Below, piece after piece: positions 1 to 64,000 of a stretch of DNA of 64,000 bases; the stretch's first letter is position 1; each line of letters begins with the position of its first letter. The notes under the pieces were generated by a model. The model did not search any database. It was not told the DNA's origin and saw only the letters and a program-made list of their open reading frames with translations. The translations under genes and the position numbers were made by a program. This stretch comes from Escarpia spicata. Lineage: Eukaryota > Annelida > Polychaeta > Sabellida > Siboglinidae. The stretch spans positions 22,799,421 through 22,863,420 of the forward strand of contig OZ023217.1 in the NCBI GenBank assembly GCA_963995525.1. The letters run 5' to 3'.

Positions 1-219
1 CTCAAACGTCCTGCTAAGGTAGTCGATACTAACCCTGGTACCACTCGTTCCTATGTTGTCGATAGTGACGGCAGCAGTGTCCGTCGCAATCGCAGGACTC
101 TGGGAGAACTCAGTCAGCCATCAATCGATCCTCCGGTCGTGCAATCTGAGGAGCTCACTAACGTGAAAGTGTCGCGTTACGGTCGACATATCAAGCCAGT
201 TCAGATGCTTGATCTGTAG
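1..219 (+). pseudogene. C-terminal end of a Ty3/gypsy Pol polyprotein (partial)
   Basis: The window opens inside an open frame of 72 codons that ends with TAG at 217-219. It carries the tail typical of gypsy Pol after the integrase: RSYVVDSDGSSVRRNRRTL followed near the end by SRYGRHIKP. In this family that segment lies C-terminal to the integrase core and is cut off here by the window edge, so protease, RT and integrase cannot be seen. The frame is intact over the visible part. It is followed by non-coding DNA, a purine run and a possible 3' LTR, as expected for the end of such an element. Family call from the motif; the remainder is inferred. Confidence 0.7.
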
Positions 220-494
220 TAATTGTGTTTAGCTAATGTTTATAGCTAGTTCAGCTAACGTTTATATCTACCAGTTAGTTAATGTGTACATCAACTGTCA
301 GCCCAATTAATGTTGTGTGTAGCCTACTTAAACAAGCATGTTTCAGGATACACACACTTATGATTGTATGCATGTTACAATTTAGTTATTACTATTGTAT
401 TAATTGACATACATTAGCCTTACGACAACTCATGCATCGTTCAGTTGTAATGCAAGTTTTATTCGTAAATATTATTGCATTCTTAGAAGGGAGG
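220..494 (+). other. Gypsy 3' non-coding region with polypurine tract
   Basis: AT-rich, no ORF. It ends with a purine run, AGAAGGGAGG at 485-494, directly before TGTTGTGATATG. A polypurine tract next to a TG-starting LTR is the usual plus-strand primer site of LTR retrotransposons. Confidence 0.45.
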
Positions 495-1512
495 TGTTGT
501 GATATGCCATACGGGCCGACGCGGATGAACACAATAAAACAGTTCCGTTCACATCTAACATGCCGTTCACATCATCAGCACGATAACGACAATACTTGTA
601 ACCGAACTGATAACACAACAGTGGCTGAGTGTTATTGTTAGTATCGGGGACTACACCTGGCACACTGTCTACATTGACATCAATTATCACAGAGATATGA
701 TCTGTGGTAGCAAGATTATAGCACACGCTAATGTCATTTATCACATCATTACCATCATGTGTAGCTATACAATGATCTAGCCATGAGGTGCTACCCCATG
801 CATCACTGATATACGTGAACGAGTCAGGTGGTAGATGCTGCTTACTGGACAGCACCAGATTGTATTCAGTGCAGAAGTTTATAAGGGACCTTCCAAATGA
901 CGAAGTCTCGTCAGAAATGTCGGCGTTATAATCCCCTACCACCAGTACACACGTAGTTTCTAAATCTTCTATAATAGATATTATTGTGCAAAGTTTTTCC
1001 TGATATTCATCATTATTTAGAAAAAATTTATATGGCATGTAATCACACAAAATTACAATTTTTTTTCCACAATTATATTCGACACCAACAACCCAGTTAT
1101 GGTCAAACTTTAGAGGGGTGATGCCTGCTTCAAGGTCAAATTTCCACAATATTGCAACACCACCAAGTTTTTTTAATATTATGCTATATCTTTCATCAAC
1201 ACAAGATTCACCAATTCCATGAAAGTTTTCATTGATGCTGTTTAGCCCACATAAATCTTGTTTCGAGAGCCATGTTTCTTGTAAGCACACAAAGTCACAT
1301 TTGTTAAATAACTGTTCAGTTACGTGTCTGTGATGCTTGTTGTTATAACCAAGTTTCAAGTTCCTACAGTTGTAGCTGGATATCTTTAACAATCTGAACG
1401 TTGCTTTTCGTTTTTGTATGTCATGTTGTATTTCTTCCGTATTCTCCATTAACGAGGATGACAGCAGATGAGCGCGTCGTGATCTTTCAACAATGCAACA
1501 GCACTCTTCCAA
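472..1512 (-). pseudogene. LINE apurinic-like endonuclease domain, no reverse transcriptase attached
   Basis: A 346-codon minus-strand frame. The endonuclease/exonuclease/phosphatase fold is recognisable by ordered motifs: ISSYNCRNLK near the start, CLQETWLSK, KKLGGVAILW, VVGDYNAD, STSWLDHCI and TTDHISV. In LINE proteins this domain nicks the target DNA and is normally followed by RT. Here it stays open without a stop over about 280 codons, but no RT follows: the gypsy sequence lies there instead. The last 30 or so codons (472-560) probably read through LTR sequence. The upstream residues (about 1420-1512) are not recognisable. Truncated on both sides, so not an autonomous element. Confidence 0.7.
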
Positions 1513-1712
1513 GATCTGGTTTAAATGTAGTCTCGCTTAACCGACTCTCGCCCGGCTGCGTGATTTCGTCAGGAAGAGAGTTTGGTTTCAAAGCCCTATT
1601 TAAACAACTCGTTGCCTTCAGGTGGCATCACTGTTTTGGATTAATTCACATGACTACGTGTATAATAAAATACATTTTCATGATGCGATACGCCACCTAG
1701 TGACTAAGTGGG
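495..1712 (+). repeat. Possible gypsy 3' LTR interrupted by LINE endonuclease sequence
   Basis: Sequence starts TGTTGTGATATG immediately after the purine tract. The last part (about 1485-1712) has an LTR-like order: TATTTAAA at about 1598, then AATAAAA at about 1665. Between them lies antisense LINE endonuclease coding sequence. The 3' boundary and the absence of a 5' LTR in the window leave the call uncertain. Confidence 0.3.
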
Positions 1713-2560
1713 TGATGTGGTAGATAAGCAAATAATTATAAATTTTCATTTTGGTTTATATTATTGTGGGACTTGTTTCAACATAAGTTAAACACTTTCG
1801 AAAGCATACTATTACCTGATACAAATTTAGTCGCATTTAATTTTATTTCATAGTTGGCCTCAATCATGATAACATTGCAAAACCATTAATGTTCCAGACT
1901 GTAGTGAGGGAGTGCTGCCACCTCACGGCGCCTGGATAATCGAGGCTAGTTTCTATGTTAATGCAATGATATATTAAAACATTTTGTTATGGCAATAATA
2001 CGCCGTGAACTGACACTATGATACGTTATAACCGGATAACAGCCACGCGAGCCGTTCTCGTCGCTGTTATCCACGCGAGCCGTTCTCGTCGCTGTTATCC
2101 GGCAAATAATGTTCGACACCATTATTGTTATTATTGTTATTTTGCAAAAGTCTAACTCTACCAAAATTGTATTTACATAAAGGTGAAAAAGTAATTCAAG
2201 AAAATACATTTGTAGAATGACTGTTCCTGGCATTTCGTGGTTTTATATTATAAGTAATTGGCTAAAGGAAATTCATTTGATCAATTTAACAAGACATACA
2301 CCGAGAGACACGGAAAAAGCGCTGGAATGACATTTGTAACAGAAAGGAATTACACCGAGAAGGTAATAATATATATGGACGAGGTTAAACACAGTATATG
2401 TTAGAGTTGATTAGTTTGTGATAACAGTATGATTGTTTAAATAAAGCATGGGACAGTATGTATTTAAATAATGATTTTTTTTTTTAAAAGCTTTGACTTG
2501 GTCAACATATTAATGTGGCAGTTGCTTAAAATGGTCTGTTTTCCAGGGAAATTCTTCGGA
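1713..2560. other. No gene seen; AT-rich DNA with a 28-bp duplication
   Basis: No coding similarity on either strand. Only the tandem duplication at 2043-2098 and its flanking inverted repeat stand out. Confidence 0.5.
2043..2098. repeat. 28-bp perfect tandem duplication framed by a 12-bp inverted repeat
   Basis: Two identical 28-bp units (2043-2070 and 2071-2098), beginning CCACGCGAGCCGTTCTCG. CCGGATAACAGC at about 2032-2043 is the exact reverse complement of GCTGTTATCCGG at about 2091-2102, so the pair can fold into a stem. Confidence 0.85.
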
Positions 2561-2569
2561 GAATGCGGT

Positions 2570-2850
2570 AGAATATTAGAATCTACTACCGAATGAATAA
2601 TTCTACTCCGCCTCGAAAACAGGGTCAACGAAACCACCTTGTCACGAAATGTTTCCATTGGCCTCTTTAAATATATGACATGAAGCACGTCGCCGACGAA
2701 TAAGTCGATTCACTTCATATACGGCTAACGGTAGTTCTAGATTTGAGACGACGAAATCACGACGCACCGTTCCAGATAACCAGACGTTTTATAACAGAAC
2801 TCTGCGTAACACAATCAGGAGCAGTGCCATCTGACATGGCTTTTTACACA
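2570..2850 (+). repeat. Diverged copy of the sequence upstream of the GPCR gene
   Basis: This segment matches 29345-29600 in order and orientation. Shared blocks include TACCGAATGA, ATTCTACT.CGCCTC.AAAACAGG, TCCATTGGC and CAGACGTTTTAT. In the second location the block lies just 5' of an intact receptor ORF. Here no receptor follows. It may be a duplicated promoter/5' leader or a dispersed repeat that happens to precede the receptor. Confidence 0.6.
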
Positions 2851-4000
2851 GGAGCTATAATATATTAAGCATATTTCACCGAAGCACATGAGCAACGGTA
2901 ACATATGGTACACAGTGGCACCGGAACAAATTTCATATTGGGGGGTGCCGGAGCATCAGCACCATTCTGCTGTCGGAGTGACATCCGAAGACGGGGGTGG
3001 GGGTGTTGTTAAATATTTTCCCTGCCGCGCTGCAGTATCTTCAGCTTATCTGTCCGCGCTGGCTCGGCTGGCTCGACTGATTCGTTACATCGGAAACTGT
3101 ATATGTTCCCCGCCGCGAACCCTATTATTGGGGGAATAAAACCATATGTCTGCCCTCCAATTGCACCCACATTTCACGGTCGCCAAAATATACCTTAATC
3201 CTCTCCTAAAACATCGATTTCCGCCCGCTCGTCACAAAAACAAATATTCATGCTCACGTTTACTGGGGGGCACAACCATATGTGTGCCTCCCAGCGAAAT
3301 TCCTGTCAGCTGCAACCCTGCCCCCCCCCCCCCCCCCCCCCCGTTCCAGCTTCAATGAAGGTACAATTATTTTATATGTAAATCTTGAACTGGAGGCACA
3401 CTATCTAGCTTCGGGGTTCAGGGTATGTGCAGGTGCAACGACAGGTGAAGCAACATCAAAAATGGTTAGAAGGTCACAAAAATGCAAAATAAACATCGTG
3501 CGGACCCCAATGCTACATACCACAAATACGCTAATCTTAACAGAAAACAGTCAACCAAAGACAACGTGATGGAACATTCTCATTGTTCACACATTGATTA
3601 CTTGTCGTAGATTCCACTGAACTGTACGGGGTGTACGTAATTCATATTTCGTTGACCATTTTATAAAGTGATGTACAACATTGGCAAAGTAGCACATCTG
3701 GCTTTTTGACTGCACCTAATATGTGTAATTGCTAGGAATATTAAGGTCCGAATCTTATTCGAAGCACATTAGCAAATTATCGCAATTGATGTATACCCCG
3801 ATTTTAGGCCGTGGTGTGGATAATTGCTTTGCGATCGACTTAGCGTTGACTACTACATATAATTACCACAAGTGATATATTTGTTGGATATTAGTCAATG
3901 TTTGGATGCATAGGAAAACACAAGAAAAAACAAATCTCGATTGTACCTGTAGTTGTTTCCAATGTTTAATCAAAATTCGAACGATATGTGTCAATAAATT
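2851..4000. other. No gene seen; contains a poly-C run
   Basis: Short frames here show no family features. The segment 2888-3360 is GC-richer than its surroundings and ends in a 22-base poly-C tract. Confidence 0.5.
3321..3342 (+). repeat. Poly-C homopolymer (22 bases)
   Basis: Uninterrupted run of C. Length is likely variable between individuals and unreliable in assembly. Confidence 0.9.
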
Positions 4001-4185
4001 CCTCTTAACACGTATTCAACGACATTGCACCGTTGCGGTAGCCTTGCGTGTAAATCACAAGCAATGTCGTGAATTGTTCAAGCAGCGATTACCGAGACAT
4101 TAATTAACAACGAGTCACAACATTGCCCGTCATGTACACGCAAGGCCACCACAATGTGCGGTGTCACTGAATATGTGTTAAGAGA
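4001..4185. mobile_element. Palindromic MITE, copy 1
   Basis: The left arm, starting CCTCTTAACACGTATTC, and the right arm, ending GAATATGTGTTAAGAGA, are imperfect reverse complements over about 80 bp, so the whole element is a foldback of about 185 bp. Inner arm blocks include CCTTGCGTGTA, CAATGTCGTGAATTGTTCA and their complements. A related copy lies at 9409-9577. No clear target duplication was found. Confidence 0.75.
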
Positions 4186-4690
4186 AACTCATTTGAAATC
4201 ATCGCACCTGAATACCTATTAGTTAGATATCAACACCACGGTTCTAGGTGATGTAGTTCTTTAGACATCGGAAAAATAGGCGTTGACGGGCGCCATGTTT
4301 AAAAAGGGCGGATATTTGAACGTCGGTGAATGTGAAAAGTAATATATTTGAAATCATCGCATATGATTACCTATATTTTACGCCATTATGTATCTAGGTA
4401 ATATATTCGAAATCGCTTAACACAAGCCTACATTTGACATATGCTTGGTGGTTCTGTATGACGTAATTGATCAGATATTGTGGAATTAAACATGGCATAT
4501 TTGACTGTCGGAAAAGTTCAAATATAAAATATTGTAAACGTTTGATATCGAAAACCTATGTTTTGACACCAAAATTGTGGTTCTATGTGACGCAGATATT
4601 TAAATATGCCGAAATTTGGTTTAACGGATATTTTCTAAAATAGCTGCCATTTCTTTAAAAACGAAAGGTAAAATAGACACCATCGATTAT
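4186..4690. repeat. Degenerate tandem-like repeats
   Basis: Recurring blocks: ATTTGAAATCATCGCA (4192, 4348), a GGTTCT-x-x-GTGA-x-G block (4240, 4449, 4580) and AGATATTG/AGACATCGG. The spacing is irregular at about 120-160 bp. No coding potential. Confidence 0.45.
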
Positions 4691-5010
4691 CTGTTGGCTA
4701 AGACCATATCAATGGCATTCATATAAAAAAATGCTTTTGGCAAGCGAATATTATGGGATGATACGGTACACCATACAACTAACATAAACATGACTTATAT
4801 AGTAGCTAATATGGTGGCACGGTGACCCCCACACATATGATAATTTAGCCAGTAGTCATATTATTGTCGTCAAGGGTTGTCGCACTCAATACATTTGCGA
4901 ATTATACCCATTGTGTGAAATTTGAAATCAGGGACCGACATACTTGCTGTGATTATTTGACGCTTGATTATAGAGATTTATGCAATTAATAGCAATGATT
5001 ATTAAAATCG
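4691..5010. other. No gene seen
   Basis: AT-rich DNA preceding the 3' end of the minus-strand LINE. Confidence 0.5.
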
Positions 5011-5022
5011 CATGCCATTCTT

Positions 5023-6254
5023 CTATGTGCCATGCCTGTCACAGGCGTTGGCGATCATGACCCTCCAAACTGCACGGTCGTGTGTAGTTTGTAGCAGTTC
5101 TGTTGTGCTCCTTCCACACCATGTTGAGAGACTATCTATTATTCTTATTCTCTGGCGTCCTCTGGATCTTTTTTCTTCTTTCTTTCCTGTTGTTACTATA
5201 TGTTCTAACTTTTTCTTTCTCATGACATGGCCTACAAATCGTGCTTGTTGTGTTATAAATTTGTTGATGATCTTTTTTTGATTTGGCTGTCCTAAGCATG
5301 ACTTCATTGCTGTTCTTTGCAGTCCATGGCACTCGCAGCATTCTTCTTAAGAACCACATTTCAGTGGCTTCTATGGTTTTTTGTGAACTTTTGGTTATTG
5401 TCCAAGATTCACATCCATATAGCAATAAGGGCTCTATGTAGCATTGCAGTACACGTTTTCTCACTTCAGTGGATATAATTATATTTGTTAAAATGTTTAT
5501 CATGTTGTGAAAAGCTCTTTTGGCTTGAGCAATTCGTCTCTTGGTCTCATCATTGCATCGACCGGCGGATGTTATTAGTGATTCCAGATAGTTAAACGTT
5601 CGGACTTGCTTCAAAACAGTGCCGTATGCTACCATGTTGCCTGTTGGAGTGTAATTTGTCTTTGAGATGATCATGATTTCTGTTTTCTTTTTGTTCAGGG
5701 ACAGACCTTTTTTCTCACTTTCCCTTATTAGTGTATCTAGTATATGTTGTAGATCTATTTCGTTCTCAGCAATCAGTACCGTGTCGTCAGCATATCGTAA
5801 ATGATTCATGTTGTATCCCCCTACTTGAATACCTGGCATATCATCTAATGTGTGTAAGATGATCTCACTGTATAGTGAAAAGAGATCGGGTGATAGGACA
5901 CACCCTTGTCTTACACCACGTTTTATTTCTTGAAATTTACTGATGTCATTTTCTATTCGTATTGCTGCTGTTTGTTCCCAGTACAGATTTCTCACAACTC
6001 TCAGATCTTTCCCATCAATGTTCAAACTCTCCAGCATTGATGATTTCTTCATGACTAACTCTGTCAAATGCCTTTGTGTAATCAATAAAACATACAAACA
6101 TATCTTTCTGCACTTCTAGTGCTTTCTCAATCAGTGTTCGTAGGATGTATATTGCATTACTTGTACCTTTATCTTCTACAAATCCACTATGTTCTTCAGC
6201 AATTTCCGGCTTTATTGTGTTTCTCATCCTGGTCATAATAATTTTAGGCAACAT
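5023..6254 (-). pseudogene. RTE-type LINE reverse transcriptase, 5' truncated and frameshifted
   Basis: Three overlapping minus-strand frames join into one RT. N-terminal piece (6254-6015) has FVCFIDYTKAFDRVSHE, the finger/palm motif A region. The middle (6097-5132) has VRQGCVLSPDLFS, the catalytic LRYADDTVLIAE, KKKTEIMIISK and the thumb. The end (5307-5023) has ARFVGHVMRK, KRSRGRQRIRIID and DRAVWRVMIANA, a tail typical of RTE-like endonuclease-reverse transcriptases. Frameshifts lie near 6040 and near 5290-5300. The endonuclease half is missing because the element is truncated just beyond 6254. Dead but fairly young, since catalytic YADD is kept. Confidence 0.85.
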
Positions 6255-7280
6255 CGCATGTCATTAAGTTGGTCTAATTCAATCAATACTTGACTTGCAT
6301 TGTTTTTTCTGCATAAACATCATAACGGTCTCGCATATTTACACCGTTGTTTGAGCGCAACTCACATGTATAACCAGAAACAGCCGCGTCTCACATATGC
6401 TACAATACCCGTTGTAGGTTCAAAATGTAGAAGATCGGAGATGATGTGAAGTTCACGTCCATCGATAGGCCTTAATCGTAATATTGTATAAGTAATCAAA
6501 TAATGTACTTACTGGCGATATCGAGCGGTTTATATACTTTTAGACTTGTAATTATAGATTTCAAGCGTAGCGATGCAAATAATCGTACACAGTAAGTACA
6601 AAAGGCAATTCGTAATTACTAAATATGTACAATTGCTACGCGTGTGTTCTACTATAAACCGCCTACGTAGTTAAATGTTATGGGCCAGATTGTACTACGT
6701 TCTCTCTGACGTTTTATGTATAGACGCAGGGGCCGGTTTCCCGAAGTATTAACCGTGCGCTCGCGGTTTCTACGATTGTTGCAAGTTACAGCTTACGTTG
6801 CGAACAATTATTTCTTCCAAAACCACTAAGAATCCTTGACACACACGATGGATTTCAAAAAAATAAAGGCGAGTGAATTATTCGATTTATTTCATCAGTT
6901 ATAACATACCATGAATGTCAACAGTGAATTATAACACAACCACGCTCAATTATATTTCGGAATCTTTTGGAAAGCGAAAAACCTCTGAATATTTATTTAG
7001 GACTAAAGTTTGAACAATTCGGTGCGCTGCACCAAGAGTTGCTGTAGCGTCTCGGCGCCATCGTGTAGTTCTCCTAGCTCGCCGCCGGAGGCCGCTGCTG
7101 CATGCCGGCTTCACTAAAAATAGCGAAGTGGTTCCTCTTTCCTTTTTGTTACGATATACGTCATTTTTAAATGTTTTATAGAAAATGTACGAAATTAACT
7201 GTGGAAGTCATCATAGGAATGTTATTGAACAGCATTGTGACAGTGATTTTTGTACAGTAGAACGATGTTATTTAATTGAA
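6255..7280. other. No gene seen; small inverted repeat inside
   Basis: Non-coding. 6525-6662 forms a weak foldback with GCGGTTTATA at the left end and TATAAACCGC at the right end. A GC-rich patch at 7020-7110 has no recognisable product. Confidence 0.45.
6525..6662. repeat. Short inverted-repeat element (possible MITE)
   Basis: Ends GCGGTTTATA...TATAAACCGC are exact complements; further in, the block GCGTAGC occurs in both arms. The rest of the arms is poorly matched. Confidence 0.4.
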
Positions 7281-7283
7281 GAG

Positions 7284-7790
7284 ACCGCGATAGTGTAATG
7301 GTTAGCACATCCGCCTGGCATGTCAGCGCTGTGAGTTCAAAACCCGGACCGGGCAGGCATGTCTATTTGGTGTAAAAACCTGACTCTCATCATTGGGAAA
7401 TGTTTATCCCTCGTGACTCGGAGATCACGTTAATGTCGGTCCCGTCTCAATTTGGGACGTAACAAACCACTGAGGACGACAAACACCCTGTCAGTGCTTC
7501 TTGTCCGTCGCTCACTTAGACGGGAACGCCTGTCGCCCTCACAAATGATGCCGTCGTCCTTTAAGCCTCGATATCACCAACAAGTTTCTCATTTAGGGGG
7601 GTATCGTCTGGCCGTGAGCACCCTCAGTGCCAGCATACAAAGGTCGGGTTGGCGATAATGTTCTGAAAAGGGCTGACTAGTTGAATGAAATCTCATAAGA
7701 CCGTAACATTGTAAGCACAATACATACAGACTAGTCAGTTAGTGGAACACTGCCGAGTCGTGGTAACAACTAGAACTAGAGAGCTGGCAT
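7284..7790 (+). mobile_element. tRNA-derived SINE, family A, copy with tRNA head
   Basis: The head carries a RNA polymerase III A box (TAGTGTAATGGTTAGCAC, 7291-7308) and a B box (GAGTTCAAAACCC, about 7331-7343), spaced as in a tRNA. The body continues with TTTGGT..AAAACCTG.CTCTCATCATT and ends in a region (about 7615-7785) that matches 13795-13985 closely: ACCCTCAGTGCCAGCATACA and GGCGATAATGTTCTGAAAA. This copy holds about 110 bp (around 7505-7615) that the second copy lacks. SINEs are non-coding and move with a LINE's machinery. Confidence 0.8.
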
Positions 7791-8194
7791 GACCTACGTA
7801 TGTAGACTGGTCCAAAGCCCAAGCCCAAAATGTATGGTCACTCGTATAGCAACATGAACGGCGCTTGTATCGCCTAAGACGACCATTATATGTTGCATTC
7901 TGGTGCGTTTGTTGTCAGATATTACACAATATTGTGTATTTGAACAGAAAAAAAGCATTATTGTTTTCATAAAGTTCGAGATTCATCAATAAATAAATAG
8001 TGTGACCAGCGTAGCCTAAGAGCCTTGAGCATTTGACAAGTTGAGTGTGTGCTTACTCTGATCCATGGACGTTAGCAAACTCTTAGATTTCCTTCATAAT
8101 AACCAAATAAGTATAAGATAAATTATATATGTAACAAATATATATAATTCGTAGATTTATATTTTTTCGAAATTTGTACGGCGGGTGGGGATCT

Positions 8195-8195
<1 letters not shown>
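7791..8195. other. No gene seen
   Basis: Non-coding DNA between the SINE and the (TA)n tract. Confidence 0.5.

Positions 8196-8278
<83 letters not shown>
8196..8278. repeat. (TA)n microsatellite, about 80 bp
   Basis: Nearly pure TA dinucleotide with a single AAT interruption. It causes spurious YIYIYI reading frames on both strands. Confidence 0.95.
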
Positions 8279-8789
8279 CTGTATAATGAATATACGTCTC
8301 TGTTGGTAGGTAAACCATCCAAACAAATTAGGACAATGCGGTGCTTGGCTATATTTTCCCGCAATATGCACTGTTCAGAAACGTTGCAGCAATTGAAGGC
8401 GACTATATTTCAATAATATATTGATAGAAGTTTCTTGTGTTGTGCCTGTTTGGAATTTCATACCCAGTCTCGGACGAAGTACCCTAAAATACCTGATGAT
8501 ATAACCAGTGTTTACACACATTGAAGCGTTGACAAATAACTGTCACAAATCTGTAAAACTCAAGCTAACGCAATTTGCATATATTTTATATTGTCCTTTG
8601 CATAATTACCTTTGGATCCTATCTCCTTCCTTAAGTTAAACTTCATCATTTCGTTCATCAGAAACTGACTTCATCGATAGTTTGGCGTGAATGGATGCTA
8701 GGTCTTTTCAATCAAGCATTTGACACCTTCGCCTGTCCTCTGCCCCAGCGCTACATTGCCTATGTAGGTACATATGTTGTTCTCCTCAA
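8279..8789. other. No gene seen
   Basis: Non-coding; no repeats recognised. Confidence 0.5.
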
Positions 8790-8824
8790 TTAATTTTCCT
8801 TTTCGTTCGTTTGTAGGGGTTTTG

Positions 8825-9064
8825 CCTTCTTTACATTTATTATGTGACGATCGGGTGATCTTCTTCTGCCTTTGTTTGTATGTAAGCAGGTATTGTCTGC
8901 AAAGTCCAGGCCACCAAAGTGTTTAGAGCATGTCCACTGCACGCCAATTGGAGCAGTTTCACTGTTTCTTCCATTACCCAACATATCGTTGTGATAACGA
9001 TCAATGGAGGTAGATTGCACCCTTCTTTCATACCGGTCTTCAAATGTCTCACAAAGATTTTCAT
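8825..9064 (-). pseudogene. LINE reverse transcriptase fragment (palm motifs), heavily decayed
   Basis: Read across two minus-strand frames it gives KEGCNLPPLI.....ICWVMEET, CSGHALNTL and then, in the other frame, GGLDFADNTCLHTN. This matches the order RQGC-LSPLL, W-M--T, GIQWT, LDFADD of RTE-like RTs, with the catalytic FADD altered to FADN. The frameshift lies around 8940. No flanking domains are visible. Confidence 0.6.
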
Positions 9065-9408
9065 TATGAAAAACTTGGTAAGTGGGGTTTTCGTACAATT
9101 GTTAGATTACAACTAAAAACGTTAGTGTTATTTCATATATACTTATATATATATATCGATATATATATACATATGTCGATTGTTCCAGCGATTTGTGTTC
9201 CAACTGGCCAGGCAAACATTTGCTCATCAGAACGAACAGCAATGTATGCGTTTAGACATAGGATCTATACCATTGGCAGTTTTGACGTTCAACAACAACA
9301 ACTAGACTAAAAAGGATACTGAACATCGATTACGAGGTAACTAATTGGCTTCCTCTGGTGTTTCGCACAGTCCAAATTCAAAAGGTCCTGGCAATCTTTT
9401 CTAATTTG
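9065..9408. other. No gene seen
   Basis: Non-coding, with a short TATATA-rich patch at 9145-9175. Confidence 0.5.
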
Positions 9409-9577
9409 GGTTCGTGTTATTCCTCCGGTGGCTTTGCGTGTACACAACAGGCGATGTTGTGACTGTTGCTAATTACTTTCTCAATAATAGCTGCTTGAAC
9501 AATTCACGACATTGCCTGTCGTTTCCACGCAAGGCCCCCACAATGATGCATTTTCGCTGAATATCAGAACCTGATAC
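9409..9577. mobile_element. Palindromic MITE, copy 2
   Basis: Same family as 4001-4185. The arms carry GGCTTTGCGTGTACA and, inverted, CCACGCAAGGCC, around the shared core GAACAATTCACGACATTGCC. Arms are about 75 bp and imperfectly complementary. Confidence 0.7.
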
Positions 9578-9716
9578 AATTACAAAACATTCTCAGCACT
9601 ATCCAGCATTTGCATTGTGCAAACAACTAGAGGGAGCCAATTAGTTATCACGTATCCGATGATCAACATCCTCTTGATACATGGGTGATGGCATTAGAAG
9701 AGATATTGGATTAAGG

Positions 9717-12045
9717 CAGGGGTTGGCAAACTGCGGAGCTACTTCATGCGGCCCGCGGACTAAAAGCGAGATTGCACACAATCCCGCGGGATGACGACAG
9801 TTGGTGGACCTTCCATGGTCGGAAAAACCTACTATATAATCTACTGCATCATCCCTCAAGAAAGCCTGTGTGGCAAGTAAATGAAAGTGCCAAACGTAAT
9901 TAGCGTTATCGTGAAGACTGTGAACTACATTCGTGCTCGTGACCCAAACCACCGGCAGTACCAACACGTTCTTGCCGATATAAATGCACAATATTAAGAC
10001 CTCCTCGACTTCTCCGAAGTACGCTGGATGAGTTGAGGTGTCATGGTGCACCGCGTGTACGACCTTAGCGACAATTTGATTGGAATATGGGGACAGACCG
10101 GATAAAAGCACCAAACGTTTTCCACAGCTTCCTTAGGGTTGGGTAGCTTTAACCTTTTGATCGGAGCCAGCAATTATTTTGGGTGGGTCCATTATTTGTC
10201 ATCCCTATCACATAAAATCAGTCGTTTTACTATATGCCTCCATAGGATAGGGATACAATCAGGGTAACGTCACCAAACGTTTGTTATTATGTATCAACTA
10301 CCACACCTTCAGGTAGTTTAAATATAGCTTAATTTTAATTTGTATATATTGTATCAGTGCAACTGTATAGTCTGGGGAATGCTATTTATAAGTTTATAAC
10401 TTCTTGCATTTCCCGTCAACATTTCCTTATTGTTCATTGCTTAACTATACGTTTTCATTGTTCCACTGTTTATGGTGGATTAGCTTATAAATATGCATGT
10501 TTACACCTTATTTGAAATTACACTTTGTACTTATGTTGAATAAATTCAATTCAAACTTTTTTCTCTGTTTCGTCTTTTAGTATCTTTAACCTTTCGATCG
10601 GAGTCGGAACATTGTTTAACCCTTATCAACCGAAATCTGCCGTTTTACCACATTTCACCATTGTATATGGATGCAATCACCAAATGATTTTGTTCTGCAT
10701 CTTTTTTTGCTATTAACTTTAGCTTTTTGAACGGCGTCAAAACATTTATTGGTTGGGTCCATTATTTGTCACCTCTAATCAATTAAAATATCGGCCGTTT
10801 TACCACATTTCTTCATTGGATAAGGGTACAGATTGACTGACATCACGAACAGTGTTTCATTGATTCCATATGCTATTAACTTTGACTTTTTTGATAGGAG
10901 TCATCAATTTGTGTGGGTGGGTCCATAATGTACCTCCCTTGAACCGAGATATGCCGTTTTATTGGATTTCGCCATATTTCAGTACAGCATGTATTATTTG
11001 TAAACGGCAAGTCTACTAGACGAAAATATATAAATATCATGTGTAGATCTTTGCGCCATTTCTTTAGTTTGCCATATAATACAAGATTATACAGGACTTG
11101 CGTGATTATTCAATCGACACTTCAGGATGTCATGACAGACTCTTCACGTCCCATGCAAATGGTGTCTGCTACTGGACCAGTATACTGGTCAACCAAATAA
11201 TCAAAACGTGAAATATTATTGTTTAATGAAGCAACACAAAATAGTTGGCTCTTTTATCTTAATATAGCATATGTTTATTCAAAGGGGTGACAACAATTTT
11301 ATGACCTACCCAACAACAACAAATGCCGACTCCGATCTAAAAGTGAAATCTTATTGTTCAAGGATGCACATACAAATATTTGGTGCTTTTTTCCAGTCTG
11401 TCCCCATCAAGTTGCTAAGGTACCTGACTACGAGCAGGAACATGATATTAGTTCATGGAACAGAAGATATATATTTAACGTAATTCCCTGACCCTATACT
11501 GATGTGTGATTTTGCATTTCTGTCGACACCATGGTGCACTTCAAGCTGCTGAATGTTCAACTTCAGGGAGGAGAACATCTCTTTAATGAGATTTTCCACT
11601 TCGACTCCTGTTTCGATATCACAAAGCTACTATGGGAGGCACCACTGCGGAACGTCAACAATGAATACGTCTCAATACTACACCAGGAAAAAACCCTGAA
11701 AGTCCCGACACATGCGTAGTCTTCAGAGTGTTGAGACGAGAGCTAAGGACTTGCAATGAGGAGTTGCCCTGATATTCCAATCTGTTCCAGGTGGAATTCG
11801 ACGACGGGTCGTTCCCTATGTAGATGGAGTTCATTGGCATTCATTGGCACTCAAACCGACCCAAACGGTAGTTATGTCACATGCACTTGCGGAATTCTAT
11901 CCTGGTTTGATGAAACACGCCAATCGCATTTTGCAATATGTTTGGCACTTGTAACTTACGAGTGTAAGCAATCATGTTTGAAGATGAAGTTCGTAAAATG
12001 AAAAACGAGGACCCTGCTAATCGACCGACGGCCACTTAGATAACG
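9717..12045 (+). pseudogene. hAT transposase relic (GTF2IRD2-like), split by a nested insertion
   Basis: The left end CAGGGGTTGGCAAACTGCGG at 9717 is a typical hAT (Charlie-like) terminal inverted repeat, followed by GCGGCCCGCGG. Plus-strand translation of about 9815-10085 reads PQESLCGK, VIVKTVNYIRARDPNHRQYQ, DINAQY and DFSEVRWMS, the RNase H-fold region of GTF2IRD2-like hAT proteins. After the 1.3 kb insertion it resumes with CDFAFL (about 11507), LNVQLQGGEHLFNEIF and LLWEAPLRN, and ends with LTYECKQSCLKMKFVK then RTLLIDRRPLR, the C-terminal dimerisation segment (about 11950-12045). Several stops and frameshifts. No intact ORF remains. Confidence 0.75.
10089..11405. mobile_element. Inverted-repeat element with internal degenerate units, inserted in the hAT relic
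   Basis: Left end GGGGACAGACCGG and right end (complement) GGGGACAGACTGG. The first about 115 bp and the last about 120 bp are imperfect inverted copies, sharing AAAAGCACCAAA, GATCGGAG, TTGGGT.GGTC and ATTTGTCA. Three further direct copies of the inner block (CTTT-GATCGGAGTC...GGTGGGTCCATTATTTGTCA..CCGTTTTA) start near 10590, 10725 and 10880. No ORF, so it is non-autonomous. The two hAT parts on either side identify it as an insertion. Confidence 0.6.
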
Positions 12046-12194
12046 CTATAATAAATAATAATAATAATGGATTGTTGTTGAATCTCGTTTTAGGCAAAAC
12101 ACTCCGTGTGATTCTAGTCCTATATATCATCCATATACACATATATATACATAACATAGACTATACAACTACAAAGAGAAAGCATGGACCGCCT

Positions 12195-12943
12195 AGACTG
12201 GCGGGAACGCTTGTCGGAACAGACATGTATTTAAACTAGATTTAAACTCCGACAGAATACGGAGATTTCGAAGACTGACAAGTGAATTCAAAACAGTGGG
12301 TGCGATAAATCTGAAAGAGCGCTCACCAAGAGATTGAAGGTTAGGTCTGATACAGAGCGCAGTATATCACAGCGTAAGAGCTTCGTATTCTCGACTGACA
12401 GAGCCCGGGTTCGAATCCTATGCGGCGGTTTCGAACCTTGGGCAATTGCAATCTACATTGCTTCAGTTCACTCGGCTGTATGAATGAGTACCTGGCTATA
12501 GACAGTGGTGGGTATTTGTGTACGAATATTCTTCGCGCATTAATTGGAGAAGTCGGGATGGTGTTCGATTAAATAGGTCTGCCAAGGAGTAAAGTGTAAA
12601 GCGCTTTGAGCAGTCCTGAAGATTGGTCACTGCGCTATATAAGAACATACCTTTACGTTACAGGTTGTATGGATGATAGGACTTGATAAGTAATCGAACA
12701 TATCTTTAAAATAATGCGATATCGCACACGTAGCAGTGATTTCAGAAGTGGCACTGAGCGAGAAATACGAGGAGATCGTATAACTATTCTTGCCAAATAA
12801 TTTTGAACACGTTGAAGTAATGTCCTTGCTAGCGTTATTTTTATTATAAAGGAGGGAATTGCAATAGTCAAGTCTGCTGCTAACATTAGCTGTTGCAATA
12901 GTTTTAGAAAATTAAATATACCGGCGTATACGGATAAGATCAC
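12195..12943 (-). pseudogene. L2-type LINE C-terminus, split by a SINE
   Basis: Minus-strand reading: 12943-12653 gives LLQRVQNYLARIVIRSPR, SVPLLKSLLRVRYRIILKI and SITYQVLS, the post-RT region of L2/CR1-group LINEs. On the other side of the SINE, about 12350-12195 gives LGERSFRFIAPTVLNSLV and LSEFKSSLNTCLFRQAF, the usual last residues of the same ORF. The order and strand agree, so one LINE end was split by the SINE at 12361-12650. Catalytic RT is absent. Confidence 0.75.
12361..12650 (+). mobile_element. tRNA-derived SINE, family B, with L2-like 3' tail
   Basis: The B box GGTTCGAATCC sits at 12408-12418 with a decayed A box upstream. The body has GGCAATTGCAATCTACATTG and GAATGAGTACCTGGC. 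The 3' end AAAGCGCTTTGAGCAGTCC followed by TGCGCTATATAAGAAC is the kind of tail shared with L2 LINEs; the local L2 at 25614 onwards ends with similar GCGCTTT/GCGCTATAT blocks. It lies inside an L2 C-terminal fragment. Confidence 0.8.
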
Positions 12944-13049
12944 GGATTAGAGACTTTTAATAGCTTCTCGCTGGAGGACCAGGGGTGCGTGAGGTTTGAT
13001 ATATACATGTGCAGAGCAAGGCCGAAAGGTTAGGTGAGAGTGACTCGTC

Positions 13050-13185
13050 AAATTGACGGTACACAAAAGTTGCCATCTTTACTGGCATCGGAACTTTACC
13101 GGCAGCCAATGGAGTTCCTGCAATATTGGCGTCATATGGTCTCACTTTCGTTTCTTCGGAACGAGCCGTACTGCACACGAAACAA
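13050..13185 (-). pseudogene. Second L2-type LINE fragment
   Basis: Minus-strand translation PKKRK-stop-DHMTPILQELHWLPVKFR covers the conserved DHITPIL..LHWLPV segment after the RT domain. It repeats the same protein region found at 12653-12943, so it comes from a different copy. One stop is visible. Confidence 0.65.
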
Positions 13186-13394
13186 GAGGAACAAGTCTGC
13201 AGTCAGATGTTGGGTACACGGTTGAGCAGCGATACCACCATTCTTTACACTAGTCAAAACCCCACTTGATATGTCCAACTACATCCATCCTGAGGCTCCC
13301 TTCAAATAACTGCATCCCTTGAGACTTCAAACGCAACTCATTTCTCTCGAGCGTTCCCTTCGCCGGGGAGGGGGTAGGTGGAGTGCGTACGCAC
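13186..13394. other. No gene seen
   Basis: Short non-coding stretch between LINE and hAT fragments. Confidence 0.4.
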
Positions 13395-13490
13395 CCATCG
13401 CATCCCTAATAGGCCCACCTGAAATGTGTGGCCCGATGACTTAGTCCAAGTCATTTATATGGCCCTCCATTCCAAAAGATTGCCGGCCCT
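13395..13490. mobile_element. hAT transposon end
   Basis: Contains ATGTGTGGCCCGATGA, TTTATATGGCCCTCC and ends GATTGCCGGCCCTTGC, resembling the 3' end of Charlie-like hAT elements and complementing the CAGGGGTTGGCAAAC end at 9717. It could be the other end of that relic; the 8-bp flanks do not match. Confidence 0.45.
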
Positions 13491-13659
13491 TGCTCTTGAG
13501 TCTAAAGGAATAAACTCTGACCGAAAAGCAAGTCCTTCAACGGTGGAGCAGGCGGAAATAGGGGGTACATTCTCTCAATGGCTGCCAAAGCGGCATTCTA
13601 CAATTGCACAAATTCTCATGGTAATTATACCCAGGCAATGTTATTGTCAAGACAGTGTG

Positions 13660-13985
13660 GAGTCTACTGTATGTATATTTGGTCTAAAAACCTGGCTCTC
13701 ATCATTGTGGGCTGTGTATCCCTCGTAACTCTTAGATTACGTTATGCCGGTTCCGTCTCAATTTGAGACGTAAAAGAACCGGTGTGTTCGACAAGCACCT
13801 TGACAGTGACCACCCTCAGTGCCAGCATACAAAGGTCGGTTTGGCGATAATGTTCTGAAAAAGGCTGACTAGTTGAATGAGACCTCATAAGACCATTACA
13901 TTGTAACCATAATAATACATACTAGTCAGTTAATAGAACGTTGCCGAGCGCTGGAAACAACTAGAAATAAGAACTAGAACAATTA
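13660..13985 (+). mobile_element. tRNA-derived SINE, family A, headless copy
   Basis: Matches the body of the 7284-7790 SINE: TTTGGTCTAAAAACCTGGCT, TCCCGTCTCAATTTGAGACG-like block, CACCCTCAGTGCCAGCATAC, GGCGATAATGTTCTGAAAA and ACTAGTCAGTTA. The tRNA head is missing and the middle is about 110 bp shorter. Confidence 0.75.
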
Positions 13986-13999
13986 AGCAGTAGTATTTC

Positions 14000-15650
14000 C
14001 ACTCAAACCGAAGTCACGCACAGGCCCTTCCATAAATTCATCACCACAACACAAGCTCTTTAGTGACCAAGTAGTGGCAACGGGAGCAGGATTGCGGATG
14101 TGGGAGCTTCTAGTTACCACCTGGCACATAGGCGGCAGTTATGCTTGACTGAGGCAGAAATGTAGTTCGGTGTTCGTAACTGCGTGTGAGCAGCACTTTA
14201 GGATCGCTCTGCCCACCCCTAGTCTGGGGAAGGGTTTAGAAATTTGCCTAGACTGCCTCACCGCGACCTGGCTGGACAGCCGCATTAAACTAAAAGAAAT
14301 CAATCAGCCACCATCATTTGTGCGTTTGCACCAACCCTACACTCTGACGTCGAGGTTAATGAAAACTTGTATACAAATCAGGACAGTGTCATGTCTGCTG
14401 TGTCTGTTTGCTCCAAGATAATCATGCTAGGAGATGTTGATGACAGAGTCGGAAATAGTCACGATATATGGCATGACACAACTGGAATGCAGGGGATAGG
14501 CAAATAAACACTAATGGCACCCTACTCCTCTCCAAATGTGCGGAACATATTCTCGTCATTACAAACAAAAACAAATGCTTCAAAACATCATGGCAACACC
14601 CAAGATCCAAACAGTGGCATATGATTGACTATGTTATAGCAAGATCTAAGGACCGCAAAGACGTGCACATCACTTGAGCCACGACTAGTGCAACCGAATT
14701 TCAGGTAGATCACCGTCTCATCTACACCATATGGAGATTAAGATCGCTCTCAAATGACGATTCCAACGCAGACAATGTCACAAAAAGATAGATGTTACTG
14801 GACTAATGAACAACAACAAAAAAGTTCTCTTCCATCAATGCATCAACCAAAAACCCCACGACGAACTCGTAAACGCTGCCTCTGCCACCATCTACGATGA
14901 CTGGAACTCACTGAAACCCGTTGCGAAGAAATCCTTGGAACATACAACCAAGAAACACCAAGACTGGTTCGATGAGAACAATGCTGAGATATAACAACTG
15001 ATCGATCACAAACGACAAGCATTTCATACATGGCAACAAGATCCAAACTCTACATGTAAGAAAAATGCTCACCCTCCAGCCAAAGTTGAAGTCCAAACAA
15101 GGCCCCGTGACCTACAAAAAACAACAGTGGAACGAGAAGCGTCAGGAGATAAAACTTCTCTCTGATACCAACAAGACCCATGGTTTCTTCAAAGCAACCA
15201 CATCAGTGTATGGCCCCTCAACAAGTAGATCAAAACCACTTAGATCCAAGGACGGAAGCATCCTCCATAAGGACCAGGAGGGCATCAACACCCGCTGGAA
15301 AGAGCACTTTAATGATCGTCTCGACCAAACCTCCCCAGTTGACCTGTATGTTTTAATAACATTCCAGAACACAAAGTTAGAACTGAACTCAATGTGCATG
15401 GTAAACGGTCTAAAAGAGGACGCTATAAAGACGTCCTCAAATCCACCCAATGTCACATCTTTTAAAAGAGGTGACACTGACCTGGATAACTGGGAATCTA
15501 AATTCGAACTAAATGGTGGTCGGTTACTCGAAATGGTACAATCATTCGAAGACAACAAAGTAACAAACTTGGCAAAAACGCGTGAAGCTAGGAAGATTAG
15601 AGTCATGGAAAATATGCAAAAACCACCCTCACCACATTCTGCTTAGGCCC
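14000..15650 (+). pseudogene. RTE-like LINE: endonuclease end and linker before RT, decayed
   Basis: Read over frameshifts it gives ATIICAFAPTL, KIIMLGDV.DRVGNSHDIW (endonuclease GDFN region with N changed), then KTSWQHPRSKQWHMIDYVI and a VDHRL segment (about 14400-14740), the C-terminal endonuclease motifs. The linker follows: KKHQDWFDENNAEI (14930-14995), LIDHKRQAF, then 15065-15646 with FFKATTSVYGPSTSRS and PLRSKDGSILHKDQEGI.TRWKEHF. This order is that of RTE-type proteins annotated as craniofacial development protein 2-like. The RT itself is absent: the sequence stops matching near 15340. Multiple frameshifts and stops. Confidence 0.75.
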
Positions 15651-16289
15651 CCCATACACATTTGCATTGTGGGAATCTGTGCAGAGCAATAAATTGGACT
15701 CATAAGCTATCTACGGATACACACTAAATAACGCCGACAATCCATACAAAAATCATCCTCGAACGAGGGATTGCTGGTGGTGATATTATATATTTTCTTA
15801 AAACAGTCCGAACTGGTAGTTTAACTCAGAATACAACTATAAACGCTATGTTACGTATATAATGAAATAGAAATAACAAGTAAACAAACATAGGAGATAG
15901 AATAGTATCGAGATTCGGACGCATTCACCACCACACAGTTAAATCTTTTTAGCAGGTGGATCACGTCTACGTATTGCTATGATGTCGTCACAAGTGTGTT
16001 AATTTTATGTTTAATCTTTTAAATGTAAGTGTACTTTATATGGGTGAGTCTCTATGTTCATTTCTTCCCCAAAAATAAATGCATTAAAATATAAATGCAA
16101 AGAAAAAACATAACACGTTAATGACGTCATAATAGTGTTTCCTTTTGGACATATAAAACGGAAAAACAAACATGATTCACGAGCGTGGCTGGGTGGGCAC
16201 ATGTAGTGCGTACTCTTTTTCTTCTTAATAAATAATCCATAAATTCCCAGAAGAGACAACACATGAATGGTAGATGAGAGGCAATACGT
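15651..16289. other. No gene seen
   Basis: AT-rich non-coding stretch between two LINE remnants. Confidence 0.5.
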
Positions 16290-16936
16290 TCAGGGTAGCG
16301 CCTCTAGTCTACTCCGAAATGATGTACTGGAACAGGCCGCAAGAATATTACTGGATAATTTATTCCAATCTGGTATAGTTCTTAACATTACAGATTTAGA
16401 CAAAATGGTTTTATTACAACTAGGTCTACTTAATTTATGATTAAATAAAATATTTCCATTTTGACCCATCGATGATCCTGCCCGTGTAGTTCTATTAACC
16501 TTTTGTACACCAAAGTCTGAACATTTTATTGGCAATTCATCATTATTTATTTTATAAAACAGAGTTAAGCGCATAATACGTATCCGATCTGTTAATTGTG
16601 CCCAATTTAAGTCTTTTAAGAATTCTGTCACACTTATTTCATATGAATATTTAGATTTTATCCATCTTGCTGCACGTCTTTGAATTACTTAATTTCTTTC
16701 ATTGGGAATGGATCCCAGATTGTTGCAGCATATTCCATTCCAGCTCTTACTAATGAAATGTATGCAATTGTTTTACATTTTTGTGAACAGCCCCTAAGAT
16801 TTCTACGTAAAAATCCAAGTTTTTGATTACCTTTCTTAACCACTTCAGCAATGTGCTTAGACCAGGTTAAATCATTTGATAAAATAACCCCCAAATATTT
16901 TGCATCACTGACCTCTTTCAAAATTTGCCCGCTCAT
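16290..16936 (-). pseudogene. Jockey/CR1-group LINE, C-terminal part after RT
   Basis: Minus-strand frame 16936-16685 reads ISDAKYLGVILSNDL-type sequence (VSDAKYLGVILSNDLTWSKH), LGFLRRNLRGCSQ and YAATIWDPF. After a frameshift near 16680 it continues RRAARWIKSKYSYE, then DRIRIMRLTLFYKI and the end IPDWNKLSSNIL (16290). These are the thumb and C-terminal motifs. The palm with FADD is missing: the copy is 5' truncated. Confidence 0.8.
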
Positions 16937-17246
16937 GTGATAAAAACGATGTAAATGAAGACCAGAAGTTGTGCTCGTTCCTCGGATAACTTGACAGCAG
17001 CTTGGCGCGGCAGGCGCATAGTATGTCCAAGGTATGGAGATAACACCCGGCCACCATTGTTTTCTTCCATCGTCATTTCAATTTCTATTGCCTATTTCAT
17101 ATTAAAAGATATTTGTAAAAAATAACGTTTAAACAACGCATTTCCGCCGTAGTTATCAGTTAGAACCCATCTTGTAACACCAGCACTTTTTTCTATTTTT
17201 TTTTCTAAATTTTATGTTTCCTTTTTACGTGTTATCTTATTTTATA
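16937..17246. other. No gene seen
   Basis: Non-coding DNA up to the left end of the Ngaro element. Confidence 0.5.
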
Positions 17247-17455
17247 TGAATATTTTTACATATGTCAAAATAATATTTATGCAATGTGATGCGGATAATC
17301 CGTCAACGATTCGTTGTCACGATAATCTACCAATGTTCCGAGTTACGTAAGCACCCAGGATCAAAACGAGGCTGGGTGTGGACTGCCCCTTTGTGTTGGA
17401 ATCTGATAGCAGCGAACGTCTTTGCCGTTTCAACACAAAGGAAGATTTACTTCAA
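17247..17455 (+). repeat. Ngaro split direct repeat A1
   Basis: Starts TGAATATTTTTACATATGTC and ends GAAGATTTACTTCAA. It matches A2 (24044-24252) base for base except one visible difference (AATAATATTT versus AATAGTATTT). Confidence 0.95.
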
Positions 17456-17656
17456 TCAAGTTCTCGAGGTTAGTATAGTTCAACGTTGTTCATACTATAC
17501 TTCGATCTTGTGTATGCAATTTCGTGCGTGGTTTCGCGGATTAGTACTTTGATAATCCTTGAATTATACTGCATTCAAATTTGCTCGTTTACCCCGAATT
17601 TTTTCCTTTGTTCGCCGCCATTTTTTAAGCCGTCGATCTTTTTCATTCATCTTATC

Positions 17657-18291
17657 ATGTCCGCTATGGACTGCCCCGCCGACCTCTTAGTGATTGGTCA
17701 CAGCTTCGTTAAGCGTTTACACGCGTCGCTTATGCATCGTGATGGTACGACGCATGTTGTGGGGGCAGATTTAGGGGTTTCCGCGCAATATTCGAGTGTG
17801 TTTTACCACGGTGTGGGCGGACTTAAGTCAAGATAGACGGTTTGCTGGCCGAGTTGCCGCTGATCAGTGAGCTCGGCCCTCTAGTGGTTATTGTCGACAT
17901 CGGCACTAACGATTTGTCTCATGCCGGTGTCGTGCCCAGTCAGCTTGCCTCCCGTATTGTCGACTTCGCCCAGCGGGTGTTGGCAGTCGCTTCGGTGACG
18001 GAAGTAGTCAATTGTCAGGTTATGCAGCGCGTCGCAGTGCGCCCGCCCTGGCGCCAACAGCAACGGTATCCCGCGCGTGCCGATTTTAACAACGCTCGGT
18101 TCGTAGTAAATCGTACGCTGGATGCTCTGACATCGGACCTGCCCCATATTCAGTACTGGCGACACAGGGGTAGGCACACTAACTGGGAGCAATATTTTGA
18201 TCACTTTGGGGTCCATCTAAACGAAGTTGGGATGCGCAAATATGTGCGCTCCATTCGGGGGGCTGCCATATTTGCTGCCACACAGTGGTAA
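17657..18291 (+). pseudogene. SGNH/GDSL-type hydrolase ORF of Ngaro
   Basis: ATG at 17657 opens MSAMDCPADLLVIGHSFVKR. The block I serine is in VIGHSFVKRL, block III is VDIGTNDLS (GxND), and block V is HFGVHLNEVG with the D-x-x-H type histidine. Together these are the catalytic motifs of the SGNH esterase family, seen in some Ngaro elements and in ORF1 of CR1 LINEs. A frameshift near 17824-17836 (first frame ends at 17836, second is open from 17836 to the TAA at 18289) breaks an otherwise intact protein of about 210 residues. The ORF lies 5' of gag, separated by a minisatellite. Its role in transposition is not established. Confidence 0.85.
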
Positions 18292-18712
18292 ATGCTCCAC
18301 TCCTTTCAGTACAGCCCATCTTCTTCTGGCTTTCCCCTCATTGTGCTGGAAATGTATATATATATATATATATCACAGTACAATTTTGCCTTTGACAGTT
18401 TGTCTCCACCATGTGGTAATTACTGCATTTTGGTCCTTAATACTGTCACTGTCTGGGGGTTTATGTAGTTTGCAGTATGACTGGCTTTCATTCAATCTTT
18501 TCACTGTTTTGCCACAATTGTATTTATATACGCTTTCTTCATTTAATTTACACTATCTATGGGAACCCTAACAGCAGTAATCACCAATACAATTCCCCCC
18601 GTGTTTGATTGTTGTGTTACGGTAGTGTTACCAGTGCTGCCACACACAATAGCCTAGGGGGGGTCGATTGGTGTAGCCCACATGCTTAGTAGCTCCTTTG
18701 TGCCATATAATT
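18292..18712. other. Ngaro internal non-coding spacer
   Basis: No ORF. Contains a short (TA)n at 18357-18372. Confidence 0.6.
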
Positions 18713-19266
18713 GGTGGGGGCGCTGTGATACAGGCTGGTTGCTCTGTTTGTCCCACTATCTTATGATCCATGTTTTTTGTGGGCGTGCTGTGAAACAGAC
18801 TGATTGTTCTGATGGCCCCACTATCTTATGATCCGTGTTTGTGGGTGTGCTGTGATACAGACTGGTTGCTCTGATGGCCCCACTATCTTATATTGCATGT
18901 TTTGTGGGCGTGCCGTGATACAGACTGGTTCCTCTGATGGCCCCACTATCTTATATTACATGTTTTATGGGTGTGCCGTGATACAGACTGATTGCTCTGA
19001 TGGCCCCACTATCTTATATTACATGTTTTGTGGGTGCCGTGATACAGACTGATTGCTCTGATGGCCCCACTATCTTATATTACATGTTTTGTGGGTGCCG
19101 TGATACAGACTGGTTGCTCTGATGGCCCCACTATCTTATATTACATGTTTTGTGGGTGTGCCGTGATACAGACTGGTTGCTCTGATGGCCCCACTATCTT
19201 ATATTACATGTTTTGTGGGTGTGCGGTGATACAGACTGGTTCCTCTGATGGCCCCACTGTCTTCTG
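18713..19266. repeat. 62-63-bp minisatellite inside Ngaro, about 9 copies
   Basis: The unit contains TGATACAGACTGGTTGCTCT, GATGGCCCCACTATCTTATA and CATGTTTTGTGGG. The first two units are more diverged (TTATGATCC instead of TTATATTAC), the later ones nearly identical, so the array probably grew at its 3' side. It happens to be open in one frame (unit about 21 codons) but no start or family supports coding. A single diverged unit remains near 19675-19710. Confidence 0.9.
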
Positions 19267-19769
19267 ATTTTCGTTACAATACATCATCAAAAATAATAAT
19301 CGTAATGAGCCTGAACTCTACAGCAAACTTGTCAGTTGTACACAATGAATTCTATTACCAGGCAAGTTCACCGACACATTCTTTCCACTGCCACTCTTAT
19401 TCCACGCTGCAAAATGCACACTTACTTTCCATTTGGTCTTAATAAATGCAATTTGTATCTCTGTTTACATATATGTGTGAGTATGTATGTGTGTATAGAT
19501 TTATGGAGTGTGTGTGCGTGTATCTATATGGATGGTATATATGTATGTATATATATATATGTGTATCTATATCTACGATCATATATAATTTTTCATCTAG
19601 AGGTTATATTACCTCATGCTGCCCGTGGGGCGTCCACAGGATTATATACCATATTGGTCCATCTTGTTATGCAGGTAGATGGTGGGTGAGTTGTGATACT
19701 GACTAGTTTGGTGCCATGGTTTCGGAGAAAATGGATGTCGTTCCTGCCCTTTGTTTACTACTTTGCAGT

Positions 19770-20660
19770 ATGCCCCCACGCGGACGTCCGCCGAAACCCG
19801 TTCGTGCCATGGTGCGACCGCCGTCCCAACGGCTTGCGGCCAGGAAACGCCCTGTCGAGTTTGAACCGCCCGTGCCAGCCCCTCCTGCTCGCCGACGTCG
19901 CCCTGTTTCTGCCGCTGCGGGACGTCCGGAGGACTTGCCAGCCACGTCGGACAGTGTGCCGGTGACAACTACCAGCACTGCTGATATGGTAGCCATTGTC
20001 ACCCGGGAAGTGATGAAACGATTGCGAGAGGACCGGGATGCCACGCGTGCCCATGTTGTCACACCCCATGTCGCCCCGGAAGTCGCCTGGTCGATGCCAG
20101 ACCCCATCACCGAGCAGGAGACTCCCATGGACTTTGCTGTCGCTGGTGCTCTCAGCACTTTGATGTACGATAGGGGTGAGCCCGCATCCCACTACTCCCT
20201 CTCCACTCCACCACTTTGGGGGCTGACCTTCCGGAGCGCATTAAGGCCAAGATATGGGCCAACGAATTTGTAGAATTTTTCGATCTGACCCATATCCACC
20301 ATATCCAACCCCAACAAATGGCTGTTTCTTCTGATGACTCTCACCGCGTCTTCCCTTTGCTGCCCCAGACAAGGGGAAGGCAGATTTCCACCATCGACCA
20401 GTGGACTTCTGCCTTCTTGGTGTTTGGGGCAATATATGCCCAACGATTTCCGGAAGCAGCCCCCGGGTTGTTCAAATATTGCGATGTTGTCCGTGATATT
20501 GCCGCCACAGGTCCACCATTGGCCTGGCGGCAGTATGACACGATTCCGGTCGCTCCGACAATTTGATCTGGCCGGATTCCCCTGGGCGCAGCCCCGGTGG
20601 GATTTATTCTTTTCTTGCATGCATGCCAAGGATGTCCATGGGGGTCAGCTCGTGCTCCAG
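19770..20660 (+). pseudogene. Ngaro Gag-like protein, frameshifted
   Basis: The first frame (start ATG at 19770) gives a basic, proline-rich N-terminus (MPPRGRPPKPVRAM, PPARRRRPVS) and a helical stretch VTREVMKRLREDRDATR. After a frameshift near 20210 it continues with ADLPERIKAKIWANEFVEFF and QRFPEAAPGLFKY. Another shift near 20540 gives TRFRSLRQFD and PWAQPRWDLFF, and a third near 20650 leads into the CCCH finger at the start of the RT frame. The order capsid-like segment, Y-D-x-x-F-R segment, zinc finger matches Gag of DIRS/Ngaro elements. Three shifts make it non-functional in this copy, unless some are sequence errors. Confidence 0.75.
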
Positions 20661-22369
20661 GTCCCTTTCCCAACAAATCCCGTCGCCCGCAGTCCTTTCC
20701 CGTTGGCTACTGCTGGCAGTACCAGCGAGGGGGTAAGTGCCACTCCAGCTTGTGCAAATTCAAACACGTTTGCGCCATCCGTCCAGCTCATGTCGAAAAA
20801 TTATCACTCTCAACACCAATAAATCCTAAACGCTTACACCAAGCTCTCCTTGGTTATGACCAGGCGGAAGTCACCTTTCTGGTCAATGGTTTCATCCATG
20901 GATTCAAAATTAACTATTTGGGCACTCCTTCTCTCCTTTCCACTCATAATCACCCATCTGCTTCAGACCACAAGGCTATAGTTGACACGAAACTGACAAA
21001 GGAGCTTTCGCTGGGACGCATTGCTGGCCCATTCATCTCACCACCATTCACTCCCTATCAGTCCTCCCCGCTTGGGGTAGTTGCCAAGAAAGAGCCTAAC
21101 GCATTCCGTCTCATTCATGATCTTTCTTATCCAGCGGGTAATTCCATCAACGAAGGTATTCCAAAGGAATTCACCACTGAAACTTTAGATCATGTCATAG
21201 CTTTGTTGGGTCAGTTTGGCCGAGGGGCTCTGGTGGGGAAGACAGACATTGAGGATGCATTCCGCATCATTCCCCTCCACCCGTCATGCTACCATTTGTT
21301 TGGGTTCACCTGGGATACTAACTTCTACTATGATCGTTGCCTACCAATGGGATGTGCTGAATCGTGTCGCCTGTTTGAACGGTTTACTTGTGCGTTGCTG
21401 TGGGTCCTGCAAAGCAGGGGTGTCATGGCTGTTAGTCACATATTAGACGATTTCATCTTCATCGGCCCCCCAAATTCATCTCGTTGCTTTCACGATCTCA
21501 ACCGATTCATGGCTCTGGCCAAGGAGCTTTCTATCCCAATCAAGCATGAGAAAACCTGTCTCCCATCTACGCTCATCACTGTTCATGGCATTGAACTCGA
21601 TACGGTCAAATGGGAAGCTCGCCTCCCCCAGGATAAAGTTCAGAAGCTACAGACATCCCTTGCCGTCATGCGGAAATGCCGTTCTGTGACATTTCACAAA
21701 CTCCAATCCGTCATTGAGCTACTCACATTCGCAAGCCGCGTCGTTTCCCCCGGTCGTGCGTTCATCCGTCGCCTCATCCATCTTACAAGAGGTCTTTGTA
21801 GACCTAACCATCATATCCGGTTGACGGCTGAGTCGCGCGCTGACTTGGCGGCCTGGCATTGTTTTGTCTCTTCATTCAATGGAGTAACCATGCTCATCGA
21901 TAGTAATTGGGTTTCATCGGATTCCATTAAGCTGTACACTGATGCCGCATCTACACACGGGTTTGCTGCCGTTTTGGGTTCCAGATGGTTTAATGGTACC
22001 TTTCCGAAAATCTGGGATGGTTACAACATTGCTGTATTGGAACTCTACCCTATCGTAGCCGCTTTGGAGCTTTGGGGACAATGCATGGCAAACCACTCAG
22101 TCCTGTTCCTCACTGATAACCAAGCTGTGGTGGACGTGATCAACAAGCAGTCCGCTAAGAACTGTCACCTAATGCGTTTACTTAGACGTCTTGTCGTGAC
22201 TGCGTTGAAATTTAAAGTATATTTTAAATCTAAGCACATTCCAGGAAAGACTAATGTCATAGCTGACAAACTGTCACGCTTTCAGGAATCCGCAGCTCGG
22301 CAGATGGCACCTTGGCTCCAACCGCAGCCAACAGCGATTCCGGCAGCAATTCTTCCTTGGCAGCAGTGA
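20597..22369 (+). CDS. Ngaro CCCH finger, reverse transcriptase and RNase H
   Basis: Open frame of 590 codons with no stop; there is no ATG at its 5' end, so translation must come through Gag. A CX8CX4CX3H finger (GYCWQYQRGGKC...KFKH) is at residues 39-57. The RT spans about 135-400, with motif A in KTDIEDAFRI (D218), the PMGCAESC loop and the catalytic HILDDF (283-285). RNase H spans about 445-565: YTDAAS (D449), AVLELYPIVAALE (E482), FLTDNQAVV (D507) and KTNVIADKLSR (D557). It copies element RNA and removes the template. Its stop codon TGA overlaps the recombinase ATG (TGATG at 22367-22371), suggesting coupled termination-reinitiation. Confidence 0.92.
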   Translation: MGFILFLHACQGCPWGSARAPGPFPNKSRRPQSFPVGYCWQYQRGGKCHSSLCKFKHVCAIRPAHVEKLSLSTPINPKRLHQALLGYDQAEVTFLVNGFIHGFKINYLGTPSLLSTHNHPSASDHKAIVDTKLTKELSLGRIAGPFISPPFTPYQSSPLGVVAKKEPNAFRLIHDLSYPAGNSINEGIPKEFTTETLDHVIALLGQFGRGALVGKTDIEDAFRIIPLHPSCYHLFGFTWDTNFYYDRCLPMGCAESCRLFERFTCALLWVLQSRGVMAVSHILDDFIFIGPPNSSRCFHDLNRFMALAKELSIPIKHEKTCLPSTLITVHGIELDTVKWEARLPQDKVQKLQTSLAVMRKCRSVTFHKLQSVIELLTFASRVVSPGRAFIRRLIHLTRGLCRPNHHIRLTAESRADLAAWHCFVSSFNGVTMLIDSNWVSSDSIKLYTDAASTHGFAAVLGSRWFNGTFPKIWDGYNIAVLELYPIVAALELWGQCMANHSVLFLTDNQAVVDVINKQSAKNCHLMRLLRRLVVTALKFKVYFKSKHIPGKTNVIADKLSRFQESAARQMAPWLQPQPTAIPAAILPWQQ

Positions 22370-23307
22370 TGCTACATCTACTAAATTCTGCCTTGTCTGA
22401 CGGTACTAAAAAGGCCTACAAACGATATATTACATCGTACGCAGCTTTCAGCCGGAAACAATTTCCCAACTGTACGATATTTCCAGCTTCAACAGGTCAT
22501 TTGGCTACATATATAGCAAGCCTTTTCTCCAAAGACTATGCTCCAGCTACCCTTATGTCTTATATGTCTGCTCTGTCGTATATTCATAAATTGTCTGGTA
22601 TGCCGGATGCAACTCAACATTTTGTTATTAAAAAATTGTTGGCTGGGGCTCAGAAGCTGGCATGTACACTTGACACCCGTTTACCCATCACTCCCTCTGT
22701 ACTATACCAGATAGTTGACGCCTCACAATTTATTGCCTCATCCACCTATACCAGGTATATGCTACAGAGCATGTTTCTCTTGGCATTTCATGCATTCTTG
22801 CGTATTAGGGAAATGACGGTCCATGCCCGATCCAGGAGCGACGCTGTCATACAGTTTGCAGATGTCAACCTTTCTCGTTCACACATTGTTCTAGTTTTGT
22901 GTCATTTTAAGCACAACACATCTGGGCGCCCTGTCACTCTGTCCATTTCGCAAACGCACAATCAGTATTGTCCTGTGCAAGCACTTTCTCGATTCCTGAA
23001 GGTTCGTGGTCCATTTAAGGGCCCACTGTTTGCATTTCCTTATGCCTCCCCTGTTTCTCGAAACTATTTTTGTCAACACTTGCATAAAGCTCTCCAGTGG
23101 GCGGATCTAGACCCCAGTAAATATAAAGCTCACAGCTTTCGAATCGGTGCCGCTACCACGGCAGCTGACATGGGGATGAGCGAAACACAAATTCAATCTA
23201 TGGGCAGGTGGAAGTCCACTGCCTTTAAACGCTACATTCTTGATTGGTCTCGTTTTCCTGTAAGCGTTGGGTGCTTCAGCTTGGCTGGCGCCCATTGTGT
23301 ACTGTAA
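22369..23307 (+). CDS. Ngaro tyrosine recombinase
   Basis: The start was chosen at ATG 22369, which shares TGATG with the RT stop; the frame is open further upstream but without ATG. It makes 312 residues. A core-binding helical domain (about 1-110) is followed by the catalytic domain: AFLRIREM (Arg about 145), beta-strand lysine CHFKHNTSG (about 181), AHSFRIGAATTAAD (His 255, Arg 258), MGRWKSTAFKRYI (Trp 281, nucleophile Tyr 289). The R-K-H-R-W-Y set is complete, so it looks active. It would join the circular cDNA to the target, replacing the integrase of LTR elements. Intact and without frameshift, unlike gag. Confidence 0.93.
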   Translation: MLHLLNSALSDGTKKAYKRYITSYAAFSRKQFPNCTIFPASTGHLATYIASLFSKDYAPATLMSYMSALSYIHKLSGMPDATQHFVIKKLLAGAQKLACTLDTRLPITPSVLYQIVDASQFIASSTYTRYMLQSMFLLAFHAFLRIREMTVHARSRSDAVIQFADVNLSRSHIVLVLCHFKHNTSGRPVTLSISQTHNQYCPVQALSRFLKVRGPFKGPLFAFPYASPVSRNYFCQHLHKALQWADLDPSKYKAHSFRIGAATTAADMGMSETQIQSMGRWKSTAFKRYILDWSRFPVSVGCFSLAGAHCVL

Positions 23308-23808
23308 TATTCCTACTGATCTACCATATTATATATTATTAAGACACACTCTTTTCTCGATATATTAAATTGTGGTCTACTGCTGTAGGCAGGGGTTGTT
23401 GCAGCATGGCTGGCTTCCATTGTTTGCACTAGTATTCCCAAGGATATACAAAATGCCGTTTGTTTGAGACACTCTTTCCCCACCTACTTTATGTCGCCCA
23501 TTGTTGTTCACAGTGGTTGTTGCAGCATGGCTGGCATCCACTGTGTACAGCTTGGCAATAAGGAGCACGACTGATCACCCTGGCAACCAGTTCTTGATCA
23601 CGTATCTGTTCAATGTGTGACATTGCCAGGCTAATTGGCGGTTATATTGAATAGACGCTGCAGCATGGCTGGCGTTTGTCTTGCTTAAGGTGTATTGATA
23701 CTTATTTTACTTTTTCTCCTGTTAGTACCCGTACGACTCCATAGGCAGTTTAATGCACTGGCAGAGCCCTGGGGTGGGGTTGGGCCTCTAATGCATGAGG
23801 CCGGGTGA
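23308..23808 (+). repeat. Ngaro 3' non-coding region with three spaced repeats
   Basis: TTGCAGCATGGCTGGC occurs near 23400 and 23520, and GCTGCAGCATGGCTGGC near 23660; a fourth relic GCTTGGCTGGCGCCCATTGTG lies at the end of the recombinase ORF (about 23277). The copies are about 120-140 bp apart in otherwise dissimilar DNA. Confidence 0.65.
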
Positions 23809-24043
23809 GGAAAAATTACCACCCACCTTTGCTAATCTGATTTGTCATTTAATAATTGTTTGTAGTACCTCGATGATAGTATCAGTTGTTTAGCGCTTAA
23901 GCTTTATCTCATCGAGTGATGTATTTGGTTTGTTCCTGTTGGTTACAATTATTAAATGACCGTTACCAACTACATTAATTCTTGTTCAATTATTATAGCA
24001 AACAAGCTCAGAGTTCTGCCAGTAAGCATCAGCAGGGTATAAA
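23809..24043 (+). repeat. Ngaro split direct repeat B1
   Basis: Starts GGAAAAATTACCACCCACC and ends AGCAGGGTATAAA. It matches B2 over 235 bp with a few substitutions and touches A2 directly. Confidence 0.95.
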
Positions 24044-24252
24044 TGAATATTTTTACATATGTCAAAATAGTATTTATGCAATGTGATGCGGATAATCCGT
24101 CAACGATTCGTTGTCACGATAATCTACCAATGTTCCGAGTTACGTAAGCACCCAGGATCAAAACGAGGCTGGGTGTGGACTGCCCCTTTGTGTTGGAATC
24201 TGATAGCAGCGAACGTCTTTGCCGTTTCAACACAAAGGAAGATTTACTTCAA
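24044..24252 (+). repeat. Ngaro split direct repeat A2
   Basis: Second copy of A1, starting TGAATATTTTTACATATGTC right after B1. Confidence 0.95.
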
Positions 24253-24478
24253 CCCACCATCCTCCCCTTACTACCACCATGATACTTTGTTGCATGATAC
24301 CTAATTATATGTAATTTCTTTGGCAGCAGGTTTTGATGAACCTGCTGCACTTGTATGTGCCTATGTTTTCCTTGTACGTGTTACCATAACGTTGGAGATA
24401 GTTGTGTTTAGCACGTCCAATTGTCTATTGTACCTGTGCTGAATATGTATATACACATTATTGTTTGATATGGGGTGG
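24253..24478 (+). other. Ngaro spacer between A2 and B2
   Basis: Unique 226-bp sequence without ORF; includes a small stem GCAGCAGGTTTTGATGAACC and CTGCTGC. Confidence 0.6.
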
Positions 24479-24713
24479 GGAAAAATTACCACCCACCTTT
24501 GCTAATCTGATTTGTCATTTAATAATTGTTTGTAGTACCTCGATGATAGTATCAGTTGTTTAGCGCTTAAGCTTTATCTCATCGAGTGATGTATTTGGTT
24601 TGTTCCTGTTGGTTACAATTATTAAATGACCGTTACTAACTACGTTAATTCTTGTTCAATTATTATAGCAAACAAACTCAGAGTTCTGCCAGTAAGCATC
24701 AGCAGGGTATAAA
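24479..24713 (+). repeat. Ngaro split direct repeat B2 (right end)
   Basis: Second copy of B1. The similarity ends at TATAAA, after which the flanking sequence differs, marking the element's right end. Confidence 0.95.
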
Positions 24714-25613
24714 AGATAGTGCTCACTGATTTAGTATTACTCGGCTAAATTATTGAGTAATTAATTCTGTAAAGTAGCGGGATTGTGTGAACGTGTACCT
24801 TTCGCGCAGTAATTGTAGCGTGACTTAATACATCCATAAGAGCTAGTGTTGCTATGAATGGTGCTGTCAGGGAATGAAGTGTGATCGCGTTGATCGGTAT
24901 TAAAGGCCGGGCACCGAACTATAATATATTAAAAGGAGACAGTGTGTTCAGTTTCTGTATCAATAGATCCACTTCACGAGGATGTTATATATATATATAT
25001 ATATATATATTTATTTATATATATGTATATATATAAATCAAAGCAAACGGACCGCGCGGTGCACTGTGGGTTTATTTGTGGGTCACCGAGCGGTACCACA
25101 TGCTTCAACGAGTGGCCCATGTCAGTGGAATTAGCCCACTACATATTGTTTTTCTGACTTAAAATTTGAAGAAAAACGAACATTGTTTGCTTTTTCGTTT
25201 TTAATAGATTTGAGTGACGGTAGGACATTGTCTACATCTAGTGTGGCACGGTTAGTTGTCACGATGTTCCAACTAGCGACGGTGTCGATTAGGCGTTAGT
25301 GGATCACAGAAGTTCGACCGCTCGGTCAGTTGCCGCATACTCAAATGAGCCACACATTTTACTTTTCGTTTTTATCAGGAGTTTTGCTGGTAGGATGTCG
25401 TAAAATGAATCTAAGTATCGGTCAAGATCAGTGAAGATATCAGACAAAGTATGTGGATAGGTCGTACATTCCGGAAAGTAACTACAGACATCACGGAATT
25501 TTATTCTCAAGAGAAAATATATAACATCCGGGAAGTACATAGTATAATTAGACAAGGTTGGTTTATACAAAAAACGACACTTGAAACTACCCAGAAAGGG
25601 GTGAAACACTCTT
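24714..25613. other. No gene seen
   Basis: AT-rich flanking DNA with a (TA)n patch at 24986-25035. The small frames show no family features. Confidence 0.5.
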
Positions 25614-25880
25614 TTAAATAATAATAATAATTCCGTTTTTTAATATAGCGCTTTTTAAGTAGGTAAATACTAATCAAAGCGCGTCACATACTAAAATGAC
25701 GTGTTGGCTAAATGTTAAAATATAAATTTATTAAATAAATAAGCTAAGATATATAAAAATACATAAATAAAAATAAATAAATTAGAGTGTAAAAATACAA
25801 TTTCAAACAATAAAATTAAAAACCAATCAGTACTATAAAATAGAAACCAGTGTCATTTATATGTTGCAGCAATGCTTGCA

Positions 25881-27524
25881 TCAAGGCATGTAGTGCATGC
25901 GAAATAGATGGGTTTTAAGTTGTTTCCGGAAAGCCGACAATGTTCCAACCGATCGCACACACTTTGGCAAGCTATTCCACATATGTGAGCCTGTCACTGC
26001 AAAGCTGCCCTGTTCGATAGTTCTCTTAGACACCGTCACCGCGAGAAGCGTTGCGTCACTCGCCGATCGCAATGCACGTGTGGGCGCGTTGCGAACTATC
26101 GCACAGTTGAGGTAGTTCGGGGCTAAGCCATGCAGGATCTTAAATATGTAAGTACATATCTTGAAAGTAATTCTCATTCTGATCGGCAGCCAATGCAGTG
26201 ATTGCAGAATTGGTGTGATGTGATCTCGCCGTCTGACGCGGTAGATGAGGCGAGCGGCTGAGTTCTGTGCTCGTTGAAGTCGGTTGATCTGTCCATTGTT
26301 CAATCCACCGAGTAGAGCATTGCAGTACTCGAGGCGACTTAGCACAAGACAGCGTACTGCAGCATGGCACGCGTCTCGCGTCAGCAGGTGACGAATTCTG
26401 CCGATCAGGCGTAGATGGTAGTAGGCCGAAGAACAGTAGCTGGAGACGAGGCGGTCTAACTGCATGTGTCGGTCGAAGTAACAGCTTAGATTTCTCGCTG
26501 CATCTGTTGATTGCAAGGTAAGTCCAGGTAGTTCCAAGCTGGGGCTGCCGTAAACACGTAGATTGTGCGGTGACTGCAGCACGATAAACTCAGTTTTATC
26601 ATTGTTGAGTTTAAGTTGATGAATCAGCATCCAGGCTCTAATCTCGGCGATGCACTGGATGAGCAGCTGTTTAGCGTTTTCCAGTTCGTCAGACACCATA
26701 GGGTTATAGCTGACATATAGCTGGATGTCATCAGCGAATCGGTGGTAAAGCACATTATGTTTCTTGCAGATGTCAGCAATGGGTGTCGTATATGCGTTGA
26801 ACATCACTGGTCCAAATACTGAACCCTGAGGTACACCGTGGTAGATGGGGATTGCGTTCGAAGAAGACGAACCAATCGTGACACACTGAGATCTGCCGGT
26901 CAAGTATGATCTAAACCAGTCAAGTGTCATACCGCCGATGTTGAAACGTGAAACCAGAGTGTTCAACAATTCGTCAATGTTGATCGTATCGAATGCTGCA
27001 CTCGTGTCAAGAAGAACCAGCATGACACAACGTCCCGTGTCAAGGTTGCGCACGATGTCGTGTTGTACTTTCATCAGAGCTGTTTCTGTAGAATGATGTT
27101 GTCTATAAGCCGATTGCATTTCATCATGCAGCTTATTCGTTGCCATATGCAGATTCAGGCGTTTGAGGACGACTTGCTCGATCAACTTTCCTATGAAAGC
27201 GAGGATGGGACGATAGTTCTCCAGTTCGTTCTGGTCAAGTGAGGCTTTCTTCAGTAACGGTGTCACTAGGGCAGTTTTCAGTTCACCAGGAAACACTCCT
27301 GTGTTTAGTGACGCATTTACAATGTTGACGAGTGTGGGTAGCGTAACGGTTAATGTAGTTTTAAGTAGCCATGTAGGTAGCACATCGAGTGGACAGCATT
27401 TCGTTGGTCTGGACATGATGATCGTTTGTAGCTCTTCAGCATCAGTTGAACAGAGATTGTTTAGACCTTGCAATACAGGTGGAGCAGCAGGTAGGAGTGG
27501 CATCACGATAGATTCTGTTGTCAC
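25881..27524 (-). pseudogene. L2 LINE reverse transcriptase and C-terminal region
   Basis: A 547-codon open frame. RT motifs in order: LKTALVTPLLKK, NYRPILAFIGKLIEQVV, QSAYRQHHSTETALMKV, motif A VLLDTSAAFDTI, GVPQGSVFGPVMF and catalytic HRFADDIQLYV, then HQLKLNNDKTEF. The C-terminal region has RLQRAQNSAARLIYRV, RRDHITPILQSLHWLPIR and MWNSLPKCVR, and ends FRKQLKTHLFRMHY, as in L2/CR1-group LINEs. It copies LINE RNA at the nicked target. It is separated from the upstream linker frame by a single in-frame TAA at 27552-27554. No initiator ATG for this segment: it belongs to the longer broken ORF2. Confidence 0.9.
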
Positions 27525-27551
27525 TTTCGCACGCGAAACATCGACGACTTT

Positions 27552-29003
27552 TTAAATCTTTTCTTCAAAGAACTCGGCAAAGGCATGACACATTGATTCA
27601 TCGTTCTCGCGATCAGGTAATTTCCGGTCACTGCATTTGGTTAGTGAATGTAACACTTGGAATGTTGTTTTTGCGTCAGCGTTGTTCAGTGCTGCACGGT
27701 AGTAGGCGATTTTCGCGTTTCGAACATGATATTTAACGTTGTTTATTTGCGACAAGTAGATCTGCTTGTCGATTTCGAGTCCGGTTAGGCGCCATTTTCT
27801 CTCAAGTGCTCGTCGCTTACGACTTAAACTCAAGGTTTCGTCATCAAACCATGGCTGGCTTTTCTTTGATCGTCGAGTTCGCGACACAACTGGAGCATGA
27901 ATGTCGAGTGTGACAGAGACGGAATGTTGATACTGTTGTAGGAGATTGTCGACGCTATCGCTGTTATTGTCATCGTGTGAGGTTAGTGCGGCGTGAAGGT
28001 CAGCTTTGAAGATATCCAGGTCTACATGACGGTAGTCACGCCCTCGCCACTTGTTGGTTGGTAGACGTGGCGCGTCTCCTTCAATAGAAAATGTTATTGT
28101 GTGGTGATCCGAAAACGTGTTAGGTAGGACAGCAGCGGGAGATGTGAGGATGGTGTCTTCTTTCCGGGAGATAACGGCGTCCAGCGTGTGGCGTAGGACC
28201 AGTCACATGCTGGACTAGTCCTGTCGAAGCCAGAATGTTCGTTATTCGACTTACTCCCGGCGATAATGCGTCGTTGAAGTGAAAATTGAAATCGCCCAAT
28301 ATCAACAGTCGTCATGGAATGGTCACAAGTGATGTACGAGATCTTCGAATTCGTCCAGAAAGCCGGATATATTGGAAGATGGTGGCCTGTATATCAATAC
28401 AAAGTAGTACGATGGCTTGTCACACGACAGTTGTAAAAGCTCGAAATGGATCGGTGTCACGGCAGGTCTACGTACAACCAGTTTCAGCGAACTTCTGTGC
28501 AGAAAACTCAGACCACCGCCCCGTTTCAGCGATCGGTTGAGTTTCTTAAACTCGAACCCCGGCAGTGTTAAATCGTTGACGATGTCTTCATGCTCATCTC
28601 GCAGCCAGGTCTCTGTGAAGAAGGAGATGTCGGCATCAGCGTCTAGTAACGTCTCGCTCACAACAGATACTTTGTTGCAGATAGATCTAGTGTTCAGTAA
28701 AACAAGTTTCAGTGATGGCGATGGTGTCCTTGTGCTGATACACTTTAGGTAGCGTGCTCGAGGTACAGGCTTAACGGATGCTGTTGGTCGCGCTGACACA
28801 AGTACATGTATCGATCGTTGTTTGCGTGCACCCCCACGACAACCTCGATGGGTAGGCCGATGGAGTGCCACCCCCGCTTCACAAGCAGCTCTCCAGGCAG
28901 CATTGTTGAGCCGAATGTGACTGTGACCGCTGGGCCGTAACCGGTACAGGCAGTCTTGGTTCATGGGCGTGTAAACAATGTTCACTTTGTCCGGATTACA
29001 CAT
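27552..29003 (-). pseudogene. L2 LINE ORF2 N-terminal half: endonuclease and linker
   Basis: Frame 29003-28323 gives LKLVLLNTRSICNKVSVV, DISFFTETWLRDEHEDIV, KRGGGLSFLHRSSLK and YYFVLIYRPP, the N-terminal endonuclease motifs. A shift near 28315 leads to LILGDFNFHF (28305-28120), another near 28190 leads to TLDAVISRKED and NTFSDHHTITF, so the S-D-H motif is kept. Frame 27887-27552 gives KKSQPWFDDETLSLSR, RKWRLTG and AFAEFFEEKI, the linker. The pre-endonuclease part contains PSGHSHIRLNN and arginine-rich stretches. Confidence 0.85.
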
Positions 29004-29010
29004 GACTGAT

Positions 29011-29340
29011 CACCAGCTTGTCAATGTCACACAGGTGCAATCGCAAAAAATGTAAGTCGGTTAAAATAGTAAAAAGTCACAAACACTTGAAAAAACACTT
29101 AGTCCAGTGTCCTCTTGGTGTATTTATAAAATATATATATAAACTTGAGTGCTGTAGATTGGCTAGAACTTGTTAAATCCGCAATATATCCGGATAGTGT
29201 CTATAGGCGCAGACCAGGCAACATATTGTATTTTAAAGACGTTGGCATTAGTTAATCAATGTGTTAGTGTGTCAAATTTGCGTAAGTAATTCGGTTCCTT
29301 TTGCTAGACTACGCCCTTGTGTGTTATGGATGGACTGTAA
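29011..29340. other. No gene seen
   Basis: Non-coding DNA between the 5' end of the LINE and the receptor's upstream region. Confidence 0.45.
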
Positions 29341-29835
29341 CACCAGGAACTAATACCGAATGAGTTATTCTACTACGCCTCAAAAACAGGTGCAATGACA
29401 GCTTATTGGCTCGACCGCTACAACGGCTTCCATTGGCTACTTGGCATGTATCTTGGGCGCCGTCGCTATCGCGTAAATCGAATCATATAATATCGAATCG
29501 TATATATATTACTGTTGAAGGTGTCTCTAGCGTTCAGACGCCAAAGTTACGGCGCACAGTTTCTCACAATCAGACGTTTTATGCGGATACTCTGTCTATC
29601 AAACTGAGACAGTCGGCTTCATTTGCCGCAACTGTTCCGGACATCGCGTATAGCGGGAAAGTGTAATCGTTCACAGTGTTCTTCGATGAAGTTTCGATAG
29701 TATACGTTCCAACCGAGACTTGCCACTCCTGAAATTTGCGATACGACAGTCCAACTATTTCCGGCAGATCTACAGCGATTAACGCCAGCCTAAAAATCTT
29801 TCAGAAGAAAGACAATTGTGAAAACTGTGAAAGCT
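29341..29835 (+). promoter_or_regulatory. Putative upstream/5' leader region of the GPCR gene
   Basis: No introns or coding signs up to the receptor ATG. The part 29345-29600 is homologous to 2570-2850. A TATATATATT at about 29502-29511 could serve as a TATA element. The role is inferred only from position and from the repeated sequence. Confidence 0.4.
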
Positions 29836-30882
29836 ATGGAATCATTTAACAATAGTATTTTTGAAAGCAATTCCACATTTCGGAATTTTGATTTCGATAC
29901 CAGTGATTCTAGCAACGGCACAACAGTAGGTAAGACGGAATTGTACCGGCGCACAAGTATCGATGGAATTGTTATTTCCGCGTTGTTGCTGGGCTTTCTC
30001 GGTAATCTGCTGGTGATTGTTGTACACATTCGTCACCTGACCACGTCCACAAGGGTGTATATGTTCTGGCTGGCAGTGAATGACGCAATCATATGTCTGG
30101 TGGGAGGTGTCGGATATAAAACAGACATGTTATCGACGTTCGTTCGCACGGGCTTCCTGTATATGGCAACGACGGCAGCTGCGGTTTCCATGACAATGCT
30201 GGCGTTCGTGGCGACGGAACGGTTCGTGGCAGTGCTGCGACCACACAAGTTCAGCCTGAGTTCCCGACGGGCGATGAAGGCGGTGACTGTCTTAGGAATC
30301 ATCGGGGGGGCGTACTCGGCAGTGGTTGTGACGGCAAAGGTGCTCCGTTTAGAGCAGTTACTTACGGCACTGCGCATTATCATTGTAACATCCACCATGG
30401 CCGTCATTGTCGTTTCATATTCCATTGTGGCAATGATCTTGTGGAAACGCGCTCGGGAGAAAGCAAAGTCGCTGAAGACGGGAATAGCATCCCGGAACAA
30501 CATGATAGGGATAACGCAAGAATCCAAATTGAAAACAACCAGCTTGACGCGGCTAGGACCAAGTGCGTGTAAGTCGTCTACAAACACCACTCTTAAAGCG
30601 CCTCGCCCATTAGAAACTGTAAAATCAAAGGTAACCGTTGACTCGACGACGCAAGGAACACTGTTGCTATTGTTTGTTATCACGGCGTTGTATATTGTCT
30701 GTTGGACACCGTTTTGGCTGATTTCGATCGGAGTTCCAATTAATGTTCAACTCACCCGACTATATCTCATACATCCCATTATCAATCCATTCGTCTACAG
30801 CTTCATGAGTCCAATGTTCCGTGATTTGGTGCGACAGTTCTTCCGGGAAACACGCAACAAACTGACCAGTTGTTGGCAATGA
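29836..30882 (+). CDS. Intronless class A (rhodopsin-like) G protein-coupled receptor
   Basis: 348 residues from ATG 29836 (AAAGCTATGG, acceptable Kozak context; the frame is open six codons earlier but without ATG). The N-terminus has three N-glycosylation sites (NNS, NST, NGT). Seven helices: TM1 about 43-65 with LGNLLV, TM2 74-92 with LAVND (Asp 83), TM3 106-131 ending TERF (ER in place of DRY), TM4 146-168, TM5 178-203, TM6 275-298 with CWTP (289-292), TM7 306-325 with NPFVY (317-321). The third loop is basic and about 70 residues. No cysteine is present at the top of TM3 or in the short second extracellular loop, so the usual disulfide is absent. A plasma membrane sensor; ligand unknown. 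Intronless form suggests a retrocopy or an expanded receptor family. Confidence 0.92.
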   Translation: MESFNNSIFESNSTFRNFDFDTSDSSNGTTVGKTELYRRTSIDGIVISALLLGFLGNLLVIVVHIRHLTTSTRVYMFWLAVNDAIICLVGGVGYKTDMLSTFVRTGFLYMATTAAAVSMTMLAFVATERFVAVLRPHKFSLSSRRAMKAVTVLGIIGGAYSAVVVTAKVLRLEQLLTALRIIIVTSTMAVIVVSYSIVAMILWKRAREKAKSLKTGIASRNNMIGITQESKLKTTSLTRLGPSACKSSTNTTLKAPRPLETVKSKVTVDSTTQGTLLLLFVITALYIVCWTPFWLISIGVPINVQLTRLYLIHPIINPFVYSFMSPMFRDLVRQFFRETRNKLTSCWQ

Positions 30883-31026
30883 TATTGTCGATCTATGGTT
30901 TCTGTTTTTATTTCAGATTTCACTTTGTCTGCGATTGTTATGTAGGCTCTATTTTTAATATTACATGTGGAAACATGGGACTTGTGTGCAAAGTAATAAG
31001 TGAAATACAATACTGAACCGTCTGTG

Positions 31027-31032
31027 AATAAA
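31027..31032 (+). terminator. AATAAA poly(A) signal for the GPCR gene
   Basis: First AATAAA after the receptor stop, 145 bp downstream, just before the tandem array. Position makes it plausible. Confidence 0.5.
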
Positions 31033-31041
31033 TGGTCACTT

Positions 31042-31396
31042 TATGATATTGTACTACTACTGTATGCTATTATTGTGATTGTTATTAGATGTATTAAGAG
31101 ATATAGTGTATAGTATGTAACAAGATTTTGTGTGATATTGTACTACTACTGTATGCTATTATTGTGATTGTTATTAGTTGTATTAAGAGATATAGTGAAT
31201 AGTATGTAACAAGACTTTGTGTGATATTGTACTACTACTGTATGCTATTATTGTGATTGTTATTAGTTGTATTAAGAGATATAGTGTATAGTATGTAACA
31301 AGACTTTGTGTGATATTGTACTGCTATTGTATGCTATTATTGTGATTGTTATTAGTTGTATTAAGATATATAATGTATAGTATGTAGCAAGACTTT
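31042..31396. repeat. 90-bp tandem repeat, about 4 copies
   Basis: Units start near 31042, 31132, 31222 and 31312. Each has ATATTGTACTACTACTGTAT, GCTATTATTGTGATTGTTAT and ATAGTATGTAACAAGA. The copies are more than 95% alike by eye except the last. Confidence 0.95.
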
Positions 31397-31654
31397 GCCA
31401 TAACATTGACCAGACTTCGTATCATTAAATTGGTGTCAAATATCGTCGTTATACCTGTTGGTATTATTATTATTATTACGTTCAGGAAAGTGTGTCTTGC
31501 ACTGTTGCCGAACACGACTACTTCCTGATACACAATGTGAGGATCACAATGATGTTGCTATACATTACGAACATGCCATTCGAACAAACATCATTCAAAA
31601 CGATTAGCATTGAGGATCAACATATAACATCAATGTAACTCTCGTGGTAGCGAA

Positions 31655-31746
31655 ATTTAAATGCCTTAACGGGAGTCTCCTGACCTATTGTATATACTCA
31701 ATTATAATATGTACTTGTAATTATTGGTCTAATAAATGTTATTCAT
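31655..31746 (+). mobile_element. Solo 3' tail of a Jockey-type LINE
   Basis: TTAACGGGAGTCTCCTGACC followed by AATAAA matches the 3' tail of the LINE at 47065-47140 (TTAATGGGAGTCTCCCGACC...AAATAAA). Only the tail is present, as expected of an extremely 5'-truncated insertion. Confidence 0.6.
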
Positions 31747-32290
31747 TCATATATCTTCATGGAAACATTTGCGTACAGTGGGTGTCACGGAGGCGATGCT
31801 TCATTGAATCTCTGTTGCACTAATGACTAATGCCCATAGCCAAACATGTTAAATACACATGTGTACATGGACATTTCCAGCGAAATAATGGCATTTAACA
31901 CGATTGCGTTACATAAATCCGGCTCGGTGACAATCAGTAAGCAGGCTTTTAAGGTAAAGCATGACGTTGTTTCTGTGAGACTGCCCAAAGCAATGCAGAT
32001 CCTCTCAACAGCAATATTTAATTATCGTACTTTCATATATAGGTTATTATTAGCAAATGTGGAAACATTCAAGCATTTGCAGAATCTCTGAATAAGTTGC
32101 TATTACTTAAATTGTAGTAAGAAATAGCGAACGTTAATAGTTCTGTTACACTGACATTCAAGTCTCCATTAAGCAAAACAGTAGCTACTTCAATATGGCC
32201 TAATGTAATATTGAAAGCATAGCTGTAAACAACAAGCAGTCTGAAGTTGTGTGTATACTGTACTAATTGAGATGTTAATTAAAATTAAAA
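31747..32290. other. No gene seen
   Basis: Non-coding. Confidence 0.5.
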
Positions 32291-32428
32291 TGACGTCAAT
32301 TTAACAAGATTGCCACCCAGAGAATTAACTCTAGGTAGCAGGTGGACAAGGAAGCCCTTGGCTTATCGAGAGTCCGACCTTTTTATCTATGTGTATCCCG
32401 CCCGTATGAGGTATGTGTCGATTTTATT

Positions 32429-33022
32429 TTAAAACATATTCACGCTACTAGCACCCACACAATCAGCAGGTAATCTGTTCCATTCATTTACAGTCCTTTC
32501 TGAAAATGAAAACTTTCTTATATCCAATCTACTCTGCTCCTTTGCTAATGCAAGATCATGTCCTCTAGTTCTTATATCTTTCTTAACTGAGAAAAACATA
32601 TTTCTATCAATATTTTCATAACCCTTCAATATTTTAAACACTTCTATCTGATCTCCTCTCAATCTCCTGGTCTCTAGTGTTGTTAAACCGCATTTTTTTA
32701 GGCGTATTTCATAACTAAGATCCCTCAGATTTGGTATCATTTTAGTTGCTCTCCTCTGCACTCTTTCTAGCATATCTATGTCCTTCCTGCGATATGGCCT
32801 CCACGCTTGAATACAATATTCTAAATGAGGCCTAACTATTGTTTTGTACAGCGGTATTATTAGCTCTTTTTCGTTATACGTTATGTTTCGCCTAATTAAT
32901 CCAAGGATTTGATTTCCCTTTGAAGCTGCAATTCCGCACTGCTCTGAAATCTTCATATCAGCACTAACGGTTAACCCTAAGTCCTTTTCTTTTACAGTAG
33001 TACTTAGTACAGTACCCCCCAT
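32429..33022 (-). pseudogene. CR1 LINE ORF2 C-terminal part
   Basis: Frame starts just after the deletion, with VKEKDLGLTVSADMKISEQC, then GNQILGLIRRNI, IRPHLEYCIQAWRPYRRKD, LERVQRRATKMI, RLRGDQIEVFKIL and FSERTVNEWNRLPADCVGAS. This is the thumb/C-terminal region. The same region in the sister copy is at 48700-49320. Confidence 0.9.
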
Positions 33023-33163
33023 TGTATATTCTACCTCTTCGTTCCCATGTCCTATGTGGAGGCATTTACATTTCAGTAGACGATATCTACTGGTGATCCC
33101 TCATCTACCCACTTAGTGATGTCTTCCCAAAAACATAACATATTTGTTAAGCATGACCTCGCT

Positions 33164-34903
33164 TTAAAAATATCCATGTTGAGATGGGTTTATCAAGTTT
33201 TGTTTAACAAGAAAATCCACCATGTGATCTTTAATTAGTCTTTCTAATAATTTACAAATCACTGATGTTAAACTCACTGGTCTATAGTTCTCTGACTTGT
33301 TTCTCGAACCTTTTTTGAATAACGGTATAATATTTGCTTCTTTCCATTCTAAAGGAACCACTCCCTCTTCTAATGACAAGTTGAAAACTGTTGCAAGTGG
33401 TATGCTAATTTGTTCTACAATTTCCAATAGTAGTTTGGGTGGAATACCATCCACTCCAGGTGATTTATTATCCTTCATAGCCCTTATTTTCTTAGCTACC
33501 ATTTCCGGGGTTACAATTAATTGTCCTAAATAGTCTGAATCTGCCCCCTTGAACTTAGCCTCTGGTATTGGCAGTGAACTAATATCTTCCCTGGGAAACA
33601 CTGAACTAAAGTACTCATTCAGGTCTTCTGCCATTATGAATCCCTCTGATATTATATTTCCAGCACTATCTTCTAGAGGACCGACCTTATCTTGAACTTT
33701 CTGTTTGCTTCGAACATACGCATACAAACTCTTGCTGTCATGTTTTATATTACTAGCTAATTGTTGTTCATAGCTTCTCTTTGAATTTCTAATTTCAGCT
33801 GTAGCTTGGTTAAGTGCTTCTTTATAATTGTTGTAGTCTTCATCATTTCCATTACATCTATATGACTTCCACATCATTTGTTTATACTTCATTTTTCTAA
33901 TGGCTTCTTTCGATAAGTGTTTCTTTTTGGACCGTTTTCCTTGTTTTTTGAAGGGTACAAATTTATCGATTATGCACTTAATTTCACTCTTTAATATATT
34001 CCAGCATTCTGTTGCTGTCTTATTTTTCAGTGTCTTATTCCAGTCTATCTTTGCTAAATATTTCCTCATGTCCTTATACCTTCCTTTGTGGAAATTTCTC
34101 CTATACTGCTTTTTGCTATTCCTTTCTGATTTTACTTTGATGGTAAAATGTATCTGGTTGTGATCGCTACTCCCCAGTGGCTCACCTATCTTGACATTGT
34201 CAACTAATTCATTCTGTGAGGACAAAACTATGTCTAACACATTCTCACCCCTGGTTGGTTCTAGCACATGTTGAGAAAGGAATGTATCTTGAACTAAAAC
34301 TAAAAACTTGTAGTCCTCTCTCCCCATACTCTGTAGAGATTTCCATTGTATATGCCCATGGTTAAAATCCCCCATAATAATACAGTCCCGTTTGCTTACT
34401 TCCCTTATAGCATTTTGTATTTTTTCATTCTCTTCTATGCTTATGTTTGGACTTCGATAAACTAACCCAACTGTTAACGTTGAGTTTCCTGTAACTATGT
34501 TACACCAAACAGCTTCTTCGCAATCTGCTTCTCTTTCTAATTTTATTTCATAAGCCTGAATAGATTCTTTAATATATAAAATAACTCCACCTCCCTTTCT
34601 TCCTATTCTATCTTTTCTAAACATTACATATCCTGTCAGTCCCAATTCAGCATCTGATATATCGGTGGTTGTCCAGGATTCGGTTATACCTATTATATGA
34701 GGGTCAATATCTTCTACCATAATGTTTAGTTCATTTCTTTTGTTTACTATACTCCTTGCATTTAAACAAACACATTTATATCCAGCTTCAGAAGAGTTTT
34801 CCAGACTGTTATGTGTTGATTTATTTGTGCTGTCTTTATCTATGCCTCCATTTTCAGGCTTTTCTGTGAGTCCCCCCTGCGAATCTAGTTTAAATAGATG
34901 CAA
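33164..34903 (-). pseudogene. CR1 LINE ORF2: endonuclease, linker and first third of RT
   Basis: 579 codons without a stop. Endonuclease: YKCVCLNARSIVNKRNELN, IIGITESWTT, RKGGGVILYIKES, VGLVYRSPN, CIIMGDFNHGHIQW and LGSSDHNQIHF. Linker: KEAIRKMKYKQMMWKSYR and LYAYVRSKQKVQDKVGPL. RT start: KDNKSPGVDGIPPKLL, EWKEANIIPLFKKG, NYRPVSLTSVICKLLERLI and QHGYF, where the frame breaks. Beyond it the minus-strand sequence briefly continues to SPVDIV and then jumps to KCKCLH in 33023-33163, so motifs A to D are deleted. Target nicking domain is intact, polymerase is not. Confidence 0.92.
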
Positions 34904-35181
34904 CCTGTCCCACTGTCAACAGATTGCAGCAGATTCTCTGAGAAAACTGCTGCCTCCTTTCCACTAAGATGGAGGCCATCTCTCATGTACATATCTTCCC
35001 TCCCAACAAAGTATCCCCATAAATCTGTGAATCCCACCCCCTCTTCTTCACACATCTGCTCAGCTAGTGCATTGATCGCCATCCTCTTGCAGTTTCTATA
35101 CGTTGCCCCCCTTCCTCCCATTACTGGCAACATTCCTGACAAAATAACCTGTTCGACTCTCGTCTTCTTTAGCTTCCTCAC
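34885..35181 (-). pseudogene. CR1 LINE ORF1: C-terminal SGNH esterase fragment
   Basis: Reads VILSGMLPVMGGRG, NALAEQMCEEEGVGFTDLW and MRDGLHLSGKEAAVFSENLL. The DGLHLS motif carries the D-x-x-H catalytic pair of SGNH esterases in ORF1 of CR1 LINEs. The catalytic serine block is missing by 5' truncation. It overlaps ORF2 by about 19 bp, as in other CR1 elements. Confidence 0.8.
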
Positions 35182-35200
35182 TAACTGTCTATACTTCTGT

Positions 35201-35374
35201 CTGCATTATTATTATTACAATGTAACCTTTTACTTGTGTGTAATTCGATTTGGTAAAGAGCTGTAATTACAGGAAGCATAATATAAAATGAATTCATAAA
35301 GCGTTCAATGTGTAAAGCGTTTTTATAATATACATAATAGTGATAAGCATGTTTGCGTTTTAAACTACCGATGT
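35201..35374. other. No gene seen
   Basis: Short non-coding gap containing an ATT repeat near 35205. Confidence 0.4.
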
Positions 35375-35677
35375 ATGTCGAATTCGTTTATGCCGTTGCA
35401 ACACGAGGAAGATGTAATTGTTGACGTCGGTCTGGCGCTTGCTCAACCACTTCGTGGTGTACTTGTCCGTAAAACCGAAGCAGTGGTATGTTGTGCTGCA
35501 GAGAGCGATCATCCCGCGACCGGACCACTTCTCCTTGAAGAGTCCAGGTGTTCTCTTACCATACGCCCGACGTGCCGCGCAGCACTTCTTGTCGGCGGTG
35601 TCCCACGTTCGTCCGGCGAGCCGGCACTGTACGTAGACTTCTTCGTGAGCGTTGCAGCATTCCGACGGGAGCCACAA
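35375..35677 (-). pseudogene. Fragment resembling a virus/Polinton-type family-B DNA polymerase
   Basis: Minus-strand frame includes YGKRTPGLFKEKWSGRGM, IALCSTTYHCFGFTDKYTTK and WLSKRQTDVNNYIFL. The order PGLFK-E--GDGM-AL-SKTY, then a short spacer and KG-SKR-N, is what I recall from animal self-synthesising-transposon-like family-B polymerases, downstream of the catalytic YGDTDS. Only this stretch of about 90 residues is present, with no frame disruption. Assignment rests on recalled family pattern and is not certain. Confidence 0.4.
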
Positions 35678-35689
35678 CCGCTCTTGCCT

Positions 35690-35880
35690 ACGTAGGATCG
35701 GCGCTGCTTTAACAAAATTTTCAGAAAATTCGGCTGAGTCCTATTCGTATACGCAGGATCAGCGCCGACTTTAGCTTTGCAAATTTTTTTCACGTAGACG
35801 AATATAACTCAGCCGAATTTGTCGGAAAATTTTGCAAAGTGAAAGTACTCGTCTACGTAGGATCGGTGCAAACTTTAAAG
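35690..35880. repeat. Inverted and direct repeat cluster (MITE-like)
   Basis: TACGTAGGATCGGCGC, TACGCAGGATCAGCGC and TACGTAGGATCGGTGC recur at about 35692, 35753 and 35856. AAAATTTTCAGAAAATTCGG (35717) is mirrored by CCGAATTTGTCGGAAAATTTT-type sequence (about 35814). Part of the arm, CCGAAAATTCGGCTGAG, also occurs at about 42928. Confidence 0.65.
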
Positions 35881-36600
35881 GGGAAATGAAATGCAGCTGT
35901 TTCATGCTACATATTGAAATATATACTATATAAGTATGCATTAATGGTAACAGAAACGTACTCATTTATAAGACAAACTGAAAAAACGATTTTGTTCGAT
36001 GCCTAAATCGTTGCTATAGAGCACTGCGTATCGCCATCTTTGTTCCAAATGAGTGGTTTGATTTACTCCTATCTAATCCATGTTAAATTTCGGTTTTTTT
36101 TTTTTTACTTAATTAGTAGACATTTATCAGCGAAAACAAAGATATGGTGCTCTATTATACACGATAGGTGTTCTATAGGTCAACAAATAATTTGTATGCG
36201 CGTTCGAAATAAAAAGGTGAAATTAAATGGCAACGATTTATAACCAATGAAAACGTTGTTAACGTCGCACTTCCCGAACGAAGATTTTAGTTGCCAGAAG
36301 GGGGCGGTGCTTTCAAAGCAAAGGTCAGAATATTAGATGCGCGCGCATACCGGGACTATTTTAATTTTGTTGTTGACAAAGACGTCGAAGGATTTTTGTA
36401 GAGACGAGTTATTAAAAGTGATTTTTAAAACTTCCGTATCACTTTGGGAAAAAATCGATACGACAGATGAAGACTCTAGTTCGACTTGTCACTCGGAAAT
36501 TACGGTTGGTACGGTTGACACACACAAAGTCATATGTGCCATACGGGTGATATTTCACCCAGTGTGCGATCCACGACCACGGTCCGATAATGTCCGACCC
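35881..36600. other. No gene seen
   Basis: Non-coding by inspection; possibly upstream exons or promoter of the broken P2X7-C gene, but none recognised. Confidence 0.4.
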
Positions 36601-36609
36601 CAGGTCAAG

Positions 36610-37607
36610 TTCAGTTGTGGGAGTCGGACAATGACAGTTGGTCTATCGACGACGAAGACGTTACTCGACTTAGTAATGTCGCATGGTGTTTGTGTGGACA
36701 CTGCGTCCCAATGGCAATGTCGACGCACATCGATTCGCTGTGCTGTCGGGAGATAGCTGCCGTACAGCACCGTATGACAGACCTTGCAGTTGCCTGCATT
36801 ACCGACTATGAGTATGAGTGACGACTTCGAAACGGTTTGCACCAACAGGGCGGTGTTGGAACTTGGAAGTCGGTCTGTTGTCATTGTATGATTTGCGTGC
36901 AGACTCGTTGATTCGACCAATAGCTAGTAGGTAAGTACTACGTAGTTCAACAGGTATCGAATAATTATTCTAGCAATAACTATTTCAAACTTAAATAGAG
37001 CAATTATACTTGTTCCCACCTCAAATGTTCAGGTTAATTCTATCTTAGTAAAATACTATGTCTATGATTTTCATCAAACCATTTTTGATCATTTTCTTAA
37101 TAAACTTGCTTTTATTCTTGACAGGACGTATGCATCCTTTTTTTACAGTTGTTTAATTCCTGTTTAAAAGTGTTCAAGCAACTTGCTTAATTTATAAAAA
37201 AATGTAGACAGGAGTTTCTAATATAATAAAAATGTTATATATATATATATATATTATGTGTGTGTGTTATCAAGACCACATCATGAAATGTAGTCTTACA
37301 ATCATAATTATTACAGCCCTTCACAAACAAATGAACCAATTCGCTGAATTCATGATGCGATATTGATAAAACAAAGTTTTGCCAGTATAACAATAATTAG
37401 AAGATAACGGTTGTTTATTATCAACTAATGCAAATAAATGAACTTTCAGAACATATCGATTGATTCGATTAGCCATATAACGTCACTTCACGTTGTGGTC
37501 AAGGGAGAGACTTGGAAAAGGCAACAGACGTGTTATACCAGCCTGCACTGTATCCAGAAGCGAATGGGGTTTATGAAAATTTCAGCTATGGACATTGCAC
37601 TATACAG
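36610..37607 (+). pseudogene. P2X7 C-terminal-domain gene, two exons, broken
   Basis: Exon 1 (about 36610-36930) reads RLSNVAWCLCGHCVPMAM, CCREIAAV and CITDYEYE, the cysteine-rich zinc-binding start of the P2X7 intracellular (P2RX7_C) domain. It continues in a second frame VCTNRAVLELGSRSVVIV and a third LYDLRADSLIRPIAS up to AG|GTAAGT at 36931. Exon 2 (37450-37607, after TTTCAG) reads TYRLIRLAI-stop-RHFTLW, SRERLGKGNRRVIPACTV, ending at ACAG|GTGAGT. The phase 2 junction joins the two parts in the correct domain order. Two frameshifts in exon 1 and two stops in exon 2 argue for a pseudogene. Intact members are common in invertebrates, often with no P2X channel part. Confidence 0.75.
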
Positions 37608-38701
37608 GTGAGTGTACAGTGAAAATAAAAACGCTGGACAAGTAAGATTAGATTAACCAAAAGGTAGAATGAATTACTCGGTGCCTTCTTATCCCAATGT
37701 GATCTGTAGTGTCTTGCATGTCCATGTTCATAATTTGATTTGTAATACTGAAGCCAACATGAAATATATCAACAGTTTATTCATATTCATATCAACAATT
37801 CACAAATAAATAAGACTACATGGCAGACTGTGCCAATGCATTAGTCAAATTCACACACCACTTTTCAATGTTTCTTTCAGTTGATTCACTTCACACTGTG
37901 ACACATTTTATTCTAACTGTATTACAAGTTGGGTCTGTGCCAGTCCTGTGCACATATAGTACATCAATAAGTAACACGTTTATTGATGATATGGGCCATC
38001 ATTATGATCAAATATTGTGATAAAAAAAATTATACATACAAAATATTCCATTACAGTTCCAGTTTTATATATTTGTGGGTTTTAACTTTCAACACTATGG
38101 GCATCTGTCAAGAAAACAAGTACTTATTATTCAAGATACAGCTTGTAGTACTAGTTTCAAAATCTATCAAGTGCCTCCAAATGGATTCATTTACATTTAT
38201 GGCACTACATAAATGTTCTTTTTATTATTAAGTACTTTTTGAGATGTTGTTTTGTGATAATGTCAAATGTAATACTAACAATGAAGTATGAATATAAAAA
38301 AACGTATAGCTGAATCCTTTGCTGCTTCATTACTTTGTAGCACACATTGTGATGTTTGAGAAATGGTGGTCTGTTGCAAAAACACTCACTATAAGTAACA
38401 TGTTTGGGCTTGGTTAAACTATTCCAGTAAATTACGTATACCCAAAGTTCCCTACATCGAATAGTGTCTAATAAAACACATTGCATACCACAAGTAGGAT
38501 ACAAGCTTTCAAGTGGATGTTCCTTACTTTAGGAGGTCCTATACAGTAGTGAGAATCCACTTTGCCTAAAACGTTTATCTATTTCTGCCAGTTATGTTCT
38601 AACAATGTTATTTAAGCATAGAAATCCATTGTCATTTGAAATTGGATGTCGCATCAATGTGGTGGCACTAAACCGAATTGATACAGATACAAACAGTTTT
38701 C
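37608..38701. other. No gene seen
   Basis: AT-rich; no coding features on either strand. Confidence 0.45.
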
Positions 38702-40948
38702 CTTAAAGCAGGTTCTTTGCTTTGCCACAGCCTCTTTTGCTGGTTTTTCGATGCCTGCCTGCTCTGCTAGAGTTACCTCCTCATTCGGTGTCGCAACTTG
38801 GAGCATACTTCACAGCTTTCGGCCACTCATGCATCTAGCTGCAATGCCCTCTAGAATTTCTCCTCGGAAGCTGTAGTCCTTTGACGCCATCACTTTCTTC
38901 ACTACATACTCAGCAGACTTTGAATACTGCAGCTGATACCGTAGCTTGTTGTCTGCTGTTTTCACCATTTCCTGCTGATTGAACAAATGATAAATATAAA
39001 ATCAGCATAACAATAGAAATATCTGAAGAATAGCTGGCTATAGCTGTAACATGCATACAGTGAACCAAACAGCTTGCTTGTATGCTCTCTCTCTTGAAAT
39101 CAAACGGCTAATGTCATTTTTTAATCGGTTCCTAATTCTGCCATCATTTTCAATTTCAACTTCCAAGGAATTCCACAATACATTCTCATATTTATTATTG
39201 AATCATATATATATATATAATTTATATATAATGATGTTTATATTTATTATATTATATATGCATCAGTTTATATTTCAATAAGCAATTCCAAAGCATACCA
39301 TTCCAATTCGATTTATATGTAATTAAACAATTCAAGTAACAGTAAACAGATGTCCTCAATTATAATTATTTTATCTGTTGTTTGCATGCATACTCTTGTG
39401 CAGTGAGACTGTATTTTCGAAACTGTATTCCTAATATTGTTTTGCTATTGAGTACAGGCAGGGATTTTCAGCCATTTCAGTTTATTTCCTAATGCAATGC
39501 TGGATTTCTAAAGTGTGCAGCTTTGTCAAGCAACTGATACATTATTTTGTAACATCAAATGTAAACACTATTGATGAATGATATCACAAGCCTTACCTTG
39601 TAATTGTGCTTTGGTCAATGGTGGCCAAGTGGAGTCGGGCTAAGATGCCTTGACGGGTGAAGTTGGGTGCATACTTGAGGAAGAGGGCATGTAAGCTCTC
39701 CAGTTCACCAGTGTTAACGCACTTCGTAACGCTCTCTATATCATACAATAGGCGGCAGTCCAGTATAGCCTTCTGGACAGTGAAGGCTTCTGTACCTTCA
39801 GTGAGCCATGGTGTTGTTTTTACTGCTTGTTGTGTATACAGTGCATGATTGCACTACCGGTACAACTCTGCACCCGCTGTCCATGAATGGGAATTCCTGA
39901 TGTGATGGAGGAGTGAGATCCACATCTCCTTCATCAAGCGGGGATCACCATCACAAGCTGATGCGCAATACCACAGGTGGTTGGCAAGTGTGCCTATCGA
40001 AGGGACAACTTCAACTTTCTTGGCAGACAACAACATTTGTTTCTTGGTAGTCCTCTAACAAAGTCTTTCTAATGCTGGGATGTCTGTCAGTGGTAAGATT
40101 GGTAATCTTCACCCCATGGTCAGTCAGGTTGTCTAAGCGGCGTTTCAAGCCCTCCACTTCCATCCAGTAACTATTCTTGACCTCTGTGACCCGAAAAGTT
40201 TCTTGAGCTATGATGAGTTGGCTGTGAGTGTCCATGATGAAGTAAATGCCAAATGTAGAGTTGTGTCCTGGATTGTCATATCTTGCATCGCCTGATGCGA
40301 CCACGCTTTGTCTGACCAGAGCTGACATGATGGCTTCTGAATGGCATGTCCACATGTCCTCTATCTCTGGGAGTATGTATGCCCACTGTATGCTGTAGCA
40401 CTTGCGGGTGACAAGGCGCATAGGTTCATTGGGTTGACCAAATTGTACACAGTGAATGAATGTCCAGTCAGGAAGAGGACGCTTGGTGTCAACAAGTTAC
40501 TCTCATAAATGTTACCAATCTTGGGTTGCGAGTGCCACTTGAACGAGTGACCATCAACACATTCTGTGGTCACAACCACTGCAAATCCAGTCACTGTGAT
40601 GCTAGGCTAAGTGGTTTATAGCAGTTTGGTGTTTTAGCAGGTGCAGAAAAGTAAAATTATGTTTTTCTCACAAATGGCAAACTTTATCTCTTTCCCATTA
40701 GTGTAAGAACAGTTTGAGTCATCATTAGTGATATCGCTGTCACCTGCTACAACATATTCTGCATCACTCGTTTTAATGTTTCTCTTCTCACTGTTGCAGA
40801 CAGAGTCGTCTGAAGATGGTGATAATGAGACTGGGACATCCGAAGGGTCGTCTACAGTGACAGAACTGCCATGGTCAGGGTCAGTCGGAGAAAGTGTGCT
40901 GGACTGCGATGGCAACTTTGCATACCCATGGTCATGATGAACGTTCAA
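38702..40948 (-). pseudogene. Kolobok-like transposase relic with an intron
   Basis: Minus strand. 40948-40640 is an acidic/serine-rich leader ending KEIKFAICEKNII. 40594-40500 gives TECVDGHSFKWHSQPKIGNI. 40421-40011 gives SVVASGDARYDNPGHNST, FGIYFIMDTHSQLI, VTEVKNSYWMEVEGLKRRLD and LTTDRHPSIRK. 40036-39854 gives TLANHLWYCASACDGD and LMKEMWISLLHHIRN, and about 39850-39600 gives LTEGTEAFTVQKAI and HALFLKYAPNFTRQGIL. The order GD-R-DSPGH, D-E-K, TDRH, HLWW, H--RHxW is that of a large animal transposase-derived family that I take to be Kolobok/THAP-like. A donor GTAAGG follows at 39596 and after TCAATCAGCAG a second exon (38971-38702) reads DNKLRYQLQYSKSAEYVV and SFRGEILEGI. Several frameshifts and a stop are present. 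Confidence 0.65.
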
Positions 40949-42900
40949 TGGAAAACACTATTTGTCTGTATTAACTACTGCTTTGACAAAGTGTCGCACT
41001 GGCGACACGACCACCGGCTTCCTTTATGTGTTGACACTACAAGTCGATGGCGTGGCAGCACTACAAGTGACATTTGTATTACCATGAGGGACAATGTCAT
41101 CTCGCATGCTAAATCCTTCGCTGGATCCTTCGAAGCTTGTGCTCGGTATTAGGCCCTATGGTTGTTTGGATACTTCCGTCATATATTATGAACAAAATGA
41201 GACAATCTTGCAAATAGTCAATAAAATTGGAGCACAAGTGCGATTTACAAGTGACTTTTTCAATGTTTTCTTTTTAGTGGATATGTGTGTTATCTTTAAT
41301 TTTCATGATTAAAATGCATGTGCACTCAAATGTGTTTAACATTTGAACTTTGTAAATACAAAATATATATTTATTAATCTTTGTGGCTTTTTCCTGTGAC
41401 GTTATTTCCTTTTTTCCTTGTTAGGCTTACATTCAAAAGTCAATAAATTAAATACAATGTCCTTGTTATTAAAAGCATACATTGATTTTTTGCAGTCATG
41501 CAATCTATATCAGAAACAAAACTTGGTATGATAGCACGCTTGCTAAACTGTCGCCTCAAAGCTGGATCATCAATTCGGGGTCCATTGTTACAAGCCAATA
41601 TTTGAGATACATATATTAGTATTAGGCCTACATGGTGATTAACTTTACTTGACTGATGTGAACCTACTTACTATGCCAATAACTAATTATATCAGATATG
41701 ACTATAGTGTTTTGTTGTATGCTATTGACTGTATCGTAAACAAATATTTTTAAGGATTTAAATACTTGTAATGTCACTTATTTAATAATTCCAATGGCAA
41801 TGCCTACAATACATGATTGACAGGGCTTGGTCCAGACTGTGACTAATGTAGACTAATATATGACGACATTATTTCGCAAAACGTTATACTGGCTACGGTA
41901 GCTGACATTTATTTTTGTAATTACTTTGACGGTTATTTTCCCCATATTTCCCCACCAGCAACTAAGACGATAACATAGACTCGTAGATGTAGACGTTGCG
42001 GTATTCCGACGTAGCAACACGCCGGCACAAATTGCTGTAAACTAAATCGGCGGATTACAAGCACTCATTATTCCCAATTAAATCATAGTATTCACACGTA
42101 TTTGTACTTTATTACATTCACATTTCTTAATACATTTCAATTTCGCATACGTCATATGTGTATATATGCAAACTTTGAAATAGAACTGTGAGACTATATA
42201 GTAGTCGTAATGATACCTAATAGAACTCACAAGCTGGTTTCAGCTTGTCATTTCCTACGCGCCGCTTCACCCTCCAAATAAGGCAATGATGTCGAGCTTC
42301 CAGGTCGATTTCGCTTAATTTTACTTCATCGGTGTATAGTTATATGTAAACAAATCGACTGGAGATTGACCTGTGGCTTTAACCAAGAATTATATTTTGA
42401 CGTTCAATGTCTTTTTATGCTCGTCACTTTCGTATTTAGGCTTGCAATCGGCATTCGAAAGTGACTACCGCAGACCTTTGCCAATCTTGCCGCCGGCGAA
42501 CACGTCAAATTCATCATCTATAACTTGTTTTTTTCTGTTGGGAGCCTTCTGTGGAAGTATGTGAAAAGTTGCTTACTAACATTTATAGTATATCCAGTAG
42601 CCACGCAGTGCAATAAATTGTTCTGTTTTTAAGTGTTTGTATGCGTTTCGTCGGTTTTTGTGAGAGCTATGCTTCGTCGCCTATCGAATTGCTGTATACA
42701 GCTTTGGGAGACATCTCGCCAATCAAACCGGATGTACAACCACACGCTCCTGGAGCATGATGGCGGCGCCCTGTGCAGATAGTAGCTACGTTTGAAAAAT
42801 TATTTAAAATATACCGTGACGCTGTACTTGTCAAATCATGGTGACTTGTACTGTAAATGGTATGTTCTTATGTTTGGGCTGTGGTTGTTCAATCATTTCA
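40949..42900. other. No gene recognised
   Basis: AT-rich. A minus-strand stretch at about 42560-42430 reads KKQVIDDEFDVFAGGKIGKG and looks protein-like but has a stop and no family that I recognise. It could be a 5' exon of the transposase-like gene to its left. Confidence 0.35.
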
Positions 42901-42904
42901 TTTC

Positions 42905-43695
42905 CCCTTTAACTTTACAAAATGTTCCGAAAATTCGGCTGAGAACGTCTTACATTATGATATATTTATGTTGTAAGTTAAACACAATTGTCGTTATTTT
43001 AGTTATGTTTTAGGTTTTCCTGTTATAAGTTAAAAACTTTGTCATTTTGTGGTTACTTTTGTGAAACACATCTCGCGTTATGACAATGTTCTGTTATAAG
43101 TTAAACTTTTGTTGTTTTTGTAGTCGCCTTTGTGAAACACGTGTCTCTCGTTATGACATGTTTCTGTAATAAGTTAAAACTATGTTGGTTTTTAGTTATG
43201 CTTCTTAAGGACGGTATAGTAAGGTAAATTAATAAGTAGGATTAAAGTTTTCAACGTTTTATATTAATTCACGATTACAACGCATACAAGAACAAGGTGT
43301 TTAAAGCAGTATTCCAGTAAGAACGATCGACGACCTAAGCTAAAATAATAAGTATTAATTCTTAACTGCCATAACAACGAAGACTGAACGTCGTCGGTAG
43401 CTGTTAATTTTTTGTTGCTATGACATTTAAGAATTAATACTTGTTATTTTAGCTTACATCGTCGATCGTTTTTAATGGAGTAGTGCTTTTCAGCGGGTGC
43501 GCGGATACTGTTAGTTGCCTGTTGTGATGATGTTTAAGAATTCATACTTATTATTTTAGCTTACGGCATCACAAAAGCAACTACTAAAAAATAAAAACCG
43601 ACAAAAGTTAAACTTATAACAAAAAATATCATAACGCGAGACATATATTTCACAAAAACGACAACAAAACGACAATTTTTGTAACTTATCTGTCG
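42905..43695. mobile_element. Nested foldback element
   Basis: Outer arms: three to four tandem units of about 74 bp at 42960-43200 (GTTATAAGTTAAA, GTGAAACAC, TCTCGTTATGACA) appear inverted at about 43570-43690 (TTTCACAAAAACGAC, ATAACGCGAGACAT, ACTTATAAC). Inner arms: CGATCGACGACCTAAGCTAA and AATAATAAGTATTAATTCTTAA (43325-43370) are inverted at 43425-43475. The right inner block is then repeated directly at 43525-43570. No ORF. Confidence 0.7.
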
Positions 43696-43935
43696 AAGCC
43701 TTAGAATGTTACCAGGTCAAAATTCTGAAAGTTTCCTTTCAGCGTGCTAACATCTCACTAGCCAAAGCACTCATGTTTTTATCTTTGACGACTCCATCAT
43801 CTACTGAAAAATATCACCACCCATGCATTCTTCTCACAGTGTTCCAGACATATTACTTTGTTGTGAGCGGTTCAGCTGATTGATCTCACCAAACGAAGTG
43901 TAATTTAGCCTAGTTTTATATATAATAAATGTAAG
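43696..43935. other. No gene seen
   Basis: Short spacer before the LINE. Confidence 0.4.
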
Positions 43936-46900
43936 ACCTCTTTGTCTGATATTGTCACCCTCAGCAACAACTACAAATTTGTAAATATCCATGCTAATAC
44001 AGACACTTGGGAAGGTCAATTTATTGAAATAACATGTTGTGCCATGAAGAAAAAGATAATTATTGGAAATATATATAGATCACCTAGAGGTATAATTGAA
44101 AATTACCGTATACTTACAAACGAATTTGCATCAAATTTAGTTGATTTACAAAAATCTAAAAGTTAAATAATAATTGCAGGATATTATAATATTGACTTGC
44201 TTAAAATTAAAGAAAAACCCATATGTGAATATTTCGACACAATTATTTCACATGGTTTCTTCCCTAAAATTACTATGCCAACACGACTTTCAGAATATCA
44301 TGGAACACTCATTGATAATTGTTATGCAATTTGTCAAAAGGATTCTTCAAATCCTCAGCTGGTATTTTAGTGAGCAATATTTCTTATTACTTTCCGTACT
44401 TTCTAAGTCTGGATTATGTCGAAACTTCTAATGCGATACCAAGGTTTATACGAATAAAACAAAAAAATCCTGACTCATTCAATAAATTTTAAATAAGTAA
44501 TAAACTCAAATCTTTATATAAATAAACTTAACACAGATACTCATGCGGATCCGAATGAAAACTACAATATTCTCGATGAAATTGTTATTGCAGCTATGGA
44601 TAAATTTCTCCCTATTAAATTAATTAAATTTAATAAATATAAACATAAGAAAACGTCTTCGATTACCAAGGGCATTATTATGTCGATAAAGTCTAGAAAC
44701 AAATTGTATTCGAGAATGAAACAGACTCACATAAATAAAGAGCATTACCATAAACTTAAAACTGACTCACATACATATAATAACATTCTTAAAAGTAATA
44801 ATAGATTAACTAAGCAAATGCATTACCAATCCAGCGCCATTAGGGTGATCAGAATCGAACATTCAATCGTACAAACATACACTAGCAGGAACGTGTAACT
44901 TGAACATTTAATAGCGACCAACACACAGTCACAGTCAAAACAATCCGAGAGAGAGCCGGGCGACCGGGCCGGGACGTGACCCGGGACAACAGGGGTCACG
45001 AACAAACAACCATAGACGCATATCATAATAGATAGTCTATTGGCGCAGCTTTGAAAAGCATAAGCATCATGTTAAAAAAGTCAAAAGAAAGAACAATTTC
45101 CAGATTTGTTCAAAGTCTATGGGGAAATGATTAGCGACAAATGCTGGTCCTACTCTAGCCTCTAAACCAACTACTATTGGAGGTAAATCATACAAATATT
45201 ACCTGAAAAACCCGACATTTCACACCTCCAGCTTTAACCCAATTGACATGGAAACTACTGTTAATATAATCGATCGTTTACCTCCAAAATAAAATTGTGG
45301 AAAAGACGGTATTTTAACACAATTACTAAAATTGATTAAAAAAAATTATATCAGCAATGCAGTCATTCTAATTATTAATCAATCACTAATAACTGGTATA
45401 TTTCTAGGCAAATTATAATTTGCAAAAGTCATACCCTTTTTCAAAAAAGGTGATGTTTCTGACTTTAACAATTGTCGTCCTTTTTCTATCCTGCCAGTGA
45501 TTTCAAACATTTTTGAAAGGGTTATGTTTAATCAAATTCACGATTACGTCCACTCTAAAGCGTTATACTACAATAGTCAATATGGGTTTAGAAAGAAACA
45601 TTCTACTGAGCTTGCTACACTCGAAATCATAGACAGAATTATACAAGAACTTGATAAATCGGTTATTCCAATAAATATATACCTTGATTTATCAAAAGCA
45701 TTTGACACAATTGATCACAATATATTGGTATAGAAGTTAAATTACTATGGATTATATTACAAGGCTCTGGACCTTTGTAAGAGTTATTTACAAAATCGTA
45801 AGCAGTGCGTAGAAATTGAAAATGTTAAGTCTAAGGAAATATAGTCATCAACACTGGTGTCCTTCAAAGTTAAATTTTAGGGCCACTCTTGTATATCATA
45901 TATATAAATGACATAGCACTTTCTAGTGACCTTTTCAAAATCATAACGTATGCTGACGACACCACCCTTACTAGTACACAAAATACATTTAACGATTCAG
46001 AAGGCCAAATGCGAAGTGAAAATATTAACAAAGAATTAACAAAGATTAGCAACTGGTTGAAAGCTAATAAACTGTCACTAAATGCCAAAAAGACTAAATT
46101 CATGATTTTTCATATGCCTCAAAAGAGAGTAGAATACCCTGTATTACAAATAGATGGGGCATACATTGAATGTGTAAATGATTTCAATTTCTTAGGCATC
46201 ACAATAAATAACCATTTAAACTGGCAGAGTCATACAAACAAAATAGCAAATAAAATATATAACACAATAGGCATACTAAATAAACTTAAAACAACTTAAA
46301 CTTTTAACCACGTAATACATTATATATTATGTACAATGCTCTTATTCTCCCTTATATTAATTATGGCTTACTTTTATGGGGTCATCAGACACATCGAATT
46401 TTCAAATTACAGAAAAAAGCAATACGAATAATATCCTTAAGTAAATACAATGCTCACACAAGTCCTATTTTTAAAAGACTTCACCCCCACCCCCGTTGCT
46501 AAAGTTGAATGACATTTATAAAATCCAACAATAAAAATTTTATTATAAATTAATTAACAATCTTTTACCTTACTACTTCAATGTTTTTTTCCAAACACAC
46601 ACATCTATGATATTCATAAGCACTGCACACGTGAAATAAATAATATGTATATGTCCAGATTCAAAGACGAATTTGCCAAAAAATGCATTAGACACAACAT
46701 AGTAGAGACAGTTAACAATACGCCAAGTATTATCATTAATAAAATTTACACCCACATTCTATATGGTTTTTCAACATACACAAAACACTTTTTTATTTTA
46801 AATTATGAATCCAGTTGTCGTATCCATAATCGCTTTATTTGTAATTCGTAATACGTATTGGAATGTATACCTAAGTATCCATATGTACGTCAATGTGTAC

Positions 46901-47140
46901 ACGAGTACATATAATCAGTCATTGCATTATGTATGCATGTTCATACATTGAGTAATTATCAACTTTAAAAAGAAATCATATGCTATTCTGATTTGTGTCA
47001 TGTAAATTCTGTTGTTGTTTATATTTATGGGGTGGCTCCTGTGCTAGCGATATTATATATCTTAATGGGAGTCTCCCGACCTTATATATTACTTACGTTA
47101 TTCGTTGTATATGTATCGTATGTGTAGGTCAAATAAATTG
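43936..47140 (+). pseudogene. Jockey-superfamily LINE, decayed, with an insertion
   Basis: Plus strand. Endonuclease end: FVNIHANTDTWEGQFIEI, KIIIGNIYRSPRG, then IIIAGYYNIDLL (GDFN degraded). Linker 44590-44820. RT: KKGDVSDFNNCRPFSILPVI, YGFRKKHSTELATLEII, motif A PINIYLDLSKAFDTIDHNIL, catalytic ITYADDTTLTST (45890-46300), SLNAKKTKFMIFH and NFLGITINNHLNW. C-terminal: YINYGLLLWGHQ-like and LKLNDIYKIQQ. The tail TTAATGGGAGTCTCCCGACC with AAATAAA lies at about 47068-47140. At least eight stops/frameshifts. The stretch 44826-45050 does not fit the LINE and looks inserted. Confidence 0.85.
44826..45050. other. Unidentified insertion inside the LINE linker
   Basis: GC-richer than the LINE around it. 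Contains GAGAGCCGGGCGACCGGGCC and a hairpin GTGACCC(44976)...GGGTCAC(44993). LINE coding similarity stops before and resumes after it. No TE family recognised. Confidence 0.4.
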
Positions 47141-47162
47141 ATCCTGAGTTCTGAGTTCTGAA

Positions 47163-47345
47163 GTACGGAACAGATTTCAGATTCTGGAATTGAGAGATGA
47201 AACAGAAACGGAGCGATATGGACATTTCATTTCAGCAAACAGAGCTGCGACACAGAAAATCATTCCTGTCAGTAAGAAACAGAAAAACAAAATATATTCA
47301 GATGATCCGCGAGTAACTGGAATAACTCACTGAAGAATAAGACGG
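47163..47345 (+). pseudogene. Fragment of a second LINE (linker region)
   Basis: Reads RNRFQILELRDETETERYGH, FISANRAATQKIIPV and KKQKNKIYSDDPRVT. The pattern NRFQ-L----E, F--ANREA---IP-KKK, DPR is that of a linker between endonuclease and RT in LINE proteins. It is fused directly to the CR1 copy that follows. Confidence 0.5.
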
Positions 47346-47394
47346 CTTCAGCTTACTTAAAGCGTGAAATTCATTGCATTGTCGCGACATTTGT

Positions 47395-49430
47395 TCCCTT
47401 AAAAAAAACAAGAGAAACACTAATCAAAAGAAGCCATTAGAAAAATTAAGTACAAACAAATGATATGGAAGTCATATAGACGTACTAAAAATGATGAAGA
47501 CTACGATATTTATAAAGAAGCACTTAACCAAGCTACAGCTAAAATTAGAAATTAAAAGAGAAGCTATGATCAAAAACGAGCTTGTAATATGAAACATGAC
47601 AGCAAGAGTTTTTATGCGTATGTTCGATGCAAACAGAAAGTTCAGGATTAGGTCGGTCCTCTAGATGACAGTGCTGGAAATATAAATATCAGAGGGATTC
47701 TTAATGGCAGAAGTCCAGAATTAGTATTTTAGTTCGGTGTTTACCAGGGAAGCTATCAGTTCACTCCCAGTACCAGATGCTATGTTCAAGGGGGCAGAAT
47801 CAGACTATTTAGGACAGTTAGTTTAAACCCCGGAAAAGGTAACAAAGAAAATAAGGGCTATGAAGGATAATAAATCACATGGAGTGGATGGGATTCCGCC
47901 CAAACTACTATTGGAAATTGTAAAACAAATTAGCATACCGCTTGCAACAGTTTTCAATTTGTCATTAGAAGAGGGAGTGGTTCCTTTACAATTGAAAGAA
48001 GTAAACATTATACCGTTGTTTGAAAAATGGTCGAGAAATAAGTCAGAGAATTATAGACCAATGAGTTTAACATCAATGATTTGCAACTTATTAGAAAGAC
48101 TAATTAAAGATCACATGGTGGATTTTCTTGTTAAACATAACTTGATAAACCCATCTCAACATGGGTTTCTAAAAGCGAGGTCATGCTTAACAAATATGTT
48201 ATGTTTTTTGGAAGATATCACTAAGTGGGTAGACCAGGGATGGCCAGTAGATATTTATCTACTTAGATTTTCAAAAAGCTGTCGACAAACTGCTTCATCA
48301 AAGATTACTGCTTAAACTACAGGCACATGGCATAGGAAATGGTATAATTAAGAAAAATGGCTGATTGACAGAAGACAACGGTTGTAGTTGATGGGGAGGC
48401 GTCAAACTGGAAATCAGTTTTAAGTGCGGTATCACAGGGATCAGTACTGGGACCTATATTATTCTTAATATATATATCAACGATTTGGACGATGATATAA
48501 CAAGCGAGTTGTTTAAATTTGTGGATGATACAAAAGTGTTTAGAAGGATTAAAAGTGATGGAGATAGACAGAATTTACCAGATGATCTTGACAGGTTGAT
48601 CAAATGGTCTGAAAAGTGGCAAATGTTGTTCAATTTTGGGAAATGTAAATGCCTACACATGGGAACGAAGATGTAGAATATGCAATGGGGGTTCGGTACT
48701 AAATACTACTGTGAAAGAAAAGGATTTAGGATAATCATCAGTGCTGATGTGAAGGTTTCAGAGCAGTGCGGAATTGCAGCTTCAAATGGAAATCAAATCC
48801 TTGGATTAACTAGGCGAAATATAGCGTATAAGAAAAAAGAACTAATAATACCACTGTACAAAACAATATAGTTAGGCCTCATTTAGAATATTGTATACAA
48901 GCGTGTAGGCCATGTCGCAAGAAGGATATAGATATGCTAGAAAAAGTACAGAGGAGAGCAACTAAAATGATACCAAAACTGAGGGATCTTAGTTATAAAA
49001 TACGCCTAAAAGATTGTGGTTTAACAACACTAAAGACCAGGAGATTAAGAGGAGATCAGATAGAAGTGTTTAAAATATTGAATGGTTATGAAAATATTGA
49101 TAGAAATATTTTTTTCATAGTTAAGAAAGATAGAAGGACTAGAGGACATGAAGTTACGTTAGTAAAGGAGCAGTGTAGATTAGATATAAGAAAGTTCTCA
49201 TTTTCACAAAGGACTGTAAGTGAATGGAACATATTATCTGCTGGTTGTGTGGGTGCCAGTAGTGTGAATATGTTTAAAACTACAATCGACTCATATTTCA
49301 GAAGGGCGGGATATGTATAGATAAAAGGGTTGGACTCCCGATAAGCCAAAGGGCTTCCTTATCCATTTGCCATCTAGAGTTAATTCTCTCGGTGGTAATC
49401 TTGTTAAATCTTGTTAAATTTGCGAGAGTG
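47395..49430 (+). pseudogene. CR1-type LINE, opposite-strand sister of 32291-35200
   Basis: Plus strand and 5' truncated. Linker: EAIRKIKYKQMIWKSYRR, YAYVRCKQKVQD. RT: KDNKSHGVDGIPPKLL, NYRPMSLTSMICNLLERL, QHGFLKARSCLTNMLCFLED, then over shifts QGSVLGPILF and KFVDDTKVFRRIKSDGD (48485-48676; FADD altered to FVDD), LFNFGKCKCLHMGTK. C-terminus: RRATKMIPKLRDLS, RLRGDQIEVFKILNG and SQRTVSEWNILSAGCVGAS to 49320. It keeps the RT middle that the sister lacks, but has many stops (e.g. near 47545, 47650, 48360, 48870). The 3' tail with AAGCCAAAGGGCTTCC lies at 49345-49365. Confidence 0.9.
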
Positions 49431-50379
49431 ATCAAACCCTGCAAGTATTCACCAACCCTGGCTTGCGAGGATGAACTCCACCAACAACGAAGGTCTCTAA
49501 TAGCCCAAATTGTATCGATGTTTAAAATTTAAACTGCATTGTTGATGATGAGCATGTGTAAAATAAAACTATAATACATTATATTAGTTTTTAAAAAATG
49601 TTGGTGTGCTTCGCTGGCAGATCACTGATAGTTGGTAAATCGGCGGTAATGTCTGCGCGCGCAATACTTCCGGTAGCGTTAACATCCTTCCGGTTGGAAG
49701 TGAGAATTACCTGTGCGCGCGCAATCCCGATAACTTCCTTCCGATTTGAAGGACAATATTGCCTTCTTGTTAACGCCCGCCTTTTTCACATTTTTAATCG
49801 ACTATGGCATTTAAGAAAAAATTTGGATATGCCCATGTCTCGTCTACCTGTTTATTATAAACTATATTAGGTAGTCTGTTCAAATACTCCGTACGCTTCG
49901 CTAATTTAGCCAACATTGAGACTTTGGATATCGAATTGTGCCCATTTGGTAACGAACATGCATCGTGTGCCAGTGTATTTGAAATCGGACGACAATAAAT
50001 GCGTATTGATTGATTTGTAGGTAATGATTGTAATCAATATTGACTGCGGTGTTCTCACATTAGTCGCATTCAGTTGATTTGTTCAGTACATTTTTATTAT
50101 TCACATGTATACATTTCATTTTTATTGAACACTGATATGATGGTAGTAAACTCTCTTATGAAAGAGTAGTGGCTGTGAAAAGAACCGTTTTTTTTCTGGT
50201 CTTGCTTGGCAAAGGCGATCACCACGCTGTTACCCCAATGCAGCTGTAGCGTCTCACAATTTCGTCCTGGTTTAATATCTAGAACAGTAAACACTATATT
50301 AACTATACATTATTACAGTCAATAATTAGTAATTAAAAAATGGTCACATATTAATAAATATTTCATTTTTTTAATTCAC
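49431..50379. other. No gene seen
   Basis: Non-coding. GCGCGCGCAAT occurs twice (about 49657 and 49715) next to CTTCCGG blocks. Confidence 0.45.
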
Positions 50380-51160
50380 TGGTCTGACTACTAACTCCTT
50401 GTCTTACTACTAACTGGTGGTCTGAATACTAACTCCTGTTCTGACTACTAACTGCTGGTCTGACTACTACCCGCTGGTCTGATTACACATCTGACTATAC
50501 CAACTACTGGCCTGACTATACTAACTCCCGGTCTGAGTAAACTGCCTGCAGGTCTGACTATGCTAGCACCCGATCTGACTATACTAACTCCTGGTCTGAC
50601 TATAGATCTGAGTATACTAACTGCAGGTCTGATTATGCTAGCTCCCGATCTGACTATACTAACCCCTGGTCTGACTATAGGTGTGAATATATTGACTGCA
50701 GGTCTGGCTATATCCCTTAGCTCCCGATGTGACAACACTAACTGCAGGTCTGACTAAACTAGCTCCCGGTCTGACTACAGATCTGAATATATTGACTGCA
50801 AGTCTGATTATACTTGCTCCCGATGTGATGACACTAACCACTGGTGTAACTACACTAACCACAGGTGCAGCTACACTAACCACAGGTGCAGGTACACTAA
50901 CCACTGATGCAGCTACACTAACCACAGGTGCAGCTACACTAACCACAGGTGCAGGTACACTAACCACTGATGCAGCTACACTAACCACAGGTGCAGCTAC
51001 ACTAACCACTGATGCAGCTACACTAACCACAGGTGCAGGTACACTAACCGCTGGAGCAGCAACACTAACCACTAGTGCAGCTACACTAACCACTGGTGTC
51101 AGCAGCTACACTAATCACTGGTGTAGCTACACTGACTGCTGGTTTAACTGAACTGACCCC
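50380..51160. repeat. 21-bp minisatellite, about 35 units, two sub-arrays
   Basis: The unit is 21 bp. The left part (50380-50820) has diverged GGTCTGACTATACTAACTCC-type units, with some deletions to 12-18 bp. The right part (50820-51160) has regular GGTGCAGCTACACTAACCAC units. On the minus strand it is open as heptads such as VVSVAAP and VSIVRSG, possibly the C-terminus of the gene to its right. Confidence 0.9.
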
Positions 51161-51168
51161 TGAGTGAA

Positions 51169-53663
51169 CTATGCTAATTCCTGGTTTAACTGAAGCTTTT
51201 TAGCATTACTTTTTATAGACATGAGTCCTCTTTTCCTCCTGAAACCTGCATTATGGGGATGTCTTAAAGGGAGTCTACCTGGGAAAGATGTTGGGGCTGC
51301 TGGTTTCTCTGGATCATGAAGAAGTTTAAGTAACTTACTCTTCTTAGCCTGTTGTACCTCTATTTTAGTTGCCTGGTGAGAAATTTGCAATAATGACTGG
51401 ATAAAAATGAAAACATTACCGCGACCTTGTAGATTATTTCTAGCGGGGAACAGTCTAGACAAACCGGGAGGTATTTTAGGGACAGAAGCAAAATACAGTT
51501 ATAACAACTTTAAACGGTCAAGGCAATTATGGGTAGTTGTTAGCACTGCTTGTAAATGCTTACCAAAATATGGCTGTCCTTTGTGAACAAAACCTAAGCA
51601 TGTACATATGTTAAGAAACTTTTTGACAACTTAAACGCCATCATCTGGTGCCGGAACAGGAAGGTATTGTGCAACAACATCATGGAATGTCTTAGCAGCA
51701 CTAACATTTAACTGTGTAAGTAAAATAAAAAAACAGTGTCATGTGCATGTCTTGGGAGAGTTCTATCAATTAATGTTTCAACTTCTAATGCTAGAGATTT
51801 ATTCAGATGATTAGCATTTTCCCATTGAACTATCAACCTGAACTGATTTTCTGTAATGTTATTAGTCAGCAAGAGTGGATTTCGCCTATCTTGTTCCGGC
51901 ACCAAAAATGCTGTCTCCGCTGTAAATGTTGTTTGCCATGCACATTGAAACCAGTACGTATTAAGGTAATGTGAAAAGCTAGTGTTTTGTGTGTGCGCTA
52001 ACGATATAATGCGGAATATTATTTAGATAGTTGACAAATGAGTGCACCATGTTCGCCCGGACACTTTCATGCCAACTACGCATAACACTTTTTAAAGCAG
52101 TTAAAATTGGGTTGATTACTATTTTTAGATCGGGATAACTCGTAATCTTTTCTTTTAAAGCCTTCAGAACATGAACAAATCTGAAATCAAAGTTAAATCG
52201 CCACATGCTGTTTTTATGTTCCATGCCTTGTCGTGTTGCACTACTGGGTGGAATGTTGAACCATTTATCAAAGTGCATGGCCTAAGATGGAAAAAACCAT
52301 TGTTATCATCAAAAATATACAAATGTCTTTCATGTTCACAGTTTCTGTCATTACAAGGCATGTTTGCCATAGTTATTTCTAAATGCATCCTATGTACATC
52401 TGATATCTCACAGTTACTAATTGCTGTCATACCTATTCTACCCCTATTTGCTGAATCACAGTAAGTTCAAATACTGGTTTTGAAATGGGCTGCGTTTAAA
52501 TCATGTTTGATGTCATATCCACAAATCATACCAAACTCTTCCAAACAATCAAGATTTTCATCACTTCCAAGAACCATGTGATAATTTCTGTTTATTCTAG
52601 CATCACCTCTCTGAAACTTCAGAACAGATTTCAAATTTTTCTCCAAAATTATCTCGGCATTCCTCTAATCTGAATTTGTGAGTTTTTGCTTAAAACTGGA
52701 CAGACACTTTCCTAAGTAATGACGGTCAATTAAAAAACACCTATTTGAAATTTGACGTAAATTGATACATTTTGTGGATATGTCAGTATCACCATGTGTA
52801 AGTTTACTAGTGGAATTTTCTGCAATATAAATCTGACTAGGTGCTGTTTTCCAGTCATTCTTGAACGGTCAATTTTGTCTTTCATCGTCTGCGACACATG
52901 TCTAATTGTCTGATTAGGCTCTGAAGGGTGAAATAGCGAATTGTTACCATGCTCAAAAATTTCCCAATTATCTAAGTCATCCAATTTTAAAATCAATTTT
53001 AATTTCCAGCCACACATCATGTGGGGATGATAATTTCCACATTTGTTATAATTATTAGTGAGACTCGTGTTGCACTCCAGACATTCTGTCAAATTTTGTG
53101 ACATGTCTTTGATTATACAACCACACTGATTTCTACACACCGATGAATGAGATGAACATGTTATTTTCACAACTACGGCAATTTTGTTCCCAAAAGTGTC
53201 CAAATCTTTAGACTCAATGGGTAAATAACTGTCATCCGTTCTGTGAAATAGTTTGTTATCCTGTCTGACTACTTTGGAAACAAACAAAGTGTCCTCGTCA
53301 CGTTTAATGGTTACTCTAACATTCTTACTCTGTCTGATTCTTATGTGCTTGTCGAACAAGATTTTATCAATATAACGTCTGCTGGGAATGCCAGTGAGGA
53401 CTGAACCAATGCTAATATAATTAACTGATTTTGCCAATTATTTAAAGATATTCCATAAACATTTTTTTTATTTCTGCAATAGTATGCTGATCTTGTTTAC
53501 CCAACGGTGAACAGGGGAAGTACCTATTTTTCTGAAGACCACAGCTTTTTAACCAAACAACTGCATCAGCAGAACGCACAAACGATTGCATTTTTCCTAC
53601 GGCCTGAATATCACGTTTACCTGCATTAGAACATGGGAACTGTTTAGTAGCTGTTTTTTCCAT
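51169..53663 (-). pseudogene. Unrecognised long minus-strand gene, decayed
   Basis: Protein-like minus-strand sequence runs with few gaps. 53663-53442: FPCSNAGKRDIQAVGKMQSF, KKMFMEYL. 53437-52730: GSVLTGIPSRRYIDKILFD, a strand-rich part, then a probable zinc ribbon C..C..C in CRNQCGC and CLECNTSLTNNYNKC, and CGWKLKLILKLDDLDNWEIF. 52730-52150: CLEEFGMICGYDIKHDLNAA, MPCNDRNCEHERHLYIFDD. 52200-51979: LKIVINPILTALKSVMRSWH. 51905-51708: RNPLLLTNNITENQFRLIV. 51462-51169: KIPPGLSRLFPARNNLQGRG and PGRLPLRHPHNAGFRRKRG. About 800 residues in total over about six frame breaks. I do not recognise the family; an old transposon protein or a fast-evolving host gene are both possible. No introns are obvious. 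Confidence 0.45.
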
Positions 53664-54513
53664 TGTGGGTCATTACTGAAAGCCTCAAGAATTTTGACTT
53701 AAGAAATGAAACAGCTGGCTTATTAATTATCAGAGTATAGCTATGTTTACATAATAAAGAGTGAGAGGCATTTCAGTACTGCCCCGAATGGTTAAGGGGA
53801 GAATGTAGGTCTCTACCTTTCCTGGCTGTTTCTTCCTACTAAAATTGTTATAACCTGCCTGACTACTAATGTAACTAAGTCTAGTACTATTAGTAGTTTG
53901 CTTGCACTTATGATGCTTACCGCTATTCCTATTAGATCTTACACTCACTGCTATAAAAATAAAATTGTGGTCTAAACCCATCAAAAGGAAGAAAAACCGG
54001 AACCGGAAATAGCTATATCTTCTTCTGTTCAAAGATTCCACTTTTGGTTCTTGTTTGTTAATGATAGTGTTATATGACAATGTCGGGGATCATGGCGTGC
54101 ATTTTTGGTCCGCGGTTGTACCGCATACATAGGATAGACGGAATCCCGGTGAGGAAGTGCTGGCATAACAATTAATATTTCCGTTACAATCACATGGCGA
54201 TGTCCCTAAGACAACTGATTCACTCGACTGAGTGAATCGAATGAGTCGGTGAGACCGAGTCTGAGAGGGCCATGCTAGAGCCTAGGCTCAGGAAATGGGA
54301 CGGTTTTACTTGCGGTTTCATTTTATGAATCAGGATATTTATTGCACACTAATTTTGTCTCCTCAATCCGTTCTCTTTAAAGATTTCAGCGTATACGAAT
54401 TTAACTTGAAGGTATCCCATGCCAGAGTCGGACCCAGACTTAGACACCTTCTTTCGGCCTGCATCAGGCATAGGGCCAAAAGTTAGCCTGCAGGTTATGT
54501 ATAGATGTTCTTT
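53664..54513. other. No gene recognised; small hairpin
   Basis: Upstream of the minus-strand gene, so may hold its promoter. GATTCACTCGACTGAGTGAATC (54218-54239) is a 9-bp stem with a 4-base loop. A minus-strand frame at 54609-54349 lies half in the Merlin inverted repeat. Confidence 0.4.
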
Positions 54514-54521
54514 GGGTCTTG
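54514..54521 (+). repeat. Merlin target site duplication, left
   Basis: GGGTCTTG, identical to 57426-57433. Confidence 0.85.
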
Positions 54522-54996
54522 GGCGATCTTTTACTTTCTGACCTAACCATGAAAAAGACCACTTACAGCCGCCAAACTTCTCAAATATCTTACTTACATA
54601 AATACACACACACTACGTTACCAAAAAAATAATTTAACATTCCTACAACGATCAAATTTCGTAAAACAAACTCAAGTAAACTCGACTTCTATGGCGGCGA
54701 CTATCCATTGCTCCACGGTTACCGTAAAATTGATATTGTGTCGAGCTTCACAGAAATTCTGTACAGTGGCGCTATCGTTACTGTATACATGTTTGCGCGC
54801 GATATAAATATAATATATACGGGCGCGTGAGTGTGCGTGTGGTAGTTATAATATTGGCATTGTTTCTGTTAAAAAGTAGCTTCATCAATTAAGGCATAAT
54901 TATTATCATCAGCATGGTTTGAAGGTAATGAAAGGTTTCTACTTAATGTCAAAAACAAAATAAGTCTTACGAATAGCCAATAATTGTGTTCCCGTG
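54522..54996 (+). repeat. Merlin left terminal inverted repeat
   Basis: Inverse of 56955-57425; matching blocks include CCTACAACGATCAAATTT, AAATTCTGTACAGTGGCGCT and CCAATAATTGTGTTCCCGTG, the last being the inner edge. Confidence 0.9.
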
Positions 54997-55562
54997 GGTC
55001 AATTCTTTTTCAGTTGATGACCAACACACGAGTCAGTGCTCCAATGAATTACACTTTTTTTTATATTCGTTTATGTGAACATTTTGTTAAATTGTGCACT
55101 TTGCTAAGCTGGGAAAGTCAGTTCCGTAATTAGTTCATGTGACAAACTGAACTAAGAAGACGCAAATCCTCATTTCCAGCTTTATTCTGTGTCACCATTA
55201 AAAGTGCAGCTTTATAACAGATTATGCACAGTTTGCTGCCACTCTGTATGTAAAAGGAAACTACTTGTGATACATCAATTGGTGGTGAACACGGCAATTT
55301 GACGTAACTGACACGAAATTACGACATGTTTAATTCAGATATGAATTTTATTGTTTAATCCATTCGTCCCACAATAAAAAACTGCATTATGTAACCATCG
55401 TAGTGAATCGCAGGTGGGCCGGTGTCGTGAGAGAATGAACAACTTTCACACAAGTTGTTTCTGGGAAGTAGTGGCCACAGTCGGAAATGTATCACTCATT
55501 CATAGACTTCTCTGTGAAAGTGCTTATATTTGCCTATGTTCCATGATCGTCAGACACAAGCA

Positions 55563-55680
55563 ATTGGAACACATTTCCTGTAGTTATTGCTAAGGCGAAA
55601 CACCAAATGATCCCAATATTGGATCTGCTTTATTGGTGAGAAGGTTGTCTTTCATTCCCATGAGCTTATTGGTATATAAA
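55563..55680 (+). promoter_or_regulatory. CCAAT cluster and TATA box of the Merlin transposase gene
   Basis: CCAAT/ATTGG pentamers lie at 55563, 55613, 55618, 55632 and 55668. GTATATAAA (55672-55680) is a TATA box 49 bp before the ATG at 55729, leaving room for a leader of only about 20-25 nt. Spacing is like that of replication-dependent histone promoters. Function is inferred. Confidence 0.55.
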
Positions 55681-55728
55681 GCGATGTTTCTGACTCTTAT
55701 TTCATATCGATTTTCGGTTCTTTTCAAG

Positions 55729-56590
55729 ATGGCCCAAGTAAATGTGAATCTGCGCGGCTTGCATTTGAGAAGTTTGGTCATCGCAATGAGATTGACCAGA
55801 AGGACAGTCACCTGGCTGCAAGTGAATCGCCTGCTTGCAGCAAACCTCAACTGTCCGACGTGGCATGTCGTTGGGAGGTGACGGCTGCGTTGGCTGATGG
55901 CTACGCATGGCACTGTCCCAACCAGGCATGCTGGAAACGCTTTTCCATATGGCATGGTAACTTTTTCGCAAAAAGCCACGTCTCGCTGCAAGATCTTGCA
56001 CAATTTATGTACTGGTGGAGCATGGACAGCGTCGGGTATCCCACCATCCAGTCCGATCTCGGGATAGCTTCAGGGAAAACGCTGGTAGACTTGTTGACAT
56101 GTGCTCAACACATCCAGATCAACCCAGTACACATCAGCGGTGGCGGCCACACAGTTGAAATCGACGGAAGCAAGTTTGGGAAAAGAAAATTCAGTCGCGT
56201 ACTTCGCATCGACGGGGTATAGGTGCTTGGTGGCATCAACAGAGGGATGTCGCAACGCTGATTCCTATAATCCAGCAGTGGGTTCTGCCTGGTATGACGA
56301 TCATAACCAACGATTGGCATGCATACGACACCTTACAGCAACTTGGGTACACCCATAAGACCATAAACCAGAGCCAGCACTACGTGGACCCCAACGATGC
56401 GACACTCCACATGAACACCATTGAGGGCGTGTGGATGCAGGTGAAAAGGAAGTTCAAGAAGATGTCAGGATCGAGGAAGAATGGGCCGCTACTTGACACT
56501 TACCTCCAAGAGTTTATTTGGCGAAGGCGCTACGGGGATGCAACATTTCACCATATCGTGAACCACGTCGCCCAACTGTACCCCGTGTAG
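55729..56590 (+). pseudogene. Merlin (ISXO2/IS1595-like) DDE transposase, intronless, broken
   Basis: ATG 55729 starts MAQVNVNLRG; a shift near 55760 moves to the main frame. The N-terminal zinc-binding part is ADGYAWHCPNQACWKRF, then SIWHGNFFAKSHVSLQDL. The catalytic triad is kept: first Asp in HTVEIDGSKFGKRK, second in TIITNDWHAYDTLQQLGY, Glu in HMNTIEGVWMQVKRKFKK. It ends FIWRRRYGDATFHHIVNHVA. Breaks: the shift near 55760, TAG at 56220-56222 exactly where the family has Trp (DGV-W-VLGGI), and a shift near 56245. The family cuts and pastes DNA flanked by GG-starting inverted repeats. The gene lies centrally in the element with histone-like signals at both ends. Confidence 0.9.
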
Positions 56591-56619
56591 AGGACGAACA
56601 GGTCGAGAACAAAAACAAT

Positions 56620-56635
56620 GGCTCTTTTAAGAGCC
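56620..56635 (+). terminator. Histone-mRNA-type 3' stem-loop after the transposase
   Basis: GGCTCTTTTAAGAGCC: 6-bp stem (GGCTCT/AGAGCC) with TTTA loop, fitting the histone consensus GGYYYTT-TNARRRCC. It is preceded by A-rich AAAAACAAT, followed by AACCAAC, and starts 30 nt after the stop codon. In histone mRNAs SLBP binds this hairpin and the RNA is cleaved about 5 nt downstream instead of being polyadenylated. Confidence 0.7.
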
Positions 56636-56650
56636 AACCAACACTTCCCC

Positions 56651-56658
56651 AAAAGAGA
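56651..56658 (+). terminator. Histone downstream element-like purine block
   Basis: AAAAGAGA, 15 nt after the stem-loop. In histone pre-mRNA a purine-rich element at this distance pairs with U7 snRNA. Confidence 0.5.
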
Positions 56659-56954
56659 TTGCTACTATGCATATATGTTGACATTGATAAGAAAAGCACT
56701 AAGATATTAATATTATTTTAGAATGCGACCAAACCGTTAAAAACTGTATATTTCTACCACCATATTTCCCATCCCATATTCACATATCGTGTAAATATCA
56801 TTTATTCATTATGCTTAACAAGTAATGAACGTCCAAAAATGTATTAATATTATTAATACATATCTGATGGTAGCATTATATTTCATTAATTAAATAATGA
56901 TTTGTATTCATTTTCTTATCAAAAGAACATATTGGTGTACGTGCACACATACAC

Positions 56955-57425
56955 ACGGGAACACAATTATTGGCTATTCGTAAGACTTATTTTGTTTTTT
57001 ACATTGAATAGAAACCTTTCATTACCTGCAAACCATATTGATGATAATAATTATGCCTTAATTAAGCTACTTTTTAACAGAAACAATGCCAATATTATAA
57101 CTAGCACACACACTCGCGCCCGTATATATTAACAATATATTATATTTATATCGCGCACGAACATGCGTACAGTAATGATAGCGCCACTGTACAGAATTTC
57201 TGTGAAGCTCGATGCAATATCAATTTTACGGTAACCACAGAGCAACGGATAGTCGCCACCGTAGAAGTCGAGTTTTACTTGAGTTTGTTTTGTGAAATTT
57301 GATCGTTGTAGGAATAAAAAATATTTGTTTGGTAACGTAGTGTGCATATATGTATGTAAGATATGTCAGGAGAAGCGGCTGTAGGTGGTCGTTTTCATGG
57401 TTAGGTCAGAAAGTAAAAGATTGCC
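56955..57425 (-). repeat. Merlin right terminal inverted repeat
   Basis: Inverse copy of 54522-54996, ending AGAAAGTAAAAGATTGCC. Confidence 0.9.
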
Positions 57426-57433
57426 GGGTCTTG
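57426..57433 (+). repeat. Merlin target site duplication, right
   Basis: GGGTCTTG, identical to 54514-54521. Confidence 0.85.
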
Positions 57434-57692
57434 TGCCTAATAGTGTTCTCGCTGTCTATTTCCAATATAATGCTGAAAAAGTTAAAAACAAATGTTTTCA
57501 ACACACAAGCAGAACACATTACTGCTTTGTGATTGATTCTGGCTTTGAAAGTATTATTAATAGTTATGAATAATTATTGTATTTTCTATTATCACATACT
57601 TTAGGCCAATAACTATAGCAATAATTAATTTGAAGGCACTTTTGATGACCTTTCTAGTGAATAGTCTGACATCAAGTTTGTTTTGTTTACAG

Positions 57693-57749
57693 GGTAGAGA
57701 GTACAAACCAAATGTGCTTGAAGTTATTGGTGATAGCGTCGTTAAATTG
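57693..57749 (+). CDS. ABHD16A: ABHD16A exon (second by family comparison)
   Basis: TTTACAG before, GTAAGTG after; phase 0 at both ends; 19 codons REYKPNVLEVIGDSVVKL with an initial Gly. Confidence 0.75.
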
Positions 57750-60700
57750 GTAAGTGTCATTTGACGAGTTGTGCAGTACAATTTGTATTTTGTGTACATT
57801 ACCCCCAACTACTCCAGCAACGTATTAACAAAATCGGTTTCAAAGAATGAGGCTAAACACAATAGCATGTCCCTGTGTTGCCTGAATGCATTACTAATAT
57901 TATAATCATTTAGTAATTAGATGAAACAACCAACATGGCCAAAACCTTATCATAAACTGTTGATATATTATGTATGTTGTACAGTTTTTTTTTTAAAGTT
58001 ATATATCTGCTATTGTGCTTGGTGTTATTTATATATACATGTATATATATAATATATAGGTTTAGTTTAACAACAACATAAACAATGGCATACATATAAA
58101 CCACATCAGGCTCTTAGCCAGAAATAATTGTTTGCCAGGCTTGAATTAATCAAACTTGTGAGCCTTTCAGCACATGAACAGCTTGCATCAAAGCCAATCA
58201 CGTCAATCACAGCCATTATTGGCCAGTTTAGTTTTTTTCAATGACAAATCAGTGTCATTGGAGCCATTTATTTTATTAATACTGGTCCACTCGATTTATT
58301 TCTCTACCAGTTGTGATAATGATATTCATTAATGTGGGCCCATAGACTGGGAATTATCAGTTAATCTAGTGACCAGCTGGCCTCCTCTAAATTCCACTAG
58401 ACTTATCACTTATAATTACTGTCTTGGCCAGTCATCTGCCTGTCTTGAAGACAGGCAGACATTTCTCTGGCTAAGCACCTGAACCACAGTCTTGATGTTG
58501 AAAAGGTCATGAAGAAGTGTGTCCCTTGTGTAACACTTGCCCAGTTATTGTACTGTGCTTAATACAATATATGGCATGAATGCCACGAGAGAGACATAGC
58601 ATTTTCATTATCATTGCATAAATAACACCTGTATATATTATAACAATGTATGTATGGAAGTACTAATTTCTTGGTTTATTTCAAAAGACGTAGTTTTCTT
58701 GGATGAAACCTTTGTATCCAGGTGGCTAACGAACGCTGTGAAACAAAGCCTACCAAACTTCCTGTGAGGAAAATCGTGTCTGATGAAAAGCAAATTTATA
58801 TAAAATTATATGACTACACACACACACAATTTATAAGCAGTTTAAAACGCAGAGATAAATGTTTGTGTATGTTGCAGCTACGTTTCTGCTGGTCGGTGAC
58901 CTACTACAGCTCACCAGTGCTCCTAATAGTGCTCTACAGAAGAGGTATGGCACCAACACAATATGCACTATCAGTGTATCATATCAAGGAAAATGTTGTT
59001 TAATATAATACGTACAAAGCAGTATTTTCAATTTGAACGTGTCCTAATAATGATTATCACCCCGAGAATGGAACAAACATGGTCTTCTACTACTATTAGT
59101 ACTATTAATTGGCAGGTCAATTTTCGCTTTTTAACGCTTATGGAAGTTTACATAATGAAATCCCAACTCATTGAGTCCACGGCAGGTTTTTTCCATTTCC
59201 CTACATGGGATCTTTTTGCTTCCCCTGGCGTAGACACCAGATAGAAGGGACCAACGGCTCATAGTGTCTCGCTTTGGTATCCTGAGGTCGATCAGATTAA
59301 TACTGACTATGAACTGTTTAGTGGAGTAATTTACATTTTGTTTACACATTTGTCGGACAGCTGGTGTGTTTCTTGTTGTAGGAATATTCACGAGACAGAA
59401 CCTCTTCCATTACTTGCCACACGCTCTTGCCCTGAATGCTGTCATTATCATCGCCATCTTCATTAGAAGTAAGACGTTATCTTCATTCACATTGTTCAGG
59501 CATAAGTCGCCACAAACTTGTTTTCAAAGTGAAATGTTGAAAACTTGAAATTATTGTTTTCATCCAGTGGCAAAAAACAGCTATACCTGTTATCCTGCAA
59601 AAAGGTATATAATTGCCATTGATACGTTTGTAAATATAATTATAATAAGGTCATTGGTTTGTCAAGCATGATTTAGATAATCATTATTTCATATGCAGTT
59701 TTTGTAATCAAAAAAATAAAAATCCAGGTTATGAGTCTGTTGTTTTTTAATTACTTTTTTATAGTATGAAAGGTGTGTTAACTGACATTAAAGGGGCGTT
59801 TCTATTAGTTTTTTATTGTAAATTCATATTGTACAGCATAAACTGTATACATTCTAACTTACTGACCACCCAAAAATGAATGCACTGTCACTCAAATTCC
59901 CAAAAAGCAACCTTGGATAATTCCAAGAAGTTCATGACTTGGCGGGATTAGAGCCTCTGATGTCAATATGTCGTCATCATGGCTTATAACTACTTTATCT
60001 TTTTTATTTCATGCATTCTATTTATTATTATTATTTATTAATTGTAATCTCTTTTAACTTGTATCCTTTGTACATATATCAACACATGTTGTATGATTGA
60101 TGTAAATGGTGTATGAATGGCTCAGCCATCAAAAATAGTGAAAACTAAGTATGTCACCGAGTGGAAATAAAATTTCACATCTTTGAAAGCAGCGCACTGC
60201 AGTGTAAACAAACTGCTTCCAAAACACATACATTTTAAAAACAAATGGTTCGCTAAAACACATTTGAGTATGTCAAAAAAGTGTGACATGATTATTTTGA
60301 TAAAAAACAAATGGAAAAACTCCCTTTAAATACACTAAAAATAAAATAATAAAAATCATCATTGAATGGATTGATGATCTGGTTTCTCGGTTATTAATAT
60401 CATACATAATTACCTCTCAAGAAACCTGGATTCCAATCTGTTTATTTCAACTGCATCCCAGTCTTCTTCAGAAGAATGAAGTTACAGATGTGTCACGTGA
60501 CATCGGTCATGTGACACAAGCTGGAGCATGGGGAGAACTTGCACAGGAGGAAGATAAAGGAGGCGATAACCTTGACAGGGGAATCTTCATTGAACAGAGA
60601 TGCCGGCCAGAAGCTCCCACCAGTCCTGCTCCAGCTTGTGGCTTATGACCAATGTCATTTGACACATCCATAATTTCATTGTGCTGAAGAAGACTGTGTG

Positions 60701-63700
60701 ATATGGATGAAATAGACATTGGAATCCAAATTTCTTGAGAGGTAATTATGTCAAACACAAAAATTATGTGTTCTTATTGTTTGAATCAAATGAAACGGTG
60801 TGAGATTTATTCTGACTGCGTACTCTTGCAGCTGTCGGTCGCTACACAAATCAAGAGTACGTCAAATTCCTGAAGACGTTGTCATCGACAAAGAGCAGCA
60901 TGTCAACAAGAAACATGGTTGGTTCTGCCCCAAATTGTTGGGTTATTGTTGCCAAATTTGAGAACAGATGCCAAACTGATGTCGTTTCTATTGCTCGTGT
61001 TACGTTTGAGATTTCCTCTCAAGAACCCTCTGTGGGTAGGCTGCAGTACTTTCAAATGTACTTGAGTATAAGTGTTTCATAAGTATGGTTATTAGTACAC
61101 AGTACTCTCACAATATGATACATATTGCGATATTTTTTTAATGTAAAATGGTGTTAGTTGTTATGGCTGATGTAGAGTTGCCGTGACTAAATTTATATGC
61201 AAAGTTTTGAGCAGATGGTCCTAAAATCAGGAGTCATCATAGCAAGTATGCACTCACTGTCTTTTCTCAAAAGTTCATGTTTCATGAAAAAAGTTTTTAA
61301 ATTGTTCAAGTGAAAAGTTTAAAAACAACTCAAACATATTCAACGATGTGTTGCCCCTTCCTTATAATTTTGAAAACCATTCTCTGGTGTACGATCAGTA
61401 GCAAGTAGTGAGTTTGTGGATTTTTTCGTTTTCAGATTCTTCAAGTGTAAACTACAGTTAATATGATCAGTAACGTAATAGTTGTTTGGGACAAAATTTT
61501 AAAACTTCTTATATTTGGTTATCAGTATGTTATGTGCGTCTGGTGATGTTTGATAACACTTTGCTTTGTTTCGTCTTCAGAGCCACCTGTCAAAGTATGA
61601 CTTCGACTTCGGTCACTGGCCAATGACGTTCAAGTGTAGAAAGAGCAATGTTGTCATGTGAGTGACAAGGAAATACTTTTTTGTTTTTCAATCACAATCT
61701 ACAAAAAAAGACCCGTTTGTGAAGCCGAGCTACCGTAGCCGTAAGCCATAAAGTATCCACCAGATGGTGTTTGTTGCTTCAGCTCAGTCTGGCCTTTCTT
61801 GTGATTTTAATACCACTGGCCATTGTGCATGTGGTATCCAGTTAGTTCTAAACAAATTTTGTTTTAGTCCTGAGAAGAATTGGGAGGCGTAATGACACAC
61901 CCTCACTCCCCCCATCTAAACATGAAGCTCATGTCCACAGGCTTCATCTGTCAGACTGAAAAACTATTCTACCGTAAATTTTCGTGTAAAATATGCACCC
62001 CTACTTTTGCAAAATTCTTTACAAATTCCTATATTACCATGTATGATAGACATCCCAACTTTTGACATCAACCCTTCATTTCCCCACTTCTGATAGTTTG
62101 CTTGAAGTGCGGCTCAGGGTTAGCCACTGTCATTTCATAAAAGTTTGTGTGATGATCCTTGAATCCATACCACAATCATAAAAATGTCCCGTACACATTG
62201 CACGCGGCGATGTCACCTCACGAGTTGTGTCTATACAGTGATTATTTATGCTTTTACAACTACGAATGACCCCATGTGGATGTTTGTAGAACTACACGGA
62301 ACCCATAGCAGACTATCATAGGTTGTTTTCACCAAGATGCATGCGCCAAACTGTGTTACCACGAAACTATCTTTTATGAAACACGCATCTAGGATGTTTA
62401 CAGTGCATGATTGTATAAAATGAGTGGCGACGTTTCTTATGCTTTGCCTAAAGAGCTACATATCACGGAGCACATATTTTTGGCTAATATCCAGTCGGAG
62501 AACATTTTCTTTAGCACTAGCACCATGTATAATATGCACCTGGACTTTTAAGTAAAATATGGAGGGAAAAATGCGTATTATACACAGAAACTTATGGTAT
62601 GTGAATTTTGGAGTAAATGTAAACACAATTTGGATAGAATACTAGTTGTTTTTGCACAAATGAGGGTGGTCGACTTAGATTCTTGTCATTGCGCTATTAA
62701 GATCAATTTGGCTCAATCCCACAGGTGACCTTAATTACAAAGTGCAACTGCATTTCTAATAAATACATATTTAACACTGGCCAATCTAACTTGTGTAAGT
62801 ATAGGTGATCTTACTATGTATAGTGCTGGACCACTTTGGCCTTATTTGGCAAAATTGTGTCTGGACTCGGTCAAAAATAATCGAATAGCTTGTCCAATGA
62901 TTTAATATAAATTAAATAGCCAGTTTGAACAAGTGACCGGGCATGTCTTAGTCAGTATTAGAAAAATGCCATCTTTCTGTGAAATGAATCAGAAACAAGA
63001 CAACATTTGTATATTGAAGACAAATCTCTAATGCACCAACTTGTCCTTACAGAGAGAAGACACCAATGAACCATCAGAATCTGCTGGCTAACATCAAAGA
63101 TCTGCCATGTCGGATGCTAAGGTACGAATATATTTATTTCAGGTAAATCCCATAAGCAATTGGTATATATCAATGTAAAACACAGCTTTTAAAAGTAAAT
63201 ATAAGTTAGAAAATGTAAATAGATACAATAAAAAATAAGGTAATAAGTTAAAAAGTTAATACATAAACAAGTTATAAAAAGTATAATAAATAAATACAAT
63301 ATACAGCAATTCAGCCCAGTTAGTCGACAATATCTGTGTAAATGTACATTCATTTTATTATGTCGTCATTGTTAAGAATACGTTTTCTAAAACAAACAAA
63401 ATTCTTGCGAAATAGGGCGTCATGAAGTCCGTCAAGCTTTGACTTTGCCAACAATGTTGATAACAAAGTTATATATAATATATGAATTATGGCATGACAT
63501 CTCCTAGAATTCCTGCATACGGTTGTCACTTTTGTCATAAAAAAAACTCTTTGGGGCCAGAATTTCAACAAAATATACAACAGGATGTACAAACGCTGCT
63601 GGACAACCGGTCATGTGATTGATCATTGATGGGTCAGTTGAAGTTGATTTTGTGTTGCAGCTATATCGTCGCTCACACATTTGGTTGTATGTTACTGTAT

Positions 63701-63734
63701 CCCGGGGCCACATCTCTGGTGCAAGCTGTCATGG
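57693..63734 (+). CDS. ABHD16A: ABHD16A orthologue (phosphatidylserine lipase), N-terminal half in seven exons
   Basis: Seven exons with matching splice phases: 57693-57749, 58878-58944, 59382-59468, 60832-60917, 61581-61657, 63053-63121, 63661-63734. Joined they follow the N-terminal half of vertebrate ABHD16A: YKPNVLEVIGDSVVKL, FCWSVTYYSSPVLLIVLYRR, a membrane helix HALALNAVIIIAIFIR, VGRYTNQEYVKFLKTL, YDFDFGHWPMTF, LLANIKDLPCRML and SYIVAHTFGCMLLYPGAT. ABHD16A is an ER-membrane serine hydrolase that turns phosphatidylserine into lysophosphatidylserine. The alpha/beta-hydrolase core with the catalytic Ser-Asp-His lies beyond the window. The first coding exon was not found; it should lie upstream of 57693, where the Merlin element sits. 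All seen exons are intact, so the gene is probably live. Confidence 0.9.
57750..58877. other. ABHD16A intron
   Basis: Non-coding. A frame at 58722-58800 starting after a CAG reads VANERCETKPTKLPVR but has no place in the family alignment, so it is treated as intronic. Confidence 0.6.
58878..58944 (+). CDS. ABHD16A: ABHD16A exon with first membrane segment
   Basis: TTGCAG before, GTATGG after; ends in phase 1. The SVTYYSSPVLLIVLYRR part aligns to SISYYSSPF in the vertebrate protein. Confidence 0.9.
59382..59468 (+). CDS. ABHD16A: ABHD16A exon with second membrane segment
   Basis: TTGTAG before, GTAAGA after. Reads IFTRQNLFHYLPHALALNA then VIIIAIFIR; phase 1 in, phase 1 out. Confidence 0.85.
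59469..60831. other. ABHD16A intron containing a foldback MITE
   Basis: AT-rich non-coding DNA; the only structure seen is the element at 60405-60750. Confidence 0.6.
60405..60750. mobile_element. 346-bp foldback MITE in an ABHD16A intron
   Basis: Starts CATAATTACCTCTCAAGAAA and ends with its complement (TTTCTTGAGAGGTAATTATG). The arms of about 130 bp are imperfectly inverted: GATTCCAAT, AGTCTTCTTCAG, GATGTGTCA, GACATCGGTCAT and CACAAGCTGGAGCA occur in both. The centre is short and non-coding. No target duplication could be defined. Confidence 0.85.
60832..60917 (+). CDS. ABHD16A: ABHD16A exon VGRYTNQEYVKF
   Basis: CTTGCAG before; the donor ATG|GTTGGT is weak but gives phase 0, fitting the next exon. 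Reads VGRYTNQEYVKFLKTLSSTK. Confidence 0.9.
61581..61657 (+). CDS. ABHD16A: ABHD16A exon YDFDFGHWPMTF
   Basis: TCTTCAG before, GTGAGT after; phase 0 in, phase 2 out. Confidence 0.9.
61658..63052. other. ABHD16A intron
   Basis: 1.4 kb without coding features or recognised repeats. Confidence 0.6.
63053..63121 (+). CDS. ABHD16A: ABHD16A exon LLANIKDLPCRM
   Basis: CTTACAG before, GTACGA after; phase 2 in, phase 2 out. Corresponds to LLNRVKKLPCQI of vertebrates. Confidence 0.9.
63122..63660. other. ABHD16A intron
   Basis: AT-rich non-coding DNA. Confidence 0.6.
63661..63734 (+). CDS. ABHD16A: ABHD16A exon YIVAHTFGCMLLYPGA
   Basis: GTTGCAG before, GTGAGT after; phase 2 in, phase 1 out. Corresponds to YLVAHTLGRRMLYPGS of vertebrates, directly N-terminal to the hydrolase core. 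Confidence 0.93.
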
Positions 63735-64000
63735 GTGAGTGATCACAAACACCCTCCTTTTAGAATAGATACTTGGTTACACATACGGCATATATAATTG
63801 TAGTGAATGGTTTGAAAAAATTGAAATGTGTTTGAAATGAGAAATGACAAACACTTGGATTTTATTTTGTATACCGTCTTGATTTGAATGCCCTGTCTGT
63901 GTTGGATGATTGTGAAATGTTTTTGTGATAAGATGTTGAATTTCAATATCACCATTTGAAAAAATATGTTTGGTGAGTTTCTTCTGGATTCAGCAATGCA
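63735..64000. other. Start of the next ABHD16A intron
   Basis: Follows donor GTGAGT; no further exon before the window end. Confidence 0.6.

Follow-up and report, generated by a model that had tools for sequence, protein, structure and literature searches.

The window, as we call the whole 64-kb stretch of Escarpia spicata DNA analysed here, probably holds a decayed Merlin copy from one of several lineages in which the transposase gene ends, judging by its sequence, in the manner of a replication-dependent histone gene. Most likely, these Merlin genes use histone-type, poly(A)-independent 3′ ends, in which case the transposase mRNA may be tied to S phase. This interpretation had been put forward in a preliminary description of the locus, and the sequence comparisons presented below support it; SLBP binding, U7-directed cleavage, the lack of poly(A) and S-phase timing are what we infer from it by analogy.

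The Merlin element in the window

The element is a Merlin transposon, with the IS1595/ISXO2-like DDE transposase, the terminal GG and the target-site duplication that characterize this superfamily (Table 1). The preliminary description had read its transposase gene as an intact, intronless open frame. This did not hold: the match to an open relative is spread over three frames and includes a premature stop, and the window copy is therefore dead. Open transposase frames are found in three other copies of the family, with 352 codons in two of them and 350 in the third. PF12762 scored 51.4 bits on the window piece 56294-56590, 86.4 bits on L010 and 72.8 bits on lineage B (L086), and the 5′ piece of the window transposase alone gave no Pfam match. 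A TATA-like motif lies upstream of the likely start codon; its likeness to histone promoters was judged too weak, and some host histone copies are without a TATA box at a similar place.

The hairpin had been described as a perfect 6-bp stem with a 4-base loop, an A-rich flank on one side, AACCA on the other and a purine block 15 nt further on, with the stem-loop beginning 30 nt after the stop codon. All of this was confirmed except the last figure, the gap being 29 nt. A stem-loop, an ACCCA-like flank and a purine element about 15 nt past the stem are thus all present in the window, and the claim that these are the parts and spacings of a histone 3′ end agrees with the full-model match to RF00032, whose score falls within the range of the host histone genes (26.5-39.8 bits). 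The default Rfam scan of the window was silent because the hairpin, at 33.5 bits, stays below the gathering score of 34. Within the 64 kb, GGYYYTTYTHARRRCC has one exact match; with one mismatch it has three, against 0.38 expected, and one in 100 shuffles reaches three. The hairpin folds at -10.3 kcal/mol (z -4.1). By comparison with the tandem pair (30-nt repeat) found in 16 other copies, this lone hairpin looks like a fusion or collapse of the two.

Table 1. Positions of the features of the Merlin element within the window
Feature	Position	Strand	Remarks
Hairpin-bearing Merlin element	54522-57425		GGC...GCC ends; inverted repeats of ~475 bp
8-bp target-site duplication GGGTCTTG, left copy	54514-54521	.	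right copy 57426-57433
5′ terminal inverted repeat, starts GGC	54522-54999	+	~475 bp, 86.7% identical to the 3′ arm
Broken Merlin (DDE_Tnp_IS1595) transposase gene	55594-56590	+	three frames; premature stop 56220-56222, final stop 56588-56590
TATA-like TATATAAA	55673-55680	+	48 nt upstream of likely start ATG 55729; weak evidence
A-rich 5′ flank of hairpin	56608-56619	+	
RF00032 (Histone3) match	56615-56661		full model, 33.5 bits, E 1.4e-7 (covariance search, 1.2 kb)
Histone-type stem-loop GGCTCTTTTAAGAGCC (GGCTCT-TTTA-AGAGCC)	56620-56635	+	perfect 6-bp stem, 4-base loop; single
AACCA flank	56636-56640	+	predicted cleavage 5 nt past the stem, by analogy with ACCCA (PMC6303110, in part)
Purine element AAAAGAGATTGCTACT	56651-56666	+	likened to host H4 AAAAGAGAGTTGCTACT; predicted U7-binding histone downstream element
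AAAAGAG purine block	56651-56657		starts 15 nt past the stem
ATTAAA	56889
AATAAA	57313
3′ terminal inverted repeat, ends GCC	56951-57425	-	~475 bp

As stated in the preliminary description, no histone coding sequence is adjacent: tblastn with host H2A, H2B, H4 and two H3 pieces found none in the window, and the same queries gave no match at E 0.01 in Merlin loci L009-L048. The host H2A, H2B, H4 and H3 queries all matched their own array unit (L065). Since both ATTAAA and AATAAA occur in the window copy, poly(A) might be used; in L010, neither motif occurs in the 363 nt between the second hairpin and the 3′ inverted repeat.

Copies of the family

Searching the whole 1.06-Gb genome at the DNA level yielded 64 matches, which were grouped into 40 copies of the window's family. 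A perfect 8-bp target-site duplication was seen in 13 of the 18 copies with both ends found, the window copy included. The case made in the preliminary description depended on the hairpin recurring in other copies, and it does so: 20 of the 40 match the consensus (L023 among these, with one mispair), with no further consensus match anywhere in the 40 loci, and the hairpin is also found at most distant 3′ ends (see below). The other 20 copies comprise five without the 3′ end of the gene (L026, L027, L030, L031, L046), three that are damaged (L018, L025, L028) and 12 that form an internally deleted subfamily, in which GGCTCTTTTAGGAGCC or a decayed version of it is found. When this subfamily is left out of the count, 23 copies keep the 3′ end and 16 of them have tandem hairpins, laid out as GGCTCTTTTAAGAGCC, about 14 nt and then GGCTCTTTTCAGAGCC. 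AACCA and the purine element stand behind the second hairpin only, and both hairpins match the consensus in 12 of these 16 copies.

Among 14 two-hairpin copies, SL1 has diverged by 0.009 per site, where most other parts show 0.05-0.09, while SL2 (0.055) and the purine stretch (0.093) evolve no more slowly than their surroundings. Because the copies are only ~5-9% diverged in most parts and mostly decaying, conservation within the family is a weak test; it was set aside as proof, and the comparison between lineages was used instead.

The internally deleted subfamily (L033-L041, L044, L045, L047) is probably non-autonomous and multiplied with a U-G closing pair in its hairpin. Its spread with a weakened closing pair suggests that the hairpin serves the transposase mRNA and not the DNA ends. 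A long open frame adjoining one Merlin copy (L045:3-959) may encode a protein resembling the capsid-like proteins of Polinton-type elements.

Diverged Merlin lineages

When an open transposase was used as protein query, 127 matches were obtained. For 16 chosen sites that extend to the C-terminus or almost so, we read the 180 nt that follow; identity is 37-50% at 15 of these sites and 62% at L083. Hairpins are present at 14 of these 16 3′ ends, namely at 13 of the 15 sites with 37-50% identity and at L083, which is close to the window's family and has a single hairpin. They are absent at L076, where the stretch is deleted relative to its sisters, and at L085. At least one perfect 6-bp stem was found at 13 of the 14 hairpin sites, L078 having one mismatch. 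The tandem layout is present in 11 of the 14 (11 of 13 among the sites at 37-50% identity), with a mismatched first hairpin in L072, L077 and L084. Several sites are near-identical copies, so the 13 sites amount to about four independent lineages.

The preliminary description had proposed testing whether hairpin, flanks and purine block are conserved beyond the sequence around them. Between lineages this is borne out, as an AACCA-like flank and a purine block are kept together with the hairpin at 13 of the 15 sites at 37-50% identity; within the family the test has little force, and SL2 and the purine stretch do not stand out in it. Every sequence part of a histone end stands at the right spacing near the stop codon in four of five Merlin lineages, the purine element (AAGAG) starting 15-17 nt past the stem. 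Lineage B (L070, L073, L077, L080, L081, L082) has GGTTCTTTTCAGAGCC, then AGTTCTTTTCAGAGCT (in L077, AGCTCT...AGAGCT), then AAGAGTTTGCTA, with ATCCA, ACCCA or ATCTA in place of AACCA. GGCTCT...AGAGCC followed by AGTTCTCTTCAGAACT is found in lineage C (L071, L072), and GGCTCT... followed by GGTTCT... in lineage D (L074, L079, L084), where L074 has no stop codon at the expected place. Lineage E (L075, L078) has one hairpin, 115-119 nt past the stop. Counted by eye, the distance from the stop to the first hairpin is 21 nt in L070 (B), 20 nt in L071 (C) and 27 nt in L079 (D). The lineage B transposase shares 72-75% identity with that of C, 36-40% with A, 37% with D and 40-41% with E.

Similarity between lineages is 0.69-0.94 in the hairpins. 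For the 30 nt that follow the purine element, compared coarsely and without gaps, it is 0.43-0.57 between lineages A-D and 0.27-0.47 between these lineages and the host histones. The flanks of the lineages thus appear far less alike than their hairpins, yet we cannot call them entirely unrelated.

Stem pairing was assessed in an alignment of 22 Merlin ends and four host histone ends. The 22 were a selection without near-duplicate lineage B rows, further copies from the window's family or any member of the internally deleted subfamily, whose hairpins would have brought in broken stems and closing pairs of the U-G type. Paired cells make up 96.7% of the stem, against 9-49% for slid structures. 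Compensatory changes, the other expectation of the preliminary description, are seen in part: two stem pairs have changes on both sides, in 5 cells, a cell count that one of 500 shuffles reaches and a pair count that 194 of 500 reach, and the covariation signal in these sequences rests on few events.

Beyond this genome, one distant relative, at 31% identity, was found in viral_contigs; genome_contigs has three, at 31-45% identity, all of them in bacterial MAG records and none in animal DNA. Protein homologues, 120 listed of 466, come from molluscs, rotifers, sea urchins, a spider, a sponge and others.

Host histone genes

The RF00032 genome search, with the best 75 candidates scored, located about 20 dispersed sites besides two tandem arrays, both on contig C4. 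Array unit L065 contains H4 (twice), H2B, H3 and H2A, with hairpins 28-38 nt past the stop. When scored in one RF00032 search, H2B reached 39.8, H4 37.5, H3 32.3 and H2A 26.5 bits, and eight of nine Merlin copies 31.1-35.3 bits; the ninth, L024, gave no match at E 0.01. Host H4 and H2B pass the gathering threshold and host H3 and H2A fail it, as do all but three (L014, L015, L032) of 29 Merlin loci. Merlin ends therefore score like genuine histone ends, and the threshold is too strict for both.

The AACCA flank is present in all four host histone genes, as in the window. The purine element starts 14 nt past the stem in host H4 and H2B, and host H3 and H2A have other purine blocks. Host H4 ends in ...CGGCTCTTTTCAGAGCCAACCACATTTTCTCAAAAGAGAGTTGCTACT and the second Merlin hairpin, in the example of L032, in ...CGGCTCTTTTCAGAGCCAACCAACACTTCCCCAAAAGAGATTGCTACT. 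Between L010 and host H4, 16/16 hairpin bases and the next 5 are identical. No U7 snRNA was found by a genome search with RF00066, which was silent in control genomes too, or by a single pattern designed around an Sm site.

Hairpin patterns across the genome

Genome-wide, 780 matches to the hairpin pattern GGYTCTTTTHAGAGCC were counted, host histone genes included, against one match to its reversed control. The tandem pattern TTTTHAGAGCC-N5-25-RGYTCTYTTYAGARC has 57 matches (overlapping and double at two places), and its reversed control none. Assigned by coordinates against a partial Merlin list, 33 of the 57 lie 30-95 nt downstream of a Merlin transposase match on the same strand; none lies upstream or on the wrong strand of such a match within 350 nt, and none lies inside the histone arrays. 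The remaining 24 are away from any listed Merlin match. So are 62 of 70 hairpin sites on C1, the other eight (six elements) standing behind a listed match; the hairpin is therefore not special to Merlin in this genome. Comparing these tandem and C1 sites by eye with a PF12762 genome search (95 matches), we saw no added assignment. Across C1, and on C2 below 49.745 Mb, a consensus hairpin was seen by eye behind eight of 11 Merlin matches that reach the C-terminus; the three misses are C1:28197380 (GGAGCC subfamily, L035), C1:52170116 and C2:23144650. In viral_contigs the tandem pattern had no match, and a single hairpin with AMC was found in two stretches.

Two sites with overlapping tandem matches (G000:C5:60303218-60303279 and C5:62500738-62500799), with no listed Merlin near, suggest three hairpins in a row. 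Several PF12762 matches on small contigs, some with open frames (G000 C83:10924-11433, C83:55488-55910, C1067:21134-21643, C276:6121-7786), are possibly bacterial insertion sequences in contaminating or symbiont contigs.

The dispersed histone-hairpin repeats L049-L064 resemble Merlin in having a perfect or near-perfect hairpin and a purine element outside the arrays. Searched with Merlin transposases over ~1.2 kb per locus, they gave nothing better than E 0.03-0.07. H2B-like remnants occur in nine of these 16 loci (L049-L052, L055-L057, L062, L064), so decayed histone sequence explains at least part of the other hairpins. L049-L057, L060 and L064 form one dispersed repeat family (e.g. G000:C1:13897000-13898200 and C5:24601150-24602350) with hairpin and purine element and with no intact histone gene in ~1.2 kb each; three site pairs stand in inverted orientation at a chromosomal distance of 7-12 kb, and some members have antisense H2B-like remnants. 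L062 and L063 (G000:C3:4820700-4821850, C1:40796650-40797800) represent another hairpin-bearing repeat, the hairpin of L062 lying ~35 nt past a degenerate H2B C-terminus, EGTKAVTRYTSTR. In L059 and L061 (G000:C2:53418650-53419800, C6:29099300-29100450), a repeated unit has a histone hairpin directly after an apparent short exon.

Discussion

In animals, SLBP sits on the hairpin and the U7 snRNP on the purine element, and the transcript is cut ~5 nt past the stem at ACCCA (PMC6303110, in part). By the same route, SLBP would bind the nascent transposase transcript at its last hairpin and U7 snRNA would base-pair with the purine element; after a cut ~5 nt past the hairpin, the transposase mRNA would be exported from the nucleus with no poly(A) tail. 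On this view, most transposase would be produced during S phase and the mRNA would be degraded once that phase is over, which would link transposition to DNA replication. The duplicated hairpin may be a back-up site or a switch, the latter because, in lineages A and D, one hairpin can pair with the other. On balance, we lean towards regarding Merlin as a class of non-histone, protein-coding animal genes with histone-type 3′ ends, in which the tandem end was kept through deep divergence and transposition is confined to S phase, with cross-pairing perhaps acting as an RNA switch.

The strongest alternative, which we nonetheless consider unlikely, is that recombination brought a host histone 3′ end into an ancestral Merlin and that this end was then passed down in the lineages without being used. 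The extreme likeness of host and Merlin 3′ ends, best seen between L010 and H4, would be expected from such an event, and other repeats in this genome do carry histone-type hairpins, partly with H2B-like remnants. An unselected sequence, however, should not survive while the transposase drifts to 37-50% identity, nor does an unused relic account for stem changes on both sides or for a tandem layout that is shared by lineages A, B, C and D and absent from the host arrays. Capture as the origin of the end is compatible with a later function.

That the hairpins have another role, for instance as a cis-acting transposition site, as a general stop for transcription or as an RNA duplex, and came to resemble histone ends by convergence, seems quite improbable to us. 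The hairpin does lie between the coding region and the 3′ terminal inverted repeat, and in lineages A and D the tandem pair is predicted to fold, at minimum energy, into one longer, cross-paired duplex and not into two hairpins; the predicted fold of the lineage B tandem is two separate hairpins. A generic duplex, on the other hand, would have no need of the loop, the AACCA flank and AAGAG 15-17 nt on, which are the parts of a histone end, and the internally deleted subfamily multiplied while its hairpin was weakened (GGAGCC), as expected if the hairpin matters for the transposase mRNA and not in cis.

Very little weight can be given to the idea that the hairpins are decoys for SLBP and U7 that disturb histone supply and have no part in transposase expression. 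The many genome matches of the hairpin pattern, histone genes included, would suit decoys, and tandem hairpins would double the binding sites; the distance from the transposase stop in lineages A-D is short, however, as for an mRNA end, and lineage E, with its longer distance, is unlike them in this respect. A chance hairpin, conceivable while the window copy is seen alone as one match in 64 kb, is as good as impossible and is refuted by the counts (780 matches against one reversed, 57 tandem against none, 33 of 57 behind Merlin).

An exact-phrase literature search of openly licensed papers found no description of a transposon with a histone-type 3′ end, and the word 'histone' is absent from the main text of a Merlin survey (PMC8101967). 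If our reading is true, a transposon group that keeps a histone-type end would be a natural second class of such genes, a mobile element would couple to DNA replication through mRNA metabolism, and the lineages would serve as independent and fast-evolving material for testing the requirements of SLBP and U7.

How do these elements compare with known systems? Like other Merlin DNA transposons, the kin of IS1016 and IS1595, they have a PF12762 transposase, with aligned D, D and E residues in the open copy L010, as well as terminal GG, long inverted repeats and 8-bp target duplications (8-9 bp in the superfamily). Their inverted repeats, at ~475 bp, lie slightly beyond the range of 24-462 bp in the Merlin survey (PMC8101967, in part). 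With the replication-dependent histone genes of metazoans they have in common the hairpin, its loop, the AACCA flank, the purine element, the spacing and the short distance from the stop. The Merlin end is histone-type by its sequence, the processing being known from histone genes; those genes encode histones, whereas the Merlin genes described here encode a transposase and often end in two tandem hairpins.
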